A stretch of 64,000 bases of DNA, taken from the NCBI GenBank assembly GCA_030532135.1, contig JAUNLT010000004.1, positions 1 through 64,000 of the forward strand, written 5' to 3'. The notes below the pieces were generated by a model. That model was not told the DNA's origin. It saw only the letters and a program-made list of their open reading frames with translations, and did no database searches. The DNA is from Lagierella massiliensis (lineage in GTDB: Bacteria; Bacillota; Clostridia; Tissierellales; Peptoniphilaceae). Position numbers and translations under genes: made by a program. Shown piece after piece: positions 1 to 64,000 of this stretch; within the stretch, counting starts at the first letter, position 1, and the number at the start of each line of letters is the position of its first letter.

Positions 1-115
1 TTTTTTTATTTGAATATTTTCCTTAATGTTAAAAATCTTAAAACTTAAAATTTTGCACTTTTAGTTAAAGTATATATATTATTTGCTGTAAAAATATTAA
101 AAATATTTCTTATTT

Positions 116-160
116 ACACCTTCTAATTAGGATTAATAAAGTAATTAGAAGGTGTTTTTT
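116..160 (+). terminator. Rho-independent terminator of an upstream gene
   Basis: A perfect 14-bp inverted repeat (116-129 with 142-155, arm beginning ACACCTTCTAATTA) with a 12-nt loop is followed by a run of six T. It most likely ends a + strand gene lying before the window, because no gene is visible in 1-115. Confidence 0.8.
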
Positions 161-603
161 ATTGAATATTTTCTTTTTAGAAAGTTCTAATATGGTAATT
201 AAAGTAAACTACATACAAATATATAGTTAATCTCAAATAGATGATATAGATTTTTTATAGAATATGAAAAGGTATTCTTAATTAAAATAAATCTAGTTTT
301 CAATTTTCATAAAAAATAATATAAATTAATTTAGAAGTTAAAATTCTTAGGTTATTAAATAAAATGACGGTTTATTAATATTAATTTTTGGATTTCAAGA
401 TCAAAAAAGTTTTTTTAATTGTCGTTATATCTTTATAAATCAATGTTTATACATATCAAAATTAAAAAGTTTTTATAATGTTGTAACAATGACACTATTG
501 ATTATTAAACTGTTGTATCAACAACTTTAATTTTTGATCTTTAATGATAAACTTTAAGTAAGGTAAATCATCTAGAAAAAGGTTTACCTAAGAGGTGAAA
601 AAC
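161..603 (+). other. AT-rich leader of the grd operon, no gene seen
   Basis: About 440 bases without a credible ORF. Two related inverted repeats are present: TTGTAACAA at 481-489 and GTTGTATCAACAAC at 512-525. A small stem (AGGTAAA at 561-567 with TTTACCT at 583-589) lies just before the grdX ribosome binding site. No confident sigma-70 or sigma-54 promoter and no known riboswitch consensus was recognised. The grdX promoter and operators presumably lie here (inference). Confidence 0.4.
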
Positions 604-987
604 ATGGAGATAATAACTGTAACTAATAACAAAAAAATTGAAGATAGCTCTAATGTGGTTAGAGTATTTGGAGATTATAGAGATGTTCTAATAAAAACAA
701 GAGATTTGGTGTATTTAGGTCATGAACTTATTTCATATCCTCTAAATGCTAGTATTAAAATGTTTTTCTCTCCAATAAAGTCTATTCTTATTTCTTCTAA
801 GAGGGATTTTATTTCAGAAGATTCTGTGATGTTAATAGAAGAAAGTATTATGAAATATGATTTAACATTGGGTCAAAGAAAACCTGAATTTAGACATGAG
901 AAAGACTATGAATTACTTGATTTTGAACTTTATAAGTCCTCACTAGAGGAAGCTTCTAGGTTTAATTCTATAAGAAAGGGTGAATAG
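604..987 (+). CDS. grdX: GrdX family protein
   Basis: A small protein (127 aa) matching the GrdX family by length, by position as first gene of a reductase operon, and by general sequence character (for example RVFGDYRDVLI near the N-terminus). GrdX proteins are encoded at the head of glycine/sarcosine/betaine reductase loci; their biochemical role is not established. A GTG at 595 in the same frame is possible, but AGAGGTGA at 591-598 fits better as the ribosome binding site for ATG 604. No signal peptide or membrane segment is seen, so it is probably cytoplasmic. The stop codon lies immediately before the TTG start of grdE, so the two are almost certainly co-transcribed and perhaps translationally coupled. 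Confidence 0.8.
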   Translation: MEIITVTNNKKIEDSSNVVRVFGDYRDVLIKTRDLVYLGHELISYPLNASIKMFFSPIKSILISSKRDFISEDSVMLIEESIMKYDLTLGQRKPEFRHEKDYELLDFELYKSSLEEASRFNSIRKGE

Positions 988-988
988 G

Positions 989-2278
989 TTGAAGCTTGAA
1001 TTGCGTAAAGTAGAGATAAAAGACATCCAGTTTGGCGATGAGACAATTGTAAAAGATAAAGTATTGTATATCGCTAAAGATGATTTTATCGAAGAAATGA
1101 AAAAAGTTTCTGGAGTTAAGGATATTAAAGTTGACTTAGCTAGACCAGGAGAAAAAAAGAGGATAATTCCTGTAAAGGACGTTATCGAGCCAAGATTTAC
1201 TGTTGAAGGAACAGGAGGATTCCCTGGAGTTACTACTGATGTAGGTCCTTGTGGAGATGGTATTGTCAATGTATTAGATCAAACAGCAGTTGTAACCATT
1301 GGTGATATTGTTGGATTCCAAGAAGGTGTAATTGATATGTGGGGCGAGGGTGCTAAGTGGACTCCGTTTTCTAAAACAATGAATATAGTTGTAGACATAA
1401 CACCTATTGAGGGATTAAATCCACATGAACACGAAGAAACTTGTAGAATAGTTGGTCTTAAAGCTTCCGAATATATAGGCTCTGCTTCTAAAAATGTTGA
1501 TGAGTTTAAAGAAGTAGAAACTTTCGAAATGGGAGATAATGTTGAAGAAACAAATAAATATCCAGATCTTCCTAAAGTTGTTTACGTTGAGATGTTAATA
1601 TCTCAAGGTCTACTTCACTCTGGTTATATTTATGGTGTGGACTCTGCACATATCTTACCGACTTTAATACATCCAAATGAGGAGTTGGACAATGCAGTAA
1701 TTTCTGGTAACTGTGTAGCTGCATGTGACAAGATTACAACTTATCAACATCAAAATAATAATGTGATTCGTGAATTATATAATAAACATGGAAAAGAAAT
1801 TAACTTCCTAGGTGTAGTATTAACGCCTGAAATGACTACTTTAAATGGAAAATTTGTATCTTGTGACTATACTGCTAAACTTTGCAAGATGGTTGGAGCA
1901 AATGGTGTAATCATATCTGAAGAAGGTTATGGAAATCCCGATTCAGACTTAGTTATGATTTGTTCTAGACTTGAAAAACAAGGTATTAAAACTGTACTTA
2001 TAACTGACGAATGTTCTGGATGGGATGGAACAAGTCAGCCTCTAACTGATACTGCTAAAGAAGCTGTTGCCGTTATTTCAACAGGTAATGTAAGTCATAT
2101 AGTTGAGCTTGAAAAGGCAGATGAAGTTTTAGGAGATCCTGAAGCTATTGCTAACCTTGCTGGAGGTTGGGCAGGGGCTTATGATCCTGAAACAGGAATA
2201 ATGAAATGTGAATTGAATGCCGTAATCGGAGCTACTTCTGAGATAGGTTATCACAATGCAACCTGTAAACTATATTAG
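989..2278 (+). CDS. grdE: Glycine/sarcosine/betaine reductase component B, alpha/beta precursor (GrdE/GrdG/GrdI family)
   Basis: Proprotein of the substrate-binding component B of a Grd reductase, 429 aa, usual for the family. Family members are cleaved internally to two subunits, the new N-terminus becoming a pyruvoyl group that binds the amino acid as a Schiff base. The expected processing site is visible as SGNCVAACDK, with the cleavage Cys at residue 242 counted from TTG 989, followed by the conserved ITTYQHQNN. I chose TTG 989 over an in-frame GTG at 980 because AAAGGGTG (974-981) is correctly spaced only for the TTG. It starts one base after the grdX stop and ends nine bases before grdB. 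Whether the substrate is glycine, sarcosine or betaine cannot be read from the sequence; grdE is used in the generic sense. Confidence 0.9.
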   Translation: MKLELRKVEIKDIQFGDETIVKDKVLYIAKDDFIEEMKKVSGVKDIKVDLARPGEKKRIIPVKDVIEPRFTVEGTGGFPGVTTDVGPCGDGIVNVLDQTAVVTIGDIVGFQEGVIDMWGEGAKWTPFSKTMNIVVDITPIEGLNPHEHEETCRIVGLKASEYIGSASKNVDEFKEVETFEMGDNVEETNKYPDLPKVVYVEMLISQGLLHSGYIYGVDSAHILPTLIHPNEELDNAVISGNCVAACDKITTYQHQNNNVIRELYNKHGKEINFLGVVLTPEMTTLNGKFVSCDYTAKLCKMVGANGVIISEEGYGNPDSDLVMICSRLEKQGIKTVLITDECSGWDGTSQPLTDTAKEAVAVISTGNVSHIVELEKADEVLGDPEAIANLAGGWAGAYDPETGIMKCELNAVIGATSEIGYHNATCKLY

Positions 2279-2287
2279 GAGGAGAAG

Positions 2288-3577
2288 ATGAGTAAAAAAG
2301 TAATATATTATATAAATCAATTCTTCGGACAAATCGGTGGGGAAGAAATGGCCCATATAGCTCCTGAGTATAGAGAAGGTGGCGTAGGTCCTTCCGATGC
2401 TTTTTCAAAAAAAGCTGAAGGAATTGAATTAATTGGAACGATTATTTGTGGAGATAATTATTTTAATGAAAACAATGAAGAAACTTTAGAATTTCTTGAA
2501 AATATTTATAAAGAACACAAACCTGACTTAGTTGTTGCTGGACCAGCATTTAATGCAGGAAGATATGGTGTTGCTTGTGCAGGGGTATGTAAATTCTTCA
2601 ATGAAAAAGGAGTTACATGTGTTTCTGGTATGTATGAAGAAAATCCAGGTTTGGATGAAGCTAAGAAATATGCTTATACTATCCCAACTGGCAATTCTGC
2701 AGCATCCATGAGAAAGGCTATGCCTGAAATGGTCAAATTAGTTAATAAATTAGCTAAAGACGAAGAATTAGATCCTTCAGTTGATGGTTATTTCCCTCAA
2801 GGTCAAAGACGTACTATCTTGGTAGAAAAAATAGGATCCCAAAGAGCAATCGAAATGTTGATGAAGAGATTAAACGGCGAAGAATTTGAAACAGAACTTC
2901 CAATGCCTGTATTCGATTCTGTGGAACCTGCTGAAAATATTAAGGATCTTTCTAAAGCTACGATAGCTCTAGTAACTTCTGGCGGTATTGTACCTAATGG
3001 AAATCCTGATAAAATTCAATCTGCATCTGCACAAAAATGGGGTAGATACGATGTATCTGGTAGAGAAAACCTAGGAGAAGATTACTATACAATTCATGGA
3101 GGATATGACCCTGTATATGCTAATGAAAAGCCTGATAGAGTAGCTCCTTTAGATATGTTATTTAAACTAAAGGAAGAAGGAGTTATAGGAGATGTGTATA
3201 AATATTTTTATACTACTACAGGCACTGGAACAGCGGTTGCAAATGCAATTAGATTTGGAAAAGAAATTGGACAAGAACTTAAAGATGCAGGTGTTGATGG
3301 AGTAATATTAACGTCTACTTGAGGTACTTGTACACGTTGCGGTGCAACAATGGTAAAAGAAATTGAAAGATTAGGTATTCCGATTGTTCATATGGCTACT
3401 ATTACAACTATTTCTCAATCAGTAGGTGCAAATAGAATAGTTCCAACAGTTGCAATACCTCACCCTGTAGGAAATCCTGATTTAGGCGAAAAAGAAGACT
3501 CTTTTAGACATGAAATGGTAGAAAGAGCTGTTAATTCACTAGCTACAGAAATAAAGGAAAGCAAAATCTTTAAATAA
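2288..3577 (+). CDS. grdB: Selenoprotein subunit of reductase component B (GrdB/GrdF/GrdH family), in-frame UGA = selenocysteine
   Basis: Catalytic selenoprotein of component B. It attacks the pyruvoyl-bound substrate and passes a carboxymethyl group to selenoprotein A. The frame is interrupted only by TGA at 3320-3322 (residue 345) and continues to TAA at 3575-3577, giving 429 aa, the family length. The context TST-U-GTCTRCGA is the family's U-x2-C-x2-C site, and the sequence on both sides is conserved in style, so this is recoding and not a frameshift or pseudogene. A hairpin directly after the UGA (3336-3348) could be the SECIS element. Start ATG 2288 has AGGAGGAG upstream. Partners: grdX and grdE upstream, a symporter downstream. 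No grdA, grdC, grdD, trxA or trxB is in the window, and selA/B/C/D must be elsewhere. An automatic caller would split this gene into 344- and 75-residue pieces. Confidence 0.95.
3336..3348 (+). promoter_or_regulatory. Candidate bacterial SECIS hairpin
   Basis: GTTGC-GGT-GCAAC forms a 5-bp stem starting 13 bases after the UGA at 3320-3322, with G residues and GU in the apical loop. Bacterial SECIS elements are small stem-loops placed just downstream of the UGA with a GU in the loop that SelB binds. The position and loop fit. The assignment as SECIS is inference, because clostridial SECIS elements are poorly conserved. Confidence 0.55.
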
Positions 3578-3582
3578 ACAAT

Positions 3583-3604
3583 AAGCAGAGCCTAGGCTCT
3601 GCTT
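3583..3604 (+). terminator. Hairpin after grdB, weak terminator or processing site
   Basis: A perfect palindrome (AAGCAGAGCCT then AGGCTCTGCTT) lies six bases after the grdB stop. Only a short GAGTTT follows, so it may be an attenuating or RNA-stabilising hairpin that sets the level of the downstream transporter rather than a full terminator. Confidence 0.5.
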
Positions 3605-3660
3605 GAGTTTAGAAGGATCATGTCAAAATATTGACAAAGAAAATTAAAAAGGAGGACGTT

Positions 3661-5001
3661 ATGAGTAATGAGAGTAGAAGCAGTTGGAATAGTAGATTTG
3701 GTTATATTATGGCTGCCGCGGGTTTCTCCATAGGACTAGGTAATATTTGGAGATTTCCATATCTTGTTGGTACGAATGGTGGTGGAGCGTTTGTTCTATT
3801 ATATATTATAATCTGTATTTTAATAGGAATTCCTCTATTTTATATGGAGGTAACTTTAGGTAGAAAAGCAAAAGCAAGTCCTATTTTAGGCATGAGAAAA
3901 TTAACTAAAAAAGGAAGTCCATGGGTAAGTTTTGGATGGCTTGGAGTTTTAAGTGCTTTTTTTATTCTTACCTACTACATTCAAATTATGGGATGGATTT
4001 TAGCTTATTTAATTAAAATGGTTACAGGGGAAATGAAAGGATTTGCTCCAGAACAATATGTAGATAAATTTAACGAATTGTTACTTAATCCTGGAGCATT
4101 AGTAATATATACTTTAATATGTGTAGTAATAATAGCTATTATATCAGCAAAGGATTTAAGCTCTGGACTTGAAAGAGCGTGTTCAGTAATGATGCCGGCA
4201 CTATTTATAATGTTGATAATTGTGGCTATAAGATCTATTACATTACCTGGAGCAATGGAGGGTGTTAAGTGGTATCTGAATGTAGATTTTTCGCTTATAA
4301 CACCAAAGACTTTTTTAATAGCCTTAGGACAATGCTTTTTTTCTGTTGGAATAGCTAGTGGAGGGGCTTTTGTATACGGTTCATATTTAAAGAAAGATTC
4401 TAATATACCATCCGATGGGCTTATGGTAATAGGGTTTGATACTCTTGCTGCTTTAATAGCAGGATTTGCAATATTTCCAGCTGTTTTTGCACTAGGGTTA
4501 CAACCTGATTCTGGATCAAATTTACTATTTATAACCATGAGTAATGTTTTTATGAATATGCCTTTTGGATCAGTATTTGGAGTATTGTTTTTCTTACTAA
4601 TGTTCTTTGCTGCTTTATCATCAGCATTAGGATATTTAGAACCAGTGAGTTCTTCTTTTAGCGAATTGTTAAATACATCAAGAGCAAAAGGAGTTATATA
4701 TGCATTAACAACTATATTTTTAGTTGGACTATTTACTATTTTTGGACATAATATATTGAATAATGTAAAAATTACTGGAAGAAATCTATTTGATTTCGCA
4801 GATTTTCTATCTGGTAATATTCTTATGCCTCTTGGTGCTATTGTGCTTATACTATATACATTATTTAAGTGGAAATTTGAGAACTTCAAAAATGATATAG
4901 ATGAAGGCGCCACATCTTTTAAACTACCTAGAGCAATAAAATATATTGCTTATGTACTTCCTATAATTTTAATTATAATATTTGTTACAGGATTAATTTA
5001 A
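3661..5001 (+). CDS. Sodium:neurotransmitter symporter (SNF/NSS, LeuT-like) family transporter
   Basis: Na+-coupled amino acid or amine importer in the cytoplasmic membrane, 446 aa with 11-12 predicted hydrophobic segments. The family hallmark around TM1 is visible at residues 25-34 (GLGNIWRFPY), followed by VGTNGGGAF. This is the unwound TM1 region that binds Na+ and substrate in LeuT. An upstream TTG (3631) lacks a ribosome binding site, while ATG 3661 has AAGGAGGAC. It follows grdB by 83 bases on the same strand, so it probably imports the substrate reduced by the Grd system (glycine or an N-methylated glycine; inference). It ends at a strong terminator. Confidence 0.9.
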   Translation: MSNESRSSWNSRFGYIMAAAGFSIGLGNIWRFPYLVGTNGGGAFVLLYIIICILIGIPLFYMEVTLGRKAKASPILGMRKLTKKGSPWVSFGWLGVLSAFFILTYYIQIMGWILAYLIKMVTGEMKGFAPEQYVDKFNELLLNPGALVIYTLICVVIIAIISAKDLSSGLERACSVMMPALFIMLIIVAIRSITLPGAMEGVKWYLNVDFSLITPKTFLIALGQCFFSVGIASGGAFVYGSYLKKDSNIPSDGLMVIGFDTLAALIAGFAIFPAVFALGLQPDSGSNLLFITMSNVFMNMPFGSVFGVLFFLLMFFAALSSALGYLEPVSSSFSELLNTSRAKGVIYALTTIFLVGLFTIFGHNILNNVKITGRNLFDFADFLSGNILMPLGAIVLILYTLFKWKFENFKNDIDEGATSFKLPRAIKYIAYVLPIILIIIFVTGLI

Positions 5002-5009
5002 ATTAGGAT

Positions 5010-5066
5010 ACTATAGATAATACTCAAAACTTAAATAGAGTTCTTGGGTATTATCTATAGTTTTTT
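5010..5066 (+). terminator. Rho-independent terminator after the symporter
   Basis: An 18-nt inverted repeat (5010-5027 with 5044-5061, arm starting ACTATAGATAATACTC) with one G-T pair is followed by T6. It ends the grd-transporter unit. Confidence 0.85.
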
Positions 5067-5174
5067 CTTGTGGTAAATATCTGTATGTTGTAAAATAGAA
5101 ATTAGAGATTTTATAAAGATTTAACAATATCGATATTAAGTCTTTTTAATTTTACAAATATTTAACTTATAGAA

Positions 5175-5888
5175 ATGAGGTTTTGTAAAATCATGATCTG
5201 GAATGAAGATATTTTATCCAGGCCTTTGTTCAAGAATATATCCACTGAGTCTTTAGCTAAGCTTTTAAGAACTAATTCCAAAAGAAAACATTATGAATCT
5301 AATGAGGTCATTTTTAGAAAAGGCGAAAATATAAAGTACTTTTGCATTATAGAAAGAGGATTGTTAAAAACTTCTGAATACACAAATAGGGGGAAGGAAA
5401 TGAGTTCTTCTTATTTTTATTATGAAAAAAACTTAGGTACAGATTACCCATTTGCAATCGATGCATTTCCATTTTATTTAATTTATGGAGGCACAGGCAA
5501 ACATACTATGGATATATATGCTGTAAAAAGTACAACTCTTATTAAAATACCTATTGAGGAATTCAAACCTATTATAGAATCCGATTCTATTTTTATGTTA
5601 AACGTCTTAAATTTTGTATCCCAATTTGCATGTTATGGTCAAATAATGCTAAGAGCTGTTGAATATCGAAGAATTGAAGAAAGACTAGCATATTGGATGT
5701 TGAATGTGAACGAATCTAGAAAAAATATTTATATACCTTATTCTCAAGAAGTATTAGCTGAGATGCTTCATGTAAATAGAAGTAGTTTAAATCAGGAACT
5801 TGGTAGGTTAAGGGAGCAAGGACTAATTGATATTTATAAAAGAAAAATAACAATAAAAAACTTGGACTATTTTATAGACTTAATATAG
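5175..5888 (+). CDS. Crp/Fnr family transcriptional regulator
   Basis: Cytoplasmic DNA-binding regulator of about 237 aa. The N-terminal half is a cyclic-nucleotide-binding-like beta-barrel (for example VIFRKGENIKYFCIIERGLL). The C-terminal part is a winged helix-turn-helix (YSQEVLAEMLHVNRSSLNQE then LGRLREQGLI). No N-terminal four-Cys cluster is seen, so it is not a classical Fe-S FNR. Start is uncertain: ATG 5175 has no clear ribosome binding site, while ATG 5193 has GAGG at 5177-5180 but with a long spacing. It is a single-gene unit between the grd operon terminator and the phosphate transporter and could control either (inference). A 12-bp palindrome, AATATCGATATT at 5126-5137, in its leader is a candidate autoregulatory site. 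Confidence 0.88.
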   Translation: MRFCKIMIWNEDILSRPLFKNISTESLAKLLRTNSKRKHYESNEVIFRKGENIKYFCIIERGLLKTSEYTNRGKEMSSSYFYYEKNLGTDYPFAIDAFPFYLIYGGTGKHTMDIYAVKSTTLIKIPIEEFKPIIESDSIFMLNVLNFVSQFACYGQIMLRAVEYRRIEERLAYWMLNVNESRKNIYIPYSQEVLAEMLHVNRSSLNQELGRLREQGLIDIYKRKITIKNLDYFIDLI

Positions 5889-5967
5889 ATTTAAACTATA
5901 ATTACATATTATTTACATGAACTTGATTATATTATAAAATCAAGAGGAATATATTAAAGGAGAAATT

Positions 5968-7020
5968 ATGACAATTACATTTTCAAACTTTTTATCAGAA
6001 TTGACTGTAAATTTGCCATTATTGATTACTGCCATACTTACTATGGCAGTAATCTTTGTCAACGGTTGGACCGATGCGCCTAATGCAATTGCAACCATGG
6101 TATCCACTCGTGCAATGAATGTGGACAGAGCTATTATAATGGCTGCAATTTTCAATTTTTTTGGAGTATTGGTCATGACCCTTATCAATGCTAATGTTGC
6201 AGAAACTTTATATAATATGGTTGATTTTGGAGATGATGCATCCAAGGCTTTAGTAGGTCTTAGTGCAGCTTTATTTGCAATTGTACTCTGGGCTACAGCA
6301 GCGTGGTATTTTGGGATACCTACATCAGAGTCTCATGCTCTAATAGCTGGAATATCTGGGGCTGCAATTGCAATTCAAGGTTCACTTGAAGGGATAAATG
6401 GATCAGAGTGGATAAAGGTAATTTATGGTTTATTTATGTCTACTTTGTTGGGATTTGGATTAGGATACATAGTTGTTGTACTAGTTAAATATATTTTTAA
6501 TAAAATAGATCGTAGAAAGACTTTAGACTTTTTTCAAAATGGTCAGATATTTGGAGGTGCAGCCATGGCTTTTATGCATGGGGCACAAGATGGCCAAAAA
6601 TTCATGGGTGTTTTTTTATTGGGTATATTTTTATCAAAGGGACAAGCACATGTAAGTAATTTCCAAATTCCAATATGGTTAATGATATTATGTTCACTTT
6701 TAATGGGGATTGGTACTTCTATTGGAGGGAAAAAGATAATTAAATCAGTTGGTATGGACATGGTTAAAATGGAAAAATATGAGGGATTTTCTGCTGATGT
6801 TGGTGCTGCTATTTGTCTTTTGATCTCTTCTTTAAGGGGCATACCTGTAAGTACAACTCACGTAAAAACCACTGCCATAATGGGAGTAGGTGCATCTAAG
6901 AGAATTAGAAATGTCAATTGGGAAGTCGTAAAAGAAATGATATTAACATGGGTTTTAACATTTCCTGGTTGTGGTTTAATAGGCTTTATAATGGCTAGAA
7001 TATTTATGAAATTATTTTAA
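5968..7020 (+). CDS. PiT family inorganic phosphate transporter
   Basis: Low-affinity ion-coupled phosphate permease of the cytoplasmic membrane, 350 aa with about ten hydrophobic segments. The two PiT signature copies are present: NGWTDAPNAIATMVSTRA near residue 32 and FGGAAMAFMHGAQDGQKFMG near residue 193. Start ATG 5968 has AAAGGAGAA upstream. The next gene is a PhoU-like protein nine bases downstream, the usual partner of bacterial PiT permeases. Some PiT proteins also carry metal-phosphate complexes or sulfate; phosphate is the best guess. Confidence 0.92.
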   Translation: MTITFSNFLSELTVNLPLLITAILTMAVIFVNGWTDAPNAIATMVSTRAMNVDRAIIMAAIFNFFGVLVMTLINANVAETLYNMVDFGDDASKALVGLSAALFAIVLWATAAWYFGIPTSESHALIAGISGAAIAIQGSLEGINGSEWIKVIYGLFMSTLLGFGLGYIVVVLVKYIFNKIDRRKTLDFFQNGQIFGGAAMAFMHGAQDGQKFMGVFLLGIFLSKGQAHVSNFQIPIWLMILCSLLMGIGTSIGGKKIIKSVGMDMVKMEKYEGFSADVGAAICLLISSLRGIPVSTTHVKTTAIMGVGASKRIRNVNWEVVKEMILTWVLTFPGCGLIGFIMARIFMKLF

Positions 7021-7029
7021 GGAGAAGCT

Positions 7030-7641
7030 ATGTCTGTTTACAATTATTTTGACGGTTTTGTTAATATGTCTGAAAAGGCGAAAGAATGTGGAGAGTATTT
7101 AACCCAATCCATAAAATCATATGATAAAAATCTTTTAGAAAAAAATGCTATTGAAATTCATAAAATTGAGCATGAAAGTGATTTAATTAAACATGATATT
7201 ATGGAAAATTTAGTTAAAGAATTTCTTCCTCCAATTGAAAGAGAGGACATAACAAACATTATTCATTATCTAGATAATGTGGTTGATAATATTGAAGATG
7301 TTTTATTAAAAATTTATGTACTTAATGTTGATTCTATAACAGAAGAAGCTATTGAGTTTTGTGAATTAATCAACAAATGTGTAGATATGTTAAATAAGTG
7401 TATTATAGAGTTTCCAAATTTCAAAAGATCTAAAGATTTAAAAAAATATATAATTGAAGTTAATTCAATTGAAGAAAAAGCTGATATACTATATATTAAA
7501 GTAATGAGAGATCTTTACAAAAATGCCAATGCAGACTATATTATCAGATGGGGAAAGATTTACGAATTAATGGAAAAATGTATGGATTCATGTGAAATTG
7601 TTGCTGATGAATTAGAAGTAGTAATGTTAAAGAACTTATAG
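7030..7641 (+). CDS. DUF47 family PhoU-like protein (PiT partner)
   Basis: 203-residue, all-helical cytoplasmic protein of the DUF47/PhoU-like family, thought to regulate its companion PiT permease. Visible features are the helix-rich composition and acidic metal-binding type repeats such as [15 protein letters not shown] (residues about 44-58) and [18 protein letters not shown]-like helices in the second half, a symmetrical two-bundle layout. It starts nine bases after pit with AAGGAGAAG as ribosome binding site and ends eight bases before the transaldolase, so pit, this gene and the transaldolase form one unit. Confidence 0.85.
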
Positions 7642-7649
7642 GAGAAGAT

Positions 7650-8297
7650 ATGAAATTTTTTATTGATACTGCAAATATTGACGAAATTAAAGAAGTTGCT
7701 TCTTGGGGAATAGTAGATGGTGTTACAACTAATCCATCACTAATTGCAAAAGAAGGAAGAGTTTTTAAAGATGTAATAAAGGAAATAACAGAGATTGTTA
7801 ATGGACCAATTTCTGCAGAAGTTGTAAGTCTTGAATGTGAAGGAATGCTTGAGGAAGCAAGAGATCTTGTTAAAATTCACGAAAACATAGTAATAAAACT
7901 TCCAATGACTAAAGAAGGTCTTAAGGCTTGTAAAAAGCTTACCGATGAGGGAATAAAAACAAATGTAACTTTAGTTTTCTCTGCCTCTCAAGCTCTTATG
8001 GCAGCAAAGGCAGGCGCAACATATGTTAGCCCATTCTTAGGTAGACTTGATGACATAAGCTCTGATGGAATGATTTTAATAGAAGATATAGTTGAGATAT
8101 TTGACAACTATAATATTGAGACAGAAATAATATGTGCATCTGTTAGACACCCTATTCACTTAGTAAACTGTGCAAAAGCAGGAGCTGATATAGCGACTAT
8201 ACCTTATAAAGTATTTGGTCAAATGCTTAATCACCCACTTACAGATATAGGTATAGAAAGATTTTTAAAAGATTGGGAAAGTGTAAAAGATTTATAA
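7650..8297 (+). CDS. fsa: Small transaldolase / fructose-6-phosphate aldolase-like (TalC/MipB subfamily)
   Basis: Class I aldolase of the short transaldolase subfamily, 215 aa, expected to be a decameric TIM barrel in the cytoplasm. Motifs seen: [10 protein letters not shown] at the N-terminus, [13 protein letters not shown], and the Schiff-base lysine K83 in VIKLPMT. In organisms with transketolase (present here at 46240) it normally completes the non-oxidative pentose phosphate pathway. The alternative activity, F6P cleavage, cannot be excluded. Start ATG 7650 has AGGAGA upstream. It is last in the pit unit and is followed by a terminator hairpin. Confidence 0.9.
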
Positions 8298-8326
8298 ATA
8301 TCTGCCAATTGGCGGATATTTATTTT
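8296..8326 (+). terminator. Terminator between transaldolase and rho
   Basis: Inverted repeat AAATATCTGCC-AATT-GGCGGATATTT at 8296-8321 followed by ATTTTT. Confidence 0.7.
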
Positions 8327-8348
8327 TAATCCGTATTGGAGGAAAAAT

Positions 8349-9692
8349 TTGGATTTATCTGTTTTAAAAGAAAAGAAATTAGAAGACTTAAAAGTGATTG
8401 CTAAAGCTTTAGGTGTTACAGGAATTTCAAAATATAGAAAAAATGAACTCATTACAGAAATAGAAAAACAAGTCAAAGTTAATGACAGAATGAACTCTGA
8501 ATCTGAAAGAGAAAAAAAACAAGAAGACTTAGAAGATTTGAATGATGATGAGGATAAAGAAAATTCTTGTGGAAACACACGAGAAATCAATGGGATATTA
8601 GATATTTTACCAGATGGGTTCGGTTTTTTAAGGTCTGATGGTTATGATTCTGGAGATGATGATATATATGTTCCTCCTGTTCAAGTTAGGAGATTTAAAC
8701 TTAAGACTGGTGACTATGTTGAGGGATTGACTAGAGAAAAGAGAGATAAAGAGAAATTTTCTCCTCTGATTTATATAAATAAGGTTAATTTTGAAACTCC
8801 TGAAAATTTAAGAAATAGGAGAAATTTTGAAGATTTGACTCCTATCTATCCAAGAGAAAGACTTGTATTAGAGCACGATAGTGAAGATCTTGCTACTAGG
8901 GTTATAGATTTAGTCTCACCGATAGGAAAAGGACAAAGAGCTATGATAGTAGCTCCGCCTAAGACGGGAAAAACTACATTACTTAAGAAAATTGCTAATG
9001 CAATTAAGAAAAATAATCCCAAAATTTATCTAATAGTCTTACTAATTGACGAGAGACCTGAAGAGGTTACAGATATGCAAAGATCTGTTGATGGTGAGGT
9101 TGTAGCTTCTACTTTTGATGAGATGCCTCAAAATCATACAAGAGTTGCAGAGATTGTGCTTGAAAGAGCAAAAAGAATGGTAGAACACGGTCACGATGTC
9201 GTAATTTTAATGGATAGTTTAACTAGACTTTCGAGAGCGTATAATATAACTAGTCCATATTCTGGAAAAACTTTGTCTGGAGGGTTAGATCCTATGGCTT
9301 TAAATCACCCTAAGAGATTTTTTGGTGCGGCAAGGAATCTGGAAGAAGGGGGATCATTAACGATTCTAGCTACTGCTCTTGTATCTACAGGAAGTAGAAT
9401 GGACGATGTTATTTTTGAGGAATTTAAAGGTACAGGTAATATGGAAGTAAAACTTGATAAGGATTTATCTGAACTTAGAATTTTTCCTGCAATTGACATA
9501 TACTCTTCAGGAACTAGAAAAGAGGAGTTGTTATTAACCGAAGAAGAACTTAGAGCGGTTAGAAAATTAAGAAGAGCTTTATCTGATGAATCTAATCAAT
9601 CTGTTGCTGATAAATTTTTTGAAATGTTAAGTAACACTAAGAGAAATAAAGATTTTGTATACAGCATTAATAAATTGAATTTTAACAGTTGA
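8349..9692 (+). CDS. rho: Transcription termination factor Rho
   Basis: Hexameric RNA-dependent ATPase that ends untranslated transcripts, 447 aa. Domain order: Rho_N helical domain (about 1-45), a short highly acidic linker (about 46-75), cold-shock-like RNA-binding domain starting at [14 protein letters not shown], then the RecA-type motor with Walker A at about 203-209 (PPKTGKT), Walker [11 protein letters not shown] and the Q-loop region. The start is TTG 8349 with TTGGAGGAAA upstream. It is first in the rho-rpmE-prmC-prfA neighbourhood typical of Firmicutes. The acidic linker (runs of E/D) is the only unusual part. Confidence 0.97.
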
Positions 9693-9717
9693 AATTGTAA
9701 TTATGCTGTGCTATAAT
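9689..9717 (+). promoter_or_regulatory. Promoter of rpmE
   Basis: TTGAAA (9689-9694), 17-base spacer, TATAAT (9712-9717): near-perfect sigma-A promoter just upstream of rpmE. It overlaps the end of rho. Confidence 0.8.
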
Positions 9718-9761
9718 TATATAGCTAAATGTTTAATTGGTTTTGAAAGAGGTGAAAAATA

Positions 9762-9965
9762 ATGAAGGAAGGAATTCATCCAGAATATCACGAAGCTACT
9801 GTAACATGTACTACATGTGGCAATACTTTTACAACAGGATCAACTAAAGAAGAAATTAAAGTTGAAGTTTGCTCTAACTGTCATCCATTCTACACAGGCC
9901 GTCAAAGATCTGCTGAACGTGGTGGTAGAGTTGAGAAGTTTAAAGAAAAATACAATATTAAATAA
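9762..9965 (+). CDS. rpmE: 50S ribosomal protein L31, zinc-binding type
   Basis: 67-residue large-subunit ribosomal protein. It begins [16 protein letters not shown] and carries the two Cys pairs of the zinc-containing (C+) form: C-TTC around residues 16-19 and CSNC around 37-40. Family C+ L31 proteins bind Zn and are replaced by Zn-free paralogues under Zn limitation; no paralogue is in the window. GAAAGAGGTGAAA precedes the ATG. It has its own promoter and a terminator, so it is probably a single-gene transcript. Confidence 0.96.
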
Positions 9966-9969
9966 TTTA

Positions 9970-10000
9970 AAAAGGGCAGACAAAAAGGTTCTGCCTTTTT
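9970..10000 (+). terminator. Terminator of rpmE
   Basis: AAAAGGGCAGA (9970-9980) pairs with TCTGCCTTTTT (9990-10000), ending in a T tract. Confidence 0.85.
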
Positions 10001-10356
10001 GATTTTTAAGAAAGATTAAAAACAGCTTAGAATATACTATAAAACATATAAGAATTTTCAAAATTATTTCAATTCATATATGTTAATAATAGTAGATGTA
10101 TAAATTAAATTTAAGGCTGATAAAATATATTTATTAAAAGATTATCTTTAACACAAATTAATTAAATAAAATGACTATACTTAAATTATATAATTAATTT
10201 TATATATTTAAATATATTTATTGGTTTGTGAATTAAATGCTTTCTTGAAAAATTTAAAAATATTAAAAAATTATGGAAAATTCTTGTTATAACTGTGAAT
10301 AGCTTAAACTTTTATTTATCAGAACAAGATTTAAATTTTGCTATGGGGATTTTAAA
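10001..10356 (+). other. AT-rich intergenic region before prmC
   Basis: About 350 bases of extreme AT content with no ORF, no RNA gene consensus and no clear hairpin that I can support. It must contain the prmC promoter. A weak TTGTTA/TATAAC pair near 10284 is too closely spaced to be called. Confidence 0.3.
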
Positions 10357-11160
10357 ATGGTTATCAAAGACATTCTAGACTTATTTGGAAAAGCTGATGG
10401 GTTTTTTGTTATAGAAAATATATTACAAATGGATAGAACTTATGCGTTGTTAAATCAAGGTTTAGATATAGAAGAAGAAAAAGAAATAGCAATAAGAAAT
10501 ATCTACAATAGCTATAAGCAAAATTTTCCAATAAATTATATTTTAGAGAAAAAAAACTTTTATGGCAGGGATTTTATTGTAAAAGAAGGGGTTCTTATAC
10601 CTAGATTTGAAACGGAAATTCTAATTGAAAAATTGCTTTCAATGAAAATTGAATTTTCTCAAATTTTAGACATAGGTTGTGGAAGTGGTATAATTTCACT
10701 GACGTTAGCACTGGAAATTTCTAATTCTAAAGTTATAGGAGTGGATATTTCAGATAAAGCTTTAGAAGTTTCGTTGTTAAATAAAAATTTATTAGGTGTT
10801 AAAAATTGCAATTTTTACAAATCTGACCTATATAGCAATTTGATGGGTAAAAAATTTGATTTAATTGTTTCAAATCCACCATATATTACAAAAGATGATA
10901 TGAATAAATTAGATAGTAAGGTAAAGAAAGAACCTAAACTTGCCTTATATGGAGGCGAGGATGGGTTAGATTTTTATAAAGCTATTATTTTAAATTCTCA
11001 TTCCCATTTAAATGAAAAGGGCTACATTGCTTTTGAGATTGGATATGATCAAGGTGAAACAGTTCCCCAATTATTATATAATAGTGGTTATGAGGATATT
11101 AAAGTTATAAAAGATTATAATGGTTTTGACAGATGTGTAATTGCTAGGAGTATAAAATGA
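10357..11160 (+). CDS. prmC: Peptide chain release factor N5-glutamine methyltransferase
   Basis: SAM-dependent methyltransferase that methylates the Gln of the GGQ motif in RF1 and RF2, 267 aa. The N-terminal helical domain recognises the release factor. The Rossmann domain has motif I DIGCGSGIISL (about 105) and the substrate-glutamine motif SNPPYI (about 171-176), diagnostic for HemK/PrmC. Start ATG 10357 has only a weak GGGG upstream. Its substrate gene prfA lies 1.1 kb downstream, separated by two transporter genes. The stop overlaps the next ATG (ATGA), so translation is coupled to the first chromate transporter. Confidence 0.93.
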   Translation: MVIKDILDLFGKADGFFVIENILQMDRTYALLNQGLDIEEEKEIAIRNIYNSYKQNFPINYILEKKNFYGRDFIVKEGVLIPRFETEILIEKLLSMKIEFSQILDIGCGSGIISLTLALEISNSKVIGVDISDKALEVSLLNKNLLGVKNCNFYKSDLYSNLMGKKFDLIVSNPPYITKDDMNKLDSKVKKEPKLALYGGEDGLDFYKAIILNSHSHLNEKGYIAFEIGYDQGETVPQLLYNSGYEDIKVIKDYNGFDRCVIARSIK

Positions 11161-11675
11161 TTTTTTTGAAATTATTTATGACTTTTTTTAAGATTGGATT
11201 ATTTAGCTTTGGCGGAGGCTATGCTATGATTCCTTTAATAACACAGGAAGTAGTTATGTCTAATTCGTGGATTAACAAGTCGGATTTTATAAATATAATT
11301 TCAATTTCTCAAATTACTCCAGGGCCGATAGCAATTAATATTGCTACATTTATTGGTTTTAATTTAAAAGGATTACTTGGCTCAATCACTGCGACAATTT
11401 CTGTTATTCTCCCATCAATTTTTCTTGTAAGTTTAATGTTTATATTTCTTAGAAAATTTCGAAGTAATGAATATTTAAATATGTTTTTAGAAGGAATTAA
11501 AGTTGTTATAATAGGATTAATAGGTGCGGGATTCATGTCTTTAGCTACAGAAGGTTTGACGTCTATTTCAGGTATAATTGTTTTTATATTATCTTTTTAT
11601 GCTGTGGGTATAAAAAAAATAAATCCTATTCCAGTTATTGTATTAGCAGGAATCATTGGTATTTTCACTAACTAG
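11157..11675 (+). CDS. Chromate transporter family protein, first half-size subunit
   Basis: Integral membrane protein of the CHR family, 172 aa with about five hydrophobic segments. The CHR signature is FGGGYAMIPLITQEVV (about residues 19-34) and later QITPGPIAINIATFIG. Short CHR proteins are encoded as tandem pairs and act together as one transporter. Chromate export is proven only for some members, and a native anion substrate is likely in an anaerobe (inference). The start overlaps the prmC stop, and the paralogue follows nine bases later. Confidence 0.88.
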   Translation: MIFLKLFMTFFKIGLFSFGGGYAMIPLITQEVVMSNSWINKSDFINIISISQITPGPIAINIATFIGFNLKGLLGSITATISVILPSIFLVSLMFIFLRKFRSNEYLNMFLEGIKVVIIGLIGAGFMSLATEGLTSISGIIVFILSFYAVGIKKINPIPVIVLAGIIGIFTN

Positions 11676-11684
11676 GAGGTTGTT

Positions 11685-12221
11685 TTGTTTTATTTTACAC
11701 TTTTTAAAACTTTCTTTTTAATAGGTGCATTTACCATAGGTGGTGGAGTAGCTATGATTCCTATTATCGAGAGGGAAGTAGTAGATAATAAAAAATGGCT
11801 TAATAACGAGGAATTTATGGAAGCGTTAATGGTTTCTCAGGGACTTCCTGGTGTACTTGCAATTAATATGTCCGTGTACATAGGGCTTAAAATCAAAGGT
11901 CCAAAAGGAGCATTTTTTTGTGCACTTGGAGCGGTATTGCCTTCTTTTTTAATTGTTAGTTTAATCGCCCATTTTTATAACTCTATTGGACATTTTGAAA
12001 TTGCTCAAAAGATTTTCAAGGGTGCCATCCCAGCTGTTGCAGCTGTTATAGCAGCATCAGTATATAGTCTTGGGAAAAAGTCAGGGTTTGGGATTTTGCA
12101 ATTTCTGATTGCTTTTTTTATTGCAATCTCTGTTGAATTGTTTAACGTAAGTCCAATCTTATTAATAGTAGGATTTGGAATATCGAGTATTATATATAGG
12201 AAATTTATTAAAAGGACATAG
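11685..12221 (+). CDS. Chromate transporter family protein, second half-size subunit
   Basis: 178-residue partner of the preceding gene, with the matching signature IGGGVAMIPIIEREVV and SQGLPGVLAINMSVYIG, five or six membrane segments. Start is TTG 11685 with AGGAGG four bases or so upstream. Being homologous to its neighbour but diverged, the pair probably forms an antiparallel heterodimer, as described for short-chain CHR pairs. It ends 11 bases before prfA, so the transporter genes are inside the prmC-prfA transcript. Confidence 0.87.
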   Translation: MFYFTLFKTFFLIGAFTIGGGVAMIPIIEREVVDNKKWLNNEEFMEALMVSQGLPGVLAINMSVYIGLKIKGPKGAFFCALGAVLPSFLIVSLIAHFYNSIGHFEIAQKIFKGAIPAVAAVIAASVYSLGKKSGFGILQFLIAFFIAISVELFNVSPILLIVGFGISSIIYRKFIKRT

Positions 12222-12232
12222 AGGTGAGGTAA

Positions 12233-13300
12233 ATGTTTGAAAATTTAGCTGCTGTAGAGGAAAAATTTCATAAATTGGAATTTGAAATTGCAGATCCTGA
12301 AGTAATGAAGGATATGGACAATTGGCAAAAATTGGTTAGAGAACATGCGGATTTAAAACCTATTGTTGAAAAATATGATGAATTGCAAAAAGCAAAAGAC
12401 ACTTTAGAAGAGGATAAAGAACTTCTAAATGAAAAGCTTGATGATGAGATGAAAGAGCTTTTAAAAGAAGAAATATCTGGTCTTGAAAATGATATAGAAA
12501 AATTTGAAGAAGAATTAAAGATTTTATTATTACCTAAGGATCCTAATGATCACAAAAATGTTTTTCTAGAAATTCGAGCAGGAGCGGGAGGAGATGAGGC
12601 TGGTCTTTTTGCCGGAGAACTCCTAAGAATGTATAAAATGTTTGCAGACTCAATGAATTGGAAGACTGAAATTATGGATTTGACTGATCAGGGTGTTGGT
12701 GGAATAAAAGAAGCAATAGTAATGATTACTGGTGAAGGAGCTTATTCTAAATTAAAATATGAATCTGGGGTTCATAGGGTTCAAAGAGTGCCAGAAACAG
12801 AATCGGGAGGAAGAATTCACACTTCCGCAGCTACTGTGGCAGTGCTTCCAGAAGCAGACGATGTAGATGTGCAAATAGAACAAAAAGATATAAGAGTAGA
12901 TGTTTTTAGATCTTCAGGAAACGGTGGACAGTCTGTTAATACAACAGACTCGGCTGTTAGAATAACACATATTCCAACAGGCATTGTGGTTTCTTGTCAA
13001 GACGAGAAATCTCAACTTAAAAATAAAGACAAGGCAATGAAAATATTAAAGTCACGTCTTTATGATAAGATGCTTGAAGAACAGAATAAAGATATTGCAG
13101 ATGCAAGAAAATCTCAAGTGGGTTCAGGAGACAGATCTGAGAGAATTAGAACATATAATTTTCCTCAAGGAAGAATAACTGATCATAGAATCAATATGAC
13201 TATTTATAAACTTCAGAATTTTTTAGATGGAGATATTGAAGAAATGATAGATGCACTTATTACCTATGATCAAACTGAAAAATTAAAACTCGTAGGATAG
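12233..13300 (+). CDS. prfA: Peptide chain release factor 1
   Basis: Class I release factor reading UAA/UAG, 355 aa, normal length. The catalytic GGQ is at residues 231-233 ([10 protein letters not shown]), the Gln of which PrmC methylates. The PxT anticodon-like motif region is seen in [16 protein letters not shown] (residues about 181-196). AGGTGAGGT precedes ATG 12233. A terminator hairpin overlaps its stop codon. Confidence 0.97.
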
Positions 13301-13318
13301 CATTTATGCTATCCTTTT
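13294..13318 (+). terminator. Terminator of prfA
   Basis: AGGATAGCAT-TT-ATGCTATCCT followed by TTT, enclosing the prfA TAG stop. Confidence 0.7.
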
Positions 13319-13370
13319 AAATTAAGAAATATTTTATTCTCTTATGATATAATTTTGTTTGGAGAAGCGT

Positions 13371-14624
13371 ATGAAAAATATAGATATATTAGACATTTCG
13401 AATGATAAAAAGAGCTATAATGGAGCTAAAAATATTGAAGCGGTTCTAAATATTTTAAAAAATCCTCAAGATAATTTAAATATCATACATGTGGCAGGAA
13501 CAAATGGAAAGGGGTCAGTTTGCAATTTTATTGCAAATGCTTTAGAAGAAAATGGGTATAAAGTAGGATTATACACATCTCCTGCCATTTTTGATAATAC
13601 AGATAGATTCAAAATAAATCATGAAAATATTAATGACAAAAGGTTATTTAAATACTATGAGGATATAAAAAAACTATGTAAAGAGCATAGTATAGAGATA
13701 AACGAATTTGATATTGCTACAGTAATAGCTTTTTTATATTTTTATGAGCAAGATTGTGACTTTGCAGTAGTAGAAGTTGGAATAGGTGGAAGAGTAGATT
13801 CTACAAATGTAATAAAAAGATCCTTAGTATCGGTTATTCTCAATATAGGATTTGATCATATGGATTTGTTGGGAGATACTTTAGAAGATATTGCATATGA
13901 AAAATCAGGAATTATTAAAAATAATTCAACGGTAGTTTATTATCCTCAAGAGGATAGCATTAATAAAATTATAGAAGACCAAGCTAGGATTAAAAATTCT
14001 CAAATTATAAAACCGGATTTTTCTAAGATTAAAGATATTAATGTTTCAAAAGATATTTTAAAGTTTAAATATAAAGGATACAATTTCGATTTATTGCTTA
14101 AGTCTCATATTCAGAAATTTAATAGTGTAATAGCTTTTGAAGTTATAAATAAGGTAAAGGAAAAAGGGTTTAATATTTCTTTAGACAAGGCTGTAAGAGG
14201 AATAAATAGCACTTATATTCCTGGTAGGTTTGAAAAAATGAGAACAAAACCAGATGTAATTGTAGATGGAAGTCACAATGAAAAGGCTGTTTTATCTCTT
14301 AAAAATACTTTGAAAAAAATTTATCCTAATGAAAAACTTGTATTTATAATTGGGTTTTATAAAGATAAGGAATATGAAAAATTAATTCAGTTGACTTCAG
14401 AATTAGCATATTGTTATATATGTTGTGAAAGTGGTTCAAAAAGAAGTTTAAACTCTAAAACACTTTTTGAAATTTCTAACAAATACTCTAATATGGTGTA
14501 TGATAAAAAAACTATTGAAAATTCTATTGAATTTGCTCTAGATAAATTCAAAGATAGAAATATTGTAATTTATGGATCTTTGTCATTGGTTTCAAAGGTT
14601 TCTAAGTACTTTAATAAGGAGTAA
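13371..14624 (+). CDS. folC: Bifunctional folylpolyglutamate / dihydrofolate synthase
   Basis: Mur-ligase-like enzyme adding glutamate to folates, cytoplasmic, 417 aa. The P-loop is at residues 43-49 (GTNGKGS). The second family motif is VVEVGIGGRVDSTN. The C-terminal Mur ligase domain follows with a conserved DGSHNEKA. A TTG at 13359 is in frame, but GGAGAAG directly before ATG 13371 is the ribosome binding site, so I start at 13371. One-carbon folates are also needed by the gcv operon 9 kb away. It is followed after three bases by murB. Confidence 0.93.
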   Translation: MKNIDILDISNDKKSYNGAKNIEAVLNILKNPQDNLNIIHVAGTNGKGSVCNFIANALEENGYKVGLYTSPAIFDNTDRFKINHENINDKRLFKYYEDIKKLCKEHSIEINEFDIATVIAFLYFYEQDCDFAVVEVGIGGRVDSTNVIKRSLVSVILNIGFDHMDLLGDTLEDIAYEKSGIIKNNSTVVYYPQEDSINKIIEDQARIKNSQIIKPDFSKIKDINVSKDILKFKYKGYNFDLLLKSHIQKFNSVIAFEVINKVKEKGFNISLDKAVRGINSTYIPGRFEKMRTKPDVIVDGSHNEKAVLSLKNTLKKIYPNEKLVFIIGFYKDKEYEKLIQLTSELAYCYICCESGSKRSLNSKTLFEISNKYSNMVYDKKTIENSIEFALDKFKDRNIVIYGSLSLVSKVSKYFNKE

Positions 14625-14627
14625 ATT

Positions 14628-15542
14628 ATGAATATTGATTACAAAAAATTGTTCTTGGATATAGATGTGGGTGAAATTCTCTTTGATGAGCCAATGAAAA
14701 ACCATACGACATTCAAAATTGGTGGTCCATGTGATGTTCTAATAATGCCTACAAAGATAGACCAAATTTTAAATGCATTAAAAGTTATTAAAAAAAATAA
14801 TCTTGACTACATGATAATTGGAAATGGTAGCAATCTCTTAGTTTCGGACATGGGAATTAGGAAAGTCATAATTAAGTTACATACCAACTTTTCAAAGATG
14901 ACTTTGGCTAAAGAAAAAATAATTTCACAGTCGGGCGCCATGCTTAAGGATATAGCTCTTTTAGCACTTAATAACGAGCTTAGTGGATTTGAGTTTGCTT
15001 CTGGAATTCCTGGCGATTTAGGTGGTGCCATTACTATGAATGCTGGAGCATATGGTGGAGAGATGAAAGATGTATTAGAATCTGTTAAAGTCATAGACAA
15101 AGATCTTAACGTCTACGACATACCTGTTGAAGAGATGAGTTTAAGGTACAGAAATTCTAAAATTCAAGATGAGGATTTAATAGTAATAGAAGGTACTATT
15201 AAACTTGTACCTGGAAAATTTGATAAGATTAAGGCATATCAAGACGAACTTTCCTTTAAAAGAAAGTCTAAACAACCTTTAGAATATCCTTCAGCAGGTT
15301 CTACCTTCAAGAGACCCGAAGGATATTTTGCGGGAAAGTTAATTGATGACAGTGGGTTAAGAGGATATAGATACAAGGACGCAATGGTTAGTGAAAAGCA
15401 TTGTGGATTTGTGATAAACGCTAATAATGCAGATTGTGATCAGGTTTTATATGTGATAAATCATGTTAAAAATACGGTTTTTGAGAAGTTCGGTGTTACA
15501 TTAGAACCGGAGGTAAGAATTATTGGAGAATTTACAGAATAA
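14628..15542 (+). CDS. murB: UDP-N-acetylenolpyruvoylglucosamine reductase
   Basis: FAD enzyme making UDP-N-acetylmuramate, second step of peptidoglycan precursor synthesis, 304 aa (type IIa short form usual in Firmicutes). Motifs: NHTTFKIGGPCDVL at the FAD-binding start, GNGSNLLVSD, SGIPGDLGGAITMNAGAYGG, the catalytic Ser in PSAGSTFKRP, and the C-terminal Glu in LEPEVRIIGEF. AAGGAG lies upstream of ATG 14628. The 3' end overlaps the next gene by 20 bases. Confidence 0.96.
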   Translation: MNIDYKKLFLDIDVGEILFDEPMKNHTTFKIGGPCDVLIMPTKIDQILNALKVIKKNNLDYMIIGNGSNLLVSDMGIRKVIIKLHTNFSKMTLAKEKIISQSGAMLKDIALLALNNELSGFEFASGIPGDLGGAITMNAGAYGGEMKDVLESVKVIDKDLNVYDIPVEEMSLRYRNSKIQDEDLIVIEGTIKLVPGKFDKIKAYQDELSFKRKSKQPLEYPSAGSTFKRPEGYFAGKLIDDSGLRGYRYKDAMVSEKHCGFVINANNADCDQVLYVINHVKNTVFEKFGVTLEPEVRIIGEFTE

Positions 15543-16281
15543 AGTTATTGCCGATTATCACACTCATACGAAATATAGTAGAAATAATCATGGCAAAGGG
15601 ACGATTAGAGAAAATGTGGAGGCTGCAATAAAAAGAGGCCTTAAAGAAATATACATTACAGATCATGGGCCGGGACATTATTTATATGGAATTAAAAAAA
15701 ATAATATAATAAAAGCAAGAAGAGAAATTGATGAACTAAAGACAGAATATAAAAATAAAATTGATATTTTTTTTGGTGTAGAAGCAAATGTAATAGGCTA
15801 TGACGGAACTTATGACATTCCTAAGGAATATACAAAATATTTTGATATTATAAATTTAGGGTTTCACAATGGGGTTGTATTTAAAGATTTTAAAAGTTAT
15901 GTAATATACCGCTTCATTAATAAAATTAAATTCTCAAAGAGAATAAAAGCATATGCAACAAAAAAAAACACTGAAGCATTAATAAAAATAATTGAAAAAG
16001 AAAAAATTTTTACTATAACTCATCCAGGAGATAAAGTTCCTGTGGATATTAAAAAACTTGCAAAAGCTTGTTGCAAAACTGGAACTGCATTAGAGATAAA
16101 TTCATCTCACAAAAATCTATCAATCGATCAGTTGAAAGAAATTAAGAACCTGGATGTAAAATTTACCCTTGGTTCCGATGCCCATAGACCTGAATATGTA
16201 GGTAATTTAAAGAACGCAATTAACAGAATGATAGAAGTAGGTATAGAAAGCTATAGAGTTTTAAACTTTAGAAGGAGATAA
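15523..16281 (+). CDS. PHP domain phosphoesterase
   Basis: 252-residue cytoplasmic metal-dependent hydrolase of the PHP family (YcdX / histidinol-phosphatase-like). The first motif DYHTHTKYS supplies the HxH metal ligands. Others are ITDHGPGH, FFGVEANVIGYDG, THPGD and the C-terminal LGSDAHRPEY. The substrate is unknown; a his operon is not present, so a histidinol phosphatase name would not be justified. Start TTG 15523 lies inside murB, with CGGAGGT (15509-15515) at ideal spacing. It is followed by rapZ after four bases. Confidence 0.85.
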   Translation: MENLQNKVIADYHTHTKYSRNNHGKGTIRENVEAAIKRGLKEIYITDHGPGHYLYGIKKNNIIKARREIDELKTEYKNKIDIFFGVEANVIGYDGTYDIPKEYTKYFDIINLGFHNGVVFKDFKSYVIYRFINKIKFSKRIKAYATKKNTEALIKIIEKEKIFTITHPGDKVPVDIKKLAKACCKTGTALEINSSHKNLSIDQLKEIKNLDVKFTLGSDAHRPEYVGNLKNAINRMIEVGIESYRVLNFRRR

Positions 16282-16285
16282 AATA

Positions 16286-17146
16286 ATGAGAATAGTCATT
16301 GTAACAGGCATGTCTGGAGCAGGAAAGACTGCTGCATTAAATGTGCTTGAAGATTTAGGGTATTATGCAGTTGATAATTTACCTCCAGCATTAATTAAAG
16401 ACTTTATTAAACTTCTAAGTACTAATAAATCAGATATTACCAAGACTGCTATTGTTGTAGATATTAGGAGTGGAATTGCATTTAATAAGCTCTATGAAGA
16501 AATTTTGCATCTTAAAGACATTGGAGAGGACATAAGTATCTTATTTCTAGATTCTAAAAGCGAAATTTTGGTTCGAAGATTTAAAGAATTAAGAAGACCT
16601 CATCCTTTAGGCAATAAAGGCAATATACTTCTTGAAATAAAAGAGGAAAGAGAGAAACTTAATGTATTAAGAGAAAATGCAACACATATAATTGATACTT
16701 CATCGCTAACGTTAGGAGAATTAAAAAGTAGAATTATATCCTATTATGGAAGTGACAAAAATAGTGATAAAAATCTAAATATTACAATTATGTCTTTTGG
16801 ATTTAAAAATGGTATGTTATTAGATGCGGATTTAGTATTTGATGTTAGGTTTATTCCCAATCCATATTATGTAGAATCTCTTAAAGAAAAGACTGGTGAA
16901 GATGAAGAAATACAGAATTTTGTTTTCAAATATGAAAGAACAGATATTTTCTTGGAAAAAGTTCAAGACTTGGTAAAATTTCTCATTCCATATTATAAGG
17001 AAGAAGGCAAGTCAAATTTAGTAATAGGAATTGGCTGTACAGGAGGAAGACATAGATCTACTGTTATAGCTAATGAATTGGGAAGAAGATTAGAAAATAG
17101 TGGGGAAACTGTATTTGTTTCCCATAGAGACTCTAGATTTTGGTAA
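16286..17146 (+). CDS. rapZ: RNase adapter / nucleotide-binding protein RapZ (YvcJ family)
   Basis: 286 aa, P-loop protein: TGMSGAGKT at residues 7-15 is the Walker A, then DLGYYAVDNLPP typical of the family, and a C-terminal domain with GIGCTGGRHRSTVIANEL that binds glucosamine-6-phosphate in the E. coli protein. In E. coli RapZ regulates GlmS mRNA; in Bacillus (YvcJ) the role is less clear. AAGGAGATAAAATA precedes ATG 16286. It overlaps the possible TTG start of yvcK, and rapZ-yvcK-whiA is a conserved cluster. Confidence 0.94.
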   Translation: MRIVIVTGMSGAGKTAALNVLEDLGYYAVDNLPPALIKDFIKLLSTNKSDITKTAIVVDIRSGIAFNKLYEEILHLKDIGEDISILFLDSKSEILVRRFKELRRPHPLGNKGNILLEIKEEREKLNVLRENATHIIDTSSLTLGELKSRIISYYGSDKNSDKNLNITIMSFGFKNGMLLDADLVFDVRFIPNPYYVESLKEKTGEDEEIQNFVFKYERTDIFLEKVQDLVKFLIPYYKEEGKSNLVIGIGCTGGRHRSTVIANELGRRLENSGETVFVSHRDSRFW

Positions 17147-17151
17147 GAGAG

Positions 17152-18093
17152 ATGAAAATTGTAACAATTGGTGGTGGAACAGGAAATTCTACCATATTAA
17201 AAGGTTTAAAAAAAATAACTAAAGATATTACTACAATAGTAACTGTAGCTGATGATGGCGGAGGATCTGGAATTATAAGAAAAGATTTAGGAATTCTTCC
17301 TCCAGGGGATATTAGAGCCTGTTTATTAGCTTTAGCAAATGCAGAACCTGAGATGAAAAACTTAATGGATTATAGATTTAAGGAAGGTTCATTAAAGGAT
17401 CAATCGTTTGGCAATTTATTTATCGCTGCTATGGTTGATATATATGGCAGTTTTGATAGAGCGATTAAGGAGGCTTCAAAGGTTTTAGCAATAACAGGAA
17501 AGGTATTACCAATGACTTTAGAGGATGTAACCCTATATGCAGAATTGGATGATGGATCTTTAATTAGAGGAGAGTCTAATATAGGTAGAATTACAAAATC
17601 ATGTTCACATTCTATAAAAAAAGTTTATTTAAAACCTGAAGGTCTTAAACCCATGAAAGAATCAGTAAAGGAAATTATAGATGCTGATGTGGTATTAATT
17701 GGTCCAGGAAGTCTATTTACTTCTATTATGCCAAACTTGTTAATTGAAGATATTTCTAAAGCTGTAAGAGAAACTAAAGCAACAGTTTACTACATTTGCA
17801 ACTTAATGACTCAAAATGGAGAAACTTGTGGATATTCTGTTTCAGATCATGTGAATGCAATTAATTATCATATTGGCTATTCAATTATAGATAAAGTCAT
17901 AGTTAACAAACAAGAGATACCCGAATATTTGCTTAGTAGATATGAGAGTAAACCGGTTTATTTTACAGATGAAGACAAAGCTTTATTAGAAAATTATGAA
18001 ATTATAGAGCTTGATTGCTTTATCAATTACAAGGATAAAGTATGTCATGACTATACAAAGATAAATAAACTTCTATTAAAAGAATTTAAATAA
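17152..18093 (+). CDS. yvcK: Gluconeogenesis factor YvcK / CofD-like protein
   Basis: Rossmann-fold protein of the CofD/YvcK family, 313 aa. It starts MKIVTIGGGTGNSTILKGLK, with a later ADDGGGSGIIRKDLG (about 36-50) and IGPGSLFTSIMPNLL. In Bacillus it is needed for growth on gluconeogenic carbon and for normal wall synthesis and binds UDP-sugars, here fitting the nearby murB and glmM. Start is uncertain: ATG 17152 has GAGAG too close, and the in-frame TTG at 17140 has no ribosome binding site. Ends at a bidirectional terminator. Confidence 0.92.
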   Translation: MKIVTIGGGTGNSTILKGLKKITKDITTIVTVADDGGGSGIIRKDLGILPPGDIRACLLALANAEPEMKNLMDYRFKEGSLKDQSFGNLFIAAMVDIYGSFDRAIKEASKVLAITGKVLPMTLEDVTLYAELDDGSLIRGESNIGRITKSCSHSIKKVYLKPEGLKPMKESVKEIIDADVVLIGPGSLFTSIMPNLLIEDISKAVRETKATVYYICNLMTQNGETCGYSVSDHVNAINYHIGYSIIDKVIVNKQEIPEYLLSRYESKPVYFTDEDKALLENYEIIELDCFINYKDKVCHDYTKINKLLLKEFK

Positions 18094-18125
18094 AGAAACA
18101 GCTTATTTAAGCTGTTTCTTTATTT
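18088..18125. terminator. Bidirectional terminator between yvcK and the serine hydrolase
   Basis: Perfect 18-bp stem (18088-18105 with 18108-18125, core GAAACAGCTTA) with flanking A and T runs on both strands. It contains the stop codons of both converging genes. Confidence 0.85.
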
Positions 18126-19126
18126 AAGAAAAAAGGTAATATTCTATTTCTTATAAACATCCACCTGTTTCGAGAGTCTTTGATAAATCCTGAGCTTATA
18201 GCAATAACCAAATCTAATTTTGGTATTACACATATACATTGTCCACCTATACCAAGAGCACAGTAGGCGTCATATTCTTTATAACTGTATAACCACCACA
18301 AATAACCATAACCATATTTTTCATCTTTAAAAGAATCTTTAATCCATTTTTCTGAAATTATTTGTTTATCGTCCCATTTACCATTATTTAAGTACAGAAA
18401 TCCAAATTTTGCCATATCAGTAATATTCATATTAATTCCAAATCCACCAATAGAATAACCTTGAGGATCATAAATCCAACCTCTAACATATCTTCCGAAT
18501 AAGTTATCTAAACCAAATCCATTCATAGGATAATAGGGTATTAAATCCATACCAATAGGGTCAAATAAGTATTTATTGGCAAATCTCCTTAGTGGTATAC
18601 CGACAGCATTAGTAATTATTACAGATAATAAATGAGTTCCAATTGTGGAGTACTTAAATCTATATTTATTTTGTTCATCAGATAGTAGATTTATTGCATA
18701 ATCAGTCCAATTTTCAGACTGGACAAAATCTCCTAAAGGCTCATCCCAGGAGGGGAAATCAAAAGGTGCGGTCATGTTTAAAATATTTTTTAAGGTAATT
18801 TTTCTTTTCTCGCTATTTGAAAAATTATAATCAGGGAGATAATTTGAAATAGGCTCATCAACAGATTTGATATACCCCATATCTAAAGCTATACCAAAAA
18901 GAGCTGAAAGGATAGACTTACTAACAGAAGCAAGCGGTCTTTTATCATAGGAAGTGATACCATTATAATATTGTTCAAATATGCAATAACCATCTTTTAT
19001 CATCATTATTCCAGTTATATTACTATATTCATCTTTTAAAACTTCATTTAATTTTTTTAAAGTATTTTCGTCAAATTGAAAATCTTTATACTTAAAGCCT
19101 TTGGTTGGCCAATAATCGCGTTTCAT
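18107..19126 (-). CDS. Serine hydrolase of the beta-lactamase / penicillin-binding-protein-like family
   Basis: 339 aa, class C beta-lactamase fold (Beta-lactamase family PF00144 type). The catalytic S-x-x-K is S67-VS-K70 in LASVSKSILS. The second motif reads YST (FKYSTIGTH) instead of the classical YxN, and the C-terminal part has GIGGQC, which may stand in for the KTG-type motif. No signal peptide or lipobox is present, so it appears cytoplasmic, unlike a resistance beta-lactamase; an esterase or peptidase is more likely. On the minus strand, ribosome binding site GGTGAT precedes the ATG. It sits alone inside a conserved + strand cluster. Confidence 0.82.
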   Translation of the reverse strand: MKRDYWPTKGFKYKDFQFDENTLKKLNEVLKDEYSNITGIMMIKDGYCIFEQYYNGITSYDKRPLASVSKSILSALFGIALDMGYIKSVDEPISNYLPDYNFSNSEKRKITLKNILNMTAPFDFPSWDEPLGDFVQSENWTDYAINLLSDEQNKYRFKYSTIGTHLLSVIITNAVGIPLRRFANKYLFDPIGMDLIPYYPMNGFGLDNLFGRYVRGWIYDPQGYSIGGFGINMNITDMAKFGFLYLNNGKWDDKQIISEKWIKDSFKDEKYGYGYLWWLYSYKEYDAYCALGIGGQCICVIPKLDLVIAISSGFIKDSRNRWMFIRNRILPFFLNKETA

Positions 19127-19235
19127 TTATATCACCAATTAGATTTTATCATAGGCATACTCAATTAAGAAATTTATTAAACAAAATAAAGAAATACTTC
19201 AATATAAACAACCAATTATAAATAATCGTTGAAAG

Positions 19236-19244
19236 TGGTATAAT
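19236..19244 (+). promoter_or_regulatory. Extended -10 promoter of the NUDIX-whiA unit
   Basis: TGGTATAAT with a weak TTATAA at 19216-19221 as -35 (17-base spacing). It lies 33 bases before the NUDIX start. Confidence 0.6.
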
Positions 19245-19276
19245 AGTTAATAGTTTATTATATTTAAGGAGGATAC

Positions 19277-19690
19277 ATGGAAGAAGTTAGTGGCGGCGGA
19301 GTAATTGTCCGTAATGGTAAAGTTGTCGTTTTAAAGAAATTCCGTGGAGATTGGGTCCTTCCAAAAGGTCGTTTAGAGAAAGGAGAAACCAAAGAAGAAG
19401 CTGCTTTGAGAGAAGTTAAAGAAGAGGCTGGCGTGGATGCCGAAATTATAAGGTATATAGGATATGTAAAGTATTGGTATCGCCATATAACAGGAGAGAA
19501 GGTACAAAAGACAGTCCATTATTACTACATGGCAACAGAAACCCAAAAACTTAAACCTCAAAGAGAAGAAGGTTTTGCAGACGCAGTTTACATGCCTTTT
19601 GAGAAGGCTATAAGATTAGTAAGACATAATGCGGAAAAAAATATGATTCGCAAGGTTAAAGAATATTATAAAAGTGAAAGAAAGGGATAG
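19277..19690 (+). CDS. NUDIX hydrolase (YvcI position)
   Basis: 137-residue pyrophosphohydrolase. The full Nudix box G-x5-E-x7-REUxEExGU spans residues 31-53 (G31, E37, R45, E46, E49, E50, G52 all present). The substrate is unknown. In Bacillus the NUDIX gene yvcI lies directly before yvcJ (rapZ)-yvcK-yvcL (whiA). Here it is directly before whiA instead, two bases apart, so the cluster has been rearranged. TTAAGGAGGATAC precedes the ATG. Confidence 0.9.
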   Translation: MEEVSGGGVIVRNGKVVVLKKFRGDWVLPKGRLEKGETKEEAALREVKEEAGVDAEIIRYIGYVKYWYRHITGEKVQKTVHYYYMATETQKLKPQREEGFADAVYMPFEKAIRLVRHNAEKNMIRKVKEYYKSERKG

Positions 19691-19692
19691 AC

Positions 19693-20622
19693 TTGTCATT
19701 TTCAACAGAAGTTAAGAATGAAATAAGCAGACAAGCCTTAAATTCGAAAGAGGAGATTATAGCAGAGTTGGCGGGGTTTTACCGCGTCAACGGATCTCTT
19801 TTATTTAATTTAGAAAACACTAGGGTTCAATTTTCTACAGAAACAAACGCAATAGCAAGGCGTATTTTCACAGAAATAAAATACCTTTATGAATATGATT
19901 GCAGTATAGAAGTTGTAAGGGGAAGCGCCTTTAGAAGGAACAATCTGTATAAAATAACAATTGGTGAAGACTGTGCAAAGAATTTATTGGAAGATATAAA
20001 ACTTAGTTTCGATCCTTTTTCGATTAATATGGTAAAAGTGCCTGAAGAGTTGATAGGGGATGAAAACTTACAGAAAGCATTTATTATTGGAAGTTTTTTA
20101 GGAGCAGGCTCTATAAATAATCCTGAAAAAAATTACCATATGGAAATTGTTGCAGGAGAAGAGTCATATGCTAAAGAACTAATAAAAGTTTTAAATAATT
20201 TTAATATTTATCCCAAAATTTCTTGTAGGAAAGAGGATTTTTTTTTATATCTTAAAGAAGGAGAATCGGTTGCAGACTTTCTTTCACTAATAGGAGCGTT
20301 TCAAAGTATGTTTAAATTTGAAGATATAAGGGTTTTCAAAGAGATTAAAAACAATGTAAACAGAGTAATGAACTTTGAATCTGCAAATATGGACAAGACT
20401 ATCAATGCATCTATAAGACATGTTGAAGACATTGAATTTATAATACATGAAAAGGGATTGGATTTTTTAGACGACAATCTTAGAGATATTGCAATTTTAA
20501 GACTTGAGTATCCAGAAGACTCTTTAAAGCAATTAGGTGAGAGATTAAATCCTCCAGTTGGTAAATCTGGAGTTAATCATAGATTAAAAAAGATACACAG
20601 TATAGCTGAAAGTCTAAGATAA
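19693..20622 (+). CDS. whiA: DNA-binding protein WhiA
   Basis: 309 aa. N-terminal homing-endonuclease-like (LAGLIDADG-type) fold with no catalytic role (for example ELAGFYRVNGSLLF and IGSFLGAGSINNP), followed by a C-terminal helix-turn-helix (LKQLGERLNPPVGKSGVNHR). In actinobacteria WhiA controls sporulation septation; in Bacillus it affects cell division and chromosome segregation. Start TTG 19693 has AAAGGGA upstream. No terminator is seen between it and the two-component genes, but a new promoter is. Confidence 0.94.
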   Translation: MSFSTEVKNEISRQALNSKEEIIAELAGFYRVNGSLLFNLENTRVQFSTETNAIARRIFTEIKYLYEYDCSIEVVRGSAFRRNNLYKITIGEDCAKNLLEDIKLSFDPFSINMVKVPEELIGDENLQKAFIIGSFLGAGSINNPEKNYHMEIVAGEESYAKELIKVLNNFNIYPKISCRKEDFFLYLKEGESVADFLSLIGAFQSMFKFEDIRVFKEIKNNVNRVMNFESANMDKTINASIRHVEDIEFIIHEKGLDFLDDNLRDIAILRLEYPEDSLKQLGERLNPPVGKSGVNHRLKKIHSIAESLR

Positions 20623-20670
20623 ATTTGTTGATATTTTGTAAGAATTAAAAAAAGATCTAAGACAAATTGT

Positions 20671-20679
20671 TGCTATAAT
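20671..20679 (+). promoter_or_regulatory. Extended -10 promoter of the first two-component operon
   Basis: TGCTATAAT, 19 bases before the response-regulator ATG. No good -35, as is common for extended -10 promoters. Confidence 0.55.
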
Positions 20680-20697
20680 GAATATAGGGTGATTTAG

Positions 20698-21390
20698 ATG
20701 TATAATATATTAGTTTGTGATGACGAAAAGGACATAGTAGATGCAATAGAGTTCTACTTGACTGAGAGTGGATATAAAGTTTTTAAAGCCTATAATGGCA
20801 AAGAAGCTCTAGATCTAATTGTAAAGGACAATTTCTATGATTTAGTACTAGTAGATGTTATGATGCCTGTTATGGACGGGATAGAATTTACTAAGAGAGT
20901 AAGAAAAATTTCCTCTGTACCAATATTGATTTTATCGGCTAAAGGAGAATTACAAGATAAAGTTGGAGGGTTAGAAAGCGGAGCAGATGATTATATAACT
21001 AAACCTTTTGATTCTATAGAATTACTCGCAAGGGTTAAGTCTGCTATAAGAAGAGTTGAACTTCAAAAAAACTTTGAAAATAACCTTGACCAAGAAACTT
21101 ATAATGCTGGAAGAATTAGATTAAATAATACAAAAAAAGAAGTGCAGATAGACGGTGAAAAGATTTCGGTTACTCCATATGAATATGGAATTTTATATCT
21201 ATTGATTTCAAATAAGGGAAGAGTATTTAAATCTGAAGAAATTTATGAAAAAGTATGGGACTCTCCACCTTATGATGTAAAAAAAGTAGTTTCAGTTCAC
21301 ATCTCAAGATTAAGAGATAAGATAGAAATAGACTCTAAAAAGCCAGATCATTTAAAGTCTGTATATGGAATGGGTTATAAAATTGAATAG
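20698..21390 (+). CDS. OmpR/PhoB family response regulator
   Basis: 230 aa. Receiver domain (1-120) with acidic pocket D8/D9, phospho-acceptor D53 in LVDVMMP and Lys in ITKPFDS; C-terminal winged helix DNA-binding domain (about 130-229) with VTPYEYGILYLLI and VVSVHISRLRDKIE, most like VanR. GGGTGAT precedes ATG 20698. The reading frame ends within the start of its cognate kinase. Targets are unknown, but the glycine cleavage operon begins 170 bases after the kinase. Confidence 0.92.
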   Translation: MYNILVCDDEKDIVDAIEFYLTESGYKVFKAYNGKEALDLIVKDNFYDLVLVDVMMPVMDGIEFTKRVRKISSVPILILSAKGELQDKVGGLESGADDYITKPFDSIELLARVKSAIRRVELQKNFENNLDQETYNAGRIRLNNTKKEVQIDGEKISVTPYEYGILYLLISNKGRVFKSEEIYEKVWDSPPYDVKKVVSVHISRLRDKIEIDSKKPDHLKSVYGMGYKIE

Positions 21391-22666
21391 CACTTATATA
21401 AAAAAAAATATTAAAAAGCTTTTTAAATATTATATAGATTTGTTTATTAATATAGACGGGTATCTCGAGGAGCAAGTGATTCCCGTTTTGCTATATGTAG
21501 GTATCCAGTTGTTGGTATTTAGTTTTATAGCTTTAATATTAAATTACTCCAGCGAAGAATTGACTATATTTTTTATAATATACAGCTCTTTTATGTTTTT
21601 AATCAAAATAGTTCAAACAATAAAAAAATATGGAGCACATGCTTTTCTGATTTATGATTTTTTTAGAGGATTCAAGATTAAATATACAAAAGTATATTTT
21701 GAAGCTTTTGTTCTCATAGGTCTATTAGTAATTTTATATTTTTATGTAATTCAAGAAAATAGCGACCCTATTGGACTTGTTTTATTGGGACTTCTAGTAT
21801 ATAAAGTAATACTTTCAATATTAAAAAATTATCTAGGAAAAGTTTTATTAAACAGGAAAATCGAATCTTTATATAACGGCGAATATGAAAAAGTCTATAT
21901 TAAAGATAGCACGTTTAACAATTCAATAGTTTTAATGGATAACTTATACTCTGCTATGAAATCATCAATTGATGCAGAATACAAGAGTGAAAAGCTAAAA
22001 ACAGAACTTATTACAGGAGTGAGTCATGATTTAAAAACTCCTTTAACATCAATAATCAATTATGTAGACTTGATTAAGAGAGCCAAAACTTCAGAACAAA
22101 GAGATAAATATATAAATACCCTTAGTTACAATGCTAAGCGTTTAAAATCTATGATTATAGATTTGATTGAGGCGTCTAAGGCAGGATCGGGATCTATAGA
22201 TTTAAATATGCAAGTGATTGAATTAAACGAGTTACTACTTCAAACCTATGGTCAATTTGATAAGGAGTTTGAAGAAAACAATCTCGAATTTGAATTAGAT
22301 TCTTTTAAAGATAATATATTTATAAGACTTGATGCGGATAGACTAAATAGGGTTTTTGAAAATCTATTTTCAAATATTATAAAATATGCTCGAAAAGACA
22401 GTGTAGTAAAAGTGGATATAAAGAAGGAAAAGTCTTTCCTAAAGATATCTTTTAGAAATAAATCTTCTATAGAGTATGAAAAAGATATTAGAGATTTACA
22501 AAAGAGATTTATCAGATCAACAAATGCTAGAGAAATTGAAGGTTCAGGACTAGGATTATATATTGTTAAAGCTTCAATTGAATTACTCGGGGGAGAATTT
22601 CAAGTGAGATTGGAAAAGGATGAATTTGTAGCCGAAATTTTCTTTAATACAAGAGTAAAAAAATAA
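21365..22666 (+). CDS. Membrane sensor histidine kinase (VanS-like)
   Basis: About 433 aa. Four hydrophobic segments in the first 150 residues form two close hairpins with hardly any extracellular loop, suggesting sensing within or at the membrane. Then HisKA with the phospho-His in GVSHDLKTPLTS, and an HATPase_c domain with N box (RVFENLFSNIIKYA) and G box (GSGLGLYIVKASIE). ATG 21365 overlaps the regulator by 26 bases; TTG 21383 is an alternative start. The signal is unknown. Confidence 0.9.
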   Translation: MEWVIKLNSTYIKKNIKKLFKYYIDLFINIDGYLEEQVIPVLLYVGIQLLVFSFIALILNYSSEELTIFFIIYSSFMFLIKIVQTIKKYGAHAFLIYDFFRGFKIKYTKVYFEAFVLIGLLVILYFYVIQENSDPIGLVLLGLLVYKVILSILKNYLGKVLLNRKIESLYNGEYEKVYIKDSTFNNSIVLMDNLYSAMKSSIDAEYKSEKLKTELITGVSHDLKTPLTSIINYVDLIKRAKTSEQRDKYINTLSYNAKRLKSMIIDLIEASKAGSGSIDLNMQVIELNELLLQTYGQFDKEFEENNLEFELDSFKDNIFIRLDADRLNRVFENLFSNIIKYARKDSVVKVDIKKEKSFLKISFRNKSSIEYEKDIRDLQKRFIRSTNAREIEGSGLGLYIVKASIELLGGEFQVRLEKDEFVAEIFFNTRVKK

Positions 22667-22695
22667 TGGTTGGGTATAACTAGATTAGAAACTAG

Positions 22696-22719
22696 GTTGA
22701 TTATTGCTATATAATCAAC
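22696..22719 (+). terminator. Hairpin after the kinase gene, terminator without T run
   Basis: GTTGATTAT (22696-22704) and ATAATCAAC (22711-22719) form a 9-bp stem. No T tract follows, so intrinsic termination is doubtful. It could be a Rho-dependent end or an upstream regulatory element of the gcv operon. Confidence 0.35.
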
Positions 22720-22753
22720 TGATAAACATAATTTAGTCCATTAACTCATAAAG

Positions 22754-22782
22754 TTGTAAAAAAATCAAAATTAAACTATAAT
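22754..22782 (+). promoter_or_regulatory. Promoter of the gcv operon
   Basis: TTGTAA (22754-22759), 17-base spacer, TATAAT (22777-22782), about 55 bases before gcvT. The leader is too short for a glycine riboswitch. Confidence 0.75.
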
Positions 22783-22837
22783 CTTTATGAGGGTAGTTTC
22801 TGAAATTGTTAGTACGCTATTCTTAAGGAGGAATAAA

Positions 22838-23932
22838 ATGAGTGCAAAAAAGACACCGCTATATGAAAAACATATTGAGCTTGGTGGAAATGTAGTTGAC
22901 TATGCAGGCTGGATGTTACCTGTAGACTATGTAGGTCTAAAAGAAGAACATAAAGCTGTTAGAGAAAACGTTGGTATGTTCGATGTTTCCCATATGGGAG
23001 AGTTTATAGTTAAGGGTAAAGAAGCTCTTAAGTTTTTAAACTACGCATTTACTAATGATTTTTCTAAAGCTGATGACTTCCAAATCACATATACTTTGGT
23101 AGGTAACGAAAATGGAGGTATCATTGATGACTTGTTAGTTTACAAGTACAATGATGAACATTTTTTAATAGTTCCAAATGCAGCTAATACCCAAAAAGAC
23201 TGGGATCATTTAAGTGAAGTTGCAAAAAAATTTGACGTTGAAATAACAAATACTTCTGATGAAGTTGGAGAAATTGCAATTCAAGGTCCTAATGCTCAGA
23301 AGGTTTTACAAAAAATAGTTGATTATGATCTTGACAAGATAGAATACTATCACTTTGCAAGTGATATTGAATTTAAAGGTCATAAATTATTAATATCTAG
23401 AACAGGCTATACTGGAGAAGATGGTTTTGAAATTTATACTTCTAGAGAAGGAATAGTAGAAGTATGGGAAGCTTTAATGGAAGCAGGTAAAGAAATAGAT
23501 ATTCAACCATGTGGACTTGGATGTAGAGATACATTAAGATTTGAAGCTTCAATGCCTTTATATGGAAATGAAATGGCAGATGACATCTCACCTCTTGAAG
23601 TAGGCTTAAAATTTGCTGTCAAATTTGACAAAGATGACTTTATTGGAAAAGCAGCAATGCAAAAAGTTTTAGAGGAAGGTCCAAAAAGAAAATTAGTAGG
23701 TCTTGAAATTCTAGATAAGAGACCTCCAAGACAAGGATACGAAGTAGAAAAAGACGGTAAGAAAATAGGAGCTGTAACTACAGGCTATCTATCACCAACT
23801 TTAAACAAGAGACTTGCAAATGCTTTAATTGATATTGAAGAAGCAGAATTAGGTAATGAAGTTGATGTTATAGTTAGAAATAAATCAACTAGAGCTAAGG
23901 TAGTTAGTAGAAGATTTTTAAAAAATAAATAA
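22838..23932 (+). CDS. gcvT: Glycine cleavage system T protein (aminomethyltransferase)
   Basis: Transfers the aminomethyl carbon from lipoyl-GcvH to tetrahydrofolate, releasing ammonia and forming 5,10-methylene-THF. 364 aa, typical. Motifs: TPLYEKHIELGGNVVDYAGW at the start, MFDVSHMGEF, RTGYTGEDGFEIY and CGLGCRDTLRFEASMPLYG. The frame is open 17 codons further upstream, but AAGGAGGAATAAA before ATG 22838 decides the start. First gene of gcvT-gcvH-gcvPA-gcvPB-lpdA. Confidence 0.97.
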   Translation: MSAKKTPLYEKHIELGGNVVDYAGWMLPVDYVGLKEEHKAVRENVGMFDVSHMGEFIVKGKEALKFLNYAFTNDFSKADDFQITYTLVGNENGGIIDDLLVYKYNDEHFLIVPNAANTQKDWDHLSEVAKKFDVEITNTSDEVGEIAIQGPNAQKVLQKIVDYDLDKIEYYHFASDIEFKGHKLLISRTGYTGEDGFEIYTSREGIVEVWEALMEAGKEIDIQPCGLGCRDTLRFEASMPLYGNEMADDISPLEVGLKFAVKFDKDDFIGKAAMQKVLEEGPKRKLVGLEILDKRPPRQGYEVEKDGKKIGAVTTGYLSPTLNKRLANALIDIEEAELGNEVDVIVRNKSTRAKVVSRRFLKNK

Positions 23933-23996
23933 TTAGTCTATAAAAGTCAATAAAGGCTTTTAGATAATAAAAATAAAATTTTAGGAGGATTTAATA

Positions 23997-24377
23997 ATGA
24001 ACGTAGAAAAAGGATATTTATACACAAAAGATCATGAATGGGTAAAGGTAGACGGAGAGATAGCTGAAATAGGTATCTGTGACTACGCGCAAAATCACCT
24101 AGGAGACATCGTGTATGTTGACCTTCCAAGTGAAGACGACGAAGTAGAAGTTGGAGAAGAAATCGCTTCTGTTGAATCAGTTAAAGCAGCTTCTGAAGTT
24201 ATGTGTCCTGTAGCTGGAACAATTGTTGAAGTTAACGAAGAATTAGACGACGATCCTGCACTATTAAACAAAGCACCTTACGAAACTTGGATTTGTAAAG
24301 TTGAAATGTCAGATAAGGCTCAATTAGATGAACTTATGTCTGACGCTGAATACGAAGAATATATTAAGGAGGCATAA
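23997..24377 (+). CDS. gcvH: Glycine cleavage system H protein
   Basis: 126-residue lipoyl carrier. The lipoylated lysine is K63 in ASVESVKAASEV. The fold motifs TKDHEWVKVDG and GICDYAQNHLGDIVYVDLP are present. It shuttles the aminomethyl group between GcvP, GcvT and Lpd. GGAGGAT before ATG 23997; the 64-base gap after gcvT carries no clear terminator. Three bases separate it from gcvPA. Confidence 0.97.
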   Translation: MNVEKGYLYTKDHEWVKVDGEIAEIGICDYAQNHLGDIVYVDLPSEDDEVEVGEEIASVESVKAASEVMCPVAGTIVEVNEELDDDPALLNKAPYETWICKVEMSDKAQLDELMSDAEYEEYIKEA

Positions 24378-24380
24378 TTT

Positions 24381-25733
24381 ATGTCCAAATATCCATATAT
24401 CCCTAACACTGATCAAGATGTTAGGGAGATGTTGGATGTCATTGGGGTTGAATCACTAGAGGATCTTTTCTCTGATATCCCTAGTGACATGAGATTAAAA
24501 GGTGAACTAGATTTACCTAAAGCTAAATCTGAGGGAGAGGTATTTTCATACCTATGCAAACTTGCATCTAAAAATAAATCAGTTAGTGATTTAACTTGTT
24601 TCCTTGGAGGCGGTGTCTATGATCACTATATACCAAGAGTAATTAATCATATTACTGGAAGGTCTGAATTCTATACAGCATATACACCATATCAACCAGA
24701 AATTAGTCAAGGTACTCTACAATATATATTTGAGTTCCAAAGTTTAATGACTAGACTTACAGGTATGGAGTATTCAAATGCATCACTATATGACTCACAA
24801 ACTGCTGTAGCAGAAGCTGCAATAATGACAGCTAATATGTCTAAGAAAAATAAAATTGCAATATCTGAAACAGTAGATCCACAAGCTATAAAGGTTTTAA
24901 AAACTTATGCACATGCTAGAAATTATGAAATAGTAATTCTTCCTAGCAAGGACATGGTTACAGATCTTGAAAAAGCAAAAGAGCTAGTTGATGAAACAGT
25001 TGGATCAGTTATTATTCAAAGTCCAAACTTCTATGGATACCTTGAAGATATGCCATCTTTTGTAGAATTAGCTCATGAACAAAAGAAGAGATATATTGTT
25101 CAATCTACTTCTCCACACGCTTTGACAACTATGAAAAAACCTGGAGAAATTGGTGTAGACGTAGTTGTTGGTGAAGGACAAGGATTAGGTATACCTCTAA
25201 GCTTTGGAGGACCTTATTTAGGACTATTAGCTTTTACAAAGGAATTTATAAGAAAAATTCCTGGAAGAATAGTAGGACAAACTGAAGATCTTGACGGAAA
25301 GAGATCTTGGGTATTAACTCTATCAGCTAGAGAACAACATATTAAAAGAGATAGAGCAACTTCAAACATCTGTTCAAACCAAGGACTTAATGTACTTGCA
25401 GCGACTGTGTATATGTCACTTCTTGGAAAGAAAGGTATGAAAGAAGTTTCTTCTCAATGTATAGCTAAGTCTCATTATTTATTTGATGAACTTACTAAAC
25501 TTGATAAGGTGAAGAAATTGACAGATAAGCCATTCTTCCAAGAGTTCACAATTGGATTTGATGCTGATGAAGACGAAGTGTTAAGAAAATTAGAAGATAA
25601 TGGAATATTAGGTGGTATCAAACTTTCCACTATAAATCCAGAACTAGGTAAAGGTCTTATTATCGCAGTTACTGAAAAAAGAACTAAAGAAGAAATGGAT
25701 AAATATGTAGAAATTATGAAGGAGGTATTATAA
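24381..25733 (+). CDS. gcvPA: Glycine dehydrogenase (decarboxylating) subunit 1
   Basis: N-terminal half of the P protein, 450 aa; PLP-fold partner of GcvPB without the PLP lysine. It begins YPYIPNTDQDVREMLDVIG, and carries TGRSEFYTAYTPYQPEISQG and NASLYDSQTAVAEAA, all typical. GcvPA and GcvPB form an alpha2-beta2 glycine decarboxylase. AAGGAGGC precedes the ATG. The stop codon TAA overlaps the ATG of gcvPB by one base, so translation is coupled. Confidence 0.96.
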   Translation: MSKYPYIPNTDQDVREMLDVIGVESLEDLFSDIPSDMRLKGELDLPKAKSEGEVFSYLCKLASKNKSVSDLTCFLGGGVYDHYIPRVINHITGRSEFYTAYTPYQPEISQGTLQYIFEFQSLMTRLTGMEYSNASLYDSQTAVAEAAIMTANMSKKNKIAISETVDPQAIKVLKTYAHARNYEIVILPSKDMVTDLEKAKELVDETVGSVIIQSPNFYGYLEDMPSFVELAHEQKKRYIVQSTSPHALTTMKKPGEIGVDVVVGEGQGLGIPLSFGGPYLGLLAFTKEFIRKIPGRIVGQTEDLDGKRSWVLTLSAREQHIKRDRATSNICSNQGLNVLAATVYMSLLGKKGMKEVSSQCIAKSHYLFDELTKLDKVKKLTDKPFFQEFTIGFDADEDEVLRKLEDNGILGGIKLSTINPELGKGLIIAVTEKRTKEEMDKYVEIMKEVL

Positions 25734-27205
25734 TGTTGAATGATTATGACAAATTAATATTTGACTTATCTTCAGAAGGTAACACCGGTTATATGCTTCC
25801 AGATTCAGAATTTGATACTGAAAACTTATCTGCATATATTCCGGAAGAGTTCTTGACTGAAGAAGAATTAGATTTCCCAGAAATTAGTGAAGTTGATGCT
25901 ATAAGACATTACACTCAATTATCTATGAAAAACTATGGGGTTGACACAGGATTTTATCCTTTAGGTTCTTGTACTATGAAGTACAATCCAAAGATAAATG
26001 AAGATGTGGCATCCCTGGATGGATTTGCTAATATTCACCCATACCAACCTCAAGACACTGTTCAAGGTTCTCTACAACTTATGTATGAGGTAGCACAATC
26101 ACTTATTGAAATTGCTGGTATGGATTTTATGACATTGCAACCTGCAGCAGGTGCTCATGGTGAAATAACAGGTGTTATGCTTATGAAAGCATACCATGAA
26201 AGTAGAGGAGATTTTAAGAGAAATAAAATTATAATTCCAGACTCTGCCCATGGTACAAACCCTGCAACAGCTGCAATGGCAGGATATAAGACTATTGAAA
26301 TCAAATCTAAACCAAATGGTATGGTAGATATTGATTTATTAAAATCTGTAGTTGGTGAAGACACAGCAGGACTTATGCTTACAAACCCTAATACTTTAGG
26401 TATCTATGATGAGAATATTAAAGCTATCACTGATATAGTTCATGAAGCTGGTGGACTTGTTTATTACGACGGTGCCAACATGAATGCAGTTATGGGTTAT
26501 AGTCAACCGGGAAGAATGGGATTTGACATTCTACACTACAATGTTCACAAGACTTTCTCAACACCTCATGGTGGTGGAGGTCCAGGAGCAGGACCTGTAG
26601 GAGTTAAAGAGTTCCTAAAAGAATTTTTACCAACTCCAATTGTTGAAAAGAAAGAAGATGGAACTTATTATCTAAATTACAATCTTGAAAAATCTTATGG
26701 ACAAATGAAAGGATTCTATGGCCATTTTGGAATCTTAGCAAGAACATACACATATATTCTTACTTTAGGTTCTGATGGATTAAAACATGCAAGTGCTATG
26801 GCAGTTTTAAATGCTAACTATTTAGCTCAAAGATTAAAAGGTGCATACAACTTGCCAATTGATAGAGTATATAAACACGAATTTGTTCTAGCAGGAATTA
26901 AAGATGATACTCATACTGTAACAACTTTAGATGTTGCAAAGAGAATTCTTGATAAGGGATTCCATGCACCTACAGTTTATTTCCCATTAATTGTACCTGA
27001 AGCAATAATGGTTGAGCCTACAGAATCTGAGTCAAAGCAAACATTAGATGAATTTACTAAAGCTTTGCTTGAAATATCTGAAGAATTAAAAGAAGATCCG
27101 CAAATTCTTAAGGAAGCTCCTCACGACACACCAGTGAGAAGACCTGATGAAACAAAAGCGGCTAAAGATTTAATCTTAAAATACGAAGGGGATTTGAATG
27201 CCTAA
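25733..27205 (+). CDS. gcvPB: Glycine dehydrogenase (decarboxylating) subunit 2
   Basis: C-terminal half of the P protein, 490 aa, with the PLP Schiff-base lysine K273 in HYNVHKTFSTPHGGGGPG. FYPLGSCTMKYNPK and LQPAAGAHGEITG are also seen. It decarboxylates glycine and loads the aminomethyl group onto lipoyl-GcvH. AAGGAGG (25720-25726) precedes the start. Overlaps lpdA by eight bases. Confidence 0.97.
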   Translation: MLNDYDKLIFDLSSEGNTGYMLPDSEFDTENLSAYIPEEFLTEEELDFPEISEVDAIRHYTQLSMKNYGVDTGFYPLGSCTMKYNPKINEDVASLDGFANIHPYQPQDTVQGSLQLMYEVAQSLIEIAGMDFMTLQPAAGAHGEITGVMLMKAYHESRGDFKRNKIIIPDSAHGTNPATAAMAGYKTIEIKSKPNGMVDIDLLKSVVGEDTAGLMLTNPNTLGIYDENIKAITDIVHEAGGLVYYDGANMNAVMGYSQPGRMGFDILHYNVHKTFSTPHGGGGPGAGPVGVKEFLKEFLPTPIVEKKEDGTYYLNYNLEKSYGQMKGFYGHFGILARTYTYILTLGSDGLKHASAMAVLNANYLAQRLKGAYNLPIDRVYKHEFVLAGIKDDTHTVTTLDVAKRILDKGFHAPTVYFPLIVPEAIMVEPTESESKQTLDEFTKALLEISEELKEDPQILKEAPHDTPVRRPDETKAAKDLILKYEGDLNA

Positions 27206-28592
27206 AATAGTAGTTATAGGCGCAGGACCTGGCGGATATGAAGCAGCCATTAGGGCTGCTCAGCTAGGTGCTGACGTTGTTTTAATAGAAAAAGGAAGAG
27301 CAGGTGGTACTTGCTTAAATATTGGTTGTATACCAACTAAAACTCTTTGGAAAATTGCAGAACTTTATGACCAAATTAAAGAGTCAAAGACTTTTGGAAT
27401 CAATCTGGAAAATCCAAGTATTGATATGAAAGCTGTAAAAGAGAGAAAAGACTATGTTGCAAATAGGATGAACCAAGGAGTTAATTTCTTAGTAGAATCA
27501 TATCCAAATTTGGAATACATTCAAGGTACTGCATCATTTAAAGATGAAAAGACTGTAGTTGTAAAAACTGAAGAAGGGGAAGTGGAAGTAACTGGAGACA
27601 GCTTCATAGTTGCATCTGGTTCTGTCGCTTTAGTACCAGGTTTTGAAGGAGCTACTTTAGACGGAGTTTTAACTTCAACTGAGTTACTTGATCTAGATTA
27701 TTTACCTAAGAGTCTTGTAGTTATTGGTACTGGAGTTATAGGTATGGAATTTGCATCTATCTATAATTCTTTTGGAACAGAGGTTACAGTTTTAGGATCT
27801 GAAGTGCTTGCTGCAAGTGATGGAGAGATAACCAAGAGAATTCAATCCCTATTTAAACAAAAAGGAATGAAGATAAATAAGGGATACAGAGCAGAAAAAA
27901 TCGAAAAAACTGATAACGGTTTAAAGGTTATTGCTAAAAATAAAAAAGGAAAAGAACTTGAAGTTGAAGGGGAATTGGTTCTTATGGCTATAGGAAGAAT
28001 TCCTTACACTGAAGGTCTAAACCTTGAAGCTATTGGTGTTGAAACTAATAGAGGTGGAATTGTTACAACTGATGGTTGCAAAACTTCAGTTGATAATATT
28101 TATGCAATTGGTGACTGTGTTTACGGAAACAATCAGTTAGCACATGTGGCATCAAATCAAGGTCTTAACCTTGTTGAAACTTTGATGGGTAATAAACCTC
28201 ATATTAATGAAGAAGTTGTACCTGCTGCAACATTTACATTACCTGAAATAGCTCAAGTTGGTAAAACTGAAGAGCAACTAAAAGAAGAAGGAATTGAATA
28301 CGATAAATCTAAATTCTTATTCTCAGGAAATGGTAAAGCAGTGTCTATGGGAGAAACAGATGGTTTTGTTAAGATATTAGCTACTAAAGATCATGAAAAA
28401 ATTCTTGGAGTTCATGTTTTTGGACCACATGCTAACGACTTAGTACATTTCGGTGCTATAGCAATGGCAAATGATTTATCTGTAGCAGACTTAAATAAGA
28501 CTATTTTTGCCCACCCAACATTAGCAGAAACTTTCATGGAAGCTTCTCATGGAATGTTAGGTGCTTCAATTCATAGTGCAAACACAAAGTAA
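27198..28592 (+). CDS. lpdA: Dihydrolipoyl dehydrogenase (glycine cleavage L protein)
   Basis: FAD flavoprotein that reoxidises dihydrolipoyl-GcvH with NAD+, 464 aa. FAD site GAGPGGYEAAIRAAQLG, redox disulfide C39-x4-C44 in GGTCLNIGCIPTKT, NAD site VIGTGVIGMEFASIYNSFG, and the C-terminal interface base HPTLAETFMEA with the catalytic His-Glu pair. No fused lipoyl domain. Being last in the gcv operon, with no PDH genes nearby, indicates it serves GcvH. Followed by a strong terminator. Confidence 0.97.
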   Translation: MPKIVVIGAGPGGYEAAIRAAQLGADVVLIEKGRAGGTCLNIGCIPTKTLWKIAELYDQIKESKTFGINLENPSIDMKAVKERKDYVANRMNQGVNFLVESYPNLEYIQGTASFKDEKTVVVKTEEGEVEVTGDSFIVASGSVALVPGFEGATLDGVLTSTELLDLDYLPKSLVVIGTGVIGMEFASIYNSFGTEVTVLGSEVLAASDGEITKRIQSLFKQKGMKINKGYRAEKIEKTDNGLKVIAKNKKGKELEVEGELVLMAIGRIPYTEGLNLEAIGVETNRGGIVTTDGCKTSVDNIYAIGDCVYGNNQLAHVASNQGLNLVETLMGNKPHINEEVVPAATFTLPEIAQVGKTEEQLKEEGIEYDKSKFLFSGNGKAVSMGETDGFVKILATKDHEKILGVHVFGPHANDLVHFGAIAMANDLSVADLNKTIFAHPTLAETFMEASHGMLGASIHSANTK

Positions 28593-28611
28593 TCTAAAAA
28601 TTTGATTTACT

Positions 28612-28640
28612 AAGGAAGTCTATATAGACTTCCTTTTTTT
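28612..28640 (+). terminator. Terminator of the gcv operon
   Basis: AAGGAAGTC (28612-28620), 6-nt loop, GACTTCCTT (28627-28635) followed by T5. Confidence 0.9.
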
Positions 28641-28745
28641 ACATATTTAAAATTAGATTATTATTTTTCAAAATGATTATGAAGATAAGGCTTAAATTTT
28701 TATGGTAATTTATGATAAAATATAAATGTAAAGAATGGGGGAAGT

Positions 28746-29768
28746 ATGAAAAAAATTAGAGTAGAAGATGCAATTGGACATGTTCTTCCCCATGATATGA
28801 CTAGAATTGTTAAAGGCGAATTTAAAGGTCCTGCCTTTAAAAAAGGTCATATTATAACAGAGGAAGACGTTCCAAAACTATTACAAATGGGAAAAGAGCA
28901 TATATATATATTAGAAAAGAATGAAAATCTAATACATGAAATAGAAGCTGCTAAAGTACTAGGTGAGATTTGTTTAAATGAAAATATGACTTTAACAGAT
29001 GTATCAGAAGGTAAAATAGGTGTAAAAGCAACAATAGATGGTTTTTTTCAGGTTGATAGAGACAGGTTAATGAGCCTTAATTTAATAGATGATATTGCTA
29101 TTTCAACTCGACATGGAAATATACCTGTAAATAAAGGAGATGTATTAGCGGGGGCTAGAGTAATACCTTTGTTGGTTGAAAAAAACAAACTAACGGAAGC
29201 TAAGAATATTTTTAATGGTGAACCAATACTTAAATTGGTTCCTTTTAAAGAGAAGAAAATAGGTGTTATTACAACTGGATCGGAAGTATATCACGGAAGA
29301 ATTAAGGATGAATTTACACCTGTAATAATAGACAAAGTAAATAAGTTTGGATCGAAAGTTGTATTTCATGAGATTTGTGATGATAAATTAGAACAAATTA
29401 AAACAGGAATATTAAATGCGTTGGAAAGTGGATGTGATTTAATATTATGTACTGGAGGAATGTCTGTTGATCCAGATGATATGACTCCAGGAGCGATTAA
29501 AGAGACTGGTGCTAAAATAATTTCATATGGTAGTCCTATGTTACCAGGCTCCATGTTTTTAATATCATATCTTAATGGTGTTCCTGTTCTTGGTTTACCA
29601 GGTTGTGTTATGTTTATGAAAACAACAGTATTTGATGTTATCCTACCTTATGTACTTTCTGATACTTTAGTAAACAGAAACACGGTTGCAGCGCTTGGAT
29701 ATGGTGGATATTGTTTAGGATGTGATATTTGTCATTATCCAAATTGTCAGTTTGGTAAAGGAGTTTAA
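28746..29768 (+). CDS. Molybdopterin-binding (MoeA/MogA-like) protein with C-terminal Cys cluster
   Basis: 340 aa. It has the MoCF/MoeA-type fold: GVITTGSEVYHGR around residue 176 and LCTGGMSVDPDDMTPGAI around 236 form the nucleotide/pterin-binding loops, then VPVLGLPGC. The N-terminal region resembles the SAF-like/MoeA linker family seen in clostridia. The C-terminus carries C-LGC-DIC-HYPNC, spacing C-x2-C-x2-C-x4-C, possibly a metal or Fe-S site. MoeA inserts Mo into molybdopterin, but no other Moco gene is in the window, so the real substrate is unclear. Start ATG 28746 has GGGGGAAGT upstream. Overlaps the next gene by one base. Confidence 0.8.
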   Translation: MKKIRVEDAIGHVLPHDMTRIVKGEFKGPAFKKGHIITEEDVPKLLQMGKEHIYILEKNENLIHEIEAAKVLGEICLNENMTLTDVSEGKIGVKATIDGFFQVDRDRLMSLNLIDDIAISTRHGNIPVNKGDVLAGARVIPLLVEKNKLTEAKNIFNGEPILKLVPFKEKKIGVITTGSEVYHGRIKDEFTPVIIDKVNKFGSKVVFHEICDDKLEQIKTGILNALESGCDLILCTGGMSVDPDDMTPGAIKETGAKIISYGSPMLPGSMFLISYLNGVPVLGLPGCVMFMKTTVFDVILPYVLSDTLVNRNTVAALGYGGYCLGCDICHYPNCQFGKGV

Positions 29769-30370
29769 TGAATAAGAGAGATAAAATTATAATTAGTATT
29801 AGTTTTATATGGTTATTTTCTTGTGTGTTTTTAATCAAGTCGGACCAAAGTTGGTTAATGCTCTTTGACAAAAGTATTCTAGAATTTATAAGGCATAATG
29901 TAAGGCTTACTAATTTTCATAAATTTATAACAATATTCGGAAATACCAATACTTATTTCTATATATTCATACCTGTTGGTATATTGATGTATCTTAATAA
30001 AAGAGGAAAAACATTTTTGTATATTTTAAGTGCAATTCTTATTAGTACAGCAGTGGTTATAATAGTTAAAAATTTCGTAGGTAGAGTTAGACCGGTTGAA
30101 TATTTTGTAATAAGTCAAGGTGGATATAGTTTTCCAAGTGGACATTCACTAGTTTCTTCAGCCACATACTGGACAATATATAGAATAATAAACTTTAAGA
30201 AAAAAATATTAAATTGGTTTTTTATTGTATTTCCATTACTTATTGCTTTTAGTAGACTTGCATTAGGTGTACATTGGCCTACAGACGTTTTGACTGGACT
30301 ATTAATAGGCTATAGTATTTCGGCTATAGTAACTTGTAAATATGAAAAGGATGGTATTAATGTTTTATAA
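29768..30370 (+). CDS. PAP2 superfamily phosphatase (first of a tandem pair)
   Basis: Membrane phosphatase of the type 2 phosphatidic acid / undecaprenyl-diphosphate phosphatase (BacA-unrelated) superfamily, 200 aa, five or six hydrophobic segments. All three motifs are present: K-x6-RP in KNFVGRVRPV, PSGHS, and SRLALGVHWPTDV. Likely substrates are undecaprenyl-PP or phospholipid phosphates. The start overlaps the preceding TAA, and its 3' end overlaps the next PAP2 gene by 11 bases, so both belong to one transcript with the MoeA-like gene. Confidence 0.88.
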   Translation: MNKRDKIIISISFIWLFSCVFLIKSDQSWLMLFDKSILEFIRHNVRLTNFHKFITIFGNTNTYFYIFIPVGILMYLNKRGKTFLYILSAILISTAVVIIVKNFVGRVRPVEYFVISQGGYSFPSGHSLVSSATYWTIYRIINFKKKILNWFFIVFPLLIAFSRLALGVHWPTDVLTGLLIGYSISAIVTCKYEKDGINVL

Positions 30371-30983
30371 CCTACCACAAACTGTCACAGTATTAATTGT
30401 CCTATGCATAATAACAGTTGGTGTTATTAGAAGGCGTTCTAATGGATTTAATTTAGATACAAAGGTAAGAGACTATTTAGTCAAAAATACTTCTAGACAA
30501 TCTAAAGAAATAATGGGAACAGTAACAAATCTTGCAAATGTAGATTCCATATGGGTTATGACTGTACCTATAGTTTTTTATTTAACATCAGAGAAAAAGT
30601 ATGAAATAGCTTCTGCAATTATTCTTTCAATTATAACTGGAGTAATTGCAAGTCAAGGACTAAAGTTTTTGTTTCGTATTCACAGACCTGCAACAGCCAA
30701 AGAATATTACGATTTAGGCTATTCATTTCCAAGTGGTCATTCAACTGTAGGTATGAGCTATTATTTAACAATGGGTTTTGTTCTTTCAGATATGGCTGGA
30801 GGTAAACCTATAATTGTTATGGCTTTAGGTCTGTTGGCAGTTTTAATAGGACTATCAAGACTCGTCTTGGGAGTACATTGGTTTACGGATGTAGTTATAG
30901 GTCTATTACTTGGTGCAATTTGCTGTTATTGGGTAATATTTTTGTTTAGTACTGGATATTATATTAAATTAATATACAAATAG
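30360..30983 (+). CDS. PAP2 superfamily phosphatase (second of a tandem pair)
   Basis: 207-residue membrane phosphatase homologous to the upstream gene but clearly diverged. Motifs: K-x6-RP in KFLFRIHRPAT, PSGHST, SRLVLGVHWFTDV. Start: an in-frame ATG at 30342 exists, but AAAAGGATGG (30345-30354) is well placed for ATG 30360. Possible roles as for its partner, with one copy perhaps acting on wall lipid carrier and the other on glycerolipids (inference). Confidence 0.87.
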   Translation: MFYNLPQTVTVLIVLCIITVGVIRRRSNGFNLDTKVRDYLVKNTSRQSKEIMGTVTNLANVDSIWVMTVPIVFYLTSEKKYEIASAIILSIITGVIASQGLKFLFRIHRPATAKEYYDLGYSFPSGHSTVGMSYYLTMGFVLSDMAGGKPIIVMALGLLAVLIGLSRLVLGVHWFTDVVIGLLLGAICCYWVIFLFSTGYYIKLIYK

Positions 30984-31005
30984 ATGAAGAGCTTAGGGGG
31001 TATAA

Positions 31006-31452
31006 ATGAGTTTTTTAGATGAATTAAGAAAAGATAAGATGAAAGCTTTAAAAGCTAAGGATAAATTAAGAGTAAATGTAATAACATTATTGATGTCATC
31101 AATTTCTTTAGAAGAAAAAGAAAATAAGAAAGTTCTTTCTGATGATGAGGCAATTAAATTTGTTCAAAAAGAACTAAAACAATTAAAAGATACATTAAAT
31201 CAAACGCCAAAAGAAAGAACAGACATATTAGAAGAAACAAAAGAAAGAATTAAAATTGTAGAAACCTATTTACCTGAACAAATCAGTAAAGAGAGGTTAG
31301 AAAAAGAAATTACGGAATATATTGAATCTAATAATTTAGAAAAGTCGCCTAAGAGTAAAGGAATGATAATCAAACATACTTTAAAAATGTTTGGTTCTCA
31401 AACAGATGGAAAGACTGTAAATGAAGTAGTAGACAAGGTTCTTAAAGCATAG
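31006..31452 (+). CDS. GatB/YqeY family protein
   Basis: 148-residue helical protein of the YqeY family, related to the tail domain of GatB, the tRNA-dependent amidotransferase subunit. It starts MSFLDELRKDKMKALKAKDK, with IVETYLPEQIS and GSQTDGKTVNEVVDKVL near the end. The function is not settled; a tRNA-related role is assumed from homology. TTAGGGGGT precedes the ATG. Lies just before cdaA. Confidence 0.9.
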   Translation: MSFLDELRKDKMKALKAKDKLRVNVITLLMSSISLEEKENKKVLSDDEAIKFVQKELKQLKDTLNQTPKERTDILEETKERIKIVETYLPEQISKERLEKEITEYIESNNLEKSPKSKGMIIKHTLKMFGSQTDGKTVNEVVDKVLKA

Positions 31453-31469
31453 AGAAAGTAAGGTGAACC

Positions 31470-32300
31470 ATGGGGATAGAAGTCAATAGATTATTTGATG
31501 CTATTTCTTATATCAGGATAAGAGATGTAATAGATATTTTAATAGTTGCTTTGGCAATATATAAAATATTTATCTTGATAAAACAAACTAGGGCAGAACA
31601 ACTTATGAGGGGAGTTCTTGCTATATTTACATTTGCAATTATAAGTAGAGTTTTAAATCTTTATACAGTTTCATGGATACTAGAAAAAGCTATGACTGCT
31701 GGTTTTATCCTCTTTATTGTAGTTTTCCAACCTGAGTTGAGAAGAATGTTAGAATATATAGGAACTAGAAATATTTTTAGAAAGTCTTTTATTGACCTAC
31801 AAGAAGAGACTTTACATCAAGTTGTAAATGAAGTAGTTTTGGCAATGAGCTCTCTGTCTAGACAAAACATTGGAGCACTTTTAGTCTTTGAAAACAAAAC
31901 CGGTCTAAATGAAGTAATTGAGACAGGGACAAGATTAAATTCCGACATTTCTAGTGAATTACTAATTAATATATTTATTCCAAATACTCCACTACATGAT
32001 GGTGCGGTTATAATAAGAAAAGATAAAATTGTAGCTGCTTCTTGCTTTTTACCAATGTCTGACAGTCAAGCTATTTCTAAAGAACTTGGAACAAGACATA
32101 GAGCTGCTCTTGGAATTTCAGAAAGATCAGATTCACTTTCCATTATTGTATCTGAAGAAACAGGTACCATTTCTGTTGCAGAAAACGGAGAATTGAAAAG
32201 GTATGTTGATGAAGAAACACTAAGAGAAATACTTATTAAGTTCTATGACAAAGACAGTTTAGAAAAAAAGGGGGATAAAAATGGAAAAATTAAAGAATAA
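31470..32300 (+). CDS. cdaA: Diadenylate cyclase CdaA
   Basis: Makes c-di-AMP from two ATP at the membrane, 276 aa. Three N-terminal membrane segments (about 24-90) and a DAC (DisA_N) domain with D177-G-A (HDGAVI) and R209-H-R (GTRHRAALGISE). In Firmicutes the enzyme is controlled by CdaR and GlmM, encoded next in the same operon, linking c-di-AMP to wall synthesis and osmolyte or potassium balance. AAGGTGAA precedes ATG 31470. Overlaps cdaR by 20 bases. Confidence 0.96.
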   Translation: MGIEVNRLFDAISYIRIRDVIDILIVALAIYKIFILIKQTRAEQLMRGVLAIFTFAIISRVLNLYTVSWILEKAMTAGFILFIVVFQPELRRMLEYIGTRNIFRKSFIDLQEETLHQVVNEVVLAMSSLSRQNIGALLVFENKTGLNEVIETGTRLNSDISSELLINIFIPNTPLHDGAVIIRKDKIVAASCFLPMSDSQAISKELGTRHRAALGISERSDSLSIIVSEETGTISVAENGELKRYVDEETLREILIKFYDKDSLEKKGDKNGKIKE

Positions 32301-33504
32301 TTGGCCATTTAAATTAATCTCGCTTATATTTGCCGTTGCACTTTGGTATTATGTAGTTTCAGAAACAAATCCAAATATAAGAAAAGAATTTAAAATGATC
32401 CCCGTTATGTACAAAAATGAGGATGTTTTAAAGAGGAAAAATATGGCAATAGTAGAGCCTACTGATCCAGTCGTGAATGTTACGCTTGAGGGCAAGAGAA
32501 ATGTGGTGTCTAGAGTTAGAAGAAATGATATTTTAGTTTATGCAGACTTAAATGAATTAAATGACAAAGGTGAAGTTACTTTAAGCTTTTCAGCTCCTCA
32601 AGGGACTTCTATAGTGGAAAAATCAGAATATAAATTGTCTTTAAAAATAGATGAAATTATGACTTTAGTTAAAAAAGTAGAAGTTAAAAGGATTGGAGAG
32701 CTACCATCAGATAATATTACTGTTACTGGAATAGAAGTAGTTCCTTCTGAAGTAAAAATAACAGATGAGAAAAAGTTGATAGATAAAATTTCAAAAGTTG
32801 TGGTACCAATTGATTTGTCTGTTATAACTGAAGATACATCAATCTCTAAAAAAATTGAAATATTTGATAGTAATGAAAATATTATGAATGACCTTAGTGT
32901 TGATCATACTGATGTTACAGTTAATGTACTTGTTTCTTCAACAAAACAAGTACCTATAAAGCCATCATATAAAAATGAGCCTTTTGATTTCAATTCAGAG
33001 GATCTAAAATTAAGTAAAAATAAAATAACAATAATTGGTCAAAAAGAAATTTTAGATAAAGTTAAGGATATAAGTACTCAAACTATTGATTTAGAGGACT
33101 TTGTAAACAATACAACGAAAAGTATAAAATTGAACTTTCCTGATAATATATCGCCTTTATCAAGAGAAGACAGATTTATTGATATAACGTATTCTTCGAA
33201 TGTAGGACAAGGACAACCAAGTAAGCTTTTTACGGTAAGTACTGATAATATAGAAGCTTTAAATAAACCTCAAGGAAAAGCTCTTATGTTGCCAGCGGAT
33301 TTAGCAGAAGTTTCAGTTAGGATCTTTGGAGATGCCAAAGTTGTAGAAACTGTAAAACTTAATGACTTTAATTTAAAGATTGATTTAAAAGATTTAGATG
33401 ACGGTGAACATTCAGTTCCCATCATTGCAGAGTTAAAAAAAGAAGGTATTACTAAGACTTTAGTATATCCTTCTACAATAAAAATTAAGATTGTTAATGA
33501 ATAA
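32281..33504 (+). CDS. cdaR: CdaA regulatory protein CdaR (YbbR-like)
   Basis: 407 aa. One N-terminal membrane anchor (FKLISLIFAVALWYYVVSE) and about four extracellular YbbR repeats, beginning around residues 45, 120, 215 and 310. Known in Firmicutes to bind and modulate CdaA. GGGGGATAAAA precedes the ATG, inside the cdaA end. Length is normal for a three-to-four YbbR-domain protein. Confidence 0.93.
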   Translation: MEKLKNNWPFKLISLIFAVALWYYVVSETNPNIRKEFKMIPVMYKNEDVLKRKNMAIVEPTDPVVNVTLEGKRNVVSRVRRNDILVYADLNELNDKGEVTLSFSAPQGTSIVEKSEYKLSLKIDEIMTLVKKVEVKRIGELPSDNITVTGIEVVPSEVKITDEKKLIDKISKVVVPIDLSVITEDTSISKKIEIFDSNENIMNDLSVDHTDVTVNVLVSSTKQVPIKPSYKNEPFDFNSEDLKLSKNKITIIGQKEILDKVKDISTQTIDLEDFVNNTTKSIKLNFPDNISPLSREDRFIDITYSSNVGQGQPSKLFTVSTDNIEALNKPQGKALMLPADLAEVSVRIFGDAKVVETVKLNDFNLKIDLKDLDDGEHSVPIIAELKKEGITKTLVYPSTIKIKIVNE

Positions 33505-33514
33505 TGGAGGAATT

Positions 33515-34858
33515 ATGGGAAGATATTTTGGAACAGATGGGATTAGAGGAGTAGCAAATGCGGAATTAACTCCTGAATTAGCTTTTAAATTAGCAAGAGC
33601 ATCAGCTCATAGATTATTAGAAGATAATAATAAGTTGATTCTTATTGGTAAAGATACAAGAATTTCTGGGAATATGTTAGAAAGTGCATTAGTAGCAGGA
33701 TATAATTCTATGGGATTTGATGTAAAACTTTTAGGTGTCATCCCTACTCCTGCCGTAGCTCAATTAGTTCTTAAATATGGTGCAGAAGCTGGTATTGTAA
33801 TTTCTGCATCTCATAATTCTTTTGAGTATAATGGTATAAAATACTTTGGAAGTGATGGGTACAAATTGCCCGATTCTGTTGAAGAAGACATTGAAGATTT
33901 AATAGATAACTATAAGTTAATTAAAGAAAGACCAGTAGGAGAAAATCTAGGAAGAATAGAGTATCATAAGGAATCTACAGAAGAGTATAAGAATTATTTA
34001 AAGGGTATAATTCAAACAAGGTTTGATGGTTTTAAAATTGCGTTAGATTGTGGAAATGGAGCTACTTTTAAAGCGGCGCCAGAAGTTTTTAGAGAATTAG
34101 GTGCTGAAGTGTTCGAAATAAATACAGAACCTAATGGTATAAATATAAATGATAAATGTGGCTCTACACATCCTGAAAAGCTTAAAAAAATAGTTATAGA
34201 AAATAAGTGTGATATTGGATTTGCATATGATGGAGATGGTGATAGATTAATTACAGTTGATGAGAAAGGAGAACTTCTTGACGGCGATCACTTTCTTGCA
34301 ATTTTAGCTAAAAATCTAAAAGAAAATGGTAGATTAGAAAACAATGGAGTTGTGGGAACTGTAATGACAAATATTGGATTAGACAAGTTTTGTGAATCAA
34401 ACGACATAAAACTTATAAAAGCTTCTGTAGGTGATAGATACGTCCTTGAGACTATGCTTAATGAAGGATATTGTATTGGAGGAGAACAATCAGGTCATAT
34501 TATATTTAAAGATTATGCAACAACTGGTGATGGTCTGCTTTCATCTCTATTATTAATGGAAGTTTTAGTACATTCCAACAAAAAAATTTCAGAATTAAAT
34601 TCACTTGTTACTACTTACCCTCAAGTTCTTGTTAATGCGCGAGTTAAAAATGAATTAAAAAAATCATATGAGACTGATCAGGAAATAAATAGAGAAATAC
34701 AAAGAGTTGAAGCTGTATTTAAAGGCCAAGGAAGAGTATTAATAAGACCATCAGGTACAGAACCTTTAGTTAGAGTAATGATAGAAGGAAAAGATTTAGA
34801 CGTTCTAAATAAAGAAGCAAAAAAAATAGCATCTTTAATAGAATCAAAATTCCTTTAG
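33515..34858 (+). CDS. glmM: Phosphoglucosamine mutase
   Basis: Converts glucosamine-6-phosphate to glucosamine-1-phosphate for UDP-GlcNAc and wall synthesis, 447 aa. It begins MGRYFGTDGIRGVAN. The phosphoserine is S99 in ISASHNSFEYNGIKYFG, the metal loop is DGDGDR, the sugar loop GGEQSGH, and the phosphate-binding loop RPSGTEPLVRVM. The frame extends upstream to TTG 33491, but GGAGG before ATG 33515 sets the start. Part of the conserved cdaA-cdaR-glmM module. Confidence 0.97.
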   Translation: MGRYFGTDGIRGVANAELTPELAFKLARASAHRLLEDNNKLILIGKDTRISGNMLESALVAGYNSMGFDVKLLGVIPTPAVAQLVLKYGAEAGIVISASHNSFEYNGIKYFGSDGYKLPDSVEEDIEDLIDNYKLIKERPVGENLGRIEYHKESTEEYKNYLKGIIQTRFDGFKIALDCGNGATFKAAPEVFRELGAEVFEINTEPNGININDKCGSTHPEKLKKIVIENKCDIGFAYDGDGDRLITVDEKGELLDGDHFLAILAKNLKENGRLENNGVVGTVMTNIGLDKFCESNDIKLIKASVGDRYVLETMLNEGYCIGGEQSGHIIFKDYATTGDGLLSSLLLMEVLVHSNKKISELNSLVTTYPQVLVNARVKNELKKSYETDQEINREIQRVEAVFKGQGRVLIRPSGTEPLVRVMIEGKDLDVLNKEAKKIASLIESKFL

Positions 34859-34866
34859 GAGGGATT

Positions 34867-35697
34867 ATGAATAAAAAAGTAATAATTGCCGATTCAGCTT
34901 GTGATTTAAACAAAGAGTTAAAAAATAGAATGAATATAGAATCGGTTAGCTTTCATATAGATATAGAAGGAGAAAGCATTCTAGACGATGAAAGCACAAA
35001 TAGAAAAAAATTTTTAAAAACTATGGAAAAAACAACTAAACGAATAGGTTCGGCAGCCCCATCACCTAATCAATTTATGGAAAAATTTGGGGATTATGAG
35101 GAGATTTTTATCGTTACCATCTCAAAAAAATTAAGTGGCACATATGGAAATGCAGTACTTGCTAAAAATATATTTTTAGAAAATTCTAATACAAAGGTTC
35201 ACGTATTTGATTCAAAATCTGCAGGATCAGGAGAGACCGTAGTGGCTTTAAAAATACAAGAACTACTAGATGAAGGACTTTCATTTGAAGTTATAGTTGA
35301 AAAAGTTGAAAAATTTATATCCGAGATGAAAACTTACTTTATATTAGATAGTTTTGAAAATCTTATTAAAAATGGAAGAGTTTCAGTATTAAAAGGCAAA
35401 CTTGCTAGTATTTTATCGTTTAAACCTGTGATGTGTGGTGTTGATGGAGAAATTGAAGTTTATGCAAAGACAAGAGGATATGTAAATGCTTTAAAAAAAC
35501 TTTATGAAGCGATAGGAGCTGAATCAAAATTAGATGATAGAAATTTAATAATATCCCATTGCGATGCACTGGATACGGCAAAAAAAATCAAGAATTCAGT
35601 TGAACAAAAATTTAACTTTAAAAGCATACAAATAGTCGAAACTGGCCTACTAACCTCTGTATATGCCAATAAAGGGGGAGTAATAATATGCTTCTAG
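34867..35697 (+). CDS. DegV family fatty-acid-binding protein
   Basis: 276 aa, DegV fold with DSACDLNKEL at the start, the fatty-acid loop region TSAAPSP-like (GSAAPSPNQF) and TISKKLSGTYGNA. DegV/FakB proteins present exogenous fatty acids to the kinase FakA; fakA is not in the window. AGGAGGG precedes ATG 34867. Overlaps mtnN by ten bases. Confidence 0.9.
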   Translation: MNKKVIIADSACDLNKELKNRMNIESVSFHIDIEGESILDDESTNRKKFLKTMEKTTKRIGSAAPSPNQFMEKFGDYEEIFIVTISKKLSGTYGNAVLAKNIFLENSNTKVHVFDSKSAGSGETVVALKIQELLDEGLSFEVIVEKVEKFISEMKTYFILDSFENLIKNGRVSVLKGKLASILSFKPVMCGVDGEIEVYAKTRGYVNALKKLYEAIGAESKLDDRNLIISHCDALDTAKKIKNSVEQKFNFKSIQIVETGLLTSVYANKGGVIICF

Positions 35698-36383
35698 GTG
35701 ATGGCAATCTTAAAGAAACGATAGCTGTCATTTGTGCTATGGAATCTGAAATTAAATTTTTTAAAGATACCATTGAGATTAAAAATATTACAAAAATTTG
35801 TAAAAGAAAAGTCTATGAAGGTGAATTTAAAAATTATAATATTGTATTTACTGATTGTGGGGTAGGAAAAGTTAATGCTTCTATACTTACGCAGGGAATT
35901 ATAGATAAGTATAACCCTAAACTTGTTATAAACTCAGGTATTGCAGGAGGACTTGATAAGAGATTAAAACACTTAGATTTAGTTATAGGAAACAAACTGA
36001 CATATCATGACTTTGACTTAAGGCTTTTGAAAAAGTATTCTCCGTTTGTAGAATACTTTAAAGGTGATGAGAAACTTTTGTCTAAATTTAAGTCTATTCT
36101 TAATGAAGAGACATATTATGAAGGCCTTATATTAACAGGGGATCAGTTTATAGTCGATGACTGTGCTAAGAGAAAATTAAACGAAAAATTTGATGCGCTT
36201 TGTGTTGAAATGGAGGGTGCTGCTATAGCACACACTTGCTTTTTAAATGACATTAATTTTTTAGTAGTTCGATCTATATCGGACTTAGCAGATGGATCGG
36301 GAGATGAAGACTATGACAAATTTGAATTTCAAGCGGGTAAAAAGGCAGCAGAATTAACATTAAAATTCATAGAAACAATATAA
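35688..36383 (+). CDS. mtnN: 5'-methylthioadenosine / S-adenosylhomocysteine nucleosidase
   Basis: Hydrolyses MTA and SAH to adenine and the thioribose, recycling SAM by-products, 231 aa. Motifs: ICAMESEIKFF, GVGKVNASILTQ, NSGIAGGLD, GDQFIVDD, the catalytic Glu region CVEMEGAAIAH and the catalytic Asp in SISDLADGSG. GGGGGAG precedes ATG 35688. Ends at a bidirectional terminator. Confidence 0.95.
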   Translation: MLLGDGNLKETIAVICAMESEIKFFKDTIEIKNITKICKRKVYEGEFKNYNIVFTDCGVGKVNASILTQGIIDKYNPKLVINSGIAGGLDKRLKHLDLVIGNKLTYHDFDLRLLKKYSPFVEYFKGDEKLLSKFKSILNEETYYEGLILTGDQFIVDDCAKRKLNEKFDALCVEMEGAAIAHTCFLNDINFLVVRSISDLADGSGDEDYDKFEFQAGKKAAELTLKFIETI

Positions 36384-36421
36384 AATATAAAGCCCTAATT
36401 TAAATTAGGGCTTTATATTTT
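36382..36421. terminator. Bidirectional terminator between mtnN and the YczE-like gene
   Basis: Perfect palindrome with core AAAGCCCTAATTTAAATTAG, flanked by A and T runs on both sides and overlapping both stop codons. Confidence 0.88.
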
Positions 36422-37052
36422 ATATTGAAAATTTTTTTAATATTTTAAACCAAAAATCCACAAATATACCAATAAGAAAAGCACTTACAACTGTACCTAT
36501 ACCAACTGGTCCTTTTAGTAAAAAGGCAATTAAAGTGAAAGAGCAGTCTTGAAAAATCCTAATGGGTCTATATTTAACTTTGGATATATCTTCAATTAAT
36601 AATGTTAAACCATCATAAGGAGCAACACCTAGACCTGCAGAGATATAAAAACTAATACCCAGTGAAAATATAATAGTTCCAAAAAGGAGTGAAAAGATTT
36701 TAAAAATTATAAAATTCTCATATGGGGATAGAGGTTGTAAAAATAGTGAAAAAATTTCTACACCATATCCTATTAAAATCATACTTAAAACTGTGCCCAC
36801 TCCAAGAATTTGTCTATCAAATATAAAAATAAAAAACAACATTACAAGATTTGATATAACTTGAAAGTTACCAAGGCTAATTCCAAAGAGATTTCCAACT
36901 GATATATTAAAAGCAGTAAAAGGGTCAACTCCAACATTTCCTATATTTAATATGGAAATACCAAAGCTCAAAATCAAAATACCTATTATTGAATAAATAA
37001 ATTTTTTAATATTTTTTTTGTATTTGATTATACTACGCATCTTACTTTTCAC
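36420..37052 (-). CDS. YczE/YyaS/YitT family integral membrane protein
   Basis: 210 aa, about five hydrophobic segments. Family features are NVGVDPFTAFNISVGNL (residues about 34-50), SLGNFQVISN and the repeated half GVAPYDGLTLL followed by GTVVSAFLIGIFVDFWF. The function of the family is not established. The GTG start at 37052 overlaps the upstream gene's TGA (GTGA), so it is coupled to the racemase gene; ATG four codons later is an alternative start. Confidence 0.78.
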   Translation of the reverse strand: MKSKMRSIIKYKKNIKKFIYSIIGILILSFGISILNIGNVGVDPFTAFNISVGNLFGISLGNFQVISNLVMLFFIFIFDRQILGVGTVLSMILIGYGVEIFSLFLQPLSPYENFIIFKIFSLLFGTIIFSLGISFYISAGLGVAPYDGLTLLIEDISKVKYRPIRIFQDCSFTLIAFLLKGPVGIGTVVSAFLIGIFVDFWFKILKKFSI

Positions 37053-37735
37053 TCTATAGACTTTTCTATTGCTTTCATCATTAGAACATTCATTGCATCT
37101 ATATAATGAAGCTTATCATCTTGAAATTCTAGACAACTTAGTTCTGTACAGGCTAAGATTGGAATTATCTGTATTGAATTTAATTTTCTAATTAAATTTT
37201 CAAAATCACTAGAATTAACTATAGATTTTTCTTTGACTATATAAATAGTATCCATGGTAAGAGATTTTTCAGATTCACTAAGAACATAATTCTCAAGTCC
37301 ATATTTGGATATATATCTGTCATAAATTTTTGAATTTATAGTACCAAAAGTTCCTAAAACAGCGATTTTTTTAAAGTCAGTCTCTTTTGATATATATAAA
37401 ACAGTTTCTTCAACCATATTAATAATATTAATATCAGTCATGTTTTTAAATTCATCAATAAAAAAATGACTAGTATTGCAAGGAATAACAATATTATCAA
37501 CTTTTAAATTATTCATAATGTCAAAATCTGTTTTTATAGAGTTGAGAAACAATTCGTAATTCTTATCTTTTATTATTTGAGTTCTATCAGGTAGACTCGC
37601 ATGATTTAAAATTACAATATCTATATGATCTTGGTCTCTACTTGCTTTTGTATTTTGAACAACTCTTTCAAAAAACTTAACAGTAGCTAAAGGACCCATA
37701 CCACCAATAATGCCTAATTTTTTTATTTTAAACAC
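37049..37735 (-). CDS. Aspartate/glutamate racemase family protein
   Basis: About 228 aa, PLP-independent racemase fold with the two catalytic cysteines visible in IPCNTSHFF and ACTELSCLE and a typical start KKLGIIGGMGPLATVKFFER. It may supply D-Asp or D-Glu for the wall, though members of this family have other substrates. The frame opens at 37780 with TTG, but homologues begin just before KKLGIIGG, so GTG at 37735 is preferred; the ribosome binding site is weak (AGAAAG). First gene of a two-gene minus-strand unit. Confidence 0.82.
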   Translation of the reverse strand: MFKIKKLGIIGGMGPLATVKFFERVVQNTKASRDQDHIDIVILNHASLPDRTQIIKDKNYELFLNSIKTDFDIMNNLKVDNIVIPCNTSHFFIDEFKNMTDINIINMVEETVLYISKETDFKKIAVLGTFGTINSKIYDRYISKYGLENYVLSESEKSLTMDTIYIVKEKSIVNSSDFENLIRKLNSIQIIPILACTELSCLEFQDDKLHYIDAMNVLMMKAIEKSIE

Positions 37736-37888
37736 CAACTTTCTAAAGATAATTATATATAATCTTTTAAGACTTGGCAATTTTAAAATTTTATAGTATA
37801 ATGCTTTTTGTGCTTAATAAGTAAATGCAAATTTGATTTTACATTTATTTGAATTGTAAAATTAAATTTAAAAATCTTTTAAAAATAC

Positions 37889-37917
37889 TTGCATTTAATT
37901 TTACAGCATGTTATAAT
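37889..37917 (+). promoter_or_regulatory. Promoter of tRNA-Pro
   Basis: TTGCAT (37889-37894), 17-base spacer, TATAAT (37912-37917), 29 bases before the mature tRNA start. Confidence 0.8.
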
Positions 37918-37946
37918 TAAATAGTCGTCAATAAGATATGACATTT

Positions 37947-38023
37947 CGGGGTGTGGCGCAGTCCGGTAGCGCACGTGGTTTGGGACCATGGGGCCGGGGG
38001 TTCAAATCCTCTCACCCCGACCA
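37947..38023 (+). tRNA. tRNA-Pro (anticodon UGG)
   Basis: 77 bases including an encoded CCA. Acceptor CGGGGTG pairs with CACCCCG, D-stem GCGC/GCGC, anticodon stem CGTGG/CCATG with loop TTTGGGA (anticodon TGG, G37), T-arm with TTCAAAT loop. It is a single-gene transcript with its own promoter and terminator, reading proline CCN codons by wobble. Confidence 0.97.
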
Positions 38024-38058
38024 AAAAAAGAACGTCTGATTTATCAGGCGTTCTTTTT
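38024..38058 (+). terminator. Terminator of tRNA-Pro
   Basis: AAAAAGAACGTCTGA and TCAGGCGTTCTTTTT pair with one G-T around a 4-nt loop, ending in T5. Confidence 0.88.
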
Positions 38059-38222
38059 GTACTTAATAAATGATTTATCTGTTGCATACCCATAAATTAA
38101 GATTTAAATATTACAAAAAAGTTACAATAAAAAGAAAAATATGAAATAAATATCGTTTAAAATGGAATAGTATAACTCTTTAAGATATAATTAGGTTAGA
38201 TTTGGGAGTAAAGGAGAATAAG

Positions 38223-40538
38223 ATGAACAGAAAATTAAAGAAATGGATATCACTTTTTATGGTCTTTTCTATTTTATTTACAACCGTATTTTTTCAAGGA
38301 CTATCTAGTAGTAAGTCCTTTGCAAATGATGATGTAAATATAAGTAGTATGGAAGGGTTAAAAAACAAACCTATATACGTCAAAGATAATAGGTTTGGCA
38401 CCCTAGGAGAAGATACTAAAGTAGTTTTTAGTAATGAAAGTGGTTTGAAAAGAGAGTTTAATTCTAAATACAATGAAGATACTGGACTTTATTATTTAGA
38501 GCTTATTTTTGATGTTGCTGGCATTTGGAATTTAACTCATAGTAATATCAATGGAAATATTGACGAAAGAGAATTCGTTATAAATATTTTTGAAGACCTT
38601 TATTCAATGACTGGTCATTCTAATGGCTTTGTTTCTATTAAGTCATTAGAAGAGAATCCATCAATTAATGGTGATAAATTAGAAGAGTTAATTTCAACTG
38701 TAATTGGTTATAATTCATTGGGAGATTACACTGAAGTTTTAGTTAAGCTTTCATCACCAACTTCTACATCTAACTTTATTGTTTACAATGATGGGTTGTC
38801 TTCTTCTGTATCAGTTGAAGGAGATGTGAATTTAGCTCCAGGAAAGTATCAAGTAGATGTAAAGGTCAAAGGATATTCTACAAGTGCTACATTAAACTTA
38901 AACTCCACTTATTCTAATAAGAAGGATATAAAAGTAGAAAATATCACACAGGAAGTGGAAAATTACTCTGCAGAAAATGAAGCTAAGTTAAGTGAAGTTT
39001 CATCAACTACTTCCGTTTTGGTTCAAAGACATTCAGGTAAAAATAGATATGAAACCGCAGTTGAAGTTTCAAAGAGCAAGTTTAAAAGTTCTCATTACGT
39101 TGTGCTTGCTAATGGAAGGGATTCAGAATATATTCTGCTAGGGTCTTCTCTTGCAGGAGCTTTAAATGCACCTATACTGGTTACAGAAAAAGAGAAGTTG
39201 AATGAGGCTTCAAAAAAAGAAATTCAAAGACTGAATACTAAACATGTAATTATATTAGGTGACAATTCTAAAGTATCTTCTAATGTTAAAGAAACTTTAA
39301 GTTCCATGGGCAAGAAAGTTGAAGTTATTAGTAGCTCAAATAATGCGGATATGTCAGTTAAAGTTGCAACTAAACTAAGGGAATTCCATAGTTTTGACAC
39401 AGTTATTTTAACTAACGAAAACAGTTTACCAGACTCCCTCTCAGCATCGCCATTAGCTGCAAATAAAAAATATCCTATACTATATTCAAATAATTCAAGC
39501 ATTTCAAATGTTGTTAAAAAATATATTGGAAATAGCATAGTAAAAAAGGTAATAATTGTTGGAGGAGATCAAACTGTAAGTAATTCTATTGAAAAATCAC
39601 TTAACTCTCTTGGGAAAAGTGTATCTAGAGTTAAAGGACATAGTAGATATGATACTTCATTAGACGTTGCTAATAAATTTTTCAAAAATGCTACAAGCGT
39701 AGGAGTTGCGTCAGGACAAGGATTTGCAGATAGCTTAATATCAGGTCCTGTAAGTGGTCTTAAATCTCAACCTATAATATTAGCTAATAATTCTATTAGC
39801 ACAGGTCTTAGTGGATTTATTAAAAATGGAAATATTAAAACTGTAAATATATATGGTGGAAATGATTGGGTATCTGATGCTTTCAAAGTAGATTTGCAAA
39901 ACTTTTTGAAAAAATTGTACAATAGTTCAAATATTCAGGATGCAACTGGATCAAATAAGAAAATAAGAGTACTTTTAGACCCAGGGCATGGAGAAGGTAG
40001 AGCACATAATAGAGGGTATGTAGGACCTAAATGGAAAAATGAGGGAGATGGAAATTACTATTATTCCCTTATATTAGCAAAAGAATTAAGAAAATATGGT
40101 ATTGAAGTAAGCACAACTAGACCTAATATAAAAGAAAATCCAGCGTTAGCTACAAGAGGAAATTTAGGAGTAAATCACGATTTATTTATCTCATTACACA
40201 CTAATGCTGCAAATGGATCAGCTAAAGGCGTGGAAATTTTTGAAGATGTTGACCATAGAGCTACATCCCTTGCTACAGCACTTACAAATACAATATCTTC
40301 CACTTTAGGAACTAGTAATAGAGGTGTAAAGTATAGATATTATGGAAGTAATGGATATGGAGTTCGACCAGATTCTAATTATTATGGCGTTTTAAGAAAT
40401 AATAAAGCTACTGCTGGTATGCTTATAGAGCATTGTTTCCATGACAATATGCAAGATGTTTTAAAATATGAGGGAAAACCTGAAATCTTGGCAAAGAATA
40501 TGGCAAGAGATATAGCGAAGTACTTTGGACTTATTTAA
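38223..40538 (+). CDS. Secreted N-acetylmuramoyl-L-alanine amidase with CWB2 cell-wall-binding repeats
   Basis: 771 aa exported wall hydrolase. Signal peptide 1 to about 35 (basic MNRKLKKW, hydrophobic core, cut after SFA). Residues about 36-260 are an N-terminal region without a clear family. About 266-565 hold three CWB2 repeats of roughly 100 residues, which anchor proteins to anionic wall polymers in clostridia. About 578-771 is an Amidase_3 catalytic domain with Zn ligands in LDPGHGEG, NEGDGNY and SLHTNAAN and the catalytic Glu in IEHCFHDN. The frame opens at 38202, but AAAGGAGAATAAG places the start at ATG 38223. Single-gene transcript with its own terminator. Confidence 0.93.
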   Translation: MNRKLKKWISLFMVFSILFTTVFFQGLSSSKSFANDDVNISSMEGLKNKPIYVKDNRFGTLGEDTKVVFSNESGLKREFNSKYNEDTGLYYLELIFDVAGIWNLTHSNINGNIDEREFVINIFEDLYSMTGHSNGFVSIKSLEENPSINGDKLEELISTVIGYNSLGDYTEVLVKLSSPTSTSNFIVYNDGLSSSVSVEGDVNLAPGKYQVDVKVKGYSTSATLNLNSTYSNKKDIKVENITQEVENYSAENEAKLSEVSSTTSVLVQRHSGKNRYETAVEVSKSKFKSSHYVVLANGRDSEYILLGSSLAGALNAPILVTEKEKLNEASKKEIQRLNTKHVIILGDNSKVSSNVKETLSSMGKKVEVISSSNNADMSVKVATKLREFHSFDTVILTNENSLPDSLSASPLAANKKYPILYSNNSSISNVVKKYIGNSIVKKVIIVGGDQTVSNSIEKSLNSLGKSVSRVKGHSRYDTSLDVANKFFKNATSVGVASGQGFADSLISGPVSGLKSQPIILANNSISTGLSGFIKNGNIKTVNIYGGNDWVSDAFKVDLQNFLKKLYNSSNIQDATGSNKKIRVLLDPGHGEGRAHNRGYVGPKWKNEGDGNYYYSLILAKELRKYGIEVSTTRPNIKENPALATRGNLGVNHDLFISLHTNAANGSAKGVEIFEDVDHRATSLATALTNTISSTLGTSNRGVKYRYYGSNGYGVRPDSNYYGVLRNNKATAGMLIEHCFHDNMQDVLKYEGKPEILAKNMARDIAKYFGLI

Positions 40539-40542
40539 ATTA

Positions 40543-40568
40543 AAAAAGGCTACTGTTGTAGCCTTTTT
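40543..40568 (+). terminator. Terminator of the CWB2-amidase gene
   Basis: AAAAAGGCTAC-TGTT-GTAGCCTTTTT, a perfect 11-bp stem ending in T5. Confidence 0.9.
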
Positions 40569-40636
40569 GTGCATTTTTTAATAAAATATGATATACTAAT
40601 TCAATGTGAATACTTTAATTACAATGGAGGAAAATT

Positions 40637-41935
40637 ATGAGCGCTGTATTAGTTAGCAAAGAAAAGAATAAAGCGGTTTTTACTGTAGAACTTCCTAGTG
40701 AAAAACTTGATGAAGCAATACAAAAAGCCTATTTAAAAAATAAAGGTAGATTTGTAGTTCCAGGATTTAGAAAAGGTAAGGTTCCTAGAAAAATTATTGA
40801 GATGAACTACGGTGTAGAGGTTTTCTACGAAGAAGCTGTAAATTTATTATTACCTGATGCATATGAAGAAGCTGTAAAGGAACTTGAGCTTGAACCTGTA
40901 GCTCAGCCTGGAGTTGACATTGATGAACTAGAAAAGGGAAGTCCTGTAAAATTTAAATTTGAAGTTGATGTTAAACCTGAGGTAAAGTTAGGAGATTATA
41001 GCAACTTAGAAGCAGAAGTAAAATCATATGAAGTTAACGAAGAAGATATACAAAGAGTAATTAATCAAGAGCTTGATTCAAATTCAAGAGTTGTAACAGT
41101 TGAAGATAGATCTGTAAAAGATGGAGATATCGTAAATATTAACTTTATAGGAAAACTTGAAGGTGAAGAATTTGAAGGTGGATCAGCTGATAATTACGAT
41201 CTTGTTATAGGTTCTGGTTCTTTCATTCCAGGATTTGAAGAACAAATTATAGGAAAGAATATAGGGGAAGAATTTAACGTCGATGTAGTTTTCCCTCAAG
41301 ATTATCACCAAGAATCGCTTGCGGGTAAAAATGTTATATTCGAGGTTAAATTAAATGGAATTCAGGAAAAACAGCTTCCTGAATTAGATGATGAATTTGT
41401 AAAGGATATATCTGAATTTGATACATTAGAAGAATATAAAAATAATGTAAAAATTGATTTAGAACAAGAGTATAAGAAACAGACAGATATCGAAAAAGAA
41501 AATAAGGCAGTAGAAGCTTTGATTGAAGTTATGGAAGTAGAAGTTCCTGAATCTATGATTGAATCTGAAATAGATAGAGAATACCAAAACTTCTTATATA
41601 GAGTACAAGGAATGGGAATTACATTAGAGCAGTTTTATGCTATTTCAAACTCTAATGAAGAAAAAACAAGAGAAGAGTTAAAACCTGCTTCTGAAAAGAA
41701 GGTTATGGGAGAACTTGCACTTGACGCATTCATTGAAAAAGAAAATATTGAAGCAACAGATGAAGAAATTGATAAAGAAATTTCTGAACTTGCTAAACAA
41801 TATGAATTAAAAGATGTTGATGGATTCAAAAAAACATTAAAAGAGTCAGGAGACTTTGACTTTATAACTGATACTGTAAAGAGAAGAAAAGCCTTAGAAA
41901 AACTAGTTGATATGGTAAGCTTTAAAGAAGCTTAG
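40637..41935 (+). CDS. tig: Trigger factor
   Basis: Ribosome-associated chaperone and peptidyl-prolyl isomerase, 432 aa. N-terminal ribosome-binding domain with the signature [13 protein letters not shown] (about 44-56), central FKBP domain (about 155-240, [17 protein letters not shown] and [17 protein letters not shown]), then the helical C-terminal chaperone arms. ATGGAGGAAAATT precedes the start. First gene of tig-clpP-clpX-lon, a standard Firmicute order. Confidence 0.97.
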
Positions 41936-41957
41936 AAACAGTATACAGGAGGTAAAT

Positions 41958-42545
41958 ATGGCTTTAGTACCTATGGTAGTTGAACAAACTAATAGGGGAG
42001 AAAGATCTTATGATATATATTCTAGACTTTTAAAGGATAGAATAATTTTTGTAAGTGGTGAAATTAACAATCAAATGGCAGACCTAATAGTAGCACAACT
42101 TCTTTTCTTGGAATCTGAAGATCCAAATAAAGATATTCAAATGTATATTAATTCGCCAGGAGGGTCTGTAAGTGCTGGTTTTGCAATTTATGATACTATG
42201 CAATACGTTAAGTGTGATGTTAGTACAATTTGCATTGGCATGGCTGCAAGTATGGGAGCATTTTTATTAGCAGCTGGTCAAAAAGGTAAGAGATATGCAC
42301 TACCTAACTCTGATATTATGATTCATCAACCACTTGGTGGAGCACAGGGTCAGGCGGAAGATATTAGAATTCATGCTGAAAAAATTCTTAAACTTAGAGA
42401 TAAGTTAAATAAAATTTTAGCTGAACGTACAGGTAAACCCCTTGAAGTTATTGAAAAAGACACTGATAGGGATAATTTCCTAGAGGCAGAAGAAGCTAAA
42501 GACTACGGGTTAATAGATAGAGTTATAGAAAAATCAATGCAATAG
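41958..42545 (+). CDS. clpP: ATP-dependent Clp protease proteolytic subunit
   Basis: 195-residue serine protease forming the 14-mer ClpP barrel. Catalytic triad: S98 in [12 protein letters not shown]123 in MIHQPLGG and an Asp about residue 172. ACAGGAGGTAAAT precedes ATG 41958. ClpX, its unfoldase partner, begins nine bases downstream. Confidence 0.98.
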
Positions 42546-42553
42546 GAGGCTTT

Positions 42554-43783
42554 ATGTCTAATAAAGAGGATAAGAAGATTAGTTGCTCTTTTTGCGGAAA
42601 AACCTCTGATGAAGTTAATAGATTAATAGCAGGGCCAAATGTTTATATTTGTGACGAATGTATAAAGCTTTGCAATGACATAATTGATGAAGAATTTAAA
42701 TACAGTCAAGAACAGGAGATAAAAGAAAGTAAATTTTATAAACCTGCAGAAATAAAAAAAGTACTGGATGAATATGTAATTCAACAGGACCAAGGTAAGA
42801 GAGCCTTGGCGGTAGCTGTATACAATCACTATAAAAGACTTAATAGTAGCATTGAAGAAGCTGATGTGGAATTACAAAAATCAAATATTCTATTAATTGG
42901 ACCAACAGGGTCTGGAAAGACACTTTTAGCACAAACTCTTGCGAAAACTCTAGAAGTTCCATTTGCTATTGCCGATGCTACTTCATTAACTGAAGCGGGT
43001 TATGTAGGGGAAGATGTTGAAAATATCATATTAAAATTGGTACAGGCTTCTGACTACAATATAGAGAAGGCGGAAAGAGGAATAATCTATGTTGATGAGA
43101 TAGACAAAATTTCAAGAAAATCCGCAAATCCTTCTATTACTAGAGATGTTAGTGGAGAAGGGGTACAGCAAGCGCTGTTGAAAATTATTGAAGGTACTAT
43201 TGCAAATGTTCCACCTCAAGGAGGAAGAAAGCATCCAAATCAAGAGTATATTGAGGTTGATACATCAAATATATTATTTATATTTGGAGGAGCTTTTGAA
43301 GGAATAGAAAAGATAATTGAGAAGAGGAAAGAGACAAAATCTATTGGCTTTGGTGCCGATTTTCTTGGAAAACAAGATTCTAAAATCTATGAATTGTTGA
43401 AAGAAGTAAAGCAAGAAGATTTGTTAAAATATGGTTTAATTCCCGAACTTATAGGTAGAATTCCATTGGTAGTAACTCTAGATGAATTGGATGTGGATTC
43501 TTTGGTAAAAATTTTAAGTGAACCTAAGAATGCATTAGTAAAACAATACCAAAAATTATTTGAAATGGATGGAGTACAGTTGGAATTTACCGAAGATAGC
43601 TTAAGAGCCATTGCTCAAAAAGCTTATGACAGGAAAACCGGTGCAAGGGGATTAAGATCTATTATAGAAGAGTTATTATTAGACTTGATGTTTGAAATAC
43701 CTTCTATGGATAGTGTAAAAAAAGTAATAATCGAAGAAAAAACTGTAGTTGACAATAAAAAACCAACTTTGGTATATAATTAA
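42554..43783 (+). CDS. clpX: ATP-dependent Clp protease ATP-binding subunit ClpX
   Basis: AAA+ unfoldase feeding substrates to ClpP, 409 aa. N-terminal zinc-binding domain with CSFCGK and CDEC (about residues 11-37), Walker A GPTGSGKT, Walker [11 protein letters not shown], and the ClpP-contact IGF loop seen as [15 protein letters not shown] precedes ATG 42554. A terminator follows, but lon starts only 43 bases later. Confidence 0.98.
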
Positions 43784-43787
43784 TAAA

Positions 43788-43814
43788 GGCTCACAGATGT
43801 GAGCCTATTTTTTT
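43788..43814 (+). terminator. Terminator between clpX and lon
   Basis: GGCTCAC-AGAT-GTGAGCC (43788-43805) then TATTTTTTT. Since lon follows directly, it may act as a partial terminator. Confidence 0.82.
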
Positions 43815-43826
43815 GAGAGGTAAGAG

Positions 43827-46154
43827 ATGGAAAAAGAAAAAAAAGACTCTCTTGAGAATACTTTACAGGTAATTCCTTTAAGAGGTGTAACAGTATATCC
43901 TCAAACTATTATACATTTTGATGTAGGTAGAGATAAATCTGTTAATGCATTAAATAATGCTTTAATAACAGATAATAAGATTCTCTTAATTCCTCAAAAA
44001 GAGCCTTCAGTCGAAAATCCAAGTTCTGAAGATCTTTTTGATTATGGAGTTTGTGCAGAAATAAAGCAAACATTAAAATTACCAAATGGCAACACAAGGG
44101 TCTTGGTAGAAGGATTATTTAGGTGTGAAATAATTGAATTTATTGATCAGGAAAAATATCTAACTGCAAGAGTAAGAGAAATAATAGAAAATCCTATTGA
44201 TGAACCTGATGAAAGCTTTGAAGCTATTATGAGACTTTTGATGAAAGATATGCAAGAGTTTATAAAGAATAATCCTTTAATTACTGAAGATATGATTATT
44301 CCTATTTTAGAAATAAAAGACCCTAGTAGATTGGGAGATACTTTAAGTTCATATTTAAATTTAAAACCTATAAAGTATTACGAACTTTTGAAAGAAGAAG
44401 TAATAGAAAAAAGGTTAGAACTTATACATGAACTTTTTTTAAAGGAAATAGAGTATTTAAAAATAGAAGAAGAGATAAATAGAAAAGTTAACACTCAGAT
44501 TAATAAAAGCCAAAGAGAATACTTTTTGAAAGAACAGTTATCTGCCATTAAAGAAGAACTTGGTGAAGAAGATGATTCAATGGTGGAAAACTATATTAAG
44601 AAAGTAAAGAAATTAAAGCTTGATAAAGAATCTGAAAAATATGTTTTAAAAGAAGTGGATAAGCTAAAAAACATGATGATGGGCAGTCCAGAAATAAATG
44701 TGGTTCAGTCTTATCTAGATGAAGTTTTAAGTCTTCCTTGGAATAAAAGTGATAAGGAAAGTTATGATATTAAAAAAGCACGCAAAATTCTAAATGAGCA
44801 GCATTATGGACTTGAGGATGTTAAAGAAAGAATTTTAGAATATATTGCGGTGAAAAAATTAACCAATGGTCTTAAAGGACCTATACTTTGCCTTGTTGGA
44901 CCACCGGGAGTGGGTAAAACTTCAATTGCAAAGTCAATAGCAAATGCAGTAAACAGGAACTTTATTAGTATGAGACTTGGTGGTGTAAGAGATGAAGCTG
45001 AAATCCGAGGCCATAGAAAAACATATATTGGTGCAATGCCTGGAAAAATCATTAAACTTCTTGAAAAAGCCGAATCAAAAAATCCAGTGTTTTTACTTGA
45101 TGAAATAGATAAATTGTCTTCTGATTTTAGAGGAGATCCTGCATCGGCACTGTTAGAAGTTTTAGATCCTGCTCAAAATGACAGTTTTGTAGATAATTAT
45201 ATAGAAATACCTTTCGATTTATCAAAAGTTATGTTTATAACTACTGCAAACTCTCTTAATACAATTCCCGAGGCATTATTAGATAGAATGGAAGTTATAA
45301 GAATAGCAGGATATACTGAATATGAAAAATTAAATATAGCAAAAAAATATTTAGTACCAAAACAAATTAAAGAGCACGGTTTGACTGATGGACAATTTGA
45401 AATTTCAGATAATTCAATTAAAAAAATAGTTTTAAACTATACAAGAGAGGCAGGAGTTAGAAATTTAGAGAGAATAATTTCTAAAGCCATAAGAAAATCT
45501 GTAATTGAAATTGTAGAAAATGGTAAAACCAATGTAAAAATTGATGGGAGAAATTTAGAAAAATATATTGGATCCGAAAAGATAGTGGACGATGACATTC
45601 CTAATGAAGATATGGTAGGAATAGTTAATGGTCTTGCATGGACTTCAGTTGGAGGAGAAATTTTGACCATAGAAGCTAATGTTATGAAAGGTACAGGCAA
45701 GCTAAAGTTAACAGGTATGTTGGGAGATGTAATGAAAGAATCTGCCCAAGCTGCAGTATCGTATATTAGAAGCAATCAAGAATCTTTAGAAATTAAAGGA
45801 GACTTTTATAAGGACAAGGACATTCATTTGCATTTTCCTGAAGGTGCAGTACCAAAAGATGGACCATCAGCTGGGATATCTATAACTACAGCATTGGTTT
45901 CAGCTTTAACCGGGAAAAAGGTTAGACATGAATTGGCAATGACAGGTGAAATAACTTTAAGAGGAAGGGTTTTGCCGATTGGAGGAGTAAAGGAAAAAGT
46001 ACTTGCTGCGAATAGATACAATATAAAAACAGTTCTTTTACCTTCAGCTAATGAAAAAGATTTAAATAAAATACCGGATAATGTTCTAAAAAAAATAGAT
46101 ATTAAATTTGTCGAAACTATAAATGACGTTATAGACATAGCATTAGAAGCATAA
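43827..46154 (+). CDS. lon: ATP-dependent protease La (LonA type)
   Basis: 775 aa cytosolic AAA+ protease. N-terminal substrate-recognition domain (1 to about 205), coiled-coil helices, AAA+ module with Walker A GPPGVGKT and LDEIDKL, and the protease domain with the Ser in PKDGPSAGIS and the Lys in IGGVKEKVLAA. Soluble LonA form without membrane segments. AGAGGTAAGAG precedes the ATG. Confidence 0.97.
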   Translation: MEKEKKDSLENTLQVIPLRGVTVYPQTIIHFDVGRDKSVNALNNALITDNKILLIPQKEPSVENPSSEDLFDYGVCAEIKQTLKLPNGNTRVLVEGLFRCEIIEFIDQEKYLTARVREIIENPIDEPDESFEAIMRLLMKDMQEFIKNNPLITEDMIIPILEIKDPSRLGDTLSSYLNLKPIKYYELLKEEVIEKRLELIHELFLKEIEYLKIEEEINRKVNTQINKSQREYFLKEQLSAIKEELGEEDDSMVENYIKKVKKLKLDKESEKYVLKEVDKLKNMMMGSPEINVVQSYLDEVLSLPWNKSDKESYDIKKARKILNEQHYGLEDVKERILEYIAVKKLTNGLKGPILCLVGPPGVGKTSIAKSIANAVNRNFISMRLGGVRDEAEIRGHRKTYIGAMPGKIIKLLEKAESKNPVFLLDEIDKLSSDFRGDPASALLEVLDPAQNDSFVDNYIEIPFDLSKVMFITTANSLNTIPEALLDRMEVIRIAGYTEYEKLNIAKKYLVPKQIKEHGLTDGQFEISDNSIKKIVLNYTREAGVRNLERIISKAIRKSVIEIVENGKTNVKIDGRNLEKYIGSEKIVDDDIPNEDMVGIVNGLAWTSVGGEILTIEANVMKGTGKLKLTGMLGDVMKESAQAAVSYIRSNQESLEIKGDFYKDKDIHLHFPEGAVPKDGPSAGISITTALVSALTGKKVRHELAMTGEITLRGRVLPIGGVKEKVLAANRYNIKTVLLPSANEKDLNKIPDNVLKKIDIKFVETINDVIDIALEA

Positions 46155-46177
46155 TTAAATTCCGTCTTATTACTCCC

Positions 46178-46206
46178 TTGTGGTTAATTAGATGTATGGT
46201 TATAAT
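46178..46206 (+). promoter_or_regulatory. Promoter of transketolase
   Basis: TTGTGG (46178-46183), 17-base spacer, TATAAT (46201-46206), 34 bases before the tkt ATG. Confidence 0.75.
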
Positions 46207-46239
46207 TATTAGTAGTAAAAGAAATTAAAGAGGTGGATT

Positions 46240-48216
46240 ATGGATAATAGACAGTTGGCAATAAACACTATAAAAGTTTTATCTGCAGAAGCTATACAAA
46301 AGGCTAAATCAGGACATCCTGGACTTCCTTTAGGTGCAGCTCCTATGGCTTTTACCCTATGGAATGATGTATTAAAGCACAATCCTAAAAACCCTGATTG
46401 GTTTAATAGAGATAGATTTATATTATCTGCAGGACATGGTTCTATGTTGTTATATTCCCTATTACATTTGTTTGGATATGGTCTAAATATAAAAGATATA
46501 GAGAATTTTAGACAATTAGATTCTAAGACTCCAGGTCATCCTGAATTTGGACATACAATAGGAGTTGAAGCAACCACAGGTCCTTTGGGACAAGGTATAT
46601 CTATGGGTGTTGGAATGGCGTTAGCGGAATCTCATCTAGCTGCGAAATACAATAAAGAAGGATATGACATAATTGACCATTATACTTATGTATTAGTAGG
46701 TGATGGTTGTCTAATGGAAGGAATATCCAATGAAGCTTCATCATTTGCAGGTACAAATGAACTTTCTAAACTTATAGTACTCTATGATTCAAACAATATT
46801 ACAATTGAAGGAGATACAAATATAGCCTTTAAAGAGTCTGTAATTGATAGATATAAAGCTTTAGGTTGGGATAGTTTTCTTGTAGAAGATGGAACGAATT
46901 GTGATGAAATTCTTAAGGCTATAAATGAAGCTAAAAAGACAAATAAACCTTCACTAATTGAAATTAAAACAAAAATAGGTGCAGATAGTCCTAGAGAAGG
47001 ACTTGCTAAAGCACATGGAGAACCTCTTGGAGACGATGGAGTTTATAGTTTAAAAGAAAAACTTAATTGGGATCATGAAGAAAGTTTTTATGTACCACAA
47101 GAAGTGTTGGATTTTATTTCAAAAGACAATGAAAAGAGACAAAAAATAGAAGACGACTGGAATGAATTATTTGAAAAATATGAAAAAGAATACCCTGAAG
47201 ATGCAAGTGATTTAAAATCTGCAATAAATAGAGAAATTCCAGTAAAATTATTTGATGAAGATTTCTTCAAGTTTGAGAAGGATGATGCTTCAAGAGGATA
47301 TTCAGGAACTGTACTAAATAGAATATCTGAAAAAATTTCTTATCTATTTGGAGGATCAGCCGATTTATCACCTTCAAATAAATCGGTTATGAATAATTCA
47401 GGATTTTATAGACCTGATGATAAAAAGTCATCTAATATAAACTTTGGCGTTAGAGAAATGGCAATGTCTGCAATTGTAAATGGAATAAGTCTACATGGGG
47501 GATTGCTTCCATATGCTGCCACATTCCTGATATTTAGTGATTATTTTAAACCATCTATCAGGCTATCAGCGCTTATGAATCAACAAGTACTATATATTTT
47601 AACCCACGATAGCATTGGAGTTGGAGAAGATGGACCTACACATCAACCAATAGAGCAACTGGCTATGTTAAGAGCAACTCCTAATATTGCAACTTTTAGA
47701 CCTTGTGATGGAGTAGAAACAGCAGCTTCTTATGAATATGCTTTGTCAAATAAAAATGGGCCAACAGTATTTGCACTATCAAGACAAAAACTTCAAAATT
47801 TAGAAGAAAGTAGTAGAGATGCAATATACGGTGGATATGTATTAAAGGATTTAGGTAATAGAATTGATATTATATTAATGGCTTCAGGTTCAGAAGTTAA
47901 GTTGATAAGTGATGCAGCCGAAAGGCTTAACAAATTGGGATATGGCGTTAGAGTAATTTCAATGCCAAGCCCCGATGTGTTTTTAAAACAACCGCAGTCT
48001 TATAGAGACAAGGTGCTTCCAAAGGAAATTAGAAAAAGAATTTCAGTTGAAGCATTATCTACATTTGGATGGGATAGTTTGGTTGGACTTGACGGAGTTA
48101 AAATAGGAATGGAAACTTTTGGAGCTTCAGCACCTGCTGACAAACTATTTGAAAAATTTGGTTTCACAGTGGACAATGTAGTAGAACAGGCTTTAAATAT
48201 TTTAAAGACCGAATAA
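46240..48216 (+). CDS. tkt: Transketolase
   Basis: Thiamine-diphosphate enzyme of the non-oxidative pentose phosphate pathway, 658 aa full-length. Motifs: KSGHPGLPLGAAP, the ThDP motif VGDGCLMEGISNEASSFAGT, and the pyrimidine-domain stretch THDSIGVGEDGPTHQPIEQL. It pairs functionally with the small transaldolase at 7650. AAGAGGTGGATT precedes ATG 46240. It has its own promoter and appears monocistronic. Confidence 0.97.
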   Translation: MDNRQLAINTIKVLSAEAIQKAKSGHPGLPLGAAPMAFTLWNDVLKHNPKNPDWFNRDRFILSAGHGSMLLYSLLHLFGYGLNIKDIENFRQLDSKTPGHPEFGHTIGVEATTGPLGQGISMGVGMALAESHLAAKYNKEGYDIIDHYTYVLVGDGCLMEGISNEASSFAGTNELSKLIVLYDSNNITIEGDTNIAFKESVIDRYKALGWDSFLVEDGTNCDEILKAINEAKKTNKPSLIEIKTKIGADSPREGLAKAHGEPLGDDGVYSLKEKLNWDHEESFYVPQEVLDFISKDNEKRQKIEDDWNELFEKYEKEYPEDASDLKSAINREIPVKLFDEDFFKFEKDDASRGYSGTVLNRISEKISYLFGGSADLSPSNKSVMNNSGFYRPDDKKSSNINFGVREMAMSAIVNGISLHGGLLPYAATFLIFSDYFKPSIRLSALMNQQVLYILTHDSIGVGEDGPTHQPIEQLAMLRATPNIATFRPCDGVETAASYEYALSNKNGPTVFALSRQKLQNLEESSRDAIYGGYVLKDLGNRIDIILMASGSEVKLISDAAERLNKLGYGVRVISMPSPDVFLKQPQSYRDKVLPKEIRKRISVEALSTFGWDSLVGLDGVKIGMETFGASAPADKLFEKFGFTVDNVVEQALNILKTE

Positions 48217-48231
48217 AATAAACAAAAACTG

Positions 48232-48277
48232 ATACGTATAAATGTCTATGGTTGATGAAATAGACATTTACACGTAT
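48232..48277 (+). terminator. Long imperfect hairpin between tkt and secG
   Basis: ATACGTATAAATGTCTA (48232-48248... arm) pairs with TAGACATTTACACGTAT (48261-48277), 17 positions with one mismatch and a 12-nt loop. Only ATTATTT follows, so it is a poor intrinsic terminator. It may mark the tkt 3' end or protect the mRNA. Confidence 0.5.
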
Positions 48278-48284
48278 TATTTAC

Positions 48285-48313
48285 TTGATATGTACTTATA
48301 ATTATGATATTAT
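48285..48313 (+). promoter_or_regulatory. Promoter of secG
   Basis: TTGATA (48285-48290), 17-base spacer, TATTAT (48308-48313), 32 bases before secG. It directly follows the long hairpin. Confidence 0.7.
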
Positions 48314-48344
48314 CGTAATTGAACTTATGCAGAGGAGGTGCCGC

Positions 48345-48572
48345 ATGAATACTTTTTTACAAGTTTTGCTTGGTATAGTTAGTGTTGTTATTATAGTTGC
48401 AGTTTTACTACAAGAATCTAAGTCTGATGGACTTGCTTCTTTAACTGAAAGCTCAAACACAGCAGGATACGGTAGAAAGACTTCAAAAAATTACTACATT
48501 GATAGAATAGTTATAATAGCATCTATTATCTTTTTACTTTCTGCATTGATATTGGCTATGATATCAAAGTAA
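48345..48572 (+). CDS. secG: Preprotein translocase subunit SecG
   Basis: 75-residue inner subunit of the SecYEG channel with two membrane helices (about 3-20 and 51-73) around a short loop containing GLASLTESSNTAGYGRK, a typical SecG signature. The open frame reaches back to 48285, but that stretch is the promoter; AGAGGAGGTG puts the start at ATG 48345. In many Firmicutes rnr and smpB follow; here a terminator and the pyrophosphatase follow instead. Confidence 0.93.
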   Translation: MNTFLQVLLGIVSVVIIVAVLLQESKSDGLASLTESSNTAGYGRKTSKNYYIDRIVIIASIIFLLSALILAMISK

Positions 48573-48585
48573 TATATGTTAATTT

Positions 48586-48610
48586 AGCGATTATTGTAAT
48601 CGCTTTATTT
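48586..48610 (+). terminator. Terminator of secG
   Basis: AGCGATTA-TTG-TAATCGCT (48586-48604) followed by TTATTTTT. Confidence 0.8.
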
Positions 48611-48641
48611 TTGTTATTATAAAATTTTTAGGAGGATAAAA

Positions 48642-50663
48642 ATGGATACAAATGTATTTGGATATGTTGCCATTGGAGCAGGTATTTTAGCATTAATCTT
48701 TGCTTTTATTAAATTAAATTCTATATCTGCAATGTCCGTGGGAACAGATAGAATGAAAGAAATCTCTACTTTCATTCACGAAGGTGCAATGGCATATCTT
48801 GGAAGACAAAACAAAGCAATTATAATTTTCTTAGTTGTAGTAGCCGTTGTATTAGGACTAACTATAGGTATTTCAACTGCAATTTGTTTTGTTCTTGGTG
48901 GTTTACTTTCTATGGCAGCAGGTTATATAGGAATGGTTGCTGCAACTAAAGCAAATGTAAGAACTGCAAATGCTGCAAAAGAAGGCGGAATGGCTAAAGC
49001 ATTAAATGTAGCTTTTTCAGGTGGAGCTATAATGGGGATGTGTGTTGTAGGACTAGGTATTATAGGTATTACAGCTTCTTACTTAATCTTTAAGGATCCT
49101 TCAATAGTAACAGGATTTAGCTTTGGTGCTTCTTCAATAGCTCTTTTTGCAAGAGTTGGTGGTGGTATTTACACTAAAGCAGCAGACGTAGGAGCAGACT
49201 TAGTAGGAAAGGTTGAAGCAGGTATCCCTGAAGACGACCCTAGAAACCCAGCTGTAATTGCAGACAATGTTGGTGACAACGTAGGAGACGTTGCAGGAAT
49301 GGGAGCTGACTTATTTGAGTCATATGTGGGATCAATTCTTTCAGGTATAACTTTAGGAATGATTGCGTACGGCGCACAAGGAATCTACTACTCAATAGCA
49401 GTAGCATCAATTGGAGTATTAGCCTCCATTATAGGTATATTATCTGTAAGAGGAGATAAGGATCCTCAAAAAGCTTTAAATGGTGGTACAATGATATCTG
49501 CAATTATTGCAATAATAGGAGCAGGAATACTTTCAAAAGTCATATTAGAAAGTTTACAACCATTTGTAGCTGTAGCTATAGGTATTGTAGTTGGATTACT
49601 TATTTCACACTTCACTGAATATTTTACTTCAGGAGACAAGAAACCAGTTCATAAAATCGCAGAAGAATCTGAAACAGGGTCAGCTACTAATATAATTTCA
49701 GGACTTGCAGTGGGTATGATGTCTACAGCAGCTCCTATTATTATAATTGCAATAGGTATAATGGTAGCATTTATTTCATCTAATGGACCAGCCAATCCTA
49801 CTCAAGGATTGTACGGTATAGCAGTGGCTGCAATAGGAATGCTTTCAACTTGTGGTATGACAATAGCGGTAGACGCTTATGGACCTATTTCAGACAACGC
49901 TGGTGGAATCGCTGAAATGTCAAATCTTCCAGAAGAAGTTAGAAACATAACTGATAAGCTTGATGCTGTTGGTAATACTACAGCAGCAATTGGTAAAGGA
50001 TTTGCAATAGGTTCAGCAGCATTAACAGCACTTGCACTATTTGCTTCTTACAACGAAGTTGTTAAACTTGGAGCTATAGACGTTTCAAAACCTGATGTAG
50101 TTGCCGGTATGTTAATTGGAGGTATGTTACCTTTCTTATTCTCATCACTTACAATGGATGCTGTAGGAACAGCAGCTAACGATATGATAATTGAAGTTAG
50201 ACGTCAATTCAAAGAGATACCTGGAATTATGGAAGGAAAAGCTACTCCGGATTATAAAACCTGTGTGGATATTTCTACATCAGCTGCTTTAAAACAGATG
50301 ATTTTGCCTGGTGTTTTGGCAGTTATTTCACCAATAGTTATAGGATTTTTACTAGGAGCTGAAGCTCTAGGTGGATTATTAGCAGGATCTTTAATCACAG
50401 GTGTTTTAATGGCTATATTTATGTCAAATGCAGGTGGAGCATGGGATAATGCTAAAAAATATATAGAAGACGGACATCATGGTGGCAAAGGCTCAGATGC
50501 TCATGCTGCAGCAGTAAATGGTGACACAGTTGGGGATCCGTTTAAAGATACTTCAGGACCTTCATTAAATATTCTAATCAAATTAATGACTGTAGTTTCA
50601 CTAGTATTTGCACCACTTATTTACCAATATGGTGGTATCGTGCTTAACGTATTTGCAAAGTAA
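48642..50663 (+). CDS. hppA: Membrane-bound pyrophosphatase, K+-dependent class, probably Na+-pumping
   Basis: 673 aa with about 16 hydrophobic segments. It hydrolyses PPi in the cytoplasm and pumps Na+ and/or H+ outward. The catalytic acidic motifs are present in [20 protein letters not shown] and [20 protein letters not shown]. The K+-dependence determinant reads [10 protein letters not shown] (residues 444-453): Ala448 and Gly451 mark the K+-dependent class, where K+-independent proton pumps have Lys and Thr. K+-dependent members are mostly Na+ pumps, so Na+ transport is inferred. TTAGGAGGATAAAA precedes ATG 48642. Ends at a strong terminator. Confidence 0.93.
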
Positions 50664-50685
50664 ATAGTATATTAACTAAAATCTT

Positions 50686-50717
50686 AGGAATGCAATTTTA
50701 TTGCGTTCCTTTTTTTA
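50686..50717 (+). terminator. Terminator of hppA
   Basis: AGGAATGCAA (50686-50695), 5-nt loop, TTGCGTTCCT (50701-50710) followed by T7. Confidence 0.9.
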
Positions 50718-50804
50718 CATTATATTAATAATTTTAAGATTTTGATTATCTTTAAGTAATATTTAATAATAATTTGTTAAAATATCTATAAAAGAGGTGA
50801 AATA

Positions 50805-51479
50805 ATGAGAATACTAATAGTTGAAGATGAAGTTAGATTAGCTGAAGCCATATCTGAAATTGTAAAGACTGAAAAATATGATACTGATATGGTGCATACA
50901 GGCACAGATGGATTGTATTATGGTTCTTCTGAAATTTATGATTGTATTATATTAGATGTGATGCTTCCTGAAATGGATGGATTTGAAGTTTTAAAAGAAC
51001 TTAGAAAAAAAGGAATAGAAACTCCTATTTTGATGCTTACAGCTAAAGATGAAGTAAAATCAAAAGTTCAAGGCCTAGACTATGGAGCTGATGACTATAT
51101 GACTAAGCCATTTGACGTTGAGGAATTACTTGCGAGGATTAGGGCTATTACTAGAAGGACAGGTCAAGTTATATTAGATGAGCTAACATTTGAAGATTTA
51201 GTATTAGATCTAAACAATTATAGTATTTCAACTAAGTATAAGTCAATTAACTTAACAGCGAAAGAATTTGAGCTAATTAAGCTTTTAATGACAAATGCAA
51301 ATATAGTAGTAACAAAAGAAGATTTGATTTCAAAAATATGGGGATACGACTCTGAGGCAGAAGACAACAATGTAGAAGTCTACATTTCATTTTTAAGAAA
51401 GAAACTTAAATTTATTAAAAGCGATGTTGAAATAACAACGTTGAGAAAGCTAGGTTATAAACTTGAATATACTGGATAA
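50805..51479 (+). CDS. OmpR/PhoB family response regulator
   Basis: 224 aa. Receiver domain starts MRILIVEDEVRLAEAI; the phospho-acceptor Asp is in IILDVMLPEMDGF (about residue 51), with the Lys in MTKPFDVEELLARIRAITRR. The winged-helix effector domain has NLTAKEFELIKLLM and NNVEVYISFLRKKLKFI. AAGAGGTGAAATA precedes the ATG. The frame ends inside the kinase start, so the two are a two-component operon. Target genes are not evident. Confidence 0.92.
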   Translation: MRILIVEDEVRLAEAISEIVKTEKYDTDMVHTGTDGLYYGSSEIYDCIILDVMLPEMDGFEVLKELRKKGIETPILMLTAKDEVKSKVQGLDYGADDYMTKPFDVEELLARIRAITRRTGQVILDELTFEDLVLDLNNYSISTKYKSINLTAKEFELIKLLMTNANIVVTKEDLISKIWGYDSEAEDNNVEVYISFLRKKLKFIKSDVEITTLRKLGYKLEYTG

Positions 51480-52698
51480 ATTAAAAAGGAAATTTTTTGT
51501 AATATCTGTATCTCTTGTAGGTGCAGTTTTATTTACAGTTTTTTTAAGTATATTTTTATATTCTTATAGGGTTCTTAGAATTAGTACAGATGACTATTTA
51601 AATAAAGCCATATCCCAGCTTTTTAACGAAGGAGATCTATTAAATGTACCCTTTTTTATGAGGGGAGATAATGAAAGTCAAGCAACATTTATTTATGAAT
51701 TAGGCGATGGATATACTAACTATATAGCTGGAAATATTAATAGAAAATTAAAAGATGAAGTTATAGAAGAGGTAGTATCTCAAATTAATCCAGAAGAAAA
51801 ATTAAAGGGCTATGTCTTAAATCATGAATTTAAATATCAACTGGTTAAAATTCAAAATGGCAATCATATTTTATTTTTAGTTAATATTTCTCCACAACTT
51901 AAGATGATGAGAATACTTGCTAAATCTTTAGTAAGTTCATTTGTATTTACAATGATTGTTATAGGTATAATTTCAAAGTATTTAATTGACAAGGCTTTAG
52001 AACCAGTTGAGTATACTTGGGGGCATCAAAAACAGTTTATAGCAGACGCATCCCATGAGTTAAAGACACCTTTAACTGTAATTTTAGCAAATTTAAAGAT
52101 TTTAAAAAGATATGATAACTATGACAATAATCAATTAAAATGGATTGACAATACGGTTTTAGAGACAAGAAGGATGAAAGAACTTGTAGAAGAGATGCTT
52201 TTTTTAGCAAAGAGAGATTCTGGAAATATGTCTGTTACGATGGAGAAGGTTAATTTTACGGAATTAGTAGAAGAGGTAATTTTAACTTTTGAATCCATTG
52301 CATTTGAAAATAATTTAGAAATAGTAATAGAAGAAATACAAGACTATATTGTGTTAAACGGAGATAAAAGTCAATTAAAAAGACTTATTATTATTTTAAT
52401 AGATAACGCTTGTAAATATTCAAAACCTGGAAATAATATATATATTAAATTATGTAGAAAAGAAAAAAAGTTGATTTTTTCAGTAACATCAATTGGAACT
52501 CCAATTGAAGAAAAATATGGTAAAAGAATATTTGAACGATTTGTTAGAGAATCAAAATCACGATCAAGGGACAGCCAAGGTGGATACGGACTAGGTCTTG
52601 CTATTGCAAAATCTATAGTTCAAACTCATAATGGAAAGATTTATTGGAATAAATTTGAGGATAGAGGAAATACTTTTACTGTAGAATTACCTTTTTAG
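51463..52698 (+). CDS. Membrane sensor histidine kinase
   Basis: 411 aa. Two membrane helices (about 10-35 and 155-172) enclose a roughly 115-residue extracellular sensor region of no recognised fold. A dimerisation/phospho-acceptor domain follows with DASHELKTPLTVILANL, and an HATPase_c domain with RLIIILIDNACKYS (N box) and GGYGLGLAIAKSIV (G box). The start is TTG 51463, overlapping the regulator by 17 bases. The ligand is unknown. Confidence 0.9.
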   Translation: MNILDKLKRKFFVISVSLVGAVLFTVFLSIFLYSYRVLRISTDDYLNKAISQLFNEGDLLNVPFFMRGDNESQATFIYELGDGYTNYIAGNINRKLKDEVIEEVVSQINPEEKLKGYVLNHEFKYQLVKIQNGNHILFLVNISPQLKMMRILAKSLVSSFVFTMIVIGIISKYLIDKALEPVEYTWGHQKQFIADASHELKTPLTVILANLKILKRYDNYDNNQLKWIDNTVLETRRMKELVEEMLFLAKRDSGNMSVTMEKVNFTELVEEVILTFESIAFENNLEIVIEEIQDYIVLNGDKSQLKRLIIILIDNACKYSKPGNNIYIKLCRKEKKLIFSVTSIGTPIEEKYGKRIFERFVRESKSRSRDSQGGYGLGLAIAKSIVQTHNGKIYWNKFEDRGNTFTVELPF

Positions 52699-52762
52699 TC
52701 CTTTTTTTAAAGTTAGTAATGTGATATATTAAATAACAAAGATTATTTTTTTAGGAGGAAAT

Positions 52763-54121
52763 ATGGGAGACACTTTACCGGACGTCCCGAAGCAGATAGC
52801 AATTTTACTTATTCTAACAGCATTAAATGGTTTCTTTGCTGCTGCTGAGATGGCAGTAGTATCCGTTGATAGAAAAAAAATTAATTACTTATCAGAAGAA
52901 AAAAACAATAAAAGAGCTAAGATTTTATTAAATCTAGTTAAAGAACCATCTAGATTTTTATCTACAATACAAGTAGGAATTACACTGGCTGGGTTTTTTA
53001 GTGCAGGTTCGGCTTCTATAGGATTATCTAAAGAACTAGCAAAAGTATTTAATGAACTTGGTATTCCTTATTCAGAAAACTTATCATTTGTTGTACTTAC
53101 AGTTATTCTAGCTTATTTTAATCTAGTTTTTGGTGAATTAGTACCTAAAAGAATAGCATTACAAAATGCTGAGAAGTTTTCTTTAGGATCTATAAGTATT
53201 ATTAATTTTTTCTATAAAATTATGAGACCATTTGTATTTTTGTTATCTGCAACAACAAATGGTGTATTAAGACTTTTAGGACAAGATATAAGTGGCATGG
53301 AAGCTAAAGTTACTTTAGAAGAAATAAAATCAATCGTAGAAGTTGGTCAGGAGCAAGGAATTATTGATCCTGTAGAAAGAGAGATGATTGATTCAGTAAT
53401 AAGTTTTGATGACACCTTAGCTGAAGATATTATGACAGCTAGAACAGAAGTTTTTTGTATTGATATTCTAACTCCTGTAGATGAGTATATTGATCAAATG
53501 ATGGAGCTTAAGTACAGTAGAATACCCGTTTATGAAGATGATATAGACAATATTATTGGAATTTTGTATATTAAAGACTTTATGAAAGAAGCATATGAAA
53601 ATGGATTTAATAATGTGGATATTCGAAAAATTATTAAACCTGCCTTTTTTGTTCCTGAAAGAAAAAATATAAATGACTTGTTTTTAGAACTTCAAGAGTC
53701 AAAAGTCCACTTTGCAGTTCTAATAGATGAATATGGTGGTTTTTCAGGTATTGTTACAATGGAAGATTTAATAGAAGAGATAATGGGGGACATCTATGAT
53801 GAATATGACGTAGATGAACCTGATTTTAAGGTGATTAATGAAAATACTTTCTTAATTAAAGGAAATTTAGAAATAGATGAATTAAATTATCGCCTAGGAA
53901 GTAAATTTGATGAAGATACTGAAGACTACGATACTGTAGCAGGACTTATATTTTTCCACTTGGGATACATACCAAGAGACGGAGAAAAGCCTTCACTTGA
54001 TGTAGATGGTGTTAAATTTAATGTAGAAATTGTAAAAAACAAGAGAATTGAATTAGTGAAAGTAATTTTAACAGAAGAATTTCATAAAAGAGATGAATCA
54101 GAGGAGAATGAAGAGTATTGA
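52763..54121 (+). CDS. CNNM/CBS domain membrane protein (HlyC/CorC family)
   Basis: 452 aa. DUF21/CNNM transmembrane domain (about 1-195, three to four helices, with TIQVGITLAGFFSAGSAS), CBS pair (about 215-335, IMTARTEVFCIDI and VLIDEYGGFSGIVTMEDLIE) and a C-terminal CorC_HlyC transporter-associated domain (about 350-435). Relatives are Mg2+ or Co2+ efflux or Mg2+/Na+ exchange proteins; the old hemolysin name is misleading. GGAGGAAAT precedes ATG 52763. Overlaps the map start by four bases. Confidence 0.9.
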   Translation: MGDTLPDVPKQIAILLILTALNGFFAAAEMAVVSVDRKKINYLSEEKNNKRAKILLNLVKEPSRFLSTIQVGITLAGFFSAGSASIGLSKELAKVFNELGIPYSENLSFVVLTVILAYFNLVFGELVPKRIALQNAEKFSLGSISIINFFYKIMRPFVFLLSATTNGVLRLLGQDISGMEAKVTLEEIKSIVEVGQEQGIIDPVEREMIDSVISFDDTLAEDIMTARTEVFCIDILTPVDEYIDQMMELKYSRIPVYEDDIDNIIGILYIKDFMKEAYENGFNNVDIRKIIKPAFFVPERKNINDLFLELQESKVHFAVLIDEYGGFSGIVTMEDLIEEIMGDIYDEYDVDEPDFKVINENTFLIKGNLEIDELNYRLGSKFDEDTEDYDTVAGLIFFHLGYIPRDGEKPSLDVDGVKFNVEIVKNKRIELVKVILTEEFHKRDESEENEEY

Positions 54122-54879
54122 TCTATATTAAAAACTCAACTGAGATAGAAAAAATGTATTTAGCAAGTCAGATTGTTGCAAGAATGCATAAAGAACTGAG
54201 AAATTTAATAAAACCAGGTATTACAACTTCTGAAATAGACAAATTTTGTGAACAGTTTATAAGATCACAAGGAGGAATTCCCGCTCAAATCGGGTATCAA
54301 GGATATCCTTTTGCAACTTGTACCTCAGTAAACGATGTAATTTGTCATGGATTTCCATCTAATCAAGTTCTTAAGAGTGGAGATTTAATAACAGTTGATA
54401 CGGTAGTTGAATATGATGGATATATGGGAGATTCTGCGTGGAGCTACAAAGTAGGTGAAGTTTCTGATGAAATTTCAAAACTTATGAATGTAACTAAAGA
54501 ATGTCTTTACCTTGGCATTAAAGAAGCTGTAATAGGAAATAGAATTGGTGATATCGGTCATGTAATTCAAGAAAATGCAGAAAGTAATGGATTTTCAGTT
54601 GTTAGAGAATTTACAGGACATGGTATTGGAAAATCAATGCACGAAGATCCAATGGTATTACACTATGGGAAAAAGGGTAGAGGTGTAAGACTTCAAGAGG
54701 GAATGGTTATAACTATTGAACCAATGATCAACACAGGGGTCTGGAATAGTAAAATTGATGAAGATGGTTGGACTGCAAGAACAAAAGACGGTGGAATTTC
54801 TTGTCAATATGAACATACATTAGCTATTACAAAAGAAGGACCTAAAGTGCTTACAGTTCAAGAAGGAGAAATTATATAG
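54118..54879 (+). CDS. map: Methionine aminopeptidase, type I
   Basis: 253-residue metalloenzyme removing initiator Met. The five metal ligands are visible: Asp in VDTVVEYDG, Asp in YMGDSAW, His in GHGIGKSMHEDP, Glu in TIEPMINTG and Glu in CQYEHTLAIT. Start TTG 54118 overlaps the previous stop (TTGA). The usual adk/infA/secY neighbourhood is absent, so this may be a second copy rather than the only one (inference). Confidence 0.94.
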   Translation: MIYIKNSTEIEKMYLASQIVARMHKELRNLIKPGITTSEIDKFCEQFIRSQGGIPAQIGYQGYPFATCTSVNDVICHGFPSNQVLKSGDLITVDTVVEYDGYMGDSAWSYKVGEVSDEISKLMNVTKECLYLGIKEAVIGNRIGDIGHVIQENAESNGFSVVREFTGHGIGKSMHEDPMVLHYGKKGRGVRLQEGMVITIEPMINTGVWNSKIDEDGWTARTKDGGISCQYEHTLAITKEGPKVLTVQEGEII

Positions 54880-54912
54880 TAATTAAAAACAAGTATTTAA
54901 ATATATATAATT

Positions 54913-54948
54913 AATAGTGCTGGTAAAGTTTATCTTATCAGCACTATT
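54913..54948 (+). terminator. Terminator of map
   Basis: AATAGTGCTGGTAA and TTATCAGCACTATT form a 14-bp stem with one G-T pair around an 8-nt loop, followed by TT. Confidence 0.8.
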
Positions 54949-55120
54949 TTAGTATTTAAAAACCTTATATAAAATTAGTAAAACATGAGTAAAAGTTATT
55001 AAAATTTTAATATTAGGATACCTGGAAATTTAAATATCTATTTTTAATATAAAATTAAAAAACTAAAAAAATTCACAAAAGTTTTTTGAAATCTAATAAA
55101 GTATCTATATATTTTAAATA

Positions 55121-55142
55121 AAAAATACTATTTAGTAAATAG
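55121..55142 (-). terminator. Possible minus-strand terminator of tmcAL
   Basis: On the minus strand CTATTTACTAAATAG is followed by TATTTTTTATTT. The stem is short and AT only, so the call is weak. The rest of 54949-55169 is AT-rich with no gene. Confidence 0.4.
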
Positions 55143-55169
55143 CTAGGGCTAAGATTAAATTTTAAAGAT

Positions 55170-56357
55170 TTATTTTTTAACATATGGCATATACTCATAT
55201 TCTGATTTTGTTAAGCCAGTGATAATATTATATAAATTAGTAGATTTTTCTTCGATAGAATACATTTTTTTTGACAATTCATCTTCTAAATTAAAATCTT
55301 TTTTATTTACAATTAATTTCACAATAGATTTGTTGGATATTTCTCTTAGAATTTTTTCTCCTTTATGATTAAATCCTAAAACTTGCACAAATTTTGGACT
55401 TTCTCTCATAGATAAATCTATAAATTCCTTGTAGATATCTAGTAAATCATTTAATATAAACCGTTTCAATCTGGCTTCTTTATATCTTTTGCTTTTTGAT
55501 TTAGTTATAAATTCATCAAAATTATCGGTTTGTTTTAAATTTTTTTTGATTAAATCATCAATTCCTTTTTCAAAACCGGTAATTTTATTGTGATTTTTAT
55601 TTAAAATAATAAAATTATATTTTAAAATTTTGAAAAAATCGGGATTTTTATTAACTAGACTTAAAGAATCGAAAGTATCTTCAGGAACATAATCTTTAAT
55701 TTTATATAGCTTATTGTTGTATACCATGTTTCTAATAGCCGTTGCAGAAGGTTGTATATTTTCTTTAAATTCATTGTCCAAGTAGTTGGAACCTCTTCTA
55801 ATAATAGGTATAAAATCAATGGAGGAATTTATTTTGAATTTTGATTTAATATATTCCAGGGCTAGAATATTGTTTGATGTAAATAAGTTTTTAAGGTCAT
55901 AATGAACTATCTCTCTAGTTGCAATTTCAAAAGCTTTAGGATAGGAGTGGCCATTAGACATAAATTTAGTAATTAATTGATTTATTTTTATTTTATTTTC
56001 GAATTGTATTTTTCCCACTTCATAAAGTTTAAAAAAATCAGTAGTTTCCGTACCAAATGATAAATAATCCACTATATTTAAAGAGTCTAGAATCTTAAAG
56101 GAGCCTAGTGCAAAATTTTCTGCAGATTGTAAGGAGTATATAGTAGGAATTTGCAAAACTAAATCAACTCCGCTTTCAATTGCATTTTTACATCTTTCGA
56201 ATTTATTTAATATTGAGGGTTCTCCCCGTTGAACAAAGTTACCAGACATAATTGAAATTACATTTGAGTTTGGAAACTTTTTTTTAATCTCATTAATTTG
56301 AAATTGGTGACCATTGTGAAATGGATTATATTCGGAAATTATTGCTATATTTTTCAT
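55170..56357 (-). CDS. tmcAL: tRNA(Met) cytidine acetate ligase
   Basis: Forms N4-acetylcytidine at the wobble base of elongator tRNA-Met using acetate and ATP, 395 aa. HIGH-type nucleotidyltransferase start IAIISEYNPFHNGHQFQI (residues 4-21), then VISIMSGNFVQRGEPSIL and LQIPTIYSLQSAENFALG, characteristic of the family. A TTG one codon earlier is possible, but GAGGT on the minus strand fits ATG 56357. Its 5' end overlaps sfsA by 32 bases. Confidence 0.92.
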   Translation of the reverse strand: MKNIAIISEYNPFHNGHQFQINEIKKKFPNSNVISIMSGNFVQRGEPSILNKFERCKNAIESGVDLVLQIPTIYSLQSAENFALGSFKILDSLNIVDYLSFGTETTDFFKLYEVGKIQFENKIKINQLITKFMSNGHSYPKAFEIATREIVHYDLKNLFTSNNILALEYIKSKFKINSSIDFIPIIRRGSNYLDNEFKENIQPSATAIRNMVYNNKLYKIKDYVPEDTFDSLSLVNKNPDFFKILKYNFIILNKNHNKITGFEKGIDDLIKKNLKQTDNFDEFITKSKSKRYKEARLKRFILNDLLDIYKEFIDLSMRESPKFVQVLGFNHKGEKILREISNKSIVKLIVNKKDFNLEDELSKKMYSIEEKSTNLYNIITGLTKSEYEYMPYVKK

Positions 56358-57045
56358 CAAAACTAACCTCTATTTCTTTATATAACTCTATATTGTTCCT
56401 TGTTACTATACTATTATAAGCTTTTACCATAACCCCATGTTCATAAGCCTTTATTAGCAAATTAGAAAAAAGAGGATCCATTTTAAAGTGGGGAACCAGT
56501 AGAGAAACTTCTTTTAATTGGATAACAAATATAATAATTGCTCCATATCCATCCTTTACAGCCTGAATAAGTTCCTCTAAGTGTTTAGTTCCTCTCTTAG
56601 TTGGAGCACCAGGAAAAGCAGCAATTCCATTAGACTCTAAGGAAACTCCCTTCACCTCTAAAAAGTAATCCTTTTTATATTTTTGAGAATAAAACGAAAT
56701 ATCAAATCTTGAAGTTAGGTACTTGACTTCTCGCTTAATATTAATAGGATTTAATTCACTTAAGATATACTTTTCTACCAACCCTTTGTATACTAGATCA
56801 TTTGTTATAACGGAATCTAAATTTATCAACTTGTTAAATTTAAGAGCTGAAATTAGTGTATATTTTGTTTTTCTATTAGGATTATTTGTTTTTTGTACAT
56901 AGCAAAGTACTCCTGGTTGAAATATTTCTTTACATCTAGAAGTATTTTTTATGTGGACAAGGTTTAATTTATTCTCAACAAAAATAAGAGCTAAAAATCT
57001 ATTTAATCGACGAACAAAAATACCTTTATATATATTTTGATACAT
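56326..57045 (-). CDS. sfsA: SfsA family DNA/RNA nuclease-like protein
   Basis: 239 aa. N-terminal OB-like part (KGIFVRRLNRFLALIFVEN, VHIKNTSRCKEIFQPG) and C-terminal PD-(D/E)xK-like nuclease domain with RFDISFY, FLEVKGVSL and FPGAPTKRGTKHLEEL. The usual family motif is FPDAPTxRG, so the Asp is Gly here. First described as sugar fermentation stimulation protein in E. coli; nuclease activity is suggested for the family. GAGGGATATTA precedes the ATG. Divergent from the next gene with 62 bases between. Confidence 0.88.
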   Translation of the reverse strand: MYQNIYKGIFVRRLNRFLALIFVENKLNLVHIKNTSRCKEIFQPGVLCYVQKTNNPNRKTKYTLISALKFNKLINLDSVITNDLVYKGLVEKYILSELNPINIKREVKYLTSRFDISFYSQKYKKDYFLEVKGVSLESNGIAAFPGAPTKRGTKHLEELIQAVKDGYGAIIIFVIQLKEVSLLVPHFKMDPLFSNLLIKAYEHGVMVKAYNSIVTRNNIELYKEIEVSFDEKYSNNFRI

Positions 57046-57107
57046 TAATATCCCTCATTGCTTTTATGGTAATAATATTATATACTAAAACGCACAAGGT
57101 GAATAAT

Positions 57108-57548
57108 ATGGATATAAGAATTACATTTGATGAAACTTTTGATTTAGAGTGTAGTGGTTTAGTTTTTTTTTCAGAGAACTCACTTCTAGATGAATCTACT
57201 AATAAATTAATTGATAAGGCAGGAGATAGAATTATTGAACCCTTAAGTAAAATTGGAAGCATACCTACTGGAGAAGTCAAGGTTATTCCAGGGTTTGATT
57301 TAAATCAACTTTATATTTTTTTAACTGTACTACCTGAAAATCTCGATAGTGATTTAAATAAAAAACTATTTAAAGATTCTTTAGACAAATTAATTAAACT
57401 AGCTAATGAATATGATATTGATTCAATAGCAATTAATTTGGTATATTTAAAAGAGAGATATGGAGAGCAGTACATTGAAAACCTTAATAGAGTTCTGCGT
57501 TCAAAGGAATATAAATTTAACGACTTAGTAGTATTCTTATATAGGTAA
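57108..57548 (+). CDS. Degenerate macro-domain-like protein
   Basis: 146 aa, not confidently assigned. It resembles a macro (ADP-ribose-binding) domain along its length: FFSENSLLDESTNKLIDKAG aligns by eye with the NAAN-x-LL-G-G-GVD-AIH-AG loop, SIPTGEVKVIPGFDLNQLYI with the family's GEA-ITxGYNLP-KYVIH strand, and the helix LFKDSLDKLIKLANEYDIDS with the following helix. The key NAAN and glycine-rich binding residues are not conserved, so ADP-ribose binding is doubtful. AAGGTGAATAAT before ATG 57108 decides the start (the frame opens at 57066). No signal peptide. Divergent from sfsA. Confidence 0.6.
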   Translation: MDIRITFDETFDLECSGLVFFSENSLLDESTNKLIDKAGDRIIEPLSKIGSIPTGEVKVIPGFDLNQLYIFLTVLPENLDSDLNKKLFKDSLDKLIKLANEYDIDSIAINLVYLKERYGEQYIENLNRVLRSKEYKFNDLVVFLYR

Positions 57549-57628
57549 CTCAATTGACTTTTAAGTTATATTTTGATAACATTTAATAGCAGTTAATGTA
57601 AAATTAACAATAGAAAGGATGTTTTACT

Positions 57629-58261
57629 ATATTACCTGAATCACATATATTAATAGCCAATAGACTCACTGACAATATTCAAAGAGACTTTGGCATTAAT
57701 CTAAGTAAAAAATGGTTAGCATGGGGAGCGGTTTGTCCTGATGTTTTACCACAGTATAAAATTGTTAGACATTATAAAGAATATAGTGAAGATTTCTTGG
57801 TAAATGAAATAGTAAGTTTAATCTACTTATCTAGGTTTTTTGACTTTAAAAACATGGATAGGTTTAAGAAAAGATATATTTCAAGAAAAATTGGAGTAAT
57901 AAGTCATTTCTTAAGTGATTATATGTGTTTACCACATAAAGAAAATTGGACTTTCGACAAATCATTTGTTGATCATTACAAATACGAGAAGGATTTAAAT
58001 AAATATGCTAAATCCCATGAATTTACAGAAAATATTATAGGTGTTAAACCTATTGATTTATATGAAGATGAAACAATTCACTTAAAGGAATTGGTAATTA
58101 ATTATATTGACCAGGTTGAGAAAGAATATTCAAAATCTGTATCTTTTAAGAGAGACTTGGATTTTGCGTTAAATCTAAGTTTTAATATGTCCTCTTTTAT
58201 ATTGGAAGTTGCGCAAGCTCTTGCAACAGAAAAGGATTTGAGATACTCTTTCGTATTCTAG
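57629..58261 (+). CDS. Zinc-dependent phospholipase C-like protein, apparent AUA start
   Basis: 210 aa if read from ATA 57629. The product begins (M)LPESHILIANRL and contains WLAWGAVCPDVLPQY, IVRHYKEYSEDF and GVISHFLSDYMCLPHKENW, a pattern of His and Asp residues matching the Zn_dep_PLPC family (PF00882), whose bacterial members in clostridia are mostly uncharacterised. There is no ATG, GTG or TTG in this frame before TTG 57797, which would remove the first 56 residues including several of the putative metal ligands. AAAGGATG at 57614-57621 lies seven bases before ATA 57629. No signal peptide, so probably cytoplasmic. The next gene follows after 24 bases. Confidence 0.7.
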   Translation: MLPESHILIANRLTDNIQRDFGINLSKKWLAWGAVCPDVLPQYKIVRHYKEYSEDFLVNEIVSLIYLSRFFDFKNMDRFKKRYISRKIGVISHFLSDYMCLPHKENWTFDKSFVDHYKYEKDLNKYAKSHEFTENIIGVKPIDLYEDETIHLKELVINYIDQVEKEYSKSVSFKRDLDFALNLSFNMSSFILEVAQALATEKDLRYSFVF

Positions 58262-58285
58262 TCAATAGGCTATACAGGAGGAGTT

Positions 58286-59011
58286 ATGCATCTTGCTAAG
58301 AAAAAAGAAGACAAGTTAAAAGAAGAATTAAAGTCTAGATTTCTCTACCAAGATGATTTAGACTCCTTGTACTTATTATTATCTGTTATTGAATCAGAGT
58401 ATGTTTGTAATACTTTAAGACCTAAGTACAGCTGTACTAAAAGAGTGTATAATGCCATTGGGAAATTTTTTCTAAACAGAGAAGACGTTGATGAAATTAA
58501 AGCGGCAGGTGTTAAAATTTTAAATGAGGATCTATCAAGACTTGAATTTGCAATATATTTACAGGCTTATTCGCTAGGATATGAAAATCTACAAGCTGTT
58601 AATTTTGCTGAAAATTATGCACTTAGTAAACTAAGTCCTTCTGAATTAAGAGGAAGAAAGAAGTTATTTCACACTTATAAAGACAAAGATACTAGAGCAG
58701 TAAAAAAACAGACTGTATATAGTATAAATAATTACAAAGAGTTTGAAAAAGGAACTGAAAAATTAGTAGATAAATACTTTGACAAAGTAATTAAAGATAA
58801 AATCTATTATCTTAATAAGTACTTAGATAAACAACTTATATTTAGGTTTGATGGTGTAAACACTTATATTGTAGAAGAACGGTTTATAACTTTAAAAGAA
58901 TTGGAATTGTTATTTGATAAATTATTAAAAACATATATGCGCTCTATAAAATTTCTTTGTAAAGAAGCCATTTGGTTTGGAGTGAATGATAGAGTTTTAA
59001 GTAGGTATTAA
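58286..59011 (+). CDS. Uncharacterised helical protein
   Basis: 241 aa; I do not recognise a family. It is rich in Lys, Leu and Glu, mainly helical by composition, with no signal peptide, membrane segment or Cys cluster and a Lys/Arg-rich middle (SELRGRKKLFHTYKDKD near residue 130). ACAGGAGGAGTT precedes ATG 58286. It is 24 bases after the phospholipase C-like gene and followed by a terminator, so the two are probably co-transcribed. Base composition matches neighbours, so there is no sign of recent transfer. Confidence 0.75.
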   Translation: MHLAKKKEDKLKEELKSRFLYQDDLDSLYLLLSVIESEYVCNTLRPKYSCTKRVYNAIGKFFLNREDVDEIKAAGVKILNEDLSRLEFAIYLQAYSLGYENLQAVNFAENYALSKLSPSELRGRKKLFHTYKDKDTRAVKKQTVYSINNYKEFEKGTEKLVDKYFDKVIKDKIYYLNKYLDKQLIFRFDGVNTYIVEERFITLKELELLFDKLLKTYMRSIKFLCKEAIWFGVNDRVLSRY

Positions 59012-59030
59012 GAGGGGCTACCCTCTTTTT
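59011..59030 (+). terminator. Terminator of the uncharacterised gene pair
   Basis: AGAGGG-GCTA-CCCTCT followed by TTTTT, overlapping the stop codon of the preceding gene. Confidence 0.8.
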
Positions 59031-59112
59031 GTTTTGTATTGTAAAAATTAAGCTATGAAAGATTTTCCATTAGTATAAAGAAATTTAATCAAGACATTAT
59101 ATTTGTTTTAGG

Positions 59113-59148
59113 ATTACTATAATTAATATGTTAATTATAGTGATTTTT
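59113..59148 (+). terminator. Second, orphan terminator before ruvC
   Basis: ATTACTATAATTAA (59113-59126), loop TATG, TTAATTATAGTGAT (59131-59144), a 14-bp stem with one G-T, then T5. No ORF lies between it and the previous terminator 80 bases upstream. Confidence 0.7.
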
Positions 59149-59201
59149 ATAAGTAAATTATTGGGTTTTAATTTATGGTAAAATTATATAGAGGTGTGGG
59201 T

Positions 59202-59696
59202 TTGAGAGTTTTAGGGATTGATCCTGGAATAGCCATTGTGGGATATTCTGTTTTGGATTATGACAATAATAGGTTGAAATTAATTGAATATGGATGTATA
59301 ACTACTTCTTCAAAATCTAGTTTACCTGATAGGCTAAAGTTCATAGATGAAGAGATGAGTCAAATTATATCAGAATTTAGACCAGAAGATATGGCTATTG
59401 AGGAACTTTTTTTTAACAAGAATGTTAAGACGGCTATAACTGTGGCACAAGCTAGAGGAGTTGAAGTTTTGTCGGGAATTAAAAATGGTCTTAGGGTTTA
59501 TGAATACACACCACTTCAAGTTAAACAAGGTATTGTAGGTTATGGGAGAGCAGAAAAAATACAAGTTCAAGAAGCAGTAAAAAATATTCTTAGACTAGAT
59601 CATATTCCAAAACCTGATGATGCAGCAGATGCAATTGCTATAGCAATTTGTCATTGTTTTGGAAGTAAATTCAAGTACTTATACGAAATGAGGTAA
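59202..59696 (+). CDS. ruvC: Crossover junction endodeoxyribonuclease RuvC
   Basis: Holliday junction resolvase, 164 aa, standard size. Catalytic acidic residues lie in LGIDPGIAIVGYS (first Asp), MAIEELFF (Glu) and KPDDAADAIAIAICH (last Asp and His). The frame extends upstream to ATG 59175, but GAGGTG five bases before TTG 59202 and the normal RuvC N-terminus (MRVLGIDPG) set the start. First gene of a ruvC-ruvA-ruvB-queA-tgt-yajC unit. Confidence 0.95.
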   Translation: MRVLGIDPGIAIVGYSVLDYDNNRLKLIEYGCITTSSKSSLPDRLKFIDEEMSQIISEFRPEDMAIEELFFNKNVKTAITVAQARGVEVLSGIKNGLRVYEYTPLQVKQGIVGYGRAEKIQVQEAVKNILRLDHIPKPDDAADAIAIAICHCFGSKFKYLYEMR

Positions 59697-59700
59697 TAGA

Positions 59701-60291
59701 TTGTACGCATATATAATTGGAGATATAAAGGCAATATTACAAGAAGAAGTAATAATAGAAAATTCTGGAATAGGATATAGAGTTTTTACAACATCTAATA
59801 CTATTTCCAACTTAAACACCTATGAGACCTTTAAATTATATACAGAATACATTGTTAGAGAAGATGGAGTATATTTATATGGATTTTCCACAAAAGAAGA
59901 ATTAGAGCTTTTTAAGATGCTTATTAAGGTTTCTAGTATTGGACCAAAAGTTGCTTTAAGTTTACTATCAACTTTAAATTCTAATGATATAAAATATGCA
60001 ATTCACAGTAACGATGTAAACCTACTTACTAATGCTCCTGGAATTGGAAAAAAAACAGCAGGGCGAATAATTTTAGAGTTGAAAGATAAAATCGGAAAAG
60101 ATTTTGAAGCCCCATCAGATTTTGATGATACGGCTTTAAAAGATGACGATTATACTTTTGCTGTTGAGGCACTTATAAGTCTTGGATATGTAAAAAATGA
60201 TGTTGAAAAAGTCTTAAAGAACCTAGATAGAGAAATGAGGCTTGAAGATAAAATAAAACTAGCTATGAAAAATTTAGAAAATAAGAGGTGA
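59701..60291 (+). CDS. ruvA: Holliday junction DNA helicase subunit RuvA
   Basis: 196 aa tetrameric junction-binding subunit. N-terminal OB domain ([20 protein letters not shown]), a double helix-hairpin-helix region with [12 protein letters not shown] and [19 protein letters not shown], and a C-terminal domain III that contacts RuvB ([18 protein letters not shown]). Start TTG 59701 has GAGG upstream. Overlaps the possible ruvB GTG by four bases. Confidence 0.96.
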
Positions 60292-60296
60292 TAATT

Positions 60297-61304
60297 GTGG
60301 AAGACTCTAATGAGAGAATTGTAGGAAGAAATTTTATCTCTAAAGACGATACAATTGAATACTCTTTACGACCTAAATGGATGAAGGATTATATTGGTCA
60401 AGATAAAGCTAAGAGAAAACTCGAGATATTTATAAAAGCAGCCAAAGAAAGAGAAGAAGCTTTAGATCATGTGTTGCTCCATGGTCCTCCAGGACTTGGA
60501 AAAACTACTCTTGCTAATATTATAGCAAATGAAATGGGTGTAAATCTTAGGATTACAAGTGGTCCTGCAATAGAGAAACCCTCTGATTTAGCGTCAATTT
60601 TAACAAATTTGCAAAAAGACGATGTGCTTTTTATAGATGAAATTCACAGAATAAATAGATCTGTTGAAGAAGTTTTATATCCTGCAATGGAAGACTATGC
60701 GCTAGATATTATAGTTGGGAAAGGACCTTCTGCAAGATCTTTAAGAATAGATTTAGAACATTTTACACTTATTGGTGCAACTACAAGATCAGGACAACTT
60801 ACTTCTCCACTTAGAGATAGATTTGGGGTTTTATTGAATTTAGAGCTATACTCTAATATGGATTTAGCTAAGATTGTAATGAGATCTGCAAAGGTGTTAG
60901 ATGTAGAGATTGACGAAGAAGGAGCGTTGGAAATAGCTACTAGAAGTAGAGGAACTCCAAGAATAGCTAATAGACTTTTGAAAAGAGTAAGAGACTATGC
61001 TCAAGTTATGCACAACGGAAAAATTGATAAGAAAGTTTCTAAGCTTGGACTGGATATGCTTGAGGTAGACAGTCTTGGACTTGATAATGTAGATAAGAAA
61101 ATTATTTTAACAATAATAAATAACTTTAATGGAGGACCCGTTGGACTTGATACTATTGCTGCCTCCACTGGTGAAGAAAGTATTACAATAGAAGATGTAT
61201 ATGAACCGTATTTACTTCAAATAGGATTTATTAATCGTACAAGTAGAGGTAGAGTAATAACAAATAGAGCATTAGATCATTTTAATATAGAATACAAGGA
61301 ATAG
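60297..61304 (+). CDS. ruvB: Holliday junction branch migration ATPase RuvB
   Basis: AAA+ motor, 335 aa. It starts with the typical [20 protein letters not shown] (about residue 22 on). Walker [14 protein letters not shown], Walker [10 protein letters not shown], sensor GATTRSGQL, and a winged helix near the C-terminus ([20 protein letters not shown]). GTG 60297 with AGAGGTG at the right distance is preferred to GTG 60288. Confidence 0.97.
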
Positions 61305-61312
61305 GTGGTTTA

Positions 61313-63467
<2,155 letters not shown>

Positions 63468-63479
63468 AGGAGGAAAAAA

Positions 63480-63791
63480 ATGCCACAACAAATGATGAGC
63501 TCAATAGGCTTTATGGTGGTTGTCTTCGCAGCTATGTATTTTTTCATGATAAGACCTGCTCAAAAGAAAGAAAAAGAAGTGCGAAGAATGAGAGAGGCCT
63601 TAAAAGTTGGAGACAAGGTTATAACAATTGGGGGAATTAAAGGGACTGTGACTAAATTAGGAGATGACTTCGTAGTTATTGAAAGTTCAAATGCAAAAAC
63701 AAAGTTAGAATTTGTGAAGTCAGCCATTGGGACAGTAATAGCTAATGAAACTTCAACACCCTCAAAAGCAAAAGAAGATACTGTAAAATAA
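63480..63791 (+). CDS. yajC: Preprotein translocase subunit YajC
   Basis: 103 aa, one N-terminal membrane helix (about 9-24) followed by MIRPAQKKEKEV and the cytoplasmic SH3-like KVGDKVITIGGIKGTV. It belongs to the SecDF-YajC accessory complex. AAAGGAGGAAAAAA precedes ATG 63480. secD/secF do not follow; the next gene is recJ. Confidence 0.95.
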   Translation: MPQQMMSSIGFMVVVFAAMYFFMIRPAQKKEKEVRRMREALKVGDKVITIGGIKGTVTKLGDDFVVIESSNAKTKLEFVKSAIGTVIANETSTPSKAKEDTVK

Positions 63792-63816
63792 ATGTTACTA
63801 TATATAAATTGAAAGG

Positions 63817-63857
63817 AAAGATAAGATATTTGGATTCAAATATTTTATCTTTTTTTG
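63817..63857 (+). terminator. Terminator between yajC and recJ, overlapping a possible recJ start
   Basis: AAAGATAAGATATTTG (63817-63832), GATT loop, CAAATATTTTATCTTT (63837-63852): a 16-bp stem with one G-T, followed by T4. The TTG at 63830-63832, a candidate recJ start, is inside the stem. Confidence 0.82.
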
Positions 63858-63865
63858 GTAAAAAA

Positions 63866-64000
63866 ATGAATAAATGGTTAATTAGAAAAGCAAATAAAGA
63901 ATACAAAAAAATATCAACAGATTTTAATATAAATAAAGTACTTGCAAAGATAATATCCAATAGGGATATAGAGTATAATCAAATTCCAAAATATTTAAAT
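63866..64000 (+). CDS. recJ: Single-stranded-DNA-specific exonuclease RecJ, N-terminal fragment (runs off the window)
   Basis: The frame is open to the window edge and encodes MNKWLIRKANKEYKKISTDF then NINKVLAKIISNRDIEYNQ, matching the RecJ N-terminus (KWLIR near the start, the helix before the 'ILxNRGI' motif, and IPKYLN like the family's EEFLNP). RecJ is a 5'-3' ssDNA exonuclease of the DHH family in recombination and repair. The start is uncertain: TTG 63830 has AAAGGAAAG upstream but lies in a terminator stem, while ATG 63866 has no good ribosome binding site. The catalytic DHH domain is outside the window. Confidence 0.8.
   Translation, partial: MNKWLIRKANKEYKKISTDFNINKVLAKIISNRDIEYNQIPKYLN

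Follow-up and report, generated by a model that had tools for sequence, protein, structure and literature searches.

Does the TGA codon that interrupts a glycine reductase-like gene near the start of this contig end the protein or encode selenocysteine (Sec), and on which substrate would the full-length product act? We followed the gene within the window, meaning the whole stretch of 64,000 nucleotides analysed here, and through the rest of its assembly and related loci. With a probability of about 0.72, we read it as encoding GrdF, the Sec-containing catalytic subunit of component B, most likely of a sarcosine reductase, paired with the GrdG encoded upstream (Table 1). It is an established, textbook kind of selenoprotein, and the question of its substrate lends it modest extra interest.

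Table 1. Features at the grdF-like locus of the window.
Feature	Position	Strand	Remark
grdX, small companion gene of grd operons	604..987	+	ORF listed from GTG 595
grdG-like, proprotein alpha subunit of component B	980..2278	+	SGNC-VAACDK motif; start GTG 980 or TTG 989
grdF-like, predicted Sec-containing beta subunit of component B, 429 residues	2288..3577	+	AGGAGG just 5'
UGA codon, candidate selenocysteine, residue 345 in U-x2-C-x2-C	3320..3322	+	TGA in 80/80 motif-bearing rows
Candidate SECIS hairpin GUUGC-GGU-GCAAC	3336..3348	+	stem 3336-3340 / 3344-3348, loop GGU 3341-3343
SNF-family Na+-dependent transporter	3661..5001	+	directly behind grdF
Crp/Fnr-like regulator	5175..5888	+	similar genes near grdF in several relatives

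The initial annotation described a continuous 429-codon frame split by one TGA, and translation indeed gives a single in-frame TGA, at residue 345, in a frame that starts 9 bases past the stop of the preceding gene. The surrounding residues read TST-U-GTCTRCGA (U345-G-T-C-T-R-C), and their assignment to the U-x2-C-x2-C active site of a GrdB-type selenoprotein is borne out by a match of the read-through protein to TIGR01918 that spans the codon (592.2 bits, cut-off 65.45, model positions 1-431 of 431). With PF07355 (Pfam GRDB) scoring 505.1 bits against 22, curated cut-offs are passed for both models and the UxxCxxC motif carries the in-frame UGA, which places the product among the Grd-type component B selenoproteins. 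Homologues were collected by a protein motif that permits either U or C at the Sec site, and TGA occupies this site in 69 of 69 and 80 of 80 rows (two overlapping sets with 79 distinct sequences). Cys-for-Sec forms, wanted as a control set, were absent from the 80 rows, in agreement with an earlier statement that Cys homologues of GrdB are very few or lacking in organisms that contain Sec (PMC1794560). The UGA could be an ordinary stop in a truncated gene, or the TGA a sequencing error; both are opposed by the recurrence of TGA at the same site in all 80 motif-bearing rows from many assemblies and by the 84 conserved residues that the read-through translation holds beyond it.

Gene callers that treat UGA as a stop cut the product at residue 344, and a 344-aa ORF does appear in the standard-code list. 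The initial expectation of two false genes holds to that extent; the downstream ORF (ATG 3350, 75 aa) has no visible ribosome site, and at least one public record, P. acidaminophilum grdF, is annotated through the UGA. When the 64-kb window was scanned for frames with a single TGA (at least 20 codons before it and at least 30 after, less than 25% overlap by other ORFs of at least 90 codons), the grdF-like gene was returned together with one short candidate of 73+41 codons at 9717-10061 on the minus strand. Separately, a perfect 22-base inverted repeat lies at 3583-3604, just past the grdF stop, and is listed as terminator-like on the minus strand, an equal number of such sites being expected by chance.

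Reading UGA as Sec requires a decoding system, which the initial annotation had claimed and proposed to seek as selA, selB, selC and selD. The assembly (G000) is a 65% complete draft of 1.23 Mb in 23 contigs, and three of the four were found grouped on its contig C16: tRNA-Sec at C16:102156-102248 (69.6 bits, gathering score 47; called at the same site by ARAGORN as tRNA-SeC with anticodon tca), SelB (363.4 bits, cut-off 242.25) and SelA (605 bits, cut-off 267.9). The claim of a Sec decoding system is thus upheld. For selD, the 65%-complete draft gave no more than a weak match under the cut-off, though the gene is present in both congeners (381 and 380 bits) with an in-frame TGA in each. The missing selD would suit an ordinary stop or an error, against which stand tRNA-Sec, SelA and SelB. 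On C16 (L014:5322-16402, with tRNA-Sec just before), selC, selB and selA on one strand adjoin a glycine reductase operon on the other. This operon is ordered grdX-trxB-grdE-grdA-grdB-grdC-grdD, its grdA and grdB have one TGA each, and its GrdB passes the glycine model (805.8 bits vs 602.2); the identities of SelA, GrdC, GrdD, TrxB and GrdX on this contig are backed by family scoring.

A GTTGC-GGT-GCAAC hairpin had been noted in the next 14-26 bases, and its position and stem stand: it extends from +14 to +26 after the UGA, with gaps of 13 nt to the stem and 18 nt to the loop. The section of PMC13188914 that gives rules for bacterial SECIS elements asks for a loop of 3-9 nt, a stem of 4-16 bp, a G in the first two loop positions, a UGA-loop distance of 16-37 nt and a minimum free energy of -7.5 kcal/mol or lower. 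The hairpin conforms in loop (3-nt GGU), stem (5 bp), G and spacing (18 nt), and misses the energy rule in that section of PMC13188914 when placed in its 38-46 nt context (-5.8 to -6.7 kcal/mol). We therefore call it SECIS-like under that section's rules, and let the selenoprotein status rest on the other evidence of the gene. The hairpin alone folds at -3.2 kcal/mol and, with two flanking bases on each side, at -4.7 with a stem probability near 1; this probability is 0.76 in 25 nt and about 0.35-0.42 in 38-46 nt, where a shifted stem competes, and 60 nt reach -9.2 kcal/mol with the shifted stem. The 44-nt region (-6.7 kcal/mol, z +0.54) was equalled by 137 of 200 shuffles, and the other two stretches folded by 137 and 112 of 200. 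Folding energy was dropped as proof of a SECIS on account of these 137 equally good shuffles, and its unremarkable value would also suit an ordinary stop or a sequencing error.

As the folding is not significant, codon conservation was taken as the evidence for the hairpin. The 78 homologous genes compared (of 80 rows, leaving out one T. creatinophila duplicate and one fragment) include rows from Treponema, an Enterococcus plasmid and a Photobacterium plasmid. Arg is CGT and Ala is GCA in all 78 and Cys is TGC in 76, while the third base is looser in the Gly codon of the loop (GGT in 65) and free in the Thr codon outside the stem (ACG in 47, ACA in 28). Averaged over the five hairpin codons, the top-codon share is 0.88, compared with 0.60 for 91 other degenerate columns that are conserved (Mann-Whitney p 2e-4, with kinship ignored). 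As background, CGT makes up 2% of the Arg codons and TGC 15% of the Cys codons in 30 long ORFs of the window. Among 20,000 synonymous recodings, a Watson-Crick stem of at least 5 pairs in an allowed place arose 38 times, and in about half once G-U pairs were permitted. The two paralogues of this genome, in the window and on C16, are 56% identical as proteins, yet the 32 bases past their UGA codons are identical. Frozen codons of this kind are what selection on an RNA element within a coding region would leave, and we regard them as strong evidence for the hairpin and the folding as weak. They also oppose the ordinary stop or sequencing error, which we consider very improbable. The UGA is almost certainly read as Sec, given the homology through it, the UxxCxxC motif, the frozen hairpin codons and the presence of selA, selB and tRNA-Sec in the same assembly.

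Family models leave the substrate undecided. The beta subunit scores highest with the sarcosine GrdF model NF040794 (572.8 bits, cut-off 800), followed by the glycine GrdB model TIGR01917 (550.3, cut-off 602.2) and the betaine GrdH model NF040795 (532.7, cut-off 775), reaching none of the three cut-offs. The grdG-like product, whose SGNCVAACDK motif is intact, matches PF09338 with 596.4 bits (cut-off 22.2) and also stays below the curated sarcosine GrdG cut-off (480.8 of 780). We take its SGNC motif to be the predicted cleavage and pyruvoyl site, by work on GrdE. The copy of the same clade in T. creatinophila, a probable sarcosine reductase, has 607.1 bits with NF040794 (cut-off 800) and is outscored there by the glycine GrdB of C16 (727.8), so that below its cut-off this model ranks the window clade uselessly. 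Solved structures gave nine matches to the beta subunit, all designed or repeat proteins and judged spurious, and none to GrdG. That no substrate-specific NCBIfam cut-off is reached would also fit a Sec-containing component B of this type that acts mainly on something else, whether betaine, creatine, a different N-substituted glycine, or glycine as a second isoenzyme; we consider this reading unlikely though well short of negligible. Betaine in particular is disfavoured, its model giving the lowest score and the annotated GrdH of E. gilvus lying elsewhere in the tree.

A tree of 79 rows (78 different) puts the window protein in a clade of 49 with support 100/100 and GrdB of glycine operons on the other side. 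We fetched the loci of the clade matches (51, representing 49 different places, two of them twice) and of a hand-picked set of glycine-type matches. All 51 clade loci have grdG with grdF; grdX is found in 49, grdA in nine, and grdC or grdD in none. Beside the window gene itself, there is no grdA, grdC or grdD. The glycine-type loci have trxB, grdE, grdA, grdC and grdD with grdB in 15 of 15, and other glycine-side copies vary: L165 and L166 (from G182 and G181) read grdX-grdE-grdB and then trxB, with no grdA between. The full separate glycine operon in the same genome, together with the lack of grdC and grdD in the clade loci, argues against glycine as the alternative substrate, and the window gene is probably not a glycine reductase. 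Outside Bacillota, a Photobacterium plasmid (L129:18-6296) has grdC and grdD close to a grdE-grdB-like pair.

An SNF transporter or a membrane protein that we take to be YkvI-like (no Pfam or NCBIfam match) accompanies 44 of the 51 clade loci; it is lacking in L020, L024, L071, L083, L084, L102 and L112, and in L071, L102 and L112 the contig edge lies just behind or inside grdF. The SNF-family transporter of the window is possibly the importer of the reductase substrate. Between the contig end and grdX, a stretch of 603 bases, the window has no significant similarity to the loci of the congeners.

Genomic context points to sarcosine. The two congeners (Lagierella massiliensis and Mediannikoviicoccus vaginalis) each have an amidase and a D-hydantoinase gene directly before grdX-G-F. 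The best solved (PDB) match of the M. vaginalis amidase is N-carbamoylsarcosine amidohydrolase 1nba (3.5e-60); the congener amidase reaches no NCBIfam cut-off and belongs to the isochorismatase family of Pfam, and the D-hydantoinase scores 493 bits with TIGR02033 (cut-off 393). The amidase lies inside the fetched stretch in nine of the 51 clade loci. Across the order (249 genomes), it was found in 19 genomes (E up to 1e-20) and the clade, among the matches listed, in 43. These 43 were counted by hand as 42 at 60-100% identity and one 68% fragment, leaving out two 60% matches in glycine operons (G205; G193:C141). Among the matches listed, the clade is present in 16 of the 19 amidase genomes vs 27 of the 230 amidase-less ones (Fisher p 2.8e-11, kinship ignored), and at genus level in 11 of 12 vs 17 of 80 genera (p 3.9e-6, kinship again ignored), with genus g58 credited with both traits, which occur there in different genomes. 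This association favours sarcosine over the other substrates, which in turn draw support from the 27 of 43 clade genomes without an amidase match among the matches listed. In the 65%-complete genome of the window, the creatinine genes, namely the amidase and its hydantoinase, were not found.

Three amidase genomes depart from the pattern. In G181, the amidase lies about 2 kb from a GrdG/GrdF pair of the P. acidaminophilum type (L157:6084-11765), a neighbourhood that ties this type of GrdF to sarcosine independently. In G182, a GrdF of the same type, passing the curated GrdF cut-off (853.8 of 800), is on a different contig from the amidase, and G032 has the amidase with just one weak partial reductase match. 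The amidase of a window congener (L017) is 97% identical to that of G146 (L122:4001-6235) and 93% to that of G032 (L057), and the reductase subunit of G146 is only 64% identical to that of the window. Nearly identical amidases thus accompany distant or weakly matching reductases, which suggests that the hydantoinase-amidase pair is transferred between genera independently of the reductase.

Creatinine supports growth of T. creatinophila, whose genome paper lists components of sarcosine reductase, cites their purification and also reports an N-carbamoylsarcosine amidase with a clustered D-hydantoinase-like gene (PMC5364220). The same route has been reported for Clostridium sp. FS41, a second N-methylhydantoin degrader (PMC4417704). 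Two B selenoproteins were found in the 99% complete genome of T. creatinophila: the first belongs to a glycine operon (L156) and the second, the only B subunit found outside that operon, to the window clade (L022). By elimination, sarcosine reduction then falls to the window-clade copy, unless the glycine enzyme has both activities. P. acidaminophilum, whose megaplasmid was covered by our search within the plasmid collection, also uses sarcosine, and two sarcosine reductase clusters are mentioned for it (PMC4056300). However, its annotated GrdF and the relative that passes the curated cut-off group with glycine GrdB outside the window clade, which leaves two origins of sarcosine reductase or an error in one of the two assignments; this position in the tree also lends some weight to another substrate for the window clade. 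A single clade for all sarcosine reductases was tried and rejected: uniting the window clade with four P. acidaminophilum-type GrdF rows costs 28.2 log-likelihood units, with a marginal p-AU of 0.039 for a grouping picked after seeing the tree. Creatine reduction as an activity is compatible with the genomics. On balance, we consider sarcosine likely to be the main substrate, judging from genomic context, and the earlier label GrdB-type is correct for the family, with sarcosine (GrdF) and not glycine as the likeliest substrate.

In glycine reductase, component B binds the substrate, its Sec takes the carboxymethyl group and the amine is released, after which component A carries the group and component C makes acetyl phosphate. 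By analogy, cleavage of GrdG would create a pyruvoyl group to which the substrate amine is bound, and the selenolate of Sec345 would take the carboxymethyl group with release of methylamine. The group would then be passed to a shared component A (GrdA), and a shared component C (GrdC, GrdD) would make acetyl phosphate with electrons from thioredoxin. Because the window cluster encodes only B, the glycine-type operon of C16 would supply components A and C. At the level of translation, the conserved hairpin may direct SelB with Sec-tRNA to the UGA. The catalytic steps proposed here follow the general biochemistry of glycine reductase and its summary in PMC13188914.

A wider proposal, to which we give even odds, is that the window clade is a second, separate sarcosine reductase lineage missed by the curated GrdF model. 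In human-associated Peptoniphilaceae, it would complete a fermentative route from N-methylhydantoin, and hence creatinine, to acetyl phosphate and methylamine, of which the hydantoinase-amidase part moves between genera independently of the reductase. In the open literature as far as it was consulted, with subscription journals largely outside it, we met neither a proposal that this clade forms a second lineage of sarcosine reductase nor an account of creatinine breakdown in the genus. If the sarcosine assignment is true, a large clade now placed only in the mixed 'glycine/betaine/sarcosine/D-proline' family of NCBIfam would acquire a function. Human-associated anaerobes, among them the vaginal isolate M. 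vaginalis, would then be candidate degraders of a human waste product, releasing methylamine.

Among known systems, the probable sarcosine reductase B (GrdG/GrdF) of T. creatinophila, a gene tied to the purified enzyme by elimination, is of the same clade as the window pair, with a beta subunit 65% identical, UGA at the same codon and the same grdX-grdG-grdF order; it differs in having grdA in front and a YkvI-like membrane protein behind, where the window has its SNF transporter. GrdG/GrdF of P. acidaminophilum (NF040793/NF040794) shares family, motif and hairpin and provides the best substrate-specific model for the window, but its GrdF is 52% identical, groups with glycine GrdB and is represented by a model whose cut-off of 800 bits the window protein, at 572.8, does not reach. 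Glycine GrdB (TIGR01917), represented by the C16 copy, shares 56% identity and the same 32 bases past the UGA, whereas the window protein stays below the glycine cut-off that the C16 copy passes and has no adjacent grdA, grdC or grdD. The betaine reductase GrdH (NF040795) is alike in family and motif and unlike in score, the window protein obtaining 532.7 of 775 bits, and in the place of its annotated example elsewhere in the tree.
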